38,657 nt of DNA from Candidatus Tabaqchalia intestinavium (GTDB lineage Bacteria > Bacillota > Clostridia > Oscillospirales > CAJFTT01). Location: positions 1-38,657 of the forward strand of contig CAJFTT010000028.1 of NCBI GenBank assembly GCA_904420005.1. The letters run 5' to 3'. Each line of letters begins with the position of its first letter. Within the stretch, counting starts at the first letter, position 1. Made by a program: the position numbers and the translations under genes. Positions 1 through 38,657 of the stretch are shown here, one piece after another. Under the pieces are notes generated by a model that was not told the origin of the DNA, searched no databases, and was given only the letters and a program-made list of their open reading frames with translations.

Positions 1-74
1 AAGGAGGTCTTTTTTTCTCCAATTGACGCTTTCGCTTTGCCTCCTCCACCGGCACGGCCGGTGGTTGCCTCGCC

Positions 75-111
75 AAAACGAGCAAACGGATTTTTTCCGT
101 TTGCTCGTTTT
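75..111. terminator. Strong intrinsic terminator, probably bidirectional
   Basis: Perfect 16-bp stem (75-90 with 96-111) around a T5 loop. The right arm ends in TTTT on the plus strand and the left arm begins with AAAA, so it can stop transcription from either side. No gene lies between it and the window start, so it probably serves a gene outside the window. A smaller 8-bp hairpin (CCACCGGC / GCCGGTGG, 46-64) lies just before it. Confidence 0.75.
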
Positions 112-287
112 TATGTTCAATATCTGTCATACTAAAAGTGAGGCGGGAAAAACACCGACAGAAACCGAGGCAGGAAAAGACAGAACAGGAGTACGGAGGA
201 AGAACGGAAGCAGGCCGAAACAGTCGGAAGATTCCCGACCTTGCCGCCTGACGAAACTTCGAACCTTTCGTCGGGCAGGTGCTGCGG

Positions 288-321
288 GCGGCGTCCCCTT
301 ATAAGAGGGCGCCGCTTTTTT
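288..321 (+). terminator. Intrinsic terminator with T6 tail
   Basis: GCGGCG (288-293) pairs with CGCCGC (310-315). The stem continues inward with one mismatch through a TCCCCTT/AAGAGGG arm, and six T residues follow at 316-321. A weaker hairpin (GACGAAA 250-256 / TTTCGTC 266-272) precedes it. No convincing coding sequence lies upstream between 112 and 288, so the transcript it ends may be non-coding or may start outside the window. Confidence 0.6.
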
Positions 322-389
322 GCATTTTTAAGAGAGTTCATCATCTGTCATATTAAAGATAGAGATTTGAATGATGAAAGGAGTGGAAA

Positions 390-523
390 AGCAGCAGCCT
401 GCCTTGACGATAAAGGCGGCTAAAGGGTTCGAAGAACAGCAGCCTGTCCAGACGGATAATGGCGGCAAACGGTTCGAAGAAGCAGCGACCTGTCCAGACG
501 ATATGGCGGTAACTGGTTCGAAG
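390..523. repeat. Three imperfect 45-bp tandem repeats
   Basis: Copies occupy 390-434, 435-479 and 480-523 (45, 45 and 44 bp). Each carries GCAGC near its start, then CCTG, a short CC...GG segment, GGCGG, and ends in GGTTCGAAG. The 44-bp third unit breaks any reading frame through the repeats, so they are unlikely to be a protein repeat. They lead directly into the stem-loop array at 527-731 and may be part of the same element. Confidence 0.7.
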
Positions 524-526
524 TCA

Positions 527-731
527 GCACAGCAAGCCCGAAAAGGCTGTGCGTCTCTCCCGCCAGAAGCGGGAGAGACGAGCGACACTGGTAGCCGCGG
601 GAGCGGCGTACCGTGGAGCGAACATGGGCAGAACGATTACCCGGAGATTTCGAAAAAATCGCCGGGTAAACGGAACTGCCAGCGGCAGTGGAGTGGAATT
701 TTTAGAAGGCCTCGACGGCCTTCTAAAAATT
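527..731 (+). ncRNA. Candidate structured RNA: six consecutive stem-loops
   Basis: Six hairpins lie almost end to end. They are GCACAGC/GCTGTGC (527-533/546-552); a 12-bp stem, loop CAGAA (552-563/569-580); a bulged stem CAC-T-GGTA-GCCGC with GCGGC-G-TACC-GTG, loop GGGA (586-598/603-615); TTACCCGG-A-GATTT with AAATC-G-CCGGGTAA, loop CGAAA (637-650/656-669); ACTGCC/GGCAGT, loop AGC (675-680/684-689); and a perfect 15-bp stem, loop TCGAC (697-711/717-731) that resembles a terminator. The tetraloop- and pentaloop-like loops and paired bulges suggest RNA rather than a DNA site. Strand is a guess based on the terminator-like last hairpin, which is symmetric. No known RNA family was recognised. A DNA element of the BIME/attC type is the alternative. 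Confidence 0.4.
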
Positions 732-844
732 AAGAAAAGCCCATGAAATCGGGAAAACAGCACCGGGAAGCTGTCTAAAAAATCTCGTCAACGTGCCCAA
801 CAAAATTAGAGGGTGAAGCGCGCCTTTTTTTCGAGAGGTGAAAA

Positions 845-892
845 ATGAAACATAAATCTATGGAGCGGCAGGTATTGCTGGGCATTGTTTGA
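845..892 (+). CDS. Possible 15-codon leader peptide
   Basis: An ATG at 845 opens 15 codons (MKHKSMERQVLLGIV) before TGA. GAGAGGTG (833-840) gives a good ribosome-binding site, and the segment GAGGTGAAAAA around it recurs before the protease start at 985-995. It ends about 30 bp before the -35 box of the protease promoter, so if it is made it comes from a separate upstream transcript. The ORF is short enough to arise by chance and no similarity is recognised. Confidence 0.2.
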   Translation: MKHKSMERQVLLGIV

Positions 893-921
893 ACTATATG
901 AATAAAATAAAGAATGTTTTG

Positions 922-950
922 TTGAAAAACAGTCGATTTTAAGATAAAAT
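922..950 (+). promoter_or_regulatory. Sigma-A-type promoter of the putative protease
   Basis: TTGAAA (922-927) and TAAAAT (945-950) are separated by 17 bp, about 50 bp before the chosen start codon at 1000. The surrounding DNA is AT-rich, which raises the chance of a spurious match, but spacing and position fit. Confidence 0.6.
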
Positions 951-999
951 ATAAGCAGTTATCTACAAATGAATCGGATGCCAAGAGGTGAAAAAGAAA

Positions 1000-2004
1000 A
1001 TGAAAGAAATTAAAGTCCAAATTAATCCTTGTCTGGAATTAATGAATAGTATTCTCTTAACAAGTAGATATAATGAGTTAACTAAGCCTTACATTGGGTA
1101 TGGGCTTATGACAGATACAGAAAATGAATATACCTACTCAATAAAATCTTTTTTTCAAAATTATAAAAATCATAAAATCTATGAAGTTATCGAAAATATG
1201 ATACCCCATGGTTTTACTTTTTCACGGCCTGTGGAAATAGCTTTGTCATTAGATAGCAGGGATCTTTCTATTCGGTTCCCCTTATCACCACTATGCATTG
1301 AATATAGTGGTGGTATTTTAAAAATTAATGAACTATTAGAATTATTAAAGGATTTCGTTAAAGAAAGTAATTATTTTAGCTTTTACGAAAGTAAATTGTA
1401 CTTCTATGACGCTTATATAAAGAAAGCAAATCAAACAATCCGATCAAATCCATTTGTATCAATATTGGAAAATGAATTTGGAAAACAGCAGAATTCGTAT
1501 AACTATGTTATTTCATCTCTTATGAAAGGGAATTTTGGCATTTGTTTTCAAAATAGTGTAACGAAAAAAGCAGATATATTTTCCGTTTTTTCTTCTGATG
1601 ATTTCAGCCTTTCCCCTGCTATTTTAATTCATGAGTATTCACATTCTTTTATAAATCCGTTAACAGAAAAATACCATGACATCGTGCAAAAATATCAAGG
1701 AACTTATGAAATATTAGCTAAATATAAGTTACCTAATTATCTGTCAGGTTATGAAGGTTGGGAAGAATGTGTTAATGAACATTTAGTTAGAGCAATGACT
1801 ATATATATACTCAGAAAATGTCAATATACTGAATTGGCAGATCAGTTATTGAATAACGATTTATATTGTGGGTATAGGTACATTCCTCAAATTCTTGAAA
1901 GATATAAATATTATGACAGCAATCGTAATTTGTATGCTAATTTTGAATGTTATTATCCTATACTATTAAATGTTTTTTCTAATTATATTGCCTCTGCCGA
2001 ATAA
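1000..2004 (+). CDS. Putative HExxH zinc protease, DUF4932-like
   Basis: A 334-residue protein with no obvious signal peptide or membrane helix. H211-E-Y-S-H215, followed by SFINPL, is a gluzincin-type zinc motif; a downstream segment GWEECVNEHLVRA (E260) could supply the third, glutamate ligand. The HExSHxFxNP pattern recalls DUF4932 proteins; this family call is from memory and moderately sure, and the substrate is unknown. ATG 1000 is preferred because AGAGGTG (984-990) sits 9 bases before it; the in-frame GTG at 988 lies inside that ribosome-binding site. The gene is strikingly AT-rich, with AAA/AAT/TTA/ATA codons, amid very GC-rich neighbours, which points to horizontal acquisition. It is monocistronic, with its own promoter upstream and a hairpin terminator at 2117-2150. 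Confidence 0.75.
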   Translation: MKEIKVQINPCLELMNSILLTSRYNELTKPYIGYGLMTDTENEYTYSIKSFFQNYKNHKIYEVIENMIPHGFTFSRPVEIALSLDSRDLSIRFPLSPLCIEYSGGILKINELLELLKDFVKESNYFSFYESKLYFYDAYIKKANQTIRSNPFVSILENEFGKQQNSYNYVISSLMKGNFGICFQNSVTKKADIFSVFSSDDFSLSPAILIHEYSHSFINPLTEKYHDIVQKYQGTYEILAKYKLPNYLSGYEGWEECVNEHLVRAMTIYILRKCQYTELADQLLNNDLYCGYRYIPQILERYKYYDSNRNLYANFECYYPILLNVFSNYIASAE

Positions 2005-2116
2005 ATGTTTTGCATTCAGAAAAACGGTGCTACTCTTTGGAGGGATATTTCCCTTTGTGAAAACGGGATACAAAAGACATTGACTTTTGTCATAACTATA
2101 TCGGAATGATACAGTA

Positions 2117-2150
2117 AACGGAAGGCATATCCAAAGATATGCCTTCCGTT
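2117..2150 (+). terminator. Hairpin after the protease gene
   Basis: Perfect 15-bp stem (2117-2131 with 2136-2150), loop CAAA, 113 bp past the protease stop codon. There is no clear T-run, so termination efficiency is uncertain. Together with 2232-2275 it fills the otherwise empty 2005-2373 gap between convergent genes. Confidence 0.5.
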
Positions 2151-2231
2151 ACAAGCCAACTATACATCCTTATTAAGCCGGGCCCTTGGGGCCGCACAGG
2201 CTTTATGCATGTCGAGAAGAAAGCTGCGACA

Positions 2232-2275
2232 GAGAAACGGCAGGAAAACCGCGTGCGGTTTTCCTGCCGTTTCTC
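2232..2275. terminator. Perfect 21-bp inverted repeat between convergent genes
   Basis: The arms at 2232-2252 and 2255-2275 are perfect reverse complements of 21 bp separated by only GT. It lies 98 bp beyond the stop of the large minus-strand gene and after the protease terminator. It is most simply a bidirectional terminator, although neither side has a T-run. Its length and near-zero spacer would also form a strong DNA cruciform. Confidence 0.5.
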
Positions 2276-2373
2276 GCTTTGCGCCCTCCCGCAGGACGAA
2301 CGCCTTCCCTCTGAATCAAGAGAGCAGACTATCCGCGCATCGCTTTCCGCCGGCAGGCAGGCGCAGGGCGGCG

Positions 2374-5300
2374 TCATATCACCTCGCACACCACCTCGTG
2401 ATCGCGGCCGTCAAGCGGAACCCATTCGGCGGGCTGCCCGTCGACCGTCAGCGCGGCGCGCCCCGTGCGGCGGATGGCCAGGCGCACTTCCCCGCCGCCC
2501 CGGCGCAGGCGCGCCGCCACCTCCTGCCAATCCTGCGGCAGCAGCGGCGCAAGCAGCAGCCGGTCGCCCCGGCAGCGCAGGCCGAGCAGCTCCTCGGTCA
2601 GCAGGCGGAAATACCAGCCCGCCGCGCCGGTATACAGGCTCCATCCCCCGCGCCCGGCGCAGGATAGATTGGAATAAATATCCGCCGCGATATAATACGG
2701 TTCGATGGCGTAGCGCGCGGCATCCTCGGCGGTCATGGCGTGGTGCAGCGGGTCGAGCATCCTCGCCAGCCGCCAGGCCTCCTCCGTCCGCCCGGCGCGC
2801 GCCATGGCCACAGCCAGCCAGATGGCGCCGTGGGTGTATTGCCCGCCGTTTTCCCGGATGCCGGGGAGATAGGAACGGATATAGCCCGGGTTGATGGCGG
2901 CGTGCTGGTAGGCCGGAGTGAACAGGCGGATGATGCCCAGCGAGTCGTCCACCAGTTCCCGCTGCGCCGCGTCGAGCGCGGCGGCGACGCGCGTCCCGTC
3001 GGGCATGCCGCACAGCACGGCGAAGCTCTGGGGCAGGCAGTCGATGCGGCCCTCTTCCGCCTCGTGCCCGCCCATGGGCTGCCCGTCGTCGGTGAAAGCG
3101 CGCAGGTACCATTCCCCGTCCCAGGCGACGCGATCGACGGCCTCCCGCAGCGCGGCGGCGCGCTGGCGCAGCTTCTCCGCCTCCCCCGGCTCGCGCTTGT
3201 CGCACAGCGGCGCGAACGCGTCGAGCACCAGGGCATAAAACATCGCCAGCCACACCGATTCCCCGCGCCCGCGGTCCCCGACGGCGGAAAAGCCGTCGTT
3301 CCAGTCGCAGGTGCCGATGAGCGGCAACCCGTGCTCGCCGAGCTTATTGGCGCAGGCGATGGCGCGCAGGCAATGGCGGAAAACGGGCTCCCGCAGCGCG
3401 CTGCGCCGGGTGGTCATATATTTCTCTCCTTCGCCGTCGCCCAGCGTGTCGCCCTCCAGATAGAAGGCTTCGGCGTCGAGCAGGCTCTCATCGCCCGTCA
3501 CTTCGACATAACGGGCCGCGGCGTAAGGCAGCCAGAGCAGATCGTCGCTGCAGCGGGTGCGCACGCCGCGCGGGGGCTGGCCGGGGACTTCATGCCACCA
3601 GTGCAGCACATCCCCTTCCGCAAACTGCCGCGCCGCGGCGCGCACGATGTGCTGCCGGGCGACGCGGGGGCTGTGCAGCAGCAGCGCGCAGACGTCCTGC
3701 AGCTGGTCGCGGAAGCCCCACGCCCCGCCGCATTGGTAAAAGGCCGCCCGCGCCCGCACGCGGCAGGCGAGCGTCTGCCACGGCAGCCAGGTGTTGATCA
3801 TCAGATTGAGCCGCCGGTCAGGCGTCTCCACCGTCAGCGCCCCGGCTTCAAAGCCCGGGATCGCATACGGCTCCCGCCGCGCCCGCAGATGAGAAACAAG
3901 GCGCAGCGCCCCGGCGCGCGAGCGAGAGAAACCGAGGAAAAACGTCACGCCTGCGGGCGACGGCGCGCCCGCCGTCAGCTCGACGGACAGCGCCATGCAG
4001 GGGTCAACCGAGCAGGCAAGGCCCTCCTGCCGCCAGTGCCCCGCGAGAAACGCGCCGCGCGACACCGCGGGTACAGCGTCCTCCCGGTCGCTCGCCAGCA
4101 GCATCCACCCGGGATATTCCGTATTCCAGTTGTTTTTCGCGAGCAGCGCGCCGTCCTGCGTTTCGAACCAGACATGCCGCGCGGCGCGGCGCGTCACGCC
4201 CAGCACCGGCTCGGCGTAATAGGCAAGGTGAATCTCCTGCGGCGTCTGCGTCTCGGCCGTGACGGCGACGCGCTTGGCAGGGTAGCGCCCGCAGACCTCG
4301 ACCCGAATGCGGAAGGCAATGCCGCCCGCTTCCGAGCGGTAAACGGCCGCGCCGGGCGTGAATTCGGCCGCCGCGTTGGCGAGCAGATTGTAGATTTTTC
4401 CGCCGATAGAGGCAAGCAGCATCTCCCCCTGGTTATCCAGCAGCGGGTCGTTGCTCCAGGGGGTGAGCTTATTCTCCCGCGAGGAGAGGGCCCAGGTGAA
4501 GCCCAGCGAGCGGTCGGAGACAAGCGTGCCGAAAGCGGCGTTGGCCAGCACGTGGCACCAGGGCATCCGGGGCTCGGGCTCGGTGTGCGGGATGAGCACG
4601 CGGCCGCCTTCCAGCGCGGCGCGGCCGGGGATGGTCAGCGCATCTTCGGGCAGCGTGCAGGCGGTGGGTGCCGCCGGCAGCCGCTCGGCGGGGGTGTATT
4701 TTTTCCCCGGCGGCGTGATGCGCAGCATCATCGGCGGCGCGACGTAAGCGGCCACCGCGCGCAGCAGCGTGTCCATCTCGGCATGCAGCGACACATCGAC
4801 GCAGTAAACCCCGCCCTTGACGCCCAGCAGATAGTCCATCCCCTCCTCCTGCGCGACCTCGCGGATGGCCCGGGCGATGGGGCGCGTATATTCCCCGCCC
4901 TCCCGGAAGGAGAAAACCAGATCGAACCGCACGCCGCGCAGCTGCAGCGCGCGATGAATGCGCAGGAAACTGCGGATTTTCGCGCGTTCTTCGGCCGTGG
5001 GCAGCTCCGCGAGCACGACGGGCAGGTCGCCGGAGATGCCCACGCTCCACAACGCAGCGACGCCGGCGCGGTTTTTCCCCAGCGCTTCCACGCTCTCCTT
5101 GACCGGCTGCTTGGGATAGGTGAGATACGGCAGCATGATCGACGCGACGGTATTCTCCATCTCGTCGGTCATCGACAGGTTGGCGAGATTTTTCGCCGCC
5201 TGCTTGGCGGAGGCGAGCGCCGCGGCATATCCGCGGGAACGCATCTCCACAGCGCGCGACTGCGCCTCGGCCGCAAAGGACCCGACCGCGAGATAAAACG

Positions 5301-8300
5301 TGACGGCGCGCTGGCTGCGGGGCGGCAGCGTTACGCGGCATTTGAACGCGAAGCAGGGGTCAAGCACGGCGCCCACCCCGCCGGAGAAATTCCGGTCGAA
5401 CGCGCCGGGCAGCGAATGCACGCCCTGCGGGCGGGAGAGCACCTGCTCTTTGCGGGTTTCCATCTCCACTGCTTCCTCCGCGTCCCAACAGACGGCCAGC
5501 GCCATCGGTTCCTCCTCCCCGCGCGGCCGGCGCGAGAAGGTGACGCAGCTGGAGGACGGCCGCGCCGAGCTGACGAAAAGCTTGGAAAACGCGCGGTGCG
5601 CGGAGAAATCCGCGTCTTTCTGCAATACCGGCTCAAAATAGATCAGCACCGTCGCCTGCTGGCGGCGGCCGGTGAGGTTCTTGACGATGACCTGCCGCGC
5701 CTCGCCCGACACCTTGCCGTGCACGCAGGCGCGCAGACAGACGTCCAGGCTGGGCTTGTGCGCGAAAAAGGAGGCTTCTTCCGCGGAGAATTCCGCCTGG
5801 TGGTTGTAGCCATCCTTATAAAACGGGGCGTGGGTGGCCGACAGCAGCGTGCCGCCGTGGCGCACGAAGGCATAAAACCCCGCAGGATCGCGCAGCAGAT
5901 CGTCGGTGCGGCGCGTCACGTCGGCCTCGCGCCAGGCGGAATGCGCCGCGCCGCAGTCGGAGAGCGTGAGGGTATAGTCGCCGTTGGTGAGCACGTGGGC
6001 GCGCGGGGACAGCGGCGTGATCTCGTCATATTCGGCGCGCTCCATCGCCGCGCGGCCCGGTTTCTCCGGCGGGGACGCGGTGCGCACGTCGTCAAAGACC
6101 ACCGCGCCGGACGGGATTTTCTCCATCAGCAGCTCGACGGCGCTGTTCATGCTGCTGTTTTTGAGGAAGCGGCGGGGGAAGAGGTCGCCGAGCAGGGTAT
6201 TGGCGACGGCGACGAGGCTCATGCCGACGTGGTGGGACATATAGCTTTTGACCACGGCGACGCCCCCGCCGGTACGCCGCGCGGTGAAGTCCGCCGCTTC
6301 GTAAAAGCCGTACCGCCCGGTCATGCCCAGCTCGCGCAGGCGGTGCAGGTTCTTGATCGCGCCCAGCCGGTCAAACGGCAGCGCGAGGAACGTCGAATAG
6401 GGCGAGACGACCAGCTCCGCGTCCATGCCGCGATGCAGCGCGAGCTTCTGCACGCCGTGCGCTTTATATTGATAGTTGAGCTGGCTGTCGAAGCCGTAAA
6501 ACGCGCTCTCGGAAATGCCCCACGGCACGCCGGCGCGCGCGGCGCGGCGCTTCTGGCAGAACAGCGCGAATTTCAGCGCTTCCGACAGCAGCGACCCGTC
6601 ATAAACCGGCAGCAGCAGCGGCGGCATGAAATATTCAAACATCGTGCCCGTCCAGGACACAGGGCCGCGATAGCCCTTTTCCCGGGCAAGCATGCGCCCC
6701 AGCGCCGCGAACAGGCGCTTGTCGGTCTGGCGCGTGGCGATGGCAAAATAGACGGTGAGCAGCGCCTCGCTCATCAGCAGATCATAATAGGAGGTGGACA
6801 TCTCTCCCGTCACCATGTCGAAGCCGATGTGCATCAGATGCCGGCGCTTGTTATAAAAGGCGGAGATCTGCGTCTGGCCGATGAGGGCCTCCAGACGGTC
6901 GCCCAGCGTCCACAACCGCGCGTCCTCGCTGTAATATTCCCGGATCCCCTCGCGCAGCGCGACGAGGCAGCAGACGAAATTGCCGCTGTCGACGCTGGAG
7001 ATATACGCGGGGGAGAGGGGCTTGAGCGTGCGCGTGTCGTACCAGTTATAGAGATTGCCGTTCCATTTTTTCAGCTTCTCGACGCTCGTCACCGTATGCA
7101 GCAGCCGCTCGGTCATCTGCTCGGTGTCGATGAGCTTGAGGTCGCGCGCCGCGAGGGTGGACAGCAGCAGCAGACCGATGTTGGTCGGCGAGGTGCGATG
7201 CGCGACGCGCTGCACCGGGCTTTCCTCGAGATTGTCCGGCGGGAGGAAATTGTCGTCCTCCCCGGCGGTGTCCTCGAAGAAATGCCACATGGCGGAAGCA
7301 TAAGAGAGCAGCTCCTCGCGCATGTCTTCGCTGAGCTTCGGCTCGGCGCGGCGCGCGGGCCGTCCCCAGAGGAAAGCGAGGATCGGCAGCAGCAGCCACA
7401 GCGCCGCAAGCGGCAGCGCGAGGAAATTGCGCGAGGGCAGCGCGAGCATCAGCCCGGCATAGACGATGCTCGGCCAGAAGGCGCGAAACAACGCGTTGGC
7501 GCTGCTGACCCGGCGGCGCTCGCCCTCGGCGGCCGTGGCCCATTCGAGGAGCTTTTTCCCCGTCAGCTGCCGCCAGACGGCGCGCCAGGCCGCGTCGGCG
7601 AGGGTCAGGGCGTTCTGCGCCGCGATAGCGAGCGTGACAAAACAGCGGGCGAAGGCGGCGGAGACGTTGCTCATGACCTTGTTGTGGTATTTGCTCATGA
7701 GCATTTTCGGCCCGCCGGTGACCAGCTCCCGCAGGCCGGCGAACAGATCCCCCGCGAAGAAGGAGACGGCCGCGACGCCCGCCAGCAGCGCCGCCTGCCC
7801 CAGCGGCAGCAGCAGCGAGAGCGCGATGAGCAGCAGCGAAACCGGCGGCGTGACGACGCGGCGCACGTTATCGAAGAGCTTATAGCGCGACACCGCGCTC
7901 TGCCACCGGTCGAAGATATATTTCGCATTCTGAATGTCGCCGCGGGCCCAGCGGTGCAGGCGGGAAAGATAGGCCGGCAGATTGGAAGGATAGCCGTCGC
8001 ACAGCTCGACGTCGGAAACGTAGCCTGCGCGCAGCAGGTTGCCCTCGAGGATGTCATGGCTGAGGATGCGCTCCTCCGGGAAGGCCCCCTCCATGACCGC
8101 GGTGAAGGCGTCCAGGTCGATCAGGCCCTTGCCCGCGAAGATGCCCTCGTCGAACAGGTCCTGGTAAATGTCGCCCACCGCCGCGTCATAGACCGAGATG
8201 CCGCCCTTACCCGCCATGATGCGGGAGAATGCGGTTTTGCCGTAGGACGCGAGATCGACACCCATGCGCGGCGCGAGGATGGCGTGGCCGGCGACGACGC

Positions 8301-9801
8301 GCCCACCCTCGAGCCGCGCGCGGCCCAGCGGATGCAGCATGACGCTCACCAGCTCGCGCGCCGTGTTCATCAGCAGCTGGGTGTCGGCATCGAGCGTGAG
8401 GATGAAGGCCGTCTTGCGCAGAAAGCGCAGGTCGCCTTCGTAGGTCTTGATGGACGTCTCCCCGCCGCGGATGAAGTGCGCCAGCTCCAGCATGGCGCCG
8501 CGCTTGCGCTCCCAGCCGGCGTAGCGGCCCTGCGTCTTGCACCAGACGCGGTCGCGCAGGAAGAGGTAAAACCCGCCGCCGTATTTTTCGTTGAGCGCGC
8601 GCACCGCCTTTTTCGCGGCGCGGCGGATGCTTTTGTCCTCCGGCGCGTCGGGCGTGTCCTTTTCCTTGAAATCGGCCAGCAGGCCGAAGGCGAGATTTTC
8701 CGTGCGGTTAGAATGGTAAAACTGCTCCAGCCGGCGCGCAAAATCCTCCACCGCATCGGTGGAGGTGAGCAGCGCCGAGATGACGACCAGTGTGCGCCCT
8801 TCCGGCGGGATGCCGTCGGTCAGGTCGAGACGCGGCATATATTCCGCAGGGGTGACGCGCAGGAAAATGTGATCGAGAACAGGGCGGCAGATCTCCCAAA
8901 ACGGCAGAAACAGCAGCGCCGCCACCAGCCACCAGCCGGAGAGCGCGCCCGTGAGCAGCGTCAGCGCGAGCGGGCACAGCCAGGTCAGCGCCATCCAAAG
9001 TTTGCCGCGCCGGGGGCGCCGGCCGCCCGGCGGGCTTTTGAGCAGGTAATAGCCGATGTGGTCGCTGGGCGCGCCCGTTTCGGCCAGCGCGAGCAGCGCC
9101 TCGGCCGTTTCCTGCTCGCTTTTGTGCATGCGGCGTGCGAGAGCAGCCACCTCCGCGCGGTACAGGGCGCGGCTTTTCTCCTCCATTTTGGGGTAAACGC
9201 CCGCCGGGTCGCGCAGCAGCGTCTGCTCGACGGCGCTGTGCTTCTCGACCAGCTCGTCAAGGCGCAGCACGCCAAGGAAGCGCAGCGACGTCACGGCGCC
9301 CGCGATCAGATCCTCCTGATAGTCGGCGGGGTCGGTCGCGCGGCTGGCGGCGAGGATGAGCGCGCCGCGCAGCATCGGCAGCAGCAGCTCGAATTCCCGG
9401 CTTGAGAGAGCGCGCGCCGTCTGCACCTCCTCCAGCGCCGCGTCGAGCGCCTCGGTCGTCACCCGGGCGCGCTCCTGCTCGACGAGCGCCCGGCACAGCA
9501 GCCAGACCGCCGGCCGGCCGTCGAGCGCCGGGGCGGGCCGGGCGCGGCGCAGCTCGCGCAGCAGGCTGTGCCCCTCTCGCTCGAGAATATAGAAATTGTC
9601 GCACAGCCATTCCAGCACGACGCTGCGTCCATCGCGGGCGGCCAGCGCAGCGTGATACCGCCGGCGCAGCAGCCCCAGCGCGGCGCGCACTTCCCCCGCC
9701 ACGCCGGAAAGGCGCGCCACGCGGCCGTCCTCCGGCGCGCGCATGCGGTCAAGCAGCGCCTGCATGGTGGTTTGTTCCCTGTTTGCAGCCTGTTTCGTCA
9801 T
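2374..9801 (-). CDS. Cyclic beta-glucan synthase-like protein (GT84 + glycoamylase-like + GH94)
   Basis: A 2475-residue membrane protein with the layout of NdvB/Cgs cyclic beta-1,2-glucan synthases, which polymerise and cyclise glucan from UDP-glucose. Residues 1-260 are a soluble head; hydrophobic segments lie near 265-310. The GT84 glycosyltransferase core has the DxD motif D471-A-D473 and the LHRWARGD motif, followed by more membrane segments. A glycoamylase-like domain follows (WTGTMFEYFMPP, GISESAFYGFD). Two GH94 N-terminal-like beta regions precede a GH94 catalytic barrel with CDWNDG (D2166, D2169), where the phosphorylase general acid is expected. It is somewhat shorter than the roughly 2800-residue proteobacterial enzymes. 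ATG 9801 is preceded by a GGGGAT-like site; a Met 12 codons further in is possible. Whether the product is cyclic 1,2-glucan or another beta-glucan cannot be told. It stands alone; base composition matches the neighbours. Confidence 0.85.
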   Translation of the reverse strand: MTKQAANREQTTMQALLDRMRAPEDGRVARLSGVAGEVRAALGLLRRRYHAALAARDGRSVVLEWLCDNFYILEREGHSLLRELRRARPAPALDGRPAVWLLCRALVEQERARVTTEALDAALEEVQTARALSSREFELLLPMLRGALILAASRATDPADYQEDLIAGAVTSLRFLGVLRLDELVEKHSAVEQTLLRDPAGVYPKMEEKSRALYRAEVAALARRMHKSEQETAEALLALAETGAPSDHIGYYLLKSPPGGRRPRRGKLWMALTWLCPLALTLLTGALSGWWLVAALLFLPFWEICRPVLDHIFLRVTPAEYMPRLDLTDGIPPEGRTLVVISALLTSTDAVEDFARRLEQFYHSNRTENLAFGLLADFKEKDTPDAPEDKSIRRAAKKAVRALNEKYGGGFYLFLRDRVWCKTQGRYAGWERKRGAMLELAHFIRGGETSIKTYEGDLRFLRKTAFILTLDADTQLLMNTARELVSVMLHPLGRARLEGGRVVAGHAILAPRMGVDLASYGKTAFSRIMAGKGGISVYDAAVGDIYQDLFDEGIFAGKGLIDLDAFTAVMEGAFPEERILSHDILEGNLLRAGYVSDVELCDGYPSNLPAYLSRLHRWARGDIQNAKYIFDRWQSAVSRYKLFDNVRRVVTPPVSLLLIALSLLLPLGQAALLAGVAAVSFFAGDLFAGLRELVTGGPKMLMSKYHNKVMSNVSAAFARCFVTLAIAAQNALTLADAAWRAVWRQLTGKKLLEWATAAEGERRRVSSANALFRAFWPSIVYAGLMLALPSRNFLALPLAALWLLLPILAFLWGRPARRAEPKLSEDMREELLSYASAMWHFFEDTAGEDDNFLPPDNLEESPVQRVAHRTSPTNIGLLLLSTLAARDLKLIDTEQMTERLLHTVTSVEKLKKWNGNLYNWYDTRTLKPLSPAYISSVDSGNFVCCLVALREGIREYYSEDARLWTLGDRLEALIGQTQISAFYNKRRHLMHIGFDMVTGEMSTSYYDLLMSEALLTVYFAIATRQTDKRLFAALGRMLAREKGYRGPVSWTGTMFEYFMPPLLLPVYDGSLLSEALKFALFCQKRRAARAGVPWGISESAFYGFDSQLNYQYKAHGVQKLALHRGMDAELVVSPYSTFLALPFDRLGAIKNLHRLRELGMTGRYGFYEAADFTARRTGGGVAVVKSYMSHHVGMSLVAVANTLLGDLFPRRFLKNSSMNSAVELLMEKIPSGAVVFDDVRTASPPEKPGRAAMERAEYDEITPLSPRAHVLTNGDYTLTLSDCGAAHSAWREADVTRRTDDLLRDPAGFYAFVRHGGTLLSATHAPFYKDGYNHQAEFSAEEASFFAHKPSLDVCLRACVHGKVSGEARQVIVKNLTGRRQQATVLIYFEPVLQKDADFSAHRAFSKLFVSSARPSSSCVTFSRRPRGEEEPMALAVCWDAEEAVEMETRKEQVLSRPQGVHSLPGAFDRNFSGGVGAVLDPCFAFKCRVTLPPRSQRAVTFYLAVGSFAAEAQSRAVEMRSRGYAAALASAKQAAKNLANLSMTDEMENTVASIMLPYLTYPKQPVKESVEALGKNRAGVAALWSVGISGDLPVVLAELPTAEERAKIRSFLRIHRALQLRGVRFDLVFSFREGGEYTRPIARAIREVAQEEGMDYLLGVKGGVYCVDVSLHAEMDTLLRAVAAYVAPPMMLRITPPGKKYTPAERLPAAPTACTLPEDALTIPGRAALEGGRVLIPHTEPEPRMPWCHVLANAAFGTLVSDRSLGFTWALSSRENKLTPWSNDPLLDNQGEMLLASIGGKIYNLLANAAAEFTPGAAVYRSEAGGIAFRIRVEVCGRYPAKRVAVTAETQTPQEIHLAYYAEPVLGVTRRAARHVWFETQDGALLAKNNWNTEYPGWMLLASDREDAVPAVSRGAFLAGHWRQEGLACSVDPCMALSVELTAGAPSPAGVTFFLGFSRSRAGALRLVSHLRARREPYAIPGFEAGALTVETPDRRLNLMINTWLPWQTLACRVRARAAFYQCGGAWGFRDQLQDVCALLLHSPRVARQHIVRAAARQFAEGDVLHWWHEVPGQPPRGVRTRCSDDLLWLPYAAARYVEVTGDESLLDAEAFYLEGDTLGDGEGEKYMTTRRSALREPVFRHCLRAIACANKLGEHGLPLIGTCDWNDGFSAVGDRGRGESVWLAMFYALVLDAFAPLCDKREPGEAEKLRQRAAALREAVDRVAWDGEWYLRAFTDDGQPMGGHEAEEGRIDCLPQSFAVLCGMPDGTRVAAALDAAQRELVDDSLGIIRLFTPAYQHAAINPGYIRSYLPGIRENGGQYTHGAIWLAVAMARAGRTEEAWRLARMLDPLHHAMTAEDAARYAIEPYYIAADIYSNLSCAGRGGWSLYTGAAGWYFRLLTEELLGLRCRGDRLLLAPLLPQDWQEVAARLRRGGGEVRLAIRRTGRAALTVDGQPAEWVPLDGRDHEVVCEVI

Positions 9802-10083
9802 CCGTCATCCCCGTCCAAATGCGCCGGCCCGCAGCCGGTTTCGTTCTGTTTTTGACCGCGCGCCGCCCGGCATTGTTGATCCGTTTCGGCGGCGCAGTCC
9901 GATTCCCTGGTATTTTCTCCCGCAAATTCCGATTCATGCATCGGCCGCATCCACATCTGCCGCCTACACGAAAAAAGCCCTGCGACACGCCCGTGCAATT
10001 TTCACACAGCGGCGGCGCGCGCCGCTTGGCACTATGCCACAGTATCTTCATTTTTTTAGCAAAAACTTTGGCAATCTGCCTAC

Positions 10084-10101
10084 TTGACAAATTTCGCACA
10101 A
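10084..10101 (+). promoter_or_regulatory. Candidate Rex operator overlapping the -35 box
   Basis: TTGACAAATTTCGCACAA is 18 bp long with TTG at the left end and CAA at the right end, as in Rex operators (consensus TTGTTAA-N4-TTAACAA). The inner positions match only partly. It covers the -35 box and part of the spacer of the adh promoter, where bound Rex would block polymerase. A rex gene lies 1.5 kb downstream. Confidence 0.4.
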
Positions 10102-10111
10102 TGGATATAAT
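10084..10111 (+). promoter_or_regulatory. Consensus sigma-A promoter of the iron alcohol dehydrogenase
   Basis: TTGACA (10084-10089) and TATAAT (10106-10111), both perfect consensus, are 16 bp apart. The resulting leader of about 180 nt contains no other gene. An unmodulated promoter this strong would be surprising for a fermentative dehydrogenase, which supports the overlapping operator-like sequences. Confidence 0.85.
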
Positions 10112-10121
10112 TATATCGATA

Positions 10122-10139
10122 AATGAATATCGATTCATT
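10122..10139. promoter_or_regulatory. Operator-like inverted repeat just after the adh -10 box
   Basis: AATGAAT-ATCG-ATTCATT has perfect 7-bp arms and begins 11 bp after TATAAT, near the expected transcription start. ATCGAT also occurs twice (10115-10120 and 10129-10134). The position suits a roadblock-type repressor; the protein that would bind is unknown. The rest of 9802-10083, between divergent genes, shows no recognisable element. Confidence 0.35.
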
Positions 10140-10294
10140 CACTGCCTTACAGCAGCGTATCCACGCGTTTCCCGGTGGGAATACGAACAAGCAGGCCGGC
10201 GAAACAGCCAATCGGTTCATGCGCGGCGGCCCGTACCGGCGAGCAGGTCGCCGCTCGCATAAGATTCAGATTGCCGGAGAAAGGATGTTGTTTT

Positions 10295-11470
10295 ATGGCA
10301 CGTTTCACATTACCCCGCGACATTTACTACGGCAGGGACTCCCTGGCGGAGCTGAAAAACTTGGAGGGCAAGCGCGCGATCGTCGTGGTCGGCGGCGGCT
10401 CGATGAAGCGGTTCGGCTTCCTGGATAAGGCCGTTGGATATTTGAAAGAGGCCGGCATGGAAGTGCAGCTGTTTGAGAACGTCGAGCCGGACCCGTCGGT
10501 GGAGACGGTTATGCGCGGCGCGGCCGCGATGCGCGAGTTCGAGCCGGACTGGATCGTCGCGATGGGCGGCGGCTCCCCGATCGACGCGGCCAAGGCCATG
10601 TGGGTGTTCTATGAATATCCCGACACCTCGTTTGAGGACCTGATCACCCCCTTCTCCTTCCCCAAGCTGCGCCAGAAAGCGCATTTCGCGGCGATTCCGT
10701 CTACGTCGGGCACCGCGACGGAGGTGACGGCTTTCTCCGTCATCACCGACTATCAAAAGGGTATCAAATACCCGTTGGCGGACTTCAACATCACGCCGGA
10801 TATCGCCATCGTCGACCCGGTCATCGCGGAGACCATGCCGCCCAAGCTCACGGCCCACACCGGTATGGATGCCCTGACCCACGCGATTGAAGCCTATGTC
10901 AGCACCGCGCATTCGGCCTTCACCGATCCGCTTGCGCTGGGCGCCATCCGCATGGTGTTCGATCATCTGCCTGATTCCTTCCGCGGCGAAAAGGCCGCCC
11001 GCGAGCATATGCACTATGCGCAGTGTCTGGCCGGCATGGCCTTCTCCAACGCGCTGCTGGGCATCGTGCACTCCATGGCGCACAAGACGGGCGCCGCCTT
11101 CTCCACAGGCCATATCCCGCATGGCTGCGCCAACGCGATCTATCTGCCCTATGTCATTCGCTATAACGCGAAGAACGCGATGGCTCGCTACGCCGACATC
11201 GCGCGCGACGCCGGCCTGACGGGCGCGAGCGACGAGGAGCTCATGGAGAAGCTGCGCGCCAAGATCCGCGACTATAACGTCACGCTCGGCATCCCCGCTT
11301 CGCTGAAGGAATTCGGCGTCGACGAGAAGGAATTCCTCGAGAAGGTCGACTCCATCGCAGAGCTCGCGGTGGGCGACGCCTGCACCGGCTCCAACCCGCG
11401 CCCGGTCACGGTCGAGGACATGAAGAAGCTGCTGCACTGCGTCTATTACGGCACCGAAGTGAATTTCTGA
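10295..11470 (+). CDS. Iron-containing alcohol dehydrogenase
   Basis: A 391-residue group III alcohol dehydrogenase, cytoplasmic, interconverting aldehyde plus NAD(P)H and alcohol. The N-terminal dinucleotide-binding half has GGGS and MGGGSPIDAAKAM. The helical half carries the metal ligands D192 and H196 (GMDALTHAIEAYVS), H263 (HSMAHKTG) and H276 (IPHGCAN). The sequence closely resembles the C-terminal half of the AdhE encoded at 12425, including the PDPSVETxMRG segment, so it may be a stand-alone duplicate of that domain. ATG 10295 has GGAGAAAGGA just upstream; an earlier in-frame ATG at 10175 would add 40 residues foreign to the family. It is first in the adh-rex-adhE cluster and probably under Rex control. 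The alcohol substrate (ethanol, butanol or a diol) cannot be decided from sequence. Confidence 0.9.
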   Translation: MARFTLPRDIYYGRDSLAELKNLEGKRAIVVVGGGSMKRFGFLDKAVGYLKEAGMEVQLFENVEPDPSVETVMRGAAAMREFEPDWIVAMGGGSPIDAAKAMWVFYEYPDTSFEDLITPFSFPKLRQKAHFAAIPSTSGTATEVTAFSVITDYQKGIKYPLADFNITPDIAIVDPVIAETMPPKLTAHTGMDALTHAIEAYVSTAHSAFTDPLALGAIRMVFDHLPDSFRGEKAAREHMHYAQCLAGMAFSNALLGIVHSMAHKTGAAFSTGHIPHGCANAIYLPYVIRYNAKNAMARYADIARDAGLTGASDEELMEKLRAKIRDYNVTLGIPASLKEFGVDEKEFLEKVDSIAELAVGDACTGSNPRPVTVEDMKKLLHCVYYGTEVNF

Positions 11471-11496
11471 GCATCCTGTTTCGACCCATACGCTGC

Positions 11497-11534
11497 GGCC
11501 GCCGGGGAACGGTACCCCCGCTTCCCCGACGGCC
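11497..11534 (+). terminator. Hairpin between adh and rex
   Basis: GGCCG-C-CGGGGAA (11497-11509) pairs with TTCCCCG-A-CGGCC (11522-11534), 12 bp with one mismatch and a 12-nt loop. There is no T-run, so it may attenuate, or protect the upstream mRNA, rather than fully terminate. No separate rex promoter was recognised in this 102-bp gap. Confidence 0.4.
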
Positions 11535-11572
11535 ACGCGTCTGTCCGGGCATCAAGAGAAAGGCGGGCCGCC

Positions 11573-12229
11573 ATGTCCAACACGCCCATTTCGCAACAGA
11601 CGCTGCGCCGTCTGCCCATGTACTTAAGTTTTCTCAAATCCCTGCCGGCGGAGCCTGCCAACGTTTCCGCGACTTTCATCGCGCAGCAGCTGGGCCTGCA
11701 TCAGGTGCAGGTGCGCAAGGACCTCGCATCCGTCAGCTCCGGCGGGCGGCCCAAAACGGGCTACATCGCCAAGGAGCTCATTGCGGACATCGAGCGGTTC
11801 CTCGGCTATGACGACGCGGCCAGCGCCGTGCTGGTGGGCGTTGGTCATCTGGGCCGCGCGCTGCTGTCCTATGAGGGTTTTCACGGTTATGGCCTGAATA
11901 TCGTCGCGGCGTTCGACGCGGACCGGCGGCTGGTGGACACCAAGATCGCTGGGAAAACGGTCTTCTCCATGGAGCGCCTGCCCGACCTGTGCGATCGGTT
12001 AAAGGCGCATATCGGCATCATCACGGTGCCGGCTGAAGCCGCGCAGGCGGTGTGCGACCGCCTGGTGGAAAGCGGCGTGCTGGCCATCTGGAATTTCGCG
12101 CCGGTGCACCTGACCGTCCCCGCGCATATCCTCGTGCAAAACGAGAACATGGCCGCCTCGCTCGCGGTGCTCTCCAATCATCTCCGCGAACGGCTGGAGG
12201 AGCTTCCTCCCTGCCGGGAAACCGGCTGA
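11573..12229 (+). CDS. rex: Redox-sensing transcriptional repressor Rex
   Basis: A 218-residue protein with the full Rex pattern. An N-terminal winged helix (residues 1-80) contains the hallmark HQVQVRKDLASVSSGGRPKTGY-like segment. A Rossmann domain follows with VGVGHLGRALLSY near residue 90 and a C-terminal NFAPVHLTVP motif. Rex homodimers bind operators when NADH/NAD+ is low and release them when NADH accumulates, turning on fermentative and hydrogen-producing genes. The gene sits between two alcohol dehydrogenase genes and 3 kb upstream of the hydrogenase genes, all classic Rex targets. ATG 11573 follows a GAGAAAGGCGG ribosome-binding site. It may be co-transcribed with adh. Confidence 0.95.
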   Translation: MSNTPISQQTLRRLPMYLSFLKSLPAEPANVSATFIAQQLGLHQVQVRKDLASVSSGGRPKTGYIAKELIADIERFLGYDDAASAVLVGVGHLGRALLSYEGFHGYGLNIVAAFDADRRLVDTKIAGKTVFSMERLPDLCDRLKAHIGIITVPAEAAQAVCDRLVESGVLAIWNFAPVHLTVPAHILVQNENMAASLAVLSNHLRERLEELPPCRETG

Positions 12230-12276
12230 TGCCCCCCCGCGCTGTGCCGCGCGCCCCGAAAGAATCGAGGTTGCGA

Positions 12277-12305
12277 TTGACAGGCCGGGCCGGACACGGT
12301 ATAGT
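12277..12305 (+). promoter_or_regulatory. Sigma-A promoter of adhE
   Basis: TTGACA (12277-12282) and TATAGT (12300-12305) are 17 bp apart, 120 bp before the adhE start. The GC-rich spacer lacks an 18-bp TTG...CAA Rex-type palindrome, so Rex control here is not visible by eye. Confidence 0.7.
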
Positions 12306-12424
12306 ATAGGCAGAAGACTTTTCCCCGGTCAATTTTAACGCGCATTCTCCGGCTGCGGACGGCCCGCCGCCCGCCCGGTTGATGTAAAATAAAAGACCTA
12401 AACTGAATGAGGAGGATCCCACGC

Positions 12425-15025
12425 ATGAAAAACGAGAATACCCCCCAGGCGGTCGACGTCAACGAAATGATTGACAAGCTGGTCGCCAACGCGCAGGAAG
12501 CGCTCAAGCAGTACATGACCATGACGCAGGAGCAGATCGACGCGATCGTTCATGCCATGACGCTTGCCGGACTCGACAAGCATATGTACCTGGCGAAGAT
12601 CGCCTATGAGGAGACTCGCCGCGGCGTGATGGAAGACAAGGTCATCAAGAACATCTTCGCCACCGAGTACATCTACCACGACATCAAAAAGCAAAAGACC
12701 GTCGGCATCATCGACGAGAACGACATGGAAGGCTATGTCGAGGTCGCGGAGCCGGTGGGCGTCGTGGCGGGCGTCACCCCGGTGACCAACCCCACTTCCA
12801 CCACGATGTTCAAGTCTCTGATCTGCACCAAGACCCGCAACCCGATCATCTTCGGCTTCCATCCCTCGGCGCAGAAGTGCTCCGTGGAGGCGGCCCGCAT
12901 CCTCAAGGAAGCCGCCATCAAGGCTGGCGCGCCGGAGCACTGCATCCAGTGGATCGAGACGCCGTCCATTCAGGCGACCAATGCGCTGATGAATCATCCG
13001 GGCGTTTCCCTCATTCTCGCCACCGGCGGCTCGGGCATGGTCAAGGCGGCCTACAGCTGCGGCAAACCGGCCCTGGGCGTCGGCCCCGGCAACGTGCCGT
13101 GCTACATCAACAAGGACGTCGATCTCGGCCGCGCCTGCACCGACCTGATCATCTCCAAGACGTTCGATAACGGCATGATCTGCGCCTCCGAGCAGGCGGT
13201 CATCGTGGATAAGGATATCCAGGCCGGCTTTGAGGACTACATGAAGAAGAACAACTGCTACTTCCTCAACAAGGAAGAGACCGAGCTGGTGACCAAATAC
13301 GTCATCAACACGGAGAAAATGGCGGTCAACCCGGCCGTCGTCGGCCAGCCGGCGGCGGAGATCGCGAAAGCCGCGGGCGTCACCGTGCCCGAAGGCACCA
13401 AGATCCTCATCGCCAAGCTGCCCAAGCCCTCGCGCGAGTATCCGCTGTCCCTGGAGAAGCTCTCCCCGGTGCTGGCGTATTTCGTGGTCAAAGACGAGAA
13501 GCAGGGCTTTGAATACGCCAAGACGATGCTGGAGCTGGGCGGCCTGGGCCACTCCGCCGTCATTCACTCGGACGACGAAGCGCTGTGCGTCAAATATGGC
13601 GAAGAGATGAAGGTCGGCCGTATCATCGTCAATTCTCCGTCTTCCCAGGGCGCCATCGGCGACATTTATAACACCAATACCCCGTCCCTCACGCTGGGCT
13701 GCGGCTCCTTCGGACACAACTCGACGACCTCCAACGTCTCGAGCGTCAACCTCATCAACAAGAAGCGCATCGCCAAGAGGAGGGTCAACATGCAGTGGTT
13801 TAAGATTCCGCCGAAGATCTATTTTGAGAAGGATTCCGTGCAGTACCTCAAGGTGATGCCCAACATTTCGCGCGCCTTCATTGTCACCGACCCGACGATG
13901 GTCAAGTTCGGCTATGTCGACAAGGTGCTGTATTATCTCCGCAAGCGTCAGGAATACTGCCACTGCGAGATCTTCTCCGAGGTGGAGCCTGATCCGTCGG
14001 TCGAGACGATCATGCGCGGCGTGCGCGCCATGAACAGCTTCCAGCCGGACGTCATCATCGCGCTGGGCGGCGGCTCCGCGATGGACGCGGCCAAGGGTAT
14101 GTGGCTGTTCTTTGAGAATCCCGACACGTCCTTCGACGGCCTGCGCCTGAAGTTCATCGACATCCGCAAGCGCGCCTTCCATTTCCCCAACCTCGGCAAG
14201 AAGGCGCAGATGGTCTGCATCCCGACGACCTCCGGCACCGGCAGCGAGGTGACGAGCTTCTCGGTCATCACCGACAAGCAGAACGGCAACATCAAGTACC
14301 CGCTGGCCGACTATGAGCTGACGCCGGATGTCGCCATCATCGACCCGCAGTTCGTGGCGACGATGCCGAAGTCCATCACGGCGGATACCGGCCTCGACGT
14401 GCTGACCCACGCGCTGGAAGCCTACGTTTCCATCATGGCGTCCGATTATACCAACGGCCTCGCGATGAAGGCCATCGAGCTGGTGTTCAAGTACCTGCCG
14501 CGCAGCTACGCGAACCCCAACGACGAAGTGGCGCGCGAGAAGATGCACAATGCGTCCTGCATCGCCGGTATGGCCTTCTCCAACGCCTTCCTCGGCATCT
14601 GCCATTCCCTGGCGCATAAGCTGGGCGGCGAGTTCCACATCCCGCACGGCCGCGCCAACGCGGTGCTGCTGCCGTTCGTCATCGAATACAACGCGCAGAA
14701 GCCGACCAAGTTCCCGATCTTCCCGAAATACGGCGAGTATGTGGCGGATTACCGTTACGCGCAGGTGGCGCGCTTCCTCGGTCTGGGCGGCAACACCCAG
14801 GAGGAGCAGGTCAAGGCGCTCATCCAGGCGGTGCGCGACCTGATGAAGCAGGTCAACATCCCCATGAGCATCAAGGACTGCGGCATCGACGAAGCCGAAT
14901 TCATGGCGGCGCTGCCCGGCCTGGCCGAGCGCGCGTTCGAGGATCAGTGCACCACGGCCAACCCGCGGTATCCGCTGGTCACCGAGCTGCAGGAGATCTA
15001 CCGCAGAGCGTACTACGGCAAATAA
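12425..15025 (+). CDS. adhE: Bifunctional acetaldehyde-CoA/alcohol dehydrogenase AdhE
   Basis: 866 residues, the usual AdhE length. The N-terminal aldehyde dehydrogenase half reduces acetyl-CoA to acetaldehyde through C253 (FDNGMICASEQ). After a linker around residues 440-460, the C-terminal iron alcohol dehydrogenase half makes ethanol, with metal ligands D658, H662 (GLDVLTHALEAY), H731 (HSLAHKLGG) and H741 (HIPHGRAN). The reaction regenerates two NAD+ per acetyl-CoA, and AdhE typically assembles into spirosome filaments. ATG 12425 follows AGGAGGA at 12410-12416; the in-frame ATG at 12407 overlaps that site and is rejected. It lies directly downstream of rex, with its own promoter. A long hairpin follows at 15055-15087. 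No truncation or frameshift is seen. Confidence 0.97.
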   Translation: MKNENTPQAVDVNEMIDKLVANAQEALKQYMTMTQEQIDAIVHAMTLAGLDKHMYLAKIAYEETRRGVMEDKVIKNIFATEYIYHDIKKQKTVGIIDENDMEGYVEVAEPVGVVAGVTPVTNPTSTTMFKSLICTKTRNPIIFGFHPSAQKCSVEAARILKEAAIKAGAPEHCIQWIETPSIQATNALMNHPGVSLILATGGSGMVKAAYSCGKPALGVGPGNVPCYINKDVDLGRACTDLIISKTFDNGMICASEQAVIVDKDIQAGFEDYMKKNNCYFLNKEETELVTKYVINTEKMAVNPAVVGQPAAEIAKAAGVTVPEGTKILIAKLPKPSREYPLSLEKLSPVLAYFVVKDEKQGFEYAKTMLELGGLGHSAVIHSDDEALCVKYGEEMKVGRIIVNSPSSQGAIGDIYNTNTPSLTLGCGSFGHNSTTSNVSSVNLINKKRIAKRRVNMQWFKIPPKIYFEKDSVQYLKVMPNISRAFIVTDPTMVKFGYVDKVLYYLRKRQEYCHCEIFSEVEPDPSVETIMRGVRAMNSFQPDVIIALGGGSAMDAAKGMWLFFENPDTSFDGLRLKFIDIRKRAFHFPNLGKKAQMVCIPTTSGTGSEVTSFSVITDKQNGNIKYPLADYELTPDVAIIDPQFVATMPKSITADTGLDVLTHALEAYVSIMASDYTNGLAMKAIELVFKYLPRSYANPNDEVAREKMHNASCIAGMAFSNAFLGICHSLAHKLGGEFHIPHGRANAVLLPFVIEYNAQKPTKFPIFPKYGEYVADYRYAQVARFLGLGGNTQEEQVKALIQAVRDLMKQVNIPMSIKDCGIDEAEFMAALPGLAERAFEDQCTTANPRYPLVTELQEIYRRAYYGK

Positions 15026-15054
15026 AATCCATCGGCACTTTCCCATGGAAAAAT

Positions 15055-15087
15055 GGCAGCGACGGGCAGCTTCTGTCCGCCGCTGCC
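15055..15087 (+). terminator. Hairpin downstream of adhE
   Basis: GGCAGCG-A-CGGGCAG pairs with CTGTCCG-C-CGCTGCC around loop CTT: 14 bp including one G-U pair, and one A/C mismatch. It lies 30 bp after the adhE stop. There is no T-run, so partial read-through to the hydrogenase genes is possible. Confidence 0.45.
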
Positions 15088-15161
15088 GTCGGATCAGGCC
15101 CTGTTTGGCAGGCGCTCCCTTCCTTGGGAATCGTGGGCAGCGGCCGTCGTTTCGTCCGCAC

Positions 15162-15201
15162 CGCGGCGAGCGCCGGAAGGCTTTTTCCGGCGCTCGCCGC
15201 G
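15162..15201. terminator. Perfect 17-bp hairpin before the hydrogenase genes
   Basis: Arms 15162-15178 and 15185-15201 are perfectly complementary, loop GGCTTT. No T-run follows. The same loop sequence occurs in the perfect hairpin at 38570-38601. It may end adhE transcripts or mark and stabilise the 5' end of the hydrogenase operon. No promoter was recognised between here and 15291. Confidence 0.45.
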
Positions 15202-15290
15202 TGGGAGGAAATCCCACCGCAACGTCAGCAACACCATCATAACCGGGGCCGGGCTTCGGCTCCGTCCGCCAGGAGAAAGGGGTTCTCACC

Positions 15291-15539
15291 ATGAAAATCT
15301 CCGTATGCGTCGGCAGTTCCTGCCATCTGAAAGGTTCCTACAAAATCATCGAAAAATTCAAAGAATGCATCGCGGCCAACGGGCTGGAGGACAGCGTGAC
15401 GCTGCAGGCGGCATTCTGCCTGGGCAAATGTACCAACGGCGTGAGCGTCAAAATGGACGACGAGATCGTGTGCGGCGTCTCGGAGGAGAATGCCGAGGCC
15501 GTCTTTAACCAGTACGTCCTGCAAAAGAGCGGCCGTTGA
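15291..15539 (+). CDS. Thioredoxin-like [2Fe-2S] ferredoxin (NuoE/HydC type)
   Basis: An 82-residue soluble protein with the ligand pattern C6-x4-C11 ... C43-x3-C47 of the thioredoxin-fold [2Fe-2S] family, as in the NuoE subunit of complex I and the small subunits of bifurcating hydrogenases. The usual N-terminal helical region of NuoE is absent, so this is a minimal single-domain carrier. AAAGGGG lies 8 bases before ATG 15291. The sensory hydrogenase gene follows after 36 bp, suggesting one operon in which this protein passes electrons to or from HydS. No flavoprotein (NuoF/HydB-like) partner is encoded nearby, so a complete bifurcating complex is not formed from this locus. Confidence 0.85.
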   Translation: MKISVCVGSSCHLKGSYKIIEKFKECIAANGLEDSVTLQAAFCLGKCTNGVSVKMDDEIVCGVSEENAEAVFNQYVLQKSGR

Positions 15540-15575
15540 CGCGCCGACCATAACCCGGAAAGGGGATGCCACGCC

Positions 15576-17255
15576 TTGAACCAGTATCTCAAGCTCAAAA
15601 AATCCAACTGCCGCAATTGCTACAAATGCATCCGCAATTGTCCTGTCAAATCCATCAAGTTTTCCGATAACCAGGCGCATATCGTCGAGGACGAATGCAT
15701 CCTCTGCGGCCAGTGCTTCGTGGTGTGTCCGCAGAACGCGAAAGAGGTGCGCAATGACGTCGCCCGCGCGAAAGCACTGCTGGCTTCCGGCGCGCCGGTC
15801 GTCGCCAGCATCGCGCCCTCCTTCGTGGCGAATTTCCCCGGCGTGACCATCGCGAGCCTGCGCGACGCGCTCGGCCGGCTGGGCTTCGCCGGCGCGGAGG
15901 AAACGGCCGTCGGCGCGACGATCGTCTCCCGGCAGTATGAGCAGCTCGTGCACGCGCGCCAGCAGCGGGTCATCCTGTCCTCCTGCTGCCATACGGTCAA
16001 CCTGCTGATCCAGAAATACTATCCCGGCGCGCTGCCCTACCTTGCGGCGGTGCTCTCGCCCATGCAGGCGCACTGTCAGGACATCAAACGCCGCGTGGCG
16101 GGTACGAAAACTGTCTTCATCGGCCCCTGCATCTCCAAAAAAGCCGAGGCCGACCAGTACGAAGGCTATGTCGACTGCGCGCTGACCTTCGAGGAATTCT
16201 CGGAATGGCTCGAAGCCGAGGGCATCGCCCTCGCCTCCGGCGCGCCGGAGCCGCCCAGCGAGGGCGGGCGCGCGCGGCTGTACCCGACGGCGGGCGGCAT
16301 CCTGCGCTCGATGGACCGGGAGGAAGGCTTCGCCTATCTCGCGGTCGACGGCGTGGACAACTGCATCCAGGCGGTACGCGACGTCATCGAGGGCAATCTC
16401 ACCGACTGCTTCATTGAGATGTCGGCCTGTCCCGGCAGCTGCGTCGGCGGGCCGGCCATGCAGCGCGGGCGGACTGCGCCGGTTCGGGATTTCCTCGCGG
16501 TGGACCGCTACGCGAAAAGCGGCGATTTCCCCACCGAAACCTATACGTCCGAAGAGCTCAAAAAGCCCTTCTCCTTCCTGGGCGTGCACCAGCAGCATCC
16601 CGGCCAGCAGGCCATCGAGGAAGTGCTGCGCAAGATGGGCAAGACGTCTCCCGAGAAGGAACTCAACTGCGGCAGCTGCGGTTATAACACCTGCCGGGAA
16701 AAGGCCGCCGCCGTCTGCATGGGCAAGGCCGACCCCAGCATGTGCCTGCCGTTCCTGATGGAGAAAGCCGAGTCTTTCTCCGACACCATCATCTCCAACA
16801 CCCCCAACGCCATCATCGTGCTCAACGAGGCGCTGGAGGTGCAGCAGATCAACAACGCGGCCTGCCGTCTGATGAATATCCAGACCCCGCGCGACGTGCT
16901 GGAGGAGCAGGTGGTGCGCATCCTCGACCCGCAGCCTTTCCTGGAGGTGCTTTCCACCGGGCGCAGCATCCGCGACCGTCGGGTGTATCTCGCGGAATAC
17001 GGCCGCAGCGTCGAGCAGAGCATCCTGTATGACAAGAGTTATCACATCCTCATGAGCATCATGCGCGACGTGACGGACGAGGAAGAGGCCCGCAACCACA
17101 AGGAAGCGCTGCAGCGCCAGACGGTCGAGATCACCGACAAGGTCATCGAGAAGCAGATGCGCGCCGTGCAGGAGATCGCGTCGCTGCTCGGCGAGACTAC
17201 GGCGGAGACCAAGGTCGCGCTGACCAAGCTGAAGGAGTCGCTGCGTGATGAATAA
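15576..17255 (+). CDS. hydS: Sensory [FeFe]-hydrogenase with PAS domain (HydS type)
   Basis: A 559-residue cytoplasmic protein. Two [4Fe-4S] ferredoxin motifs come first (C12, C15, C18, C22; C41, C44, C47, C51). An H-cluster domain follows with L1 SSCCH (C137, C138), L2 GPCISKK (C185) and L3 EMSACPGSCVGG (C285, C289). A further four-cysteine FeS motif starts at C365 (CGSCGYNTC), then a PAS domain (about 398-490) and a short C-terminal helix, with no kinase. All four expected cluster ligands are present, but the usual TSCCP has become SSCCH, matching sensory group C enzymes rather than fast catalysts. This arrangement (HydS, phosphatase, HydA2) is known from Ruminococcus albus, where HydS is proposed to sense H2. 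Start is TTG 15576, preceded by GGAAAGGGGA; no in-frame ATG is suitably placed. The stop overlaps the phosphatase start, implying coupled translation. Confidence 0.9.
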   Translation: MNQYLKLKKSNCRNCYKCIRNCPVKSIKFSDNQAHIVEDECILCGQCFVVCPQNAKEVRNDVARAKALLASGAPVVASIAPSFVANFPGVTIASLRDALGRLGFAGAEETAVGATIVSRQYEQLVHARQQRVILSSCCHTVNLLIQKYYPGALPYLAAVLSPMQAHCQDIKRRVAGTKTVFIGPCISKKAEADQYEGYVDCALTFEEFSEWLEAEGIALASGAPEPPSEGGRARLYPTAGGILRSMDREEGFAYLAVDGVDNCIQAVRDVIEGNLTDCFIEMSACPGSCVGGPAMQRGRTAPVRDFLAVDRYAKSGDFPTETYTSEELKKPFSFLGVHQQHPGQQAIEEVLRKMGKTSPEKELNCGSCGYNTCREKAAAVCMGKADPSMCLPFLMEKAESFSDTIISNTPNAIIVLNEALEVQQINNAACRLMNIQTPRDVLEEQVVRILDPQPFLEVLSTGRSIRDRRVYLAEYGRSVEQSILYDKSYHILMSIMRDVTDEEEARNHKEALQRQTVEITDKVIEKQMRAVQEIASLLGETTAETKVALTKLKESLRDE

Positions 17256-18420
17256 TCTTTGCACCGATATCGGGTACACCAGCGTCAATAAAGCCGGGGA
17301 GCAGCTGTGCGGCGACCACGTCGAGGTCGTCAACCAGGAGGACGGCTCGGTCGTCCTCGTGCTGGCGGACGGGCTGGGCAGCGGCGTCAAGGCCAATATC
17401 CTCTCGACGCTGACCTCCAAGATCATCTCCACCATGATGGCCAACAACCTCTCCATCGAGGACTGCGTCGCGACCATCGCGGCGACCCTGCCGGTGTGCG
17501 AGGTGCGCGGCATCGCCTATTCGACCTTCACCATCCTGCGCATCGCGGGGCAGCGGGAAGCGGAGATCATCCAGTACGACAACCCGCACGTCATCCTGCT
17601 GCGTGAGGGCAAGCATATTGATTACCCCGAGACCGCGATGGAGATCGGCGGCAAGACCATCTACCGCTCGCGCGTCGCCCTGCAGGAAAACGACGTGTTC
17701 ATCGCCATGAGCGACGGGGCCATCCATGCCGGCGTGGGTTCCTCGCTCAATTTCGGCTGGCAGCGGGAGGACATCATCGACTTCATGGAGATGATGTACG
17801 ACAACGATTACACCGCCAAGACGCTCTCGACGCTGCTGGTTGGGGAATGCAACCGCCTTTACGGCGGCAAGCCCGGGGACGATACCACGGCCTGCACCGT
17901 CAAGATCCGCCAGCGCCGGCCGGTCAACCTGCTCATCGGCCCGCCTTCCGACCCGGCCGACGTGGGCAAGATGATGGCGCTGTTTTTCGGCAAGGAAGGC
18001 AAGCATATCGTCTGCGGCGGCACCACATCCACGCTCGCGGCGCAGTTTCTGCACGAGGAGGTCGTGCCGGAGCTGGATTACGTCGATCCGGAGATCCCCC
18101 CCACCGCCAAGATCCGAGGCGTCGATCTCGTCACGGAGGGCGTCATCACCATCAACCGTGTGCTGACCTACGCGCAGAGCTATCTTGCCGACAACAGCGA
18201 ATACAGCAAATGGGGGTACCAGCGCGACGGCGCGTCGCGTATCGCGCGGCTGCTGTTTGAGGAAGCCACGGACATCAACTTCTACGTTGGGCGTGCGGTC
18301 AACCCCGCGCACCAGAATCCGGATTTACCCATCAATTTCAGCATCAAGATGCGTCTGGTCGATCAGCTCTCCGATTGTCTGCGGAAGATGGGCAAACGCA
18401 TCAAGGTGAGTTATTTTTAA
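17248..18420 (+). CDS. SpoIIE/PP2C-family protein phosphatase linked to HydS
   Basis: 390 residues. The N-terminal half (about 1-220) is a PP2C/SpoIIE phosphatase with metal-binding aspartates in LADGLGSG (D41), MSDGAIHAG (D156) and GDDTTA (D211, D212); such enzymes dephosphorylate Ser/Thr, often on anti-anti-sigma or STAS proteins. The C-terminal half (about 225-390) has no domain I recognise; it starts with RRPVNLLIGPPSDP and contains CGGTTSTLAAQF. There is no membrane or PAS segment, so the preceding PAS-hydrogenase would be the sensor and this the output. ATG 17248 overlaps the hydS stop by 8 bp; the adjacent GTG 17245 is equally possible, with AAGGAG at 17232-17237. No kinase or STAS target is encoded in the window, so the substrate is unknown. 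Confidence 0.85.
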   Translation: MNNLCTDIGYTSVNKAGEQLCGDHVEVVNQEDGSVVLVLADGLGSGVKANILSTLTSKIISTMMANNLSIEDCVATIAATLPVCEVRGIAYSTFTILRIAGQREAEIIQYDNPHVILLREGKHIDYPETAMEIGGKTIYRSRVALQENDVFIAMSDGAIHAGVGSSLNFGWQREDIIDFMEMMYDNDYTAKTLSTLLVGECNRLYGGKPGDDTTACTVKIRQRRPVNLLIGPPSDPADVGKMMALFFGKEGKHIVCGGTTSTLAAQFLHEEVVPELDYVDPEIPPTAKIRGVDLVTEGVITINRVLTYAQSYLADNSEYSKWGYQRDGASRIARLLFEEATDINFYVGRAVNPAHQNPDLPINFSIKMRLVDQLSDCLRKMGKRIKVSYF

Positions 18421-18589
18421 CCGGCGGCGGCGCACCGGCCGCGGACAAAAGGCGCTGGCCGCCTGCCCGCGCGAGTCTGCCGCGCCGTCAAACCCGCGCG
18501 GACCACTTGCGCCGCGGCGCCTTGTCCCGCCCCCGGGCGGGCGAAACAAGATATCCCCGTAACGGCAACCTGAGAGGAGAGAACATCTC

Positions 18590-20023
18590 ATGGCAACCAT
18601 CCGTAAATTTGACACCAAAGTCCAGCACCTGAAATACAAAGTCCTGCGCGAGGTCGCGCGGTACGCTTTCGAGGACCGGCTGCTGGATTGCTACCACGAT
18701 ATCCCCAAGAAGATCGTGCCGGGGCCCAAGCCGACGATGCGCTGCTGCATCTATAAGGAGCGCGCCATCGTCGAGGAGCGCATCCGCCTCGCCCTGGGCG
18801 GCGATCCGGAGAATCCAAACGTCATTGAGGTCATCGAGATCGCCTGCGACGAATGCCCGGTAGGCGGCTACCAGGTGACGGAATCCTGCCGCGGCTGCAT
18901 CGCGCACCGCTGCGAGGACGTCTGCCGCCGCGGCGCCATCACCTTCGACGAACACCAGAAGGCCCATATCGACAAGGAGAAATGCATCGAGTGCGGCCAG
19001 TGCGCGAAGGTCTGCCCCTACAGCGCCATCGCCAACAACAAGCGCCCCTGCGAGAACGCCTGCAAGGTCAAGGCCATCCGCCGCAACGAGAACATGGCCG
19101 CCAGCATCGACAACGACAAATGCATCGCCTGCGGCGCCTGCGTATATCAATGCCCCTTCGGCGCGATCGTGGACAAGTCCTTCCTGCTGGAGGTCATCAA
19201 CCTGTTGAAAGCGAGCGAGGACAACACCAAATACAAGGTCTACGCCATTGTGGCGCCGTCCATCTCCAGCCAGTTCAGCTACGCCAAGCTCGGCCAGATC
19301 ATCACGGCCATCCGCCGGCTGGGATTCTATCACGTCGTCGAGGTCGCGCTGGGCGCGGACATGGTGGCCTATGAGGAAGCAGCGGAGCTGGCGGAGAAGG
19401 GGTTCCTGACCTCCTCCTGCTGCCCGGCCTTCGTCGATTATATCCACAAGCAGTTCCCTAGCCTGGTCAAGGACATTTCGCACAATCTTTCGCCCATGGC
19501 GACCATCGCCCGGCATATCAAGAAAACCGACCCGGAGGCAAAGATCGTCTTCATCGGCCCCTGCACGGCCAAAAAGATGGAAGCGCAGAAAGAGTCGGTG
19601 CAGCCCTGGGTGGACAGCGTACTGACGTTTGAAGAGCTGCAGGCGCTCATTGACGCGCGCGACATCGACATCCCGTCGCTCGAAGAGACCGCACTGGACA
19701 ACGCCTCGTATTACGGCCGTATTTTCGCGCGCTCGGGCGGGCTGACCGACGCGGTTCGCGAGGCGCTCAAGGAGCGGGGGCTGACGGACTTCGACTTCCA
19801 GCCGGTGTCCTGCGACGGCATCGAAGCCTGCCGCACGGCGCTGCTCAAGGCGTCGAAGAACGTCCTGCCCGGCAACTTCATCGAGGGCATGGCCTGCGTC
19901 GGCGGCTGCATCGGCGGCGCCGGCTGCCTCACCCACGGGGAAAAGAACAAAAACGAAGTGGACAAATACGGCCAGGAAGCGATGGAGAAAACCATCACCT
20001 CGGCCATCGAGTTCACGCGGTAA
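18590..20023 (+). CDS. Monomeric [FeFe]-hydrogenase, group B (HydA2 type)
   Basis: A 477-residue enzyme catalysing 2H+ + 2e- to H2, probably with reduced ferredoxin. A cysteine-rich N-terminal region (residues 84-110, CDECP ... CRGC) precedes two classical [4Fe-4S] motifs (CIECGQCAKVCP and CIACGACVYQCP). The H-cluster domain has L1 TSSCCPAF (C277 as proton relay, C278 as ligand), L2 GPCTAKK (C325) and L3 EGMACVGGCIGG (C436, C440). Retention of SCCP and MAC-type motifs indicates a real catalyst, in contrast to the upstream sensory paralogue. ATG 18590 follows GAGGAGA with 9-base spacing. It is 169 bp downstream of the phosphatase gene, so it may be in the same operon or have its own start. Maturases HydE, HydF and HydG are not in the window. 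Confidence 0.93.
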   Translation: MATIRKFDTKVQHLKYKVLREVARYAFEDRLLDCYHDIPKKIVPGPKPTMRCCIYKERAIVEERIRLALGGDPENPNVIEVIEIACDECPVGGYQVTESCRGCIAHRCEDVCRRGAITFDEHQKAHIDKEKCIECGQCAKVCPYSAIANNKRPCENACKVKAIRRNENMAASIDNDKCIACGACVYQCPFGAIVDKSFLLEVINLLKASEDNTKYKVYAIVAPSISSQFSYAKLGQIITAIRRLGFYHVVEVALGADMVAYEEAAELAEKGFLTSSCCPAFVDYIHKQFPSLVKDISHNLSPMATIARHIKKTDPEAKIVFIGPCTAKKMEAQKESVQPWVDSVLTFEELQALIDARDIDIPSLEETALDNASYYGRIFARSGGLTDAVREALKERGLTDFDFQPVSCDGIEACRTALLKASKNVLPGNFIEGMACVGGCIGGAGCLTHGEKNKNEVDKYGQEAMEKTITSAIEFTR

Positions 20024-20162
20024 ATTTGGCGTGGTCAAGCACAACCCGCCAGCCCCGCGCGGGCGCATCCCTGCCGCTTTTTGACGAGCGCGGGCCGCGG
20101 TCTGTGTCGCCGGTCACGCTTTCCTCCCGCTGCGCGCGGGAAAACATAATAGATAAATCTGC

Positions 20163-20190
20163 CGAAAGCGCGGTCACCGCTGCGCTTTCG
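20163..20190 (+). terminator. Hairpin downstream of the hydrogenase gene
   Basis: CGAAAGCGC (20163-20171) pairs with GCGCTTTCG (20182-20190), 9 bp with a 10-nt loop, followed by the T-rich ACAATTTCTTTT. It lies between hydA2 and the transporter and plausibly ends the hydrogenase operon. Confidence 0.5.
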
Positions 20191-20267
20191 ACAATTTCTT
20201 TTCCGGCCGGGGGGCCGGAGCAGGAGAAAAAGAGGGGAAACAGAAAAAACAGAGGGGGATCCGTTCC

Positions 20268-21674
20268 TTGAAGAAAGAAAAAACCAAACACACGCAGTCC
20301 CGCGGCCAGTGGGCGAGCAAAATGGGCTTCGTCCTGGCGGCGGCAGGCTCGGCCATCGGGTTGGGCAACATCTGGAAGTTCCCGGGCAAAGTCGGGCTGT
20401 ATGGCGGCGGGGCGTTCCTGCTGTGCTATATCCTCATCGTCGCATTCATCGGCTTCCCTGCTATGCTGGCCGAGCTGTCGCTGGGCCGCCACACGCAGAA
20501 AAACGTCGTCGGCGCATTCACCAAGCTCCGAAAGCACTGGGCGGTCGCGGGGTTCATCAACGTGATCTCGCCGTTTATCATCATGTCCTATTACTGCATT
20601 GTCGGCGGCTGGGTGCTCAAATATATCTGGGTCTACCTCTCCGGCGCGAACTTCGGCGGCGGAGCCGATCAGTATCAGACGTATTTCAACACGTTCGTGC
20701 AGCAGCCGATCGAGCCGCTGCTCTGGGGCGTGTTCTTCCTGGCGCTGTGCGTGTTTGTCGTGCTGCGCGGCGTTTCGGGCGGCATCGAGAAGGTCAGCAA
20801 ATTCCTCATGCCCTGTCTGTTCATCCTGCTCGTGGCGATCGTGGTGCGCGCCGTCACGTTGCCCGGCGCGATGGAGGGCGTGAAATACATGCTCACCGTC
20901 CGGCCCGAGCAGCTCAGCGCGGACACCGTCGTCGGCGCCATGGGACAGGCGTTCTTCTCCCTGTCAGTAGGTATGTCCATCCTCGTGACTTACGGCTCTT
21001 ATGTCCCGAAAGAGGAGAACCTCGCCAAAAGCGCCGCCTGGATCTGCGCGCTGGACACGCTGGCGGCCGTGCTGGCCGCGTTCGCCATCATCCCCGTCGT
21101 GTTCGTCACGTTGGGTGCGGAAGGCATCGGCATGGGCGGCAGCTTCGCGTTCATGGCGCTGCCGGAAGTGTTCGCCAGCCTGCCGGCCGGGGGGCTGATC
21201 GGGCTGGCCTTCTTCCTGCTGCTGTTCCTCGCGGCGCTCACGAGCGCCATCAGCATCCTCGAAGGCTGCGTTGCGTTCGTTTCGGAGGAATTCCACCTTT
21301 CCCGCGTCAAGTCGACGCTCATCCTGCTGGCGCCGCTTATCCTGCTGGGCGCGGGCTATTCGCTCTCCCAGGCGGCCGACCGCGGCATCAACCTGCCGTG
21401 GTTTGACTTCGCCGGCGGGTTCCGGATGCTGCCCATGTGGGACGTGATGGAGCGCTTCACCGACAATTTCACCATTCCGCTGGGCGCGCTGCTGGTGTGC
21501 CTGTTCGTCGGCTGGGTCTGGGGCGCGAAGAACGCTACGCTGGAGATCCAGTCGGGCGGGATGTTCGCCTTCAAGATCCACAAGGCCTGGGAATTCATCG
21601 TGCGCTTTATCGCGCCAGCGATGATCCTCATCATCCTGTTCTGCACGATCGGCCTGGGCAAGGGCCTGAGCTGA
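20268..21674 (+). CDS. Sodium-dependent transporter, SNF/NSS family
   Basis: A 468-residue integral membrane protein with 11-12 hydrophobic segments. It opens with the family signature WASKMGFVLAAAGSAIGLGN followed by IWKFP, the unwound TM1 that binds Na+ and substrate in LeuT-like neurotransmitter:sodium symporters. Bacterial members import amino acids or amines with Na+. The substrate cannot be read from the sequence. The start is TTG 20268, just after AGAGGGGGAT; the next in-frame ATG would remove part of the signature. It is monocistronic with no functionally linked neighbour, although amino-acid uptake feeding fermentation is plausible. Confidence 0.9.
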   Translation: MKKEKTKHTQSRGQWASKMGFVLAAAGSAIGLGNIWKFPGKVGLYGGGAFLLCYILIVAFIGFPAMLAELSLGRHTQKNVVGAFTKLRKHWAVAGFINVISPFIIMSYYCIVGGWVLKYIWVYLSGANFGGGADQYQTYFNTFVQQPIEPLLWGVFFLALCVFVVLRGVSGGIEKVSKFLMPCLFILLVAIVVRAVTLPGAMEGVKYMLTVRPEQLSADTVVGAMGQAFFSLSVGMSILVTYGSYVPKEENLAKSAAWICALDTLAAVLAAFAIIPVVFVTLGAEGIGMGGSFAFMALPEVFASLPAGGLIGLAFFLLLFLAALTSAISILEGCVAFVSEEFHLSRVKSTLILLAPLILLGAGYSLSQAADRGINLPWFDFAGGFRMLPMWDVMERFTDNFTIPLGALLVCLFVGWVWGAKNATLEIQSGGMFAFKIHKAWEFIVRFIAPAMILIILFCTIGLGKGLS

Positions 21675-22590
21675 TCCCGCGCGAGCGCCCCCCGGTTCGG
21701 CGGTCGCGGGCTGCTATCGAAAGGCCGCGCTGATCCCATGCGGGCGCGCCAGGCGCCAGGGGCTCCCGCCAGCCGCCGTTATGTTCCTCTCCGCCACGGC
21801 CGGCGCGCCATGTGCCAGGAATGCCCTTGCATCACACTTATTTACCGCGATATCCCTCGCCCCGGGCGGCGGGGCTTTTCCGGTGGGAGGCGTACAGCCC
21901 CGCCGCAGCCAAGGGCGCCCTTATGTCGGGGATTCTGTCCATCCTTCGTCTGCCCGGTGGCGGAATATCTCCCCGCCTTGTCCGTCTGCAAAACGGCCTG
22001 CCGCAATTTGGTTGCGGCAGGCCGTTTCCTTTTGCGCCGCCCCCAAAGGCAGCCTCTTGCTAACAATCGAACGGTTCGAATCCTGAAGCCCTTCAAAATT
22101 GAATATTTTCTGTATGTGCCCCCGTACCTCACCAGGATAGAGGATCTGCCTCCTCCGCATCCGCCCCGCTTTTCATCGGCGGCGGCCGGTGCTGCCGCGC
22201 GCCTGTTTCCCGCCCGTCCGGCCCCTTCGCGGCCCAGCCTGCCGCTCAATGTAGTTGACGCCCGGCGGATATGCCCGGCAGGCGCGGCAGCTACCCCCGT
22301 GGCCTGCCAAAGCTACTGCGCGCCCCGCCAAAGCTGGCCGCCGGGCCATAGTATGCCCGTCGAGCCGCATCCCCAAAAGCGCGGCGGGCAGCACAACCCC
22401 CGCCTGTAAAAAGCCGGGACTCACTCCCCGGCGATCCCGCCGCGGGAAAATCCAACACTTTTGCTGCGCGGCATTGGCAAGACAAAGGCACAAACGATCG
22501 GCCTGCAACGGCGCGGCCCAACACAAGAACCGGCTTTGCGCACATCCTTCGTGCCGTGCAAAGTCGTGTTTTCCCCTTCTGCACAGCAAA
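21675..22590. other. Gene-free GC-rich interval
   Basis: No ORF here has a plausible ribosome-binding site together with protein-like composition; the longer ones read as Arg/Pro/Ala-rich shadow translations. The only clear element is the hairpin at 21991-22027. TTCAA-AA-TTGAA (22092-22103) is a small palindrome. GGTTCGAATCC at 22075-22085 resembles a tRNA T-arm, but the flanks do not pair. Confidence 0.5.
21991..22027. terminator. Perfect 16-bp hairpin terminator
   Basis: Arms 21991-22006 and 22012-22027, loop TTTGG. The stem starts AAA and ends TTT, followed by CCTTTTG, so it could act in both directions. It is 317 bp past the transporter stop, a long 3' untranslated distance unless another transcript ends here. 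Confidence 0.6.
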
Positions 22591-22596
22591 AAAGGC

Positions 22597-22645
22597 AAAA
22601 AAAGACGGGGCCGGACTGGGCGGTCAGTCCGGGGTTCCCCCCGTC
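22597..22645 (-). terminator. Intrinsic terminator of the AbrB-like gene pair
   Basis: On the minus strand a stem of CCGGACT/AGTCCGG (22611-22617 with 22626-22632) is extended by GACGGGG/CCCCGTC (22604-22610 with 22639-22645) and followed by T7 (A7 at 22597-22603 on the plus strand). It starts about 50 bp after the stop of the downstream abrB-like gene. Confidence 0.75.
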
Positions 22646-22693
22646 AAATTTTGCCTTTTCTTCTTTTGATGCAGCGCTTCGTCATGAAATGAC

Positions 22694-22942
22694 TCAGTCG
22701 ACTCCCTTGCCAATCTTCCGCGCGCATTCGCGGCAGATATGCCTATCCTGATAAAGAATCAAATCGCTCGAGTTGCCGCAGAAAATGCAAGTCGGTTCAT
22801 ACTTGCGCAGCACAATGCTCTTGCCATCGACGTAGATTTCCAGCCCATCGCCCTCATTGATGTCCAGCGTGCGCCGGAGCTCAATGGGGATCACCAACCT
22901 GCCCAGGTTGTCCACTGGTCTTACGATTCCCGTTGTTTTCAT
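22694..22942 (-). CDS. AbrB/SpoVT-family regulator with C-terminal Cys-rich knuckle
   Basis: 82 residues. The N-terminal swapped-hairpin domain (1-50) has the family signature GIVRPVDNLGRLVIPIELRR, followed by GDGLEIYVDGKSIVLRKYEP. The C-terminal tail has two CxxC pairs (CIFC ... CREC), likely a zinc-binding knuckle as in several clostridial AbrB proteins. AbrB proteins are tetrameric global DNA-binding regulators of transition-state and sporulation genes. It follows a paralogue by 27 bp on the same strand, so the two are co-transcribed; near-identical DNA-binding domains could allow mixed oligomers. No partner toxin gene is present, which argues against a MazE-type antitoxin role. Confidence 0.9.
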   Translation of the reverse strand: MKTTGIVRPVDNLGRLVIPIELRRTLDINEGDGLEIYVDGKSIVLRKYEPTCIFCGNSSDLILYQDRHICRECARKIGKGVD

Positions 22943-22969
22943 TCGCTTTCCTCCCGTTTTCTTATGCTT

Positions 22970-23152
22970 TCAGTTGCCTTCCCGAACACCGACATCCGGC
23001 TCATATTTTTTGAGCACAATGTCGGTGCCATCCATGGAGATCTCCAGTCCATCCCCATCGCTGATGTCCAGCGCCCGCCGCAATTCAATGGGGATCACCA
23101 GACGCCCAAGGTTGTCCACCGGTCTGATAATGCCTGTCGTTTTCACATACAA
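22970..23152 (-). CDS. Short AbrB-family DNA-binding protein
   Basis: 60 residues consisting only of the AbrB DNA-binding domain: GIIRPVDNLGRLVIPIELRR, then GDGLEISMDGTDIVLKKYEP. It matches the downstream paralogue at most positions but lacks the Cys-rich tail, having DVGVREGN instead. ATG 23152 has GGGAGGTG just upstream. It is first in a two-gene operon behind a consensus promoter. Residues 10-30 are nearly identical between the paralogues, so they probably recognise the same sites; the tail-less form could modulate the longer one. Both are inferred to be expressed together. Confidence 0.88.
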   Translation of the reverse strand: MYVKTTGIIRPVDNLGRLVIPIELRRALDISDGDGLEISMDGTDIVLKKYEPDVGVREGN

Positions 23153-23206
23153 GCACCTCCCGTATGTTTTTGCCTTAATCTGTCAAAATATGGAAAAGGC
23201 AAAATT

Positions 23207-23235
23207 ATTATAATATATTTCGCGATATTTGTCAA
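23207..23235 (-). promoter_or_regulatory. Consensus sigma-A promoter of the abrB-like pair
   Basis: On the minus strand TTGACA (23230-23235) and TATAAT (23207-23212) are both perfect and 17 bp apart. The spacer is AT-rich with a central CGCG flanked by ATATT/AATAT, a symmetric AT-rich site of the kind AbrB proteins bind, so autoregulation is plausible. Confidence 0.85.
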
Positions 23236-23403
23236 CAAACGTATGAAAGATATATAAAAGGAAGATGTTGGAAACGATTTTTAGTATATCGTTTTACTTC
23301 CACTTCTTACACTGTATAGGCCATATTTTCAACGGGAAAATTGTCATAACGCCGCACGTTCTGTCGATCAAAACCCGATTTTGCGACCATAAAGCAGCAT
23401 CTG

Positions 23404-23436
23404 AAATACCATTTTTTCATGGAAAAAATGGTATTT
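23404..23436. repeat. Perfect 15-bp AT-rich hairpin, ATG loop
   Basis: Arms 23404-23418 and 23422-23436 are exact reverse complements with a 3-nt loop. It lies in the AT-richer, gene-free 23236-23604 interval between the abrB promoter and the exporter terminator. On the plus strand it is followed by TTAT; no gene reading into it was found, so its role is unclear. Confidence 0.5.
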
Positions 23437-23604
23437 TTATAGAAATATTGCTTCTAAAAAGCCGATGGCCAGCGTCCTTATTTCCAGTTTTGAAAACCGA
23501 ATTTGGAAATGCCCGTTTCCCAGTTGCAAAAAGTCCCCAGCTTCCAGCGTTCCCGGCGTCCCAAATAATAAGCCATGCGACTATCGTGCAATTTTCGAGA
23601 TACC

Positions 23605-23633
23605 AAAAGAGGCGTCCCCAAAAGGGACGCCTC
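23605..23633 (-). terminator. Intrinsic terminator of the ABC exporter operon
   Basis: GAGGCGTCCC (23609-23618) and GGGACGCCTC (23624-23633) form a perfect 10-bp stem with a 5-nt loop; on the minus strand it is followed by TTTT (23605-23608). It lies 13 bp after the exporter stop codon. Confidence 0.85.
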
Positions 23634-23645
23634 CCGCCGTCTTGT

Positions 23646-25436
23646 TCAGAGCAGCTCGCGGATCTGGCTTTGATATAGATTGTAATACAAGCCCTTCTTT
23701 TCCATCAATTCCTCGTGCGTGCCGCTTTCGCTGATGCCGCGGTTGCTGATATACAAAATCCGGTCCGCGCCGCGGATGGTGGACAGGCGGTGCGCAATGA
23801 CGAAAGAGGTCCGCCCGCGCAGCATCACTTCCAGGCCGCGCTGCACAGCCTTCTCCGTCTGGGTATCGATGGAGGAGGTCGCCTCGTCGAGGATGACCAG
23901 GCGGGGGTTGGCCAGCATAACGCGCGCAAAGCTGATCAGCTGCCGCTCGCCCGCGGAGACGCCGCCGCCGTTCTGGCGGATGTAGGTGTGATATTTATAC
24001 GGCAGCTTCTCGATGAATTCGTGCGCGCACACGGCCTTGGCCGCTTCGATGCATTCCTCGTCCGTGGCGTCGAGCCGGCCGTAGCGGATGTTCTCCAGAA
24101 TCGTATCAGGGAACAAAAACGGCTCCTGCAGCATGACGCCCTGCTGACGGCGCAGGCTGTCGAGCGTCACGTCGCGCAGATCGGTGCCGTCGATGCGCAC
24201 GCTGCCCTCCCGCACGTCGTAAAACCGGCTGATGAGGTTGACCACCGTCGATTTTCCCGCGCCCGTCGGACCGACGAGCGCGATGGTCTGCCCGGGCTGC
24301 GCGGTGAAGGACAGGTGCTCGAGCACCGTCTGCCCCTCTTCATAGCCGAACGTCACGTCGTCGAACGTCACTTCCCCGCGGATGTCGCCGAGCTCTTTGG
24401 CATCCGGCTTGTCATCCACGACCGTCGGCTCGTCGAGGAATTCGCAGATGCGCTCGATATACGCCGCGGAGTTGATGATCTGGCTGTAATAATTCATGAT
24501 ATTGTTGATCGGCGTCCAGAAGCGCGACACATAGGCCGTAAAGGCCACGATGGAGCCGGCCGTGATGGAAGTATCCCCCAGCGCGCCGCGCAGGGAAAGC
24601 GCGCCGATGACGTACAGCAGCGCGACGGTGCCGTTGCTCAGCGCCTCGACCAGCGGCCAGAGGGAAATGCCCAGCATCGACGATTTCATCCAGCTCTTAC
24701 GGTAAGCCTCCGACAGGTTGGCAAAAATGCCGCGGTTGACTTCCTCGCGGGCGAAGGCCTGCGTCACCTTCATGCCCGTGATGCTCTCCTGCATGTAAGC
24801 GTTGAGGTTGGACTGCTTCATGCTCAGCATCTGCTGCGCGCGGCGCTGGAAGCGCTTGAGCGCGATGATGCCGATGACGAGGATCGGCAGGCCGATGAGG
24901 GCGATGAGCGTGAGCAGCGGGTCGATGATGAGCATATAAACCAGAATGACAATGACGCTGAAAATTTCCACAAGGCAGTTGACAAAGCCAGTGGAGATCA
25001 GTTCGGAAATGGTGTTGACATAGTTGACGATGCGCACGAGGATCTTGCCGTGCGGCCGGTCGTCGAAATAGGTAAACGGCAGACGCTGCAGGTGCCGGAA
25101 CATATCCAGACGGATGTCGTGGATGATGCCCTGGCCGATGCGGTTGGTCGCCTTCATGCGGTAGGAGGTAAAGCAGGCGGCCACCACGATGAGCAGCGTG
25201 TACAGCCCCGCCATGACAAGCAGGCCGCGGACGTCCCTGGCCGGCAGCGTGACGTCCATCACCTGCTTGAGGATCATCGGAGAGAGCAGGTTGAGCGCCG
25301 CGGCCGCGAGCGTGACGACCAGCGTGAGGATGAGCTTGGTGCGGTAGGGCTTGGTATAGCGGAAAACGCGCTTGAACTGTTGTGCGTTAAAGGGGGTATT
25401 GAGATTTTCGTCAATGTCGTATTTGTTCCTGGCCAT
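23646..25436 (-). CDS. ABC exporter half-transporter, catalytic-site subunit
   Basis: 596 residues: a six-helix type I exporter membrane domain (about 20-320) fused to an ATPase domain (about 350-590). Walker A is GPTGAGKS (K395), Walker B ends LDEATSS with the catalytic Glu at E518, and the switch His is in IAHRLS. The signature reads VSAGE instead of LSGGQ. In a heterodimer with the partner at 25436-27325, its intact Walker B would face the partner's intact LSGGQ, giving one active site. It resembles the LmrCD/BmrCD/TM287-288 multidrug and lipid exporters. Its ATG shares one base with the stop of the upstream gene (TAATG), so the two are translationally coupled. Substrate unknown. Confidence 0.92.
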   Translation of the reverse strand: MARNKYDIDENLNTPFNAQQFKRVFRYTKPYRTKLILTLVVTLAAAALNLLSPMILKQVMDVTLPARDVRGLLVMAGLYTLLIVVAACFTSYRMKATNRIGQGIIHDIRLDMFRHLQRLPFTYFDDRPHGKILVRIVNYVNTISELISTGFVNCLVEIFSVIVILVYMLIIDPLLTLIALIGLPILVIGIIALKRFQRRAQQMLSMKQSNLNAYMQESITGMKVTQAFAREEVNRGIFANLSEAYRKSWMKSSMLGISLWPLVEALSNGTVALLYVIGALSLRGALGDTSITAGSIVAFTAYVSRFWTPINNIMNYYSQIINSAAYIERICEFLDEPTVVDDKPDAKELGDIRGEVTFDDVTFGYEEGQTVLEHLSFTAQPGQTIALVGPTGAGKSTVVNLISRFYDVREGSVRIDGTDLRDVTLDSLRRQQGVMLQEPFLFPDTILENIRYGRLDATDEECIEAAKAVCAHEFIEKLPYKYHTYIRQNGGGVSAGERQLISFARVMLANPRLVILDEATSSIDTQTEKAVQRGLEVMLRGRTSFVIAHRLSTIRGADRILYISNRGISESGTHEELMEKKGLYYNLYQSQIRELL

Positions 25437-27325
25437 TACTGCGCACCCCCTTCCGCTGCGGGCGCCGGTCCGGCCGGCGGGCCGTCCAGCTCCGGCGGCA
25501 GCTCGCTGAGCCCCGCCTGGGTGAGGAAGTAATCACAGTAAATCCCCTTCTGGCGGATGAGCTGCTCGTGCGTGCCGCGCTCGACGATCTCCCCGTCCTT
25601 CAGGCACAAAATCAGGTCGGCGTGCCGCACGGAAGAAATGCGGTGCGCGATGATGAACGTGGTGCGCTCGCCGCAATGCGCCTGAATATTGTTCTGGATC
25701 TCCCGCTCGGTCTCCATGTCCAGCGCGGAGGTCGTGTCGTCGAGGATGAGGATGTCGGGGCTGGTCGCCAGCGCGCGCGCCAGGCTGATGCGCTGCCGCT
25801 GGCCGCCGGAAAGGCCCACGCCGCGCTCGCCGACGATGGTGTCATAGCCGTCGGGCATCTTCTCGATGAAGTCGTCCGCCGAGGCGATCTGCGCAAAGTG
25901 GCGCACCTCCTCTTCCGGCAGGTCCGGCACGCCGTAGGCGATGTTGCCCTCGACGGTGTCAGAGAACAAAAACACCTCCTGCATCACCATGCCGATCCGC
26001 CGGCGCAGCTCCTGCAGGTCATATTCGCGCACATTGCGCCCGTCGATGCGCACCTCCCCGCTCGACGCGTCGAAGAAACGCGGGATGAGGCTGACAAGCG
26101 TGGACTTGCCGCTGCCCGTCGCGCCGACGATGCCGATGGTCTGCCCCGGCTCTGCCGTGAAGGTCAGGCCGTGCACCGCGTCGATGCGGCTGCGCTCGTC
26201 GTAATTAAACGACACGTTGCAGAATTCGACCTTCCCCGGCTTTCCCTGCGCCGGCCGCGCGGGGCAGGCGGGAGACGCGGAAACGATCTTCTTTTCCTTC
26301 ATCTGCAGCTCGACGATCTTCTCCGCCGAGGCGGCGAAGCGCTGCAGCTCGTTGATGATGTTGCCCATGTTGCGCATGGGGTTGTTGAGGATCCAGACCA
26401 GGCCGTTGAACGTGACCAGCTCGCCGAGGCTCATCCGGCCGAAAATGACCAGCAGACCGCCGACCAGAATAACCAGCACGGACAGGAAGTTCGCCAGCCC
26501 GTCAAGGAACGGCAGGTATTTCCGCCAGGTGTCGGAAATGTTCTCATTGGACCGGCGGTATTCCTGATTCTCCCGCTCGAACCGCTCGGTCTCGAAATCC
26601 GCGCGCACGAACGCTTTGACCACGCGGTTGCCCGCGATGTTCTGCTGCACGACGGTGTTGAGATTCTCGAAATTGTGCCGGATAATGCTCCATTGCGGGC
26701 GCACGGCTTTGCCCATCTTCATGGCGACGAAAGCCACCACGGGCGACAGGCACAGCACCACCAGGCAGAGAATCCAGTTGACGGTCAGCAGATAAATCGA
26801 CCCGCCGACGAAAATAACCGTCTGCTCGATGGCGAAGAAAAACGTCCAGGCGAGAAAGTGGCGCACCATATCGATGTCACCGGTGGCCTTCGCCATGATC
26901 TCGCCCGTCGGCGTCGCGGAATAAAAGGACATATCCAGCCCCTGCAGATGCTGATACATCCCGGCGCGCAGGCGAAGCACGCAGTCCTGCGAGCACCGCT
27001 CGAAAATGAAGCGGTACAGCAGCGACAACGCGGCGCGCGCGCAGGGAAACGCTACCAGCATCGTGATATAGGTCGCCAGATGCGTCTGATCGTTCGCGCC
27101 GAACACTTCGTTGACGATCATCCCCGATACCGTCGCCGGGATGAACACCAGCACGGCACAGACAAGATTGATGAAGATGCCCAGCAAATAGACGGGTTTG
27201 TTGCGCCCCAGCAGCGCCCACCCCCACCGGAATGGATGCCCGAGAAAGCGCCAGAGATCGTCCCCCGCAAACGCCGCTGTGTCCGGATCAGGCCGCGGCG
27301 CTGCCCCCGATTTGCGGTTGGACAT
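25436..27325 (-). CDS. ABC exporter half-transporter, degenerate-site subunit
   Basis: 629 residues with an N-terminal extension of about 45 residues, six membrane helices and an ATPase domain. Walker A is GATGSGKS (K407), the signature is a canonical LSGGQ, but Walker B reads LILDDTTSA: D530 replaces the catalytic Glu. The C-terminal tail is Pro/Ala/Gly-rich. Glu-to-Asp in one subunit plus a weak signature in the other is the hallmark of heterodimeric exporters with one degenerate ATP site. ATG 27325 is preceded by an excellent GGAGGGGG site. It is first in the exporter operon; no regulator or resistance gene is adjacent apart from the abrB-like pair downstream. Confidence 0.92.
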   Translation of the reverse strand: MSNRKSGAAPRPDPDTAAFAGDDLWRFLGHPFRWGWALLGRNKPVYLLGIFINLVCAVLVFIPATVSGMIVNEVFGANDQTHLATYITMLVAFPCARAALSLLYRFIFERCSQDCVLRLRAGMYQHLQGLDMSFYSATPTGEIMAKATGDIDMVRHFLAWTFFFAIEQTVIFVGGSIYLLTVNWILCLVVLCLSPVVAFVAMKMGKAVRPQWSIIRHNFENLNTVVQQNIAGNRVVKAFVRADFETERFERENQEYRRSNENISDTWRKYLPFLDGLANFLSVLVILVGGLLVIFGRMSLGELVTFNGLVWILNNPMRNMGNIINELQRFAASAEKIVELQMKEKKIVSASPACPARPAQGKPGKVEFCNVSFNYDERSRIDAVHGLTFTAEPGQTIGIVGATGSGKSTLVSLIPRFFDASSGEVRIDGRNVREYDLQELRRRIGMVMQEVFLFSDTVEGNIAYGVPDLPEEEVRHFAQIASADDFIEKMPDGYDTIVGERGVGLSGGQRQRISLARALATSPDILILDDTTSALDMETEREIQNNIQAHCGERTTFIIAHRISSVRHADLILCLKDGEIVERGTHEQLIRQKGIYCDYFLTQAGLSELPPELDGPPAGPAPAAEGGAQ

Positions 27326-27390
27326 GAAATCCCCCTCCTTCGAAAGCCGATATTCTGTTGTCGGATGCGCCGGCCCCGCCGGTGCAGGAA

Positions 27391-27420
27391 ATAAACCCGG
27401 CGCGCGGCAGGCCGCGCGGG
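27391..27420 (-). terminator. Intrinsic terminator of the proBA operon
   Basis: On the minus strand, CCCG-CGCGGC pairs with GCCGCG-CGGG around an AG/CT centre with a GCG bulge (27396-27420), followed by TTTAT. It lies 33 bp past the stop of the last gene of the proB-proA operon. Confidence 0.6.
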
Positions 27421-27452
27421 AACTCCGGGTCTGGTTGCCAATATATCCGTGC

Positions 27453-28115
27453 TCAGCCGATTTCCTGCATGGACTGGATGGTGTAAGCGCCGGCAGTGTT
27501 CACGATGGTGAAACGCAGCTTCCTGCGTGCGGGCGTGCCGGTGTCCAGGTTGCCCTCGTCGTCAAGGTCATCGATGGAATACACATTGGTCTCGACAATG
27601 ATGGCGTCCTCGTCGTGGTAGGCATGGGAGATTTCTCCGAACAGCTGTCCGTATTCCTCCATATAGGAGAAAATATAGCACTGGCTGTCCGTGTCGAACG
27701 TGGCGATCTCTCCGCCCGCGACGTCGCCGTTATCCGGCTCCACGCCGAACATGTCAAAATACCGCTGCTGCACCCGCTGCGCCGGAATGAGGTAATTGCC
27801 CTCCTCATCCGTGCCGAAATCGAGATAATCCTCCGTGGTGAGATCGAGCAGGATCGCCAGCATCACCTGATCACGGTCGACTTCCTCCGGCGAGGAAAAA
27901 GCCGGCAAATTGACGGAAATGAGCGGGTTGACCAGATCGAGCATGGCGCTCGACTGCGACGCGTCCAGCGTGAACTCCCCCTCCTGCTGCGAGGAGCCGC
28001 CCAGCCAGTCCGGCTTCCACAAAAGCAGAAGCACCACGACCGCCACCACCACGATGACGGCAAGGCCCAGCCAAGCCAGGCCGTCCCATTTCGGCGGCTG
28101 CTGTCTCTTTTCCAT
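27453..28115 (-). CDS. Unrecognised membrane-anchored protein in the proBA operon
   Basis: 220 residues, no family recognised. A short basic N-terminus (MEKRQQPPKW) precedes one strongly hydrophobic helix (about 12-33, VIVVVAVVVLLLLW), then an acidic outside domain rich in Asp/Glu with few positives until the C-terminal RRKLRF. No lipobox follows, so it is an anchored rather than lipidated protein. ATG 28115 has AGGGGAG upstream; an earlier in-frame ATG at 28166 lies inside proA and is unlikely. It follows proA by 16 bp and precedes the terminator at 27391-27420, so it is co-transcribed with proline biosynthesis. A link to osmotic stress or the cell envelope is only a guess. Confidence 0.75.
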   Translation of the reverse strand: MEKRQQPPKWDGLAWLGLAVIVVVAVVVLLLLWKPDWLGGSSQQEGEFTLDASQSSAMLDLVNPLISVNLPAFSSPEEVDRDQVMLAILLDLTTEDYLDFGTDEEGNYLIPAQRVQQRYFDMFGVEPDNGDVAGGEIATFDTDSQCYIFSYMEEYGQLFGEISHAYHDEDAIIVETNVYSIDDLDDEGNLDTGTPARRKLRFTIVNTAGAYTIQSMQEIG

Positions 28116-28131
28116 GTGGCGCTCCCCTTTC

Positions 28132-29379
28132 TCAGCCGCGGATCTGCCCGTCGCCGTAGATGACATATTTGAAGCTCGTCAGCGCTTCCAGGCCCATCGG
28201 GCCGCGCGCATGCAGCTTCTGGGTGGAGATGCCGATCTCCGCGCCGAAGCCGAATTCAAACCCGTCGGTGAAGCGCGTCGACGCATTGACATAAACAGCT
28301 GCGGAATCGATCTCCTTGAGGAAGCGCTGGCTGCTGTGGTAATCCTGGGTAATGATGGCCTCGCTGTGATGGGAACTGTAGCGGTTGATATGCGCGATGG
28401 CCTCGTCCAGCGAGGGCACCACACGGATCGACAGGATCAGATCGAGATATTCCGTGCCGTAATCCTCCTCCGTCGCGGGCTCCACCCGGCTGCCGAGGAT
28501 GCGGCGCGTCGCCTCGCAGCCGCGCAGCTTGACGCCGCGCTCCCACAGCTGCTGCGCCGCCGCGGGCAGGAAGGCTTCAGCGACGTCGGCATGCACCAGC
28601 AGCGACTCCGCCGCGTTGCAGACCGAGGGCCGCTGCGTTTTGGCATTGACCAGAATAGCGACGCCCATGTCGACATCCGCGCTGCGGTCAATATAGATGT
28701 GGCAGTTGCCGACGCCCGTCTCGATGACCGGCACGGTCGCGTTCTCCACGACGGTGCGGATGAGCCCTGCGCCGCCGCGGGGAATGAGCACATCGAGGTA
28801 TTTCAGCTTCATCATCGCCACCGCCGTCTCGCGCGCCGTGTCCGTGACGAGCTGGATGGAGTCGGCGGGCAGGCCGGTCGACTCCACCGCCTCGCGCATC
28901 AGGTCGGTGAGGAACATGTTGGAGGATGCCGCCTCTTTGCCGCCGCGGAGGATGACGGCGTTGCCCGTCTTGAGGCACAGCGCCGCCGCGTCCACCGTCA
29001 CGTTGGGACGCGCCTCATAAATGATGCCGATAACCCCCATCGGCACGCGCATTTTGCCGATCTGCAGGCCGTTGGGCCGTGTGGTGGCGCCGTCCATCCG
29101 CCCGATGGGATCCTCCAGGCGCACGATCTGCCGCACCCCCTCCGCCATGGAGGCAATGCGCGCCGGGGTGAGCGTCAGCCGGTCGAGCAGGCCGGGCGCC
29201 ATGCCCATCTGGCGGCCGTGATTGATGTCGCGGAGATTCGCTTCGAGGATCTCCTCCTGCCGCGATTCCAGCGCCTGCGCGATGGCGAGCAGCGCTTCGT
29301 TTTTCTTCTGGGTACCGGCCACAGCCAGCTGGGGCTGCGCCGCTTTGGCCTTGCGGCCGAGGGTGTCGAGCGTCGTCAT
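28132..29379 (-). CDS. proA: Gamma-glutamyl phosphate reductase ProA
   Basis: 415 residues, the standard ProA length. It reduces gamma-glutamyl phosphate with NADPH to glutamate-5-semialdehyde, the second step of proline synthesis, in the cytoplasm. Family motifs include [40 protein letters not shown] and the catalytic cysteine C226 in GNCHIYID. The C-terminal segment [18 protein letters not shown] is typical. ATG 29379 has AAAGGA about 11 bases upstream, rather far. It lies 189 bp downstream of proB, with no ORF of note between them. Confidence 0.97.
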
Positions 29380-29568
29380 GGTTCGATACCGTCCTTTCTT
29401 GCTGTCGATGAGTTTGCTGGATGCAATGCGATGAAAAAGCAGCGGGGCGATGGTCGGGTTGCCGGCCGTGTCTGCTGCCTATGCCGGCGGATACGTCGAC
29501 TGCGCTTCCGCTGCGTCTGGATCTGCCCCGCGCGCGGCCCTTCCCCGCGGGCGGAGAGACGAAAAATC

Positions 29569-30360
29569 TCAATCCGAAGTGCGCCGGGCCAGGAATCTCG
29601 TCCCGATGGAGTGACCCTCCACGATGTCATACAGCACCGCCGGGTCCGCGCCCGAGGCGATGACCACCTCGATGCCCGCCGCCGTGGCGCGCTCGGCGGC
29701 CGTCAGCTTCGTGACCATGCCGCCCGTCCCCCGCGCCGTGCCGGAATCGCCCGCCATGCGGCGGATCTCCTCCGTGATCTGCGGCACCACGCGCAGCTGC
29801 CGCGCGTCCTCGCAGGTGCGCGGGTTTTTGTCATACAGACCGTCAATATCCGTGAGGATGATGAGCAGGTCGCTGCCGGTCATCTCGGCGACGATGGCGG
29901 ACAGCGTGTCGTTATCGCCGATGACCAGCTCCTCGACGGAGACGCTGTCGTTCTCGTTGACGATGGGCAGCACGCCGTACTCCAGCAGGCGGCCAAACGT
30001 GTTGACCGCGTGGGTGTGATACGGCTCCTGCAGCACGTTGCCCTCCAGCAGGATCTGCGCCGTCGCACAGCTGTATTCCGAAAACAGCCGGTCGTAAATG
30101 GACATCAGCTCGCACTGGCCCACCGCGGCGACCGCCTGCTTGGATGGAATATCCTTCGGGCGCTCGGCCAGCCCGAGCTTGCCCACGCCGGCCGCCACCG
30201 CGCCGGAGGAAACGAGGATCACATCGTGATCCATGTTTTTCAGATCGGTCAGCACCCGCGCCAGCTGCTCAATGCGGCGCAGATTGATTTTCCCGGTGCT
30301 GTGCGTCACGGTGGACGTGCCCACCTTGACGACGATGCGCCGGCGTTGTTGCATGTGCAT
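29569..30360 (-). CDS. proB: Glutamate 5-kinase ProB, short form without PUA domain
   Basis: 263 residues: an amino-acid kinase domain only. It phosphorylates glutamate with ATP in the committing, proline-inhibited step of proline synthesis. Motifs are VVKVGTSTV near the N-terminus, LVSSGAVAAG, NENDSVSVEEL, GDNDTLSA, LLIILTDIDGLY and GTGGMVTKL. The C-terminal PUA domain of the E. coli enzyme is absent, as in many Firmicutes. ATG 30360 follows AAGGAG; reading further upstream to 30603 would run through the promoter and is rejected. It heads the proB-proA operon. Confidence 0.95.
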   Translation of the reverse strand: MHMQQRRRIVVKVGTSTVTHSTGKINLRRIEQLARVLTDLKNMDHDVILVSSGAVAAGVGKLGLAERPKDIPSKQAVAAVGQCELMSIYDRLFSEYSCATAQILLEGNVLQEPYHTHAVNTFGRLLEYGVLPIVNENDSVSVEELVIGDNDTLSAIVAEMTGSDLLIILTDIDGLYDKNPRTCEDARQLRVVPQITEEIRRMAGDSGTARGTGGMVTKLTAAERATAAGIEVVIASGADPAVLYDIVEGHSIGTRFLARRTSD

Positions 30361-30446
30361 GGGGTTCTCCTTCTTCCTGCGCGCCGCCCCGGCCTGGGGA
30401 AAGGCGCTGTGTATCGCAGGGCCTGCGGCCCGCAACGCGACTGGAT

Positions 30447-30466
30447 ATATGGTTATTTTACCATAT
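30447..30466. promoter_or_regulatory. Inverted repeat covering the proB -10 box
   Basis: ATATGGT-TATTTT-ACCATAT: perfect 7-bp arms and a 6-bp spacer. The -10 hexamer lies within it, so a repressor bound here would occlude the promoter. The binding protein is not identifiable from the window. Confidence 0.4.
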
Positions 30467-30482
30467 GCCCCGATGGTGTCAA
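30455..30482 (-). promoter_or_regulatory. Sigma-A promoter of proB-proA
   Basis: On the minus strand TTGACA (30477-30482) and TAAAAT (30455-30460) are 16 bp apart, about 95 bp before the proB start codon. Confidence 0.75.
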
Positions 30483-30970
30483 GACATTTGCCGAAATTCC
30501 GAAAAAAAGAGCGTGCGGGGAATTTTTCGCCTGCGAAATGCGCGCGAATCCGGCCGGCCGCGTCCGCTGTCCGCCGCTCTGCACTCCCGCCGCGCGGGTG
30601 CACCGGCCTAGCATATCAATCTTGCAAAAGAGTCTTCGATAGCATTTCTTCCGCCTGGGCCGGACCGGCACGGGTACGCCGGCCCGGTCCAAGCAAAAAT
30701 GTGTGCCAAGACTCGTTCTGCAAAGCAACAATAAAACTATTTGGATATTCATTTCATCTTATTCCTCTTTGTTATTGCCTTACGACCAAGGGCGACGCGC
30801 CCCGACGGCAGAACGGCTCCCATTCGGCAGCAGCGCCGCATGGGGTTGGCGCCAGCCATCCCTCCTCGCGCGTTTGCGACGGCTGTAACGCTGTCTCTGC
30901 CCGCGGCAGGTTGCAGTCGCGAGCTTACCCTTTCCCTTCCGCTGCCGGGCGGCGGCGTTTCCCCGAAAAA

Positions 30971-31014
30971 AGCAAAAGCGCAGGCGGAGAGCTTCTCTTT
31001 CTCCGCTGCGCTTT
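30971..31014 (-). terminator. Intrinsic terminator for the glycosidase operon
   Basis: AAAGCGCA-G-GCGGAGA (30975-30990) pairs with TCTCCGC-TGCGCTTT (31000-31014), one bulged base, 9-nt loop. On the minus strand it is followed by TGCTTTTTT. It lies about 320 bp past the stop at 31337, so the 3' untranslated region would be long. Confidence 0.55.
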
Positions 31015-31050
31015 CCATGGAAAGCCGGGACTTATTTCCGTCTGGTTGAA

Positions 31051-31091
31051 GGCTGTGAAAATGCGATCGCTTTTAGCGAGTTTTCACGGCC
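31051..31091. repeat. Nested inverted repeat
   Basis: GGCTGTGAAAA (31051-31061) pairs with TTTTCACGGCC (31081-31091) with one T/G position, enclosing an inner hairpin TCGCT-TTT-AGCGA (31067-31079). It could be a small structured RNA or a DNA-binding site in the 3' region of the glycosidase operon. Confidence 0.35.
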
Positions 31092-31336
31092 GACCTGCTG
31101 GAATGATTTTTCACCTGAATGGGTAAGTTGCAAAGCCGACGCGGCGAGCCGGGCGCACAGGCGCATACGCATCAAGCTCCCCTTCCGGGGCGAGCCCATG
31201 GCCGGCAATCCGGGCGCACGGGCGACAGCGAGGGCAAGGCCGCCAGCCGGCCCGTTGGGCATCACATCAATCGCCATTTCCCCCTGCGCGCCGCGGGCGA
31301 TATGGACATGGCGCGCCGAAAGCGCCGGCCTTCGGT

Positions 31337-31588
31337 TCATTTCCGGCGGCGCGCCGGCTGCGGCTCCATATATTCCTTCTCCCCGCAGTGCGGGCAGCGA
31401 ACGATCTTGCCGGTTCCGGCGTTGACCGACACGAGCAGCCGCCACACCGGCGGGCGGAATCTGAGCCCGCAATGCGGGCAGAGGAAGCACTGCCGGCGGT
31501 AAAACCACGCCAGCTCGATCGCGGCCAGCACAATGACAATTCCCAGCACGCACAGCGCGACCAGCAGGATGATCTGTTCCGTTTGCAA
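31337..31588 (-). CDS. Small zinc-ribbon membrane protein
   Basis: 83 residues with the TTG start at 31588, which has GGGGAGG 8 bases upstream; an ATG at 31678 would add 30 basic residues with no ribosome-binding site. One hydrophobic helix (about 6-28) is followed by FLCPHCGLRF and, 30 residues on, VRCPHCGEKEY: two CPHCG knuckles that together would bind one zinc. The cysteine-bearing part follows an Arg-flanked helix end, so it probably faces the cytoplasm. Function unknown. It lies 102 bp downstream of the two-gene glycosidase unit on the same strand and may share its transcript. Confidence 0.65.
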   Translation of the reverse strand: MQTEQIILLVALCVLGIVIVLAAIELAWFYRRQCFLCPHCGLRFRPPVWRLLVSVNAGTGKIVRCPHCGEKEYMEPQPARRRK

Positions 31589-31690
31589 ACGCCGCACCTC
31601 CCCGGCAAAATAACCGCGCCGCCAGGCCTCGGCAGAAACCGGCCTCTTTCCCTGGCGAAAAGCGCTCGCCGCCGGCACCGCACAATGGGC

Positions 31691-31918
31691 TTATTTCTCC
31701 CGCTCGTTATTCTTCCGCGCGGCCCGGCGCTGCAGAATAATCAGGCACACCGACGACCAGATGACCAGGATGGCGAAGATGAACAGCAGCGTTTTGGTGA
31801 TGTCGTTCTCGATGAACTGCATGGCATTGTTGAAGTGATCGATAATCACCAGCGTCAGAAACAGCAAAGACAGCACGATGTTGATATGCGGCAGCGCCGC
31901 GCGGATGCGTTGCATCAT
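31691..31918 (-). CDS. Two-helix small membrane protein
   Basis: 75 residues with two hydrophobic helices (about 10-27 and 41-62) joined by NNAMQFIENDIT, and a basic tail (QRRAARKNNEREK) expected in the cytoplasm. No family recognised. Its ATG overlaps the stop of the glycosidase gene by 4 bp (ATGA), so the two are translationally coupled and the products may act together at the membrane. Confidence 0.8.
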   Translation of the reverse strand: MMQRIRAALPHINIVLSLLFLTLVIIDHFNNAMQFIENDITKTLLFIFAILVIWSSVCLIILQRRAARKNNEREK

Positions 31919-33393
31919 TGCGCATTCTCCTTTCCGATATACACGATGTCGCTGCAGCGGCGGCCGCCGTTATAGGGCTGATTGACCACCTTGCCGTTGA
32001 ACCACATCACGGAGGTCTGGCCGCCGTCGAGGTTATAGGCCTGCTTGCAGCCGAGCTCCTCGAACAGCGCGGACAGCTCCGTCATCGACATGCCAACCGA
32101 GTAGCCCTCCTGCCGGCCGTCCACCACCACGAAGCAATAGTGCCCGGGTTCGTAATACCCGATGGCGGTGCGCGGGTTGCGCGGAGACACATCGGTATTG
32201 AATTCCGTCATCGACTGCCCGTCGTCGGTGAGAAGCTCCGGCCCGAAGGACCAGGCCTGGTACGCCCCCTTGGCGATGGCCTCATTGATGTCGAACTCCT
32301 CCGCGGTATAGGTCTGCATGGTGCCGTCGTAATACAACACGCATACGTCACGCCACAAGTCGTCGCGATAGACGTTGCCGTTACGGATGACGACCCCGCG
32401 CGTGCGGATGCCGTAATAATCGCCCGATACGGCCAGCAGCGCGTTATTCTCCCGCGCCATCTCGGCGGTCGTCTGCGTGAAGCCCTGGCCATATTTGCCG
32501 TCAGCGAACGCAGTGGCGTAAGCGTCGATATTCTTGACGTAAATGTCCGCGACATAATAAGTCACGCCGTCTTTTTGCACCTTTTCGATCGTGATGTTGC
32601 GGTCGGTGCCTTTATAGGACGTGTCAGTCAGCTCGATCTCCCCGGCAGAGGCGGCGAATTTCTCCGGCCATTTCGCACCGAACGCGCCCATGTCGACCGT
32701 GACGGTATTGCCGCTTGAGTCGGTGATGGTCACTGTATTGGAAGCGGCGCTGTCCGGGCGGGAAACGGTCTGCACCGGGCCGGTCCCCTCCACGCCGCCC
32801 ATCCAGCGCGGCAGCACATGGTGAAACATCGCAAAGGTCAGCAGCACAACCGCGAACAACAGGAAATCCGTCACCACCAGCACCCAAACGGGCCGCGGCG
32901 CGCGGGTCGCCGCGCCTCTGGACGAGGGGCGGGACCCCGGCTGGGAAGCGGGGCGGGAATTGGCCGGCGATCCGGCGCGGGCGCCGGGATTCGCACCGGG
33001 GCGCGCATTTCCCTGCGCTGCGGTATGCGGCGCGCGCGGCGCCGTGCGCGGCGTCGCCGCCGGCGGCACGCGCCGGGTTGGCGCATCGGTACGGGGCGCG
33101 GGGCGCGGGGTAACGCGCTCGCCCGGCGCGCCGATCGGGTGGACAGCGTCAGCCCCCGTCCCCGTTTCTCTCCAGCCGGCCGATGCCGTTGGGCGCTGCG
33201 TCTCGCCCGGCCGCGCGCCCCCCTGCTGCCGCGCGCGGTATGCGCGGCTCCACGCATCAGCGTCGAGGGGGTCGTCCTCCTGCTGCTCCTTGCGCGCCGG
33301 CGTTGTCCCCTGCGTGCCGGAGGTCGTGTCCTCCGGCGCGCGGCTCTGCCGGAACAGGCTCTCAAAATCATCCCAGTCGTCTTTTCTCTGCAA
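31915..33393 (-). CDS. Membrane-anchored phosphodiester glycosidase (NAGPA domain)
   Basis: 492 residues from TTG 33393. Residues 1-166 are a cytoplasmic, disordered Pro/Arg/Ala/Gly-rich segment with an acidic start (MQRKDDWDDFESLF). One membrane helix (about 168-192) and an outside C-terminal NAGPA domain (about 245-490) follow; the latter has ALLAVSGDYYGIRTRGVVIRNG-like, RTAIGYYEPGHYCFVVVDGR and YNLDGGQTSVMWFNG motifs. The mammalian relative removes GlcNAc from phosphodiesters; bacterial members act on cell-envelope polysaccharides or teichoic-acid-type polymers. TTG 33393 has GGGGAGG upstream; GTG 33432 lacks one. It heads a unit with the two small membrane protein genes. Confidence 0.85.
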   Translation of the reverse strand: MQRKDDWDDFESLFRQSRAPEDTTSGTQGTTPARKEQQEDDPLDADAWSRAYRARQQGGARPGETQRPTASAGWRETGTGADAVHPIGAPGERVTPRPAPRTDAPTRRVPPAATPRTAPRAPHTAAQGNARPGANPGARAGSPANSRPASQPGSRPSSRGAATRAPRPVWVLVVTDFLLFAVVLLTFAMFHHVLPRWMGGVEGTGPVQTVSRPDSAASNTVTITDSSGNTVTVDMGAFGAKWPEKFAASAGEIELTDTSYKGTDRNITIEKVQKDGVTYYVADIYVKNIDAYATAFADGKYGQGFTQTTAEMARENNALLAVSGDYYGIRTRGVVIRNGNVYRDDLWRDVCVLYYDGTMQTYTAEEFDINEAIAKGAYQAWSFGPELLTDDGQSMTEFNTDVSPRNPRTAIGYYEPGHYCFVVVDGRQEGYSVGMSMTELSALFEELGCKQAYNLDGGQTSVMWFNGKVVNQPYNGGRRCSDIVYIGKENAQ

Positions 33394-33509
33394 GCCTTTC
33401 GCCTCCCCGGGCGGGCCGCCGCACCGGGCCACCCGCTTCTTTTTCCGTCCCGCGCGCCCAGCCGCAGCCAGTGCGCCGTCAACCGCTGCGCGGTGATAAA
33501 ACTCATTTT

Positions 33510-33539
33510 ATAGTATCTTCTTTCTTTCGCGCTTGTCAA
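33510..33539 (-). promoter_or_regulatory. Sigma-A promoter of the glycosidase unit
   Basis: On the minus strand TTGACA (33534-33539) and TACTAT (33510-33515) are 18 bp apart, some 115 bp before the chosen TTG start. It is divergent from the guaB promoter in the same intergenic region (33394-33769). Confidence 0.65.
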
Positions 33540-33689
33540 CAGGCCAACAGTGAAAATCCTGTGAATTTTGCGTCACTGTAGTGTACGGTCATCGCCCCGC
33601 CCGGCCGCCAACAGGCGCCGCCTGCGGGCCGGGGCCGAACCGCCAGTTTCCCACATGCCGCCTGCGTGCATTTTTGTGAATTCTCCCTA

Positions 33690-33718
33690 TTGCGTTTTTG
33701 TCGAAAAAACTATATGAT
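33690..33718 (+). promoter_or_regulatory. Sigma-A promoter of the IMP dehydrogenase gene
   Basis: TTGCGT (33690-33695) and TATGAT (33713-33718) are 17 bp apart, about 50 bp before ATG 33770, in an AT-rich patch. Confidence 0.65.
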
Positions 33719-33769
33719 AAAAAGAAACAACCATGATGCGTGAAATTGGAGAAAAGGAGTGTCCCGACT

Positions 33770-35278
33770 ATGGCTTATTACTTTTCAGAGCCTTCCCGCA
33801 CCTTCAGTGAATATCTGCTGGTTCCCGGCTATTCCTCAGCGCAGTGCATTCCCACCAACGTCAGCCTGAAAACGCCGCTGACCCGTTTCCGCCGCGGGGA
33901 AACGCCCGCCATCTCGCTGAATATTCCGCTGGTGTCGGCCATTATGCAGGCCGTTTCCGACGACCGCATGGCCATCGCGCTGGCCAAAGAGGGCGGCATG
34001 AGCTTCATCTACGGCTCGCAGAGCGTGGAGAGCGAGGCGGCCATGGTGCGCCGCGTCAAGAGCTATAAGGCGGGCTTCGTGCGCAGCGACTCCAACATCC
34101 GCCCCGACCAGACGCTGGCCGATATTCTCGCGCTCAAGCAGAAAACCGGGCACTCCACCGTCGCCGTGACGGAGGACGGCAGCCCCAACGGCCGCCTGAT
34201 CGGCATCGTCACCAGCCGCGACTATCGCGTCAGCCGTATGGACACCTCCACGCCCGTGTCGGCGTTCATGACGCCGTTTTCTTCGCTGATCTATGCCGAG
34301 GAAGGCACGAGCCTCAAAGAGGCCAACAACATCATCTGGGACCACAAGCTCAATTCCCTGCCCATCGTGGACAAGCAGGGCCGGCTGCTGTATTTTGTGT
34401 TCCGCAAGGACTATGATTTCCACAAAGAGAACCCGCTGGAGCTGCTCGACGCGCAAAAGCGCTACATGGTGGGCGCGGGGATCAACACGCGCGACTATGC
34501 CGAGCGCGTGCCCGCGCTGGTGGAAGCCGGCGCCGACGCGCTGTGCATCGACTCCTCCGAGGGCTTCTCGGAGTGGCAGGCCCGCACGCTCAGCTGGATC
34601 CGCGAGCAGTACGGCGACAGCGTCAAGGTCGGCGCGGGCAACGTCGTGGACCGCGATGGGTTCCTCTTCCTCGCGGAGGCCGGCGCAGATTTCATCAAGA
34701 TCGGCATCGGCGGCGGCTCGATCTGCATCACCCGCGAGCAGAAGGGCATCGGCCGCGGCCAGGCGACGGCCGTCATGGAGGTCGCCGCGGCCCGGGATGA
34801 ATATTTCGAGAAAACCGGCGTCTATATTCCCATCTGCTCCGATGGCGGCATCGTGCATGACTATCACATCACGCTGGCGCTCGCGATGGGCGCGGACTTC
34901 ATCATGCTGGGACGCTATTTCTCCCGTTTTGACGAGAGCCCGACCAACAAGGTCGTCGTCGACGGCAATTATATGAAGGAATACTGGGGCGAGGGCAGCG
35001 CCCGCGCGCGCAACTGGCAGCGTTACGACCTCGGCGGCGCGAGCAAGCTGTCGTTTGAGGAAGGCGTAGACTCCTACGTCCCTTACGCCGGCAGTCTGAA
35101 GGATAACGTCGGCATGACGCTCAGCAAGGTGCGCTCGACCATGTGCAACTGCGGCGCGCTGACCATCCCTGAGCTGCAGAAAAACGCCAAGCTCACGCTG
35201 GTTTCCGCCACCAGCATCATCGAGGGCGGCGCGCACGACGTCGTGCTCAAGGACAAGACCGTTTCCCCCGCGAAATGA
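33770..35278 (+). CDS. guaB: IMP dehydrogenase, divergent clostridial form
   Basis: 502 residues. It oxidises IMP to XMP with NAD+, the committed step to GMP. A TIM barrel is interrupted by a tandem CBS module (about 100-225; [30 protein letters not shown]). The catalytic loop reads [13 protein letters not shown] with C319, and the flap has ARNWQRY supplying the Arg-Tyr pair. The N-terminus ([21 protein letters not shown]) and the [10 protein letters not shown] loop differ from the usual GIGPGSICTTR, marking a variant subgroup I recall from Clostridia; GMP reductase is less likely because the CBS module and flap are present. ATG 33770 follows AAGGAG at 33754-33759; the start at 33740 has no such site. 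A strong terminator follows 17 bp after the stop. Confidence 0.9.
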
Positions 35279-35294
35279 CTCCAACTAAGCAGCA

Positions 35295-35348
35295 AAAAAG
35301 GCCGCTGGGGGCTGACGCGTGATCGCGTCGGCCCCCAGTGGCCTTTTT
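35295..35348. terminator. Very strong intrinsic terminator after guaB
   Basis: A stem of about 25 bp (35295-35319 with 35324-35348) with two non-Watson-Crick positions and a TGAT loop, ending in T5 on the plus strand and starting with A5, so active in both directions. Confidence 0.9.
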
Positions 35349-35486
35349 GCAGGATGGCGCCGCACCACCGGCACAGCATTCCCAGCATGTCCCTCCTATC
35401 CGGCGGGCTGAAAAAGCACAAAGCGGCGCGGGCAAGATTTCCCAGCCGCCGGAAGCAGGAAACAGCGTGCGGCGGCGGCACATCTG

Positions 35487-35495
35487 TGCTATACT
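35487..35495 (+). promoter_or_regulatory. Extended -10 promoter of the NagZ gene
   Basis: TGCTATACT is a TGn-extended -10 element 56 bp before the ATG. No good -35 box is visible 17 bp upstream, as is common for extended -10 promoters. Confidence 0.45.
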
Positions 35496-35550
35496 AAAAG
35501 TACCATGAAAAAGCCGGCGCGCATCCCGCCCGGAAGAAAGGAGTTCCCCT

Positions 35551-37041
35551 ATGCACAGGAAACAGAAAGCCAGGCGCAGACTTGCCGCCGTCGCGCTGGC
35601 CGCAGCGCTGACGCTGGCCGCATGCACCGGCGCGCCGGGAGACGGCGTATCCTCCGGGCATCCCGCCTCTCCGACGGTGCAGAGCGACGAGTCTTCCGCT
35701 TCGCAAAGTGTTTCAGCCGATATGCCTTCTGCCGCCGGCGTTTCCTCCGCAGCCGCTTCCTCTGCGACCGCCTCCTCCAGCGGCATCAATTCGTCCATGG
35801 GTGCGTCCAGTTCTGCAAGCAGCACCCGGCCCGCCGATGCATCCTCCTCCACCGCTCCGCAGCTGACTTCTTCTGCGGCGGCTTCCGCCGCCTCTTCCTC
35901 TGGCGGAGGTCAATTCCCGGCGGCGACGCCCGAGGCGCGCGCCCGCGAAACGCTGGCTTCCATGACGCTGGAGGAAAAAGCCGGGCAGATGTTTTTCCTT
36001 GCCTTCCGGCAGACCGCCCAGGGCGGCGACCTGCTTCGGCTGGACGGCGCGGCGCAGGAAATCCTGCGCCGCGTGCAGCCCGGCGGGATGGTTCTGTTCG
36101 GGGAAAATGTCGACACAGTCGAACAGCTGCGCGCGCTCATCGCTGAGTCGCAGGCGCTCTCTTCCCTGCCGCTTTTCGTCTCCGTGGATCAGGAGGGCGG
36201 GCGGGTACAGCGCATCCGGCACACCCAGCAGATCCCCGCCACCGACATTCCTGCCATGCTTACCGTCGGCAGCCGCAATGATCTCTCCCTGACGGAGAAA
36301 ATCGGCCGGCTGATGGCGCGCGAGCTGCGCGTATTCGGCTTCAACATGGATTTCGCGCCGGTATGCGACGTGTTCTCCAACCCGGACAACACCGTAATCG
36401 GAAACCGCGCTTTTTCCACCGACCCCAAAATTGCCGCCGAGCAGGCCGCAGCGCTGGCCGCGGGTCTCTCCGCCGAGGGCATCATTCCCGTGCTCAAGCA
36501 TTTTCCCGGCCATGGGGACACCGCCGCCGACACGCACGACGGCTTCGTCCGCGTGGATAAAACCAAGACCGAGCTGTGGGGCTGTGAGCTTCTTCCCTTT
36601 CAGCGGGGCATCGACAACGGGGCCGAGGTCATCATGGCGGCGCACATCAGCCTGCCCAACGTCACCGGGGATGAGACGCCGGCCTCCCTTTCCAGGGAAA
36701 TCCTGACCGGGCTGCTGCGGGAGGAAATGGGCTTCGACGGCGTCATCATCACCGATGCGCTCAACATGAAGGCCATCACCCGCCGGTATTCCACGCAGGA
36801 AACCATCCTGCTGGGGATCGAGGCGGGCGTCGATCTGTTCCTCATGCCATCCGACCCGATAGAAGCCTTTGATACGCTGGTTTCCGCCGTCGAATCCGGG
36901 CATGTTTCCATGCAGCGTCTGGATGAATCCGTGCTGCGCATTCTGACGCTCAAATATTCTCACGGCCTGTTCGAAAATCCGCCGCTGCAGGACGCGAGCA
37001 TTCTCGGCCGCGGCGCCTCGATCCTCGAAGGGCTCGCCTGA
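35551..37041 (+). CDS. nagZ: Beta-N-acetylhexosaminidase lipoprotein, GH3 (NagZ type)
   Basis: 496 residues. A signal peptide ends in the lipobox LTLAAC (C25), followed by a Ser/Ala-rich linker to about residue 128. The GH3 barrel contains VSVDQEGGRVQR, KHFPGHGDTAADTHDG with the D327-x-H329 acid/base dyad typical of NagZ, and FDGVIITDALNMKAI with nucleophile D402. It cleaves terminal GlcNAc from muropeptides or other envelope glycans outside the cell, as the B. subtilis enzyme does in cell-wall turnover. It lacks the second GH3 domain and any C-terminal amidase partner. ATG 35551 has AAAGGAG 7 bases upstream. A hairpin spans its stop codon. Confidence 0.92.
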   Translation: MHRKQKARRRLAAVALAAALTLAACTGAPGDGVSSGHPASPTVQSDESSASQSVSADMPSAAGVSSAAASSATASSSGINSSMGASSSASSTRPADASSSTAPQLTSSAAASAASSSGGGQFPAATPEARARETLASMTLEEKAGQMFFLAFRQTAQGGDLLRLDGAAQEILRRVQPGGMVLFGENVDTVEQLRALIAESQALSSLPLFVSVDQEGGRVQRIRHTQQIPATDIPAMLTVGSRNDLSLTEKIGRLMARELRVFGFNMDFAPVCDVFSNPDNTVIGNRAFSTDPKIAAEQAAALAAGLSAEGIIPVLKHFPGHGDTAADTHDGFVRVDKTKTELWGCELLPFQRGIDNGAEVIMAAHISLPNVTGDETPASLSREILTGLLREEMGFDGVIITDALNMKAITRRYSTQETILLGIEAGVDLFLMPSDPIEAFDTLVSAVESGHVSMQRLDESVLRILTLKYSHGLFENPPLQDASILGRGASILEGLA

Positions 37042-37061
37042 CGCACCGTTTCAGGCGAGCC
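37031..37061. terminator. Hairpin spanning the nagZ stop codon
   Basis: GGCTCGCCTGA (37031-37041) and TCAGGCGAGCC (37051-37061) form a perfect 11-bp stem; the stop codon TGA is the last triplet of the left arm. It sits between convergent nagZ and spoIIP. There is no T-run. Confidence 0.5.
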
Positions 37062-37196
37062 GCCGCTGCGCGCGGGGTGAACGCGCGCCCTTGCCTGTTA
37101 TTTTTTGCAAGCCGGGTTCCCGACCGAGGGGCGCCGCGTCCGCCCCGCCGATTCTCCGCTGCGCCGGGCGCGCCATACCGCCGCAGGGCAGCGCAT

Positions 37197-38327
37197 TCAT
37201 CCCTCGCTCGCCGTGTCCTCCGCCGGCGCGGGCAGCTCCGCGAGCGCGTCTGCGATGGCCTTTGCCAGCACCTGCGCGCTGCGGGTGCATTCCTCGACGG
37301 TGTTGACGTCGGTGCCGATCTCGACGGCGAACGACGCGCGCGTCATGTCGAAGTTATATTTGCGCGCCTCCAGGGACAGCGGCCGCGCCAGCGACGGTGC
37401 GGAGAGGCCGAGCTTCTCCTGCACCCGCAGCGCAATGCTGAGATTATCCTCCCAATTTTCAAACCCCAGGCTACCGTCCGCGTCGCAGCCCGCGATGAGC
37501 ATGATCTGCGCGGCTTTTTCACCGTTGATCTCCACCGTGGGCTTGACGCGCGCGCCGCCCGTCTGCTGGATAATCCCCCGGTGCAGGTCGATGACCATCT
37601 GAATCTGCGGATTGCTGTCGAGGATCTTTTCGATCCGCTCCCGCGCCCGCAGATAAGCGCCGGAATACGACGGATAGTCGAAGGTTGACGTATCGTGGAT
37701 CACGCCGATGCCGCGCGCTTCCAGCGCGGTTTTGAGCGCCTGCCCGACCTTGATGACGCCGATCTCGCTGTCGAGCGAGTTGCCGCTCTTGTCGGGATCG
37801 TAATAGCCCAGCGCTTCGGTCTCATAGCATTCGGTGGCGTGCGTATGGATGATGAGCACCTGCGCGCTGTGCGTTTCGGCGTCGAAGGTCACGCCCGTCT
37901 CCCGCTCGAGCAGCGCGGCGATGTCGATGGAGGGCGACAGCAGCGTCTTGTCCTGAATGGAGATCCCCTCATAAGTAATGAGATTCCCGGTATCGTCGCG
38001 CGTCTGCTCGAGCACCGGCTTCATTCCTTCGGGGAGATCCGTCAGCAGCGGCGAGTCCACGCGGGAAACCTGAAAGATTTCCTGCACCGCGGGCGGCTCC
38101 TCCTCCGGCGCCTGGCTGGAAACGCTCTCCCCGTCGCCCGGCGCGAACAGCTGGTTGCCGGTCGAGCCGTTGGGATAGAGCAGCGCCGCGGAATAGTACG
38201 CCGCGCCGCGCACCAGCTCCGCGACCGGTCCCACGTGTGTGAGCAGAAGGATCGCCCCCACCGCGGCCACGCACAACCCGATGGCGAGGAAATTGATTTT
38301 GCGTTTTCGGTAATGCATTCCGGCCAT
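37197..38327 (-). CDS. spoIIP: Stage II sporulation protein P (peptidoglycan amidase/endopeptidase)
   Basis: 376 residues. A basic N-terminus and one membrane helix (about 13-32) are followed by a linker with acidic residues and the SpoIIP catalytic domain (about 170-365). The family motifs are LIIHTHATECY (zinc His and Glu), SYSGAYLRARERI, MVIDLHRG and the C-terminal ASFAVEIGTDVNT. SpoIIP with SpoIID and SpoIIM degrades septal peptidoglycan during engulfment, so the organism or its recent ancestor forms endospores. ATG 38327 has AAGGAGGAG upstream; a second Met three codons later is possible. It is monocistronic with a sigma-E-like promoter; gpr, its usual neighbour, was not seen. Confidence 0.95.
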   Translation of the reverse strand: MAGMHYRKRKINFLAIGLCVAAVGAILLLTHVGPVAELVRGAAYYSAALLYPNGSTGNQLFAPGDGESVSSQAPEEEPPAVQEIFQVSRVDSPLLTDLPEGMKPVLEQTRDDTGNLITYEGISIQDKTLLSPSIDIAALLERETGVTFDAETHSAQVLIIHTHATECYETEALGYYDPDKSGNSLDSEIGVIKVGQALKTALEARGIGVIHDTSTFDYPSYSGAYLRARERIEKILDSNPQIQMVIDLHRGIIQQTGGARVKPTVEINGEKAAQIMLIAGCDADGSLGFENWEDNLSIALRVQEKLGLSAPSLARPLSLEARKYNFDMTRASFAVEIGTDVNTVEECTRSAQVLAKAIADALAELPAPAEDTASEG

Positions 38328-38418
38328 GTGAACGCTCCTCCTTTTCGCCGGGGCGGCAGACGCTTGCCGCAGTCTTGTCCTTGCAGTGGGAAAGTCTGTG
38401 CCCCTGTCGTTCATCTCA

Positions 38419-38446
38419 TATGTATGCGCCGGCGTGAAAAATATGC
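38419..38446 (-). promoter_or_regulatory. Sigma-E-like sporulation promoter of spoIIP
   Basis: On the minus strand GCATATT (38440-38446) and CATACATA (38419-38426) are 13 bp apart. They resemble the mother-cell sigma-E elements KMATATT and CATACAHT; the spacing is about one base shorter than usual. It lies about 90 bp before the spoIIP start, and spoIIP is a sigma-E gene in B. subtilis. Confidence 0.6.
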
Positions 38447-38513
38447 GTGCGGCGCTTTTCCTCCATGCATTCTGCACGCTGCCGTGCGCGCCCGCCGCTG
38501 TGCCTCTGCCGCA

Positions 38514-38562
38514 AAAAATCGGCGCACCGGCCGGGCTTTTTGCCGGCGGTGCGCCGATTTTT
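38514..38562 (-). terminator. Intrinsic terminator of the gene cut by the window edge
   Basis: AAAAATCGGCGCACCG (38514-38529) pairs perfectly with CGGTGCGCCGATTTTT (38547-38562); on the minus strand it ends in T6. It separates the upstream minus-strand gene from the spoIIP promoter. Confidence 0.8.
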
Positions 38563-38569
38563 GTTCTCT

Positions 38570-38601
38570 GCCGTCGGGGCCGGGCTTTCGGCCCCGACGG
38601 C
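38570..38601 (-). terminator. Perfect 13-bp hairpin following the edge gene
   Basis: GCCGTCGGGGCCG (38570-38582) and CGGCCCCGACGGC (38589-38601), loop GGCTTT. It lies 20 bp after the predicted stop of the edge gene, just ahead of the terminator at 38514-38562, giving a double hairpin. Confidence 0.55.
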
Positions 38602-38621
38602 ATGCACGTCACATCTGCGCG

Positions 38622-38657
38622 TCACATCTGATTGATCTTTTCCTTGATCTGCTCCAT
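38622..38657 (-). CDS. C-terminal end of a gene truncated by the window
   Basis: The last minus-strand codons read EQIKEKINQM followed by a stop (TGA at 38622-38624). Two hairpins, one with a T-run, follow directly, as expected after a gene end. Too little is present to name the protein; a charged helical C-terminus is all that can be seen. The reading frame is open to the window edge but this could be chance over 11 codons. Confidence 0.4.
   Translation of the reverse strand: MEQIKEKINQM

Follow-up and report, generated by a model that had tools for sequence, protein, structure and literature searches.

The DNA analysed here (the window, 38,657 nt from Candidatus Tabaqchalia intestinavium) carries near its start a terminator-type hairpin, two promoter-like motifs, a structured block, a set of tandem repeats, an array of hairpins and a single gene. 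The array at 527-731 and the neighbouring gene had been singled out in an initial annotation. The features are as follows; the terms cassette and cargo anticipate the reading proposed below.

1-76, minus strand: end of a multi-copy IS-like element, which interrupts the cassette left end at the contig start; copies 96-100% identical lie at four other contig ends.
75-111, plus strand: left-end terminator hairpin with a 16-bp stem, a T-tail on the plus strand and an A-run in front (bidirectional); several pairs show compensatory changes across copies.
115-136, plus strand: first copy of GTTCANNATCTGTCATAYTAAA, conserved in homologues, with the extended -10-like TGTCATACT at 125-133.
137-321, plus strand: structured block 1, a candidate small RNA ending in a terminator-like hairpin at 284-321 (fold z = -2.6 for 139-325; homologue alignment).
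336-357, plus strand: second copy of the TGTCATAYT motif, with TGTCATATT at 346-354.
389-523, plus strand: three tandem repeats of about 45 nt, each with GGTTCGAAG at its end (repeat alignment).
527-552, plus strand: hairpin 1 (predicted fold; also in copies L114, L115 and L118, with a related form in L189).
553-579, plus strand: hairpin 2, 11 bp (predicted fold).
582-619, plus strand: hairpin 3, with a GGGA (GNRA-type) tetraloop (predicted fold).
623-745, plus strand: closed subdomain with a closing 7-bp stem at 623-629/739-745 (CAUGGGC/GCCCAUG).
634-672, plus strand: hairpin 4, inside the subdomain.
675-689, plus strand: hairpin 5, inside the subdomain.
697-731, plus strand: hairpin 6, 15-bp stem, inside the subdomain.
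746-795, plus strand: conserved tail with a small hairpin (ACAGC...GCTGT) at 757-774; end of the shared scaffold in the alignments of copies.
922-950, plus strand: sigma-70-like promoter TTGAAA-17-TAAAAT ahead of the cargo gene, by consensus match only.
988-2004, plus strand: cargo gene, 338 aa, DUF4932 (PF16286, E = 5.6e-43), with a HEYSH motif, zinc-peptidase-like.
2117-2150: right-end hairpin, 15-bp perfect stem, terminator-like; counterparts in L115, L118 and L190.
2157-2173, minus strand: right terminal inverted repeat, ATAAGGATGTATAGTTG on the minus strand, paired with left-end ATAAGGATGTTAAG in four copies.
2188-2204: right arm of a split host terminator, whose left arm lies on contig C52 just outside the cassette (17-bp hairpin of the joined flanks).

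All six stem-loops previously described at 527-731 are present, with a pair probability above 0.9 for nearly all pairs. The fold energy of 500-760 is -122.8 kcal/mol, whereas shuffled sequences average -78.3 (z = -9.3, reached by 0 of 200 shuffles), and among 385 windows of 200 nt the strongest fold significance on the plus strand corresponds to 501-700. The structure is larger than had been noticed: it continues upstream into the repeats and block 1, and the closing stem at 623-629/739-745 had been missed. As this stem encloses hairpins 4-6, the region is a branched domain rather than a simple array; the same topology is the minimum-free-energy (MFE) structure in L114 and L117. Copy L190 has CAAAGGCA and TGCCTTTG at the place expected for the closing stem, but its MFE favours another pairing and it was left uncounted. 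The final 15-bp stem exists as described. It had been called terminator-like, yet no T-run lies beside it on either strand, and thus it is not a canonical terminator; intrinsic-terminator-like hairpins are found instead at 75-111, 284-321 and 2117-2150.

The earlier statement was that no protein-coding frame accounts for the array; a 120-codon open frame does cover 371-733. This frame is probably non-coding, since repeat 3 is shifted in frame relative to repeats 1 and 2 and the translation has no family match; a coding reading was rejected because of that frame break. Rfam returned zero matches at the gathering threshold and nothing credible at relaxed thresholds, which agrees with the view that the array belongs to no known RNA class, and neither tRNA nor tmRNA was detected. 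Type III toxin-antitoxin systems were considered and rejected, the gene downstream being DUF4932 (338 aa) and the array coming after the repeats. Upstream, the GTTCANNATCTGTCATAYTAAA core has only two matches genome-wide (115-136 and 336-357), one ahead of each block. The TGTCATAYT motif is promoter-like without a -35 element, and was missed by a consensus promoter scan. Hairpin 243-276 of block 1 presents the loop CUUCGAACC, which is complementary to the GGUUCGAAG repeats.

Homologous copies, at different genomic sites, were found in Ca. Falkowella caecavicola (several), in an uncultured Clostridia MAG (two) and, more distantly, in other MAGs. A pattern for the repeat unit, run on the genome collection, gave two tandem matches in Ca. 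Falkowella caecavicola (L042, which the array model scores at 204 bits) and further matches in a second contig of that MAG (L064) and in the uncultured Clostridia MAG (L071); inspection covered a minority of the other 48 repeat-unit matches. Whole-genome searches added further truncated or rearranged copies, as well as the distant L189, L190, L191 and L192. By blastn, 59 relatives, phages and plasmids yielded only the genome itself or short chance matches, and the array covariance model R2, run on 394 genomes of the order, recovered the genome itself and two short single-hairpin matches. Model R1 had a poor structure and its use was limited to that of a sequence profile. Many weak matches of R3 (about 30-40 bits) were discounted as likely to be ordinary terminators; those looked at include L193 and L202. 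Viral contigs contained a single match to the repeat-unit pattern, a chance one in a coding-looking region, and none to the end-motif and array-core patterns.

The copies follow a common order: inverted repeat ATAAGGATGT; end terminator; two structured blocks, each behind TGTCATAYT; tandem 45-nt repeats (three in the window and L114, two in L115, one in L117 and L118); hairpin array; one cargo gene; usually a right-end terminator; and inverted repeat. Bounded in this way by ATAAGGATGT...ACATCCTTAT, the cassette measures about 0.9-2.4 kb and lacks a mobility gene. The left ends have the sequence ATAAGGATGTTAAG and the inverted right ends ATAAGGATGTATAG; an exact search for the end pattern in five genomes recovered four copies with paired ends and a single unrelated site. 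The scaffold always lies upstream of the cargo and in the same orientation. The cargo itself varies: DUF4932 in the window and L118, a GNAT acetyltransferase in L115, an AlkZ-like gene in L114 with a remnant of it in L117, and, by eye, an XRE-type regulator in L190. The DUF4932 gene, rightly described before as an AT-rich neighbour, lies in a cargo stretch that is 96% identical between the window and L118, two different species. Most of block 1 is inverted in L118 (2137-2030, G395:C4) between flanking inverted repeats, as compared with the other copies; the segment may be invertible, or it may have been rearranged by chance.

The outermost left 40 bp or so of the window cassette lie on contig C52 (87-149) of the same genome, and the IS-like element fills the gap. 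This element (window 1-76; contigs C11, C27, C29, C54 and C52 of genome G000) has a palindrome, CCACCGGC/GCCGGTGG, near its end and is IS200/IS605-like by eye. It adjoins a terminator-type hairpin at five of the five sites seen and seems to be a terminator-targeting element in its own right. In L118, the same cassette point is occupied by an IS-like insertion of another kind.

When the flanks of the window copy are joined, they form a 17-bp hairpin (AAAGCCTGTGTGGCC / GGCCGCACAGGCTTT). Joined flanks of L114 give a hairpin of about 25 bp, and those of L117 pair using G-U; pairing is absent in L115 and weak in L118 and L190. The true flank pairing ranked fourth among 720 permutations. Since the joined flanks form a single terminator hairpin in the window and two other copies, we conclude that the cassette inserted inside a terminator. 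The left-end terminator hairpin, immediately inside the cassette, is conserved, and the right-end one is present in four of six copies (window, L115, L118 and L190), which suggests that the cassette terminators replace the host terminator that the insertion splits. Neither an empty site nor an excised form was seen. Both the window copy and L190 lie directly behind argF (ornithine carbamoyltransferase, named by eye from its translation), which adjoins them at opposite cassette ends, the orientations being opposite. Just outside the window cassette, a 21-bp perfect inverted repeat (GAGAAACGGCAGGAAAACCGC) lies at 2232-2275; among 200-nt stretches of the minus strand, 2101-2300 is the most structured (z = -9.1). 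Further along, a 2475-aa ORF (2374-9801, minus strand) resembles by eye NdvB-type cyclic glucan synthases.

Copies L115, L116 and L191 have remnants of tyrosine-recombinase C-termini behind the left scaffold (VSRQLGHNRISVIAGHYL in L116), frame-broken in L115 and L191; the nearest intact relatives sit in other elements. More widely, a recombinase C-terminal remnant, an XRE-type regulator and an ORF starting MNYxxxIFxRxDxQQIREFLLHG recur at that place (L191 3045-3931, L189 3300-3780, L116 1771-2162). These sets, which vary by copy, are perhaps relics of an autonomous parent element. An integrase search found no cassette with an intact recombinase or transposase. It did yield an IME-type relative, L201, which by eye has a serine recombinase and a mobilisation-like protein as neighbours. 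Locus L122 seemed to be an autonomous copy and turned out to be unrelated.

Taken together, we consider it probable that the hairpin array is the conserved left portion of a mobile cassette bounded by inverted repeats and carrying exchangeable cargo. The proposal of an undescribed structured RNA holds insofar as the array has no Rfam family and its fold is conserved among homologues, but what lies here is part of a mobile element and not a free-standing RNA gene. A match to a repeated DNA element such as a BIME or an attC-like site had been named as an outcome that would speak against that proposal; a mobile repeated element comes close to it, while the array being single-copy in its own genome argues against BIME/REP sequences.

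How such a cassette would operate can be outlined tentatively. It would be moved by a recombinase or transposase supplied in trans, the choice of enzyme being a guess as no cassette with an intact recombinase was found, and its own terminators would stand in for the split one, so that insertion would cost the host little. Still more tentatively, the two TGTCATAYT motifs may be promoters; block 1 may then be a small RNA of about 185 nt, ended by the terminator at 284-321, and the repeats and array either a second RNA or a long leader of the cargo, which might regulate or insulate transcription of the element. Judging from complementarity, loop CUUCGAACC of block 1 might also pair with the GGUUCGAAG repeats. 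The most far-reaching version, to which we give only a slight chance, is a structure-targeting class of cassettes in which the trans-acting enzyme would be directed to the loop of a terminator hairpin, with the cassette's own structured RNA or folded DNA aiding target choice, or controlling transcription via the restored terminators.

Variable columns among the three full array copies are fewer in paired (17/150) than in unpaired positions (27/73; Fisher p = 2e-5). The covariation proposed as a check by the initial annotation is slight, with one pair (675/689, A-U to G-C) changed on both sides; as pair cells include 6 G-U and 8 A-C, these data do not tell RNA and DNA roles apart. Folding of the minus strand is nearly as strong (z = -9.1 vs. 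-9.3), so the fold by itself is no proof of RNA. Unpaired plus-strand bases within 527-745 number A34, G24, C8 and T3 (58/69 purines, 84%), which is a strong strand asymmetry, and five copies of TTCGAA fall within 258-654, where 0.45 would be expected (nine across the whole window). The purine-rich loops and the terminator-motif-block-terminator order favour a plus-strand RNA, and it is plausible, albeit unproven, that the predicted hairpins act as structured RNA.

The fold significance, the purine excess, the abundance of TTCGAA and the lower variability of stems would all fit an ornate noncoding RNA gene under selection for its transcript, e.g., multimeric or trans-acting through kissing palindromic UUCGAA loops, the cassette being merely its carrier. 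We find this rather doubtful, as the array is truncated or lost in L115, L116, L118 and L191 while the ends persist, the repeat number varies from one to three, and just one double-sided change lies within the array. It is also unlikely, in our opinion, that the array is the hub of an insulator or antiterminator, a structured leader deciding polymerase passage through the element terminators. Terminators at both ends and internally, the constant position and orientation of the scaffold relative to the cargo, and the precedent of canT in Tn916 (PMC11658703) speak for it, but known antiterminators have no sequence or Rfam similarity to the array and the cargo seems to have its own promoter. We give similarly little credit to a decayed mobile remnant of no present function, with the fold a residue of repeats and palindromes: the broken recombinase frames of L115 and L191, the inverted block 1 of L118 and the IS-like insertions in two copies would be expected of decay, but the compensatory changes of the left terminator, the fewer substitutions in stems, the open DUF4932 frame and the near-identity of its cargo stretch across two species would not. 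A DNA-level role, i.e., single-stranded hairpins for recombination or transfer (attC-like or oriT-like), is quite improbable, for although both strands fold almost equally, A-C cells are as common as G-U and insertion targets are palindromic, the loop purine bias is confined to one strand, the array can disappear while the ends stay, and the cassette has neither relaxase nor integron integrase.

Thus, the mobile cassette remains our preferred reading. It would represent an apparently unlisted family in gut Clostridia, which carries single genes from one species to another and seems to shelter in terminators while supplying its own. With the conserved structured scaffold it offers a concrete candidate for an RNA of mobile elements, and the case calls for caution, as long hairpin arrays spotted by eye may be scaffolds of mobile elements. 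No description of the cassette was found in the open-access papers searched.

Integron gene cassettes each pair one exchangeable gene with a structured non-coding region, a design shared by the elements described here. The present cassettes, in contrast, are scattered singly instead of arrayed and have inverted terminal repeats and a long 5' scaffold; no integron integrase was seen. ROOL, GOLLD and OLE (PMC12286853) are likewise long bacterial structures with many stems, found in mobile elements or the rumen, and palindromic loops could self-associate; the array is smaller, has no Rfam match and is known here as a predicted fold. Tn916 also carries an insulating terminator close to the left end of the integrated element, and its canT is a probable antiterminator RNA that would influence element transcription in cis (PMC11658703), but it is a full conjugative element with no similarity to the cassette in sequence or Rfam. 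The BrickBuilt MITE of Porphyromonas gingivalis combines a tandem minisatellite with predicted long stem-loops and is intergenic, often near terminators and without an Rfam match; it differs in its 23-nt repeats and phylum, and is not known to exchange cargo or to insert into terminator hairpins (PMC4596501). The closest parallel is with MICs, cassettes without transposase that carry passenger genes (PMC3129680). Like MICs and MITEs (PMC3129680, PMC10969869), the present elements have inverted-repeat ends and passenger gene(s), lack a transposase, are dispersed and are presumably moved in trans: ATAAGGATGT ends are paired in four copies, cargo genes are single, and the window copy has no mobility gene. 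An exact end-pattern search in five genomes found no parent IS with matching ends. What sets the cassette apart from MICs and MITEs is its long conserved structured scaffold, its end terminators and its location in terminator hairpins. The combination of scaffold, insertion into a terminator loop and cargo exchange is apparently undescribed among transposase-less cargo elements.
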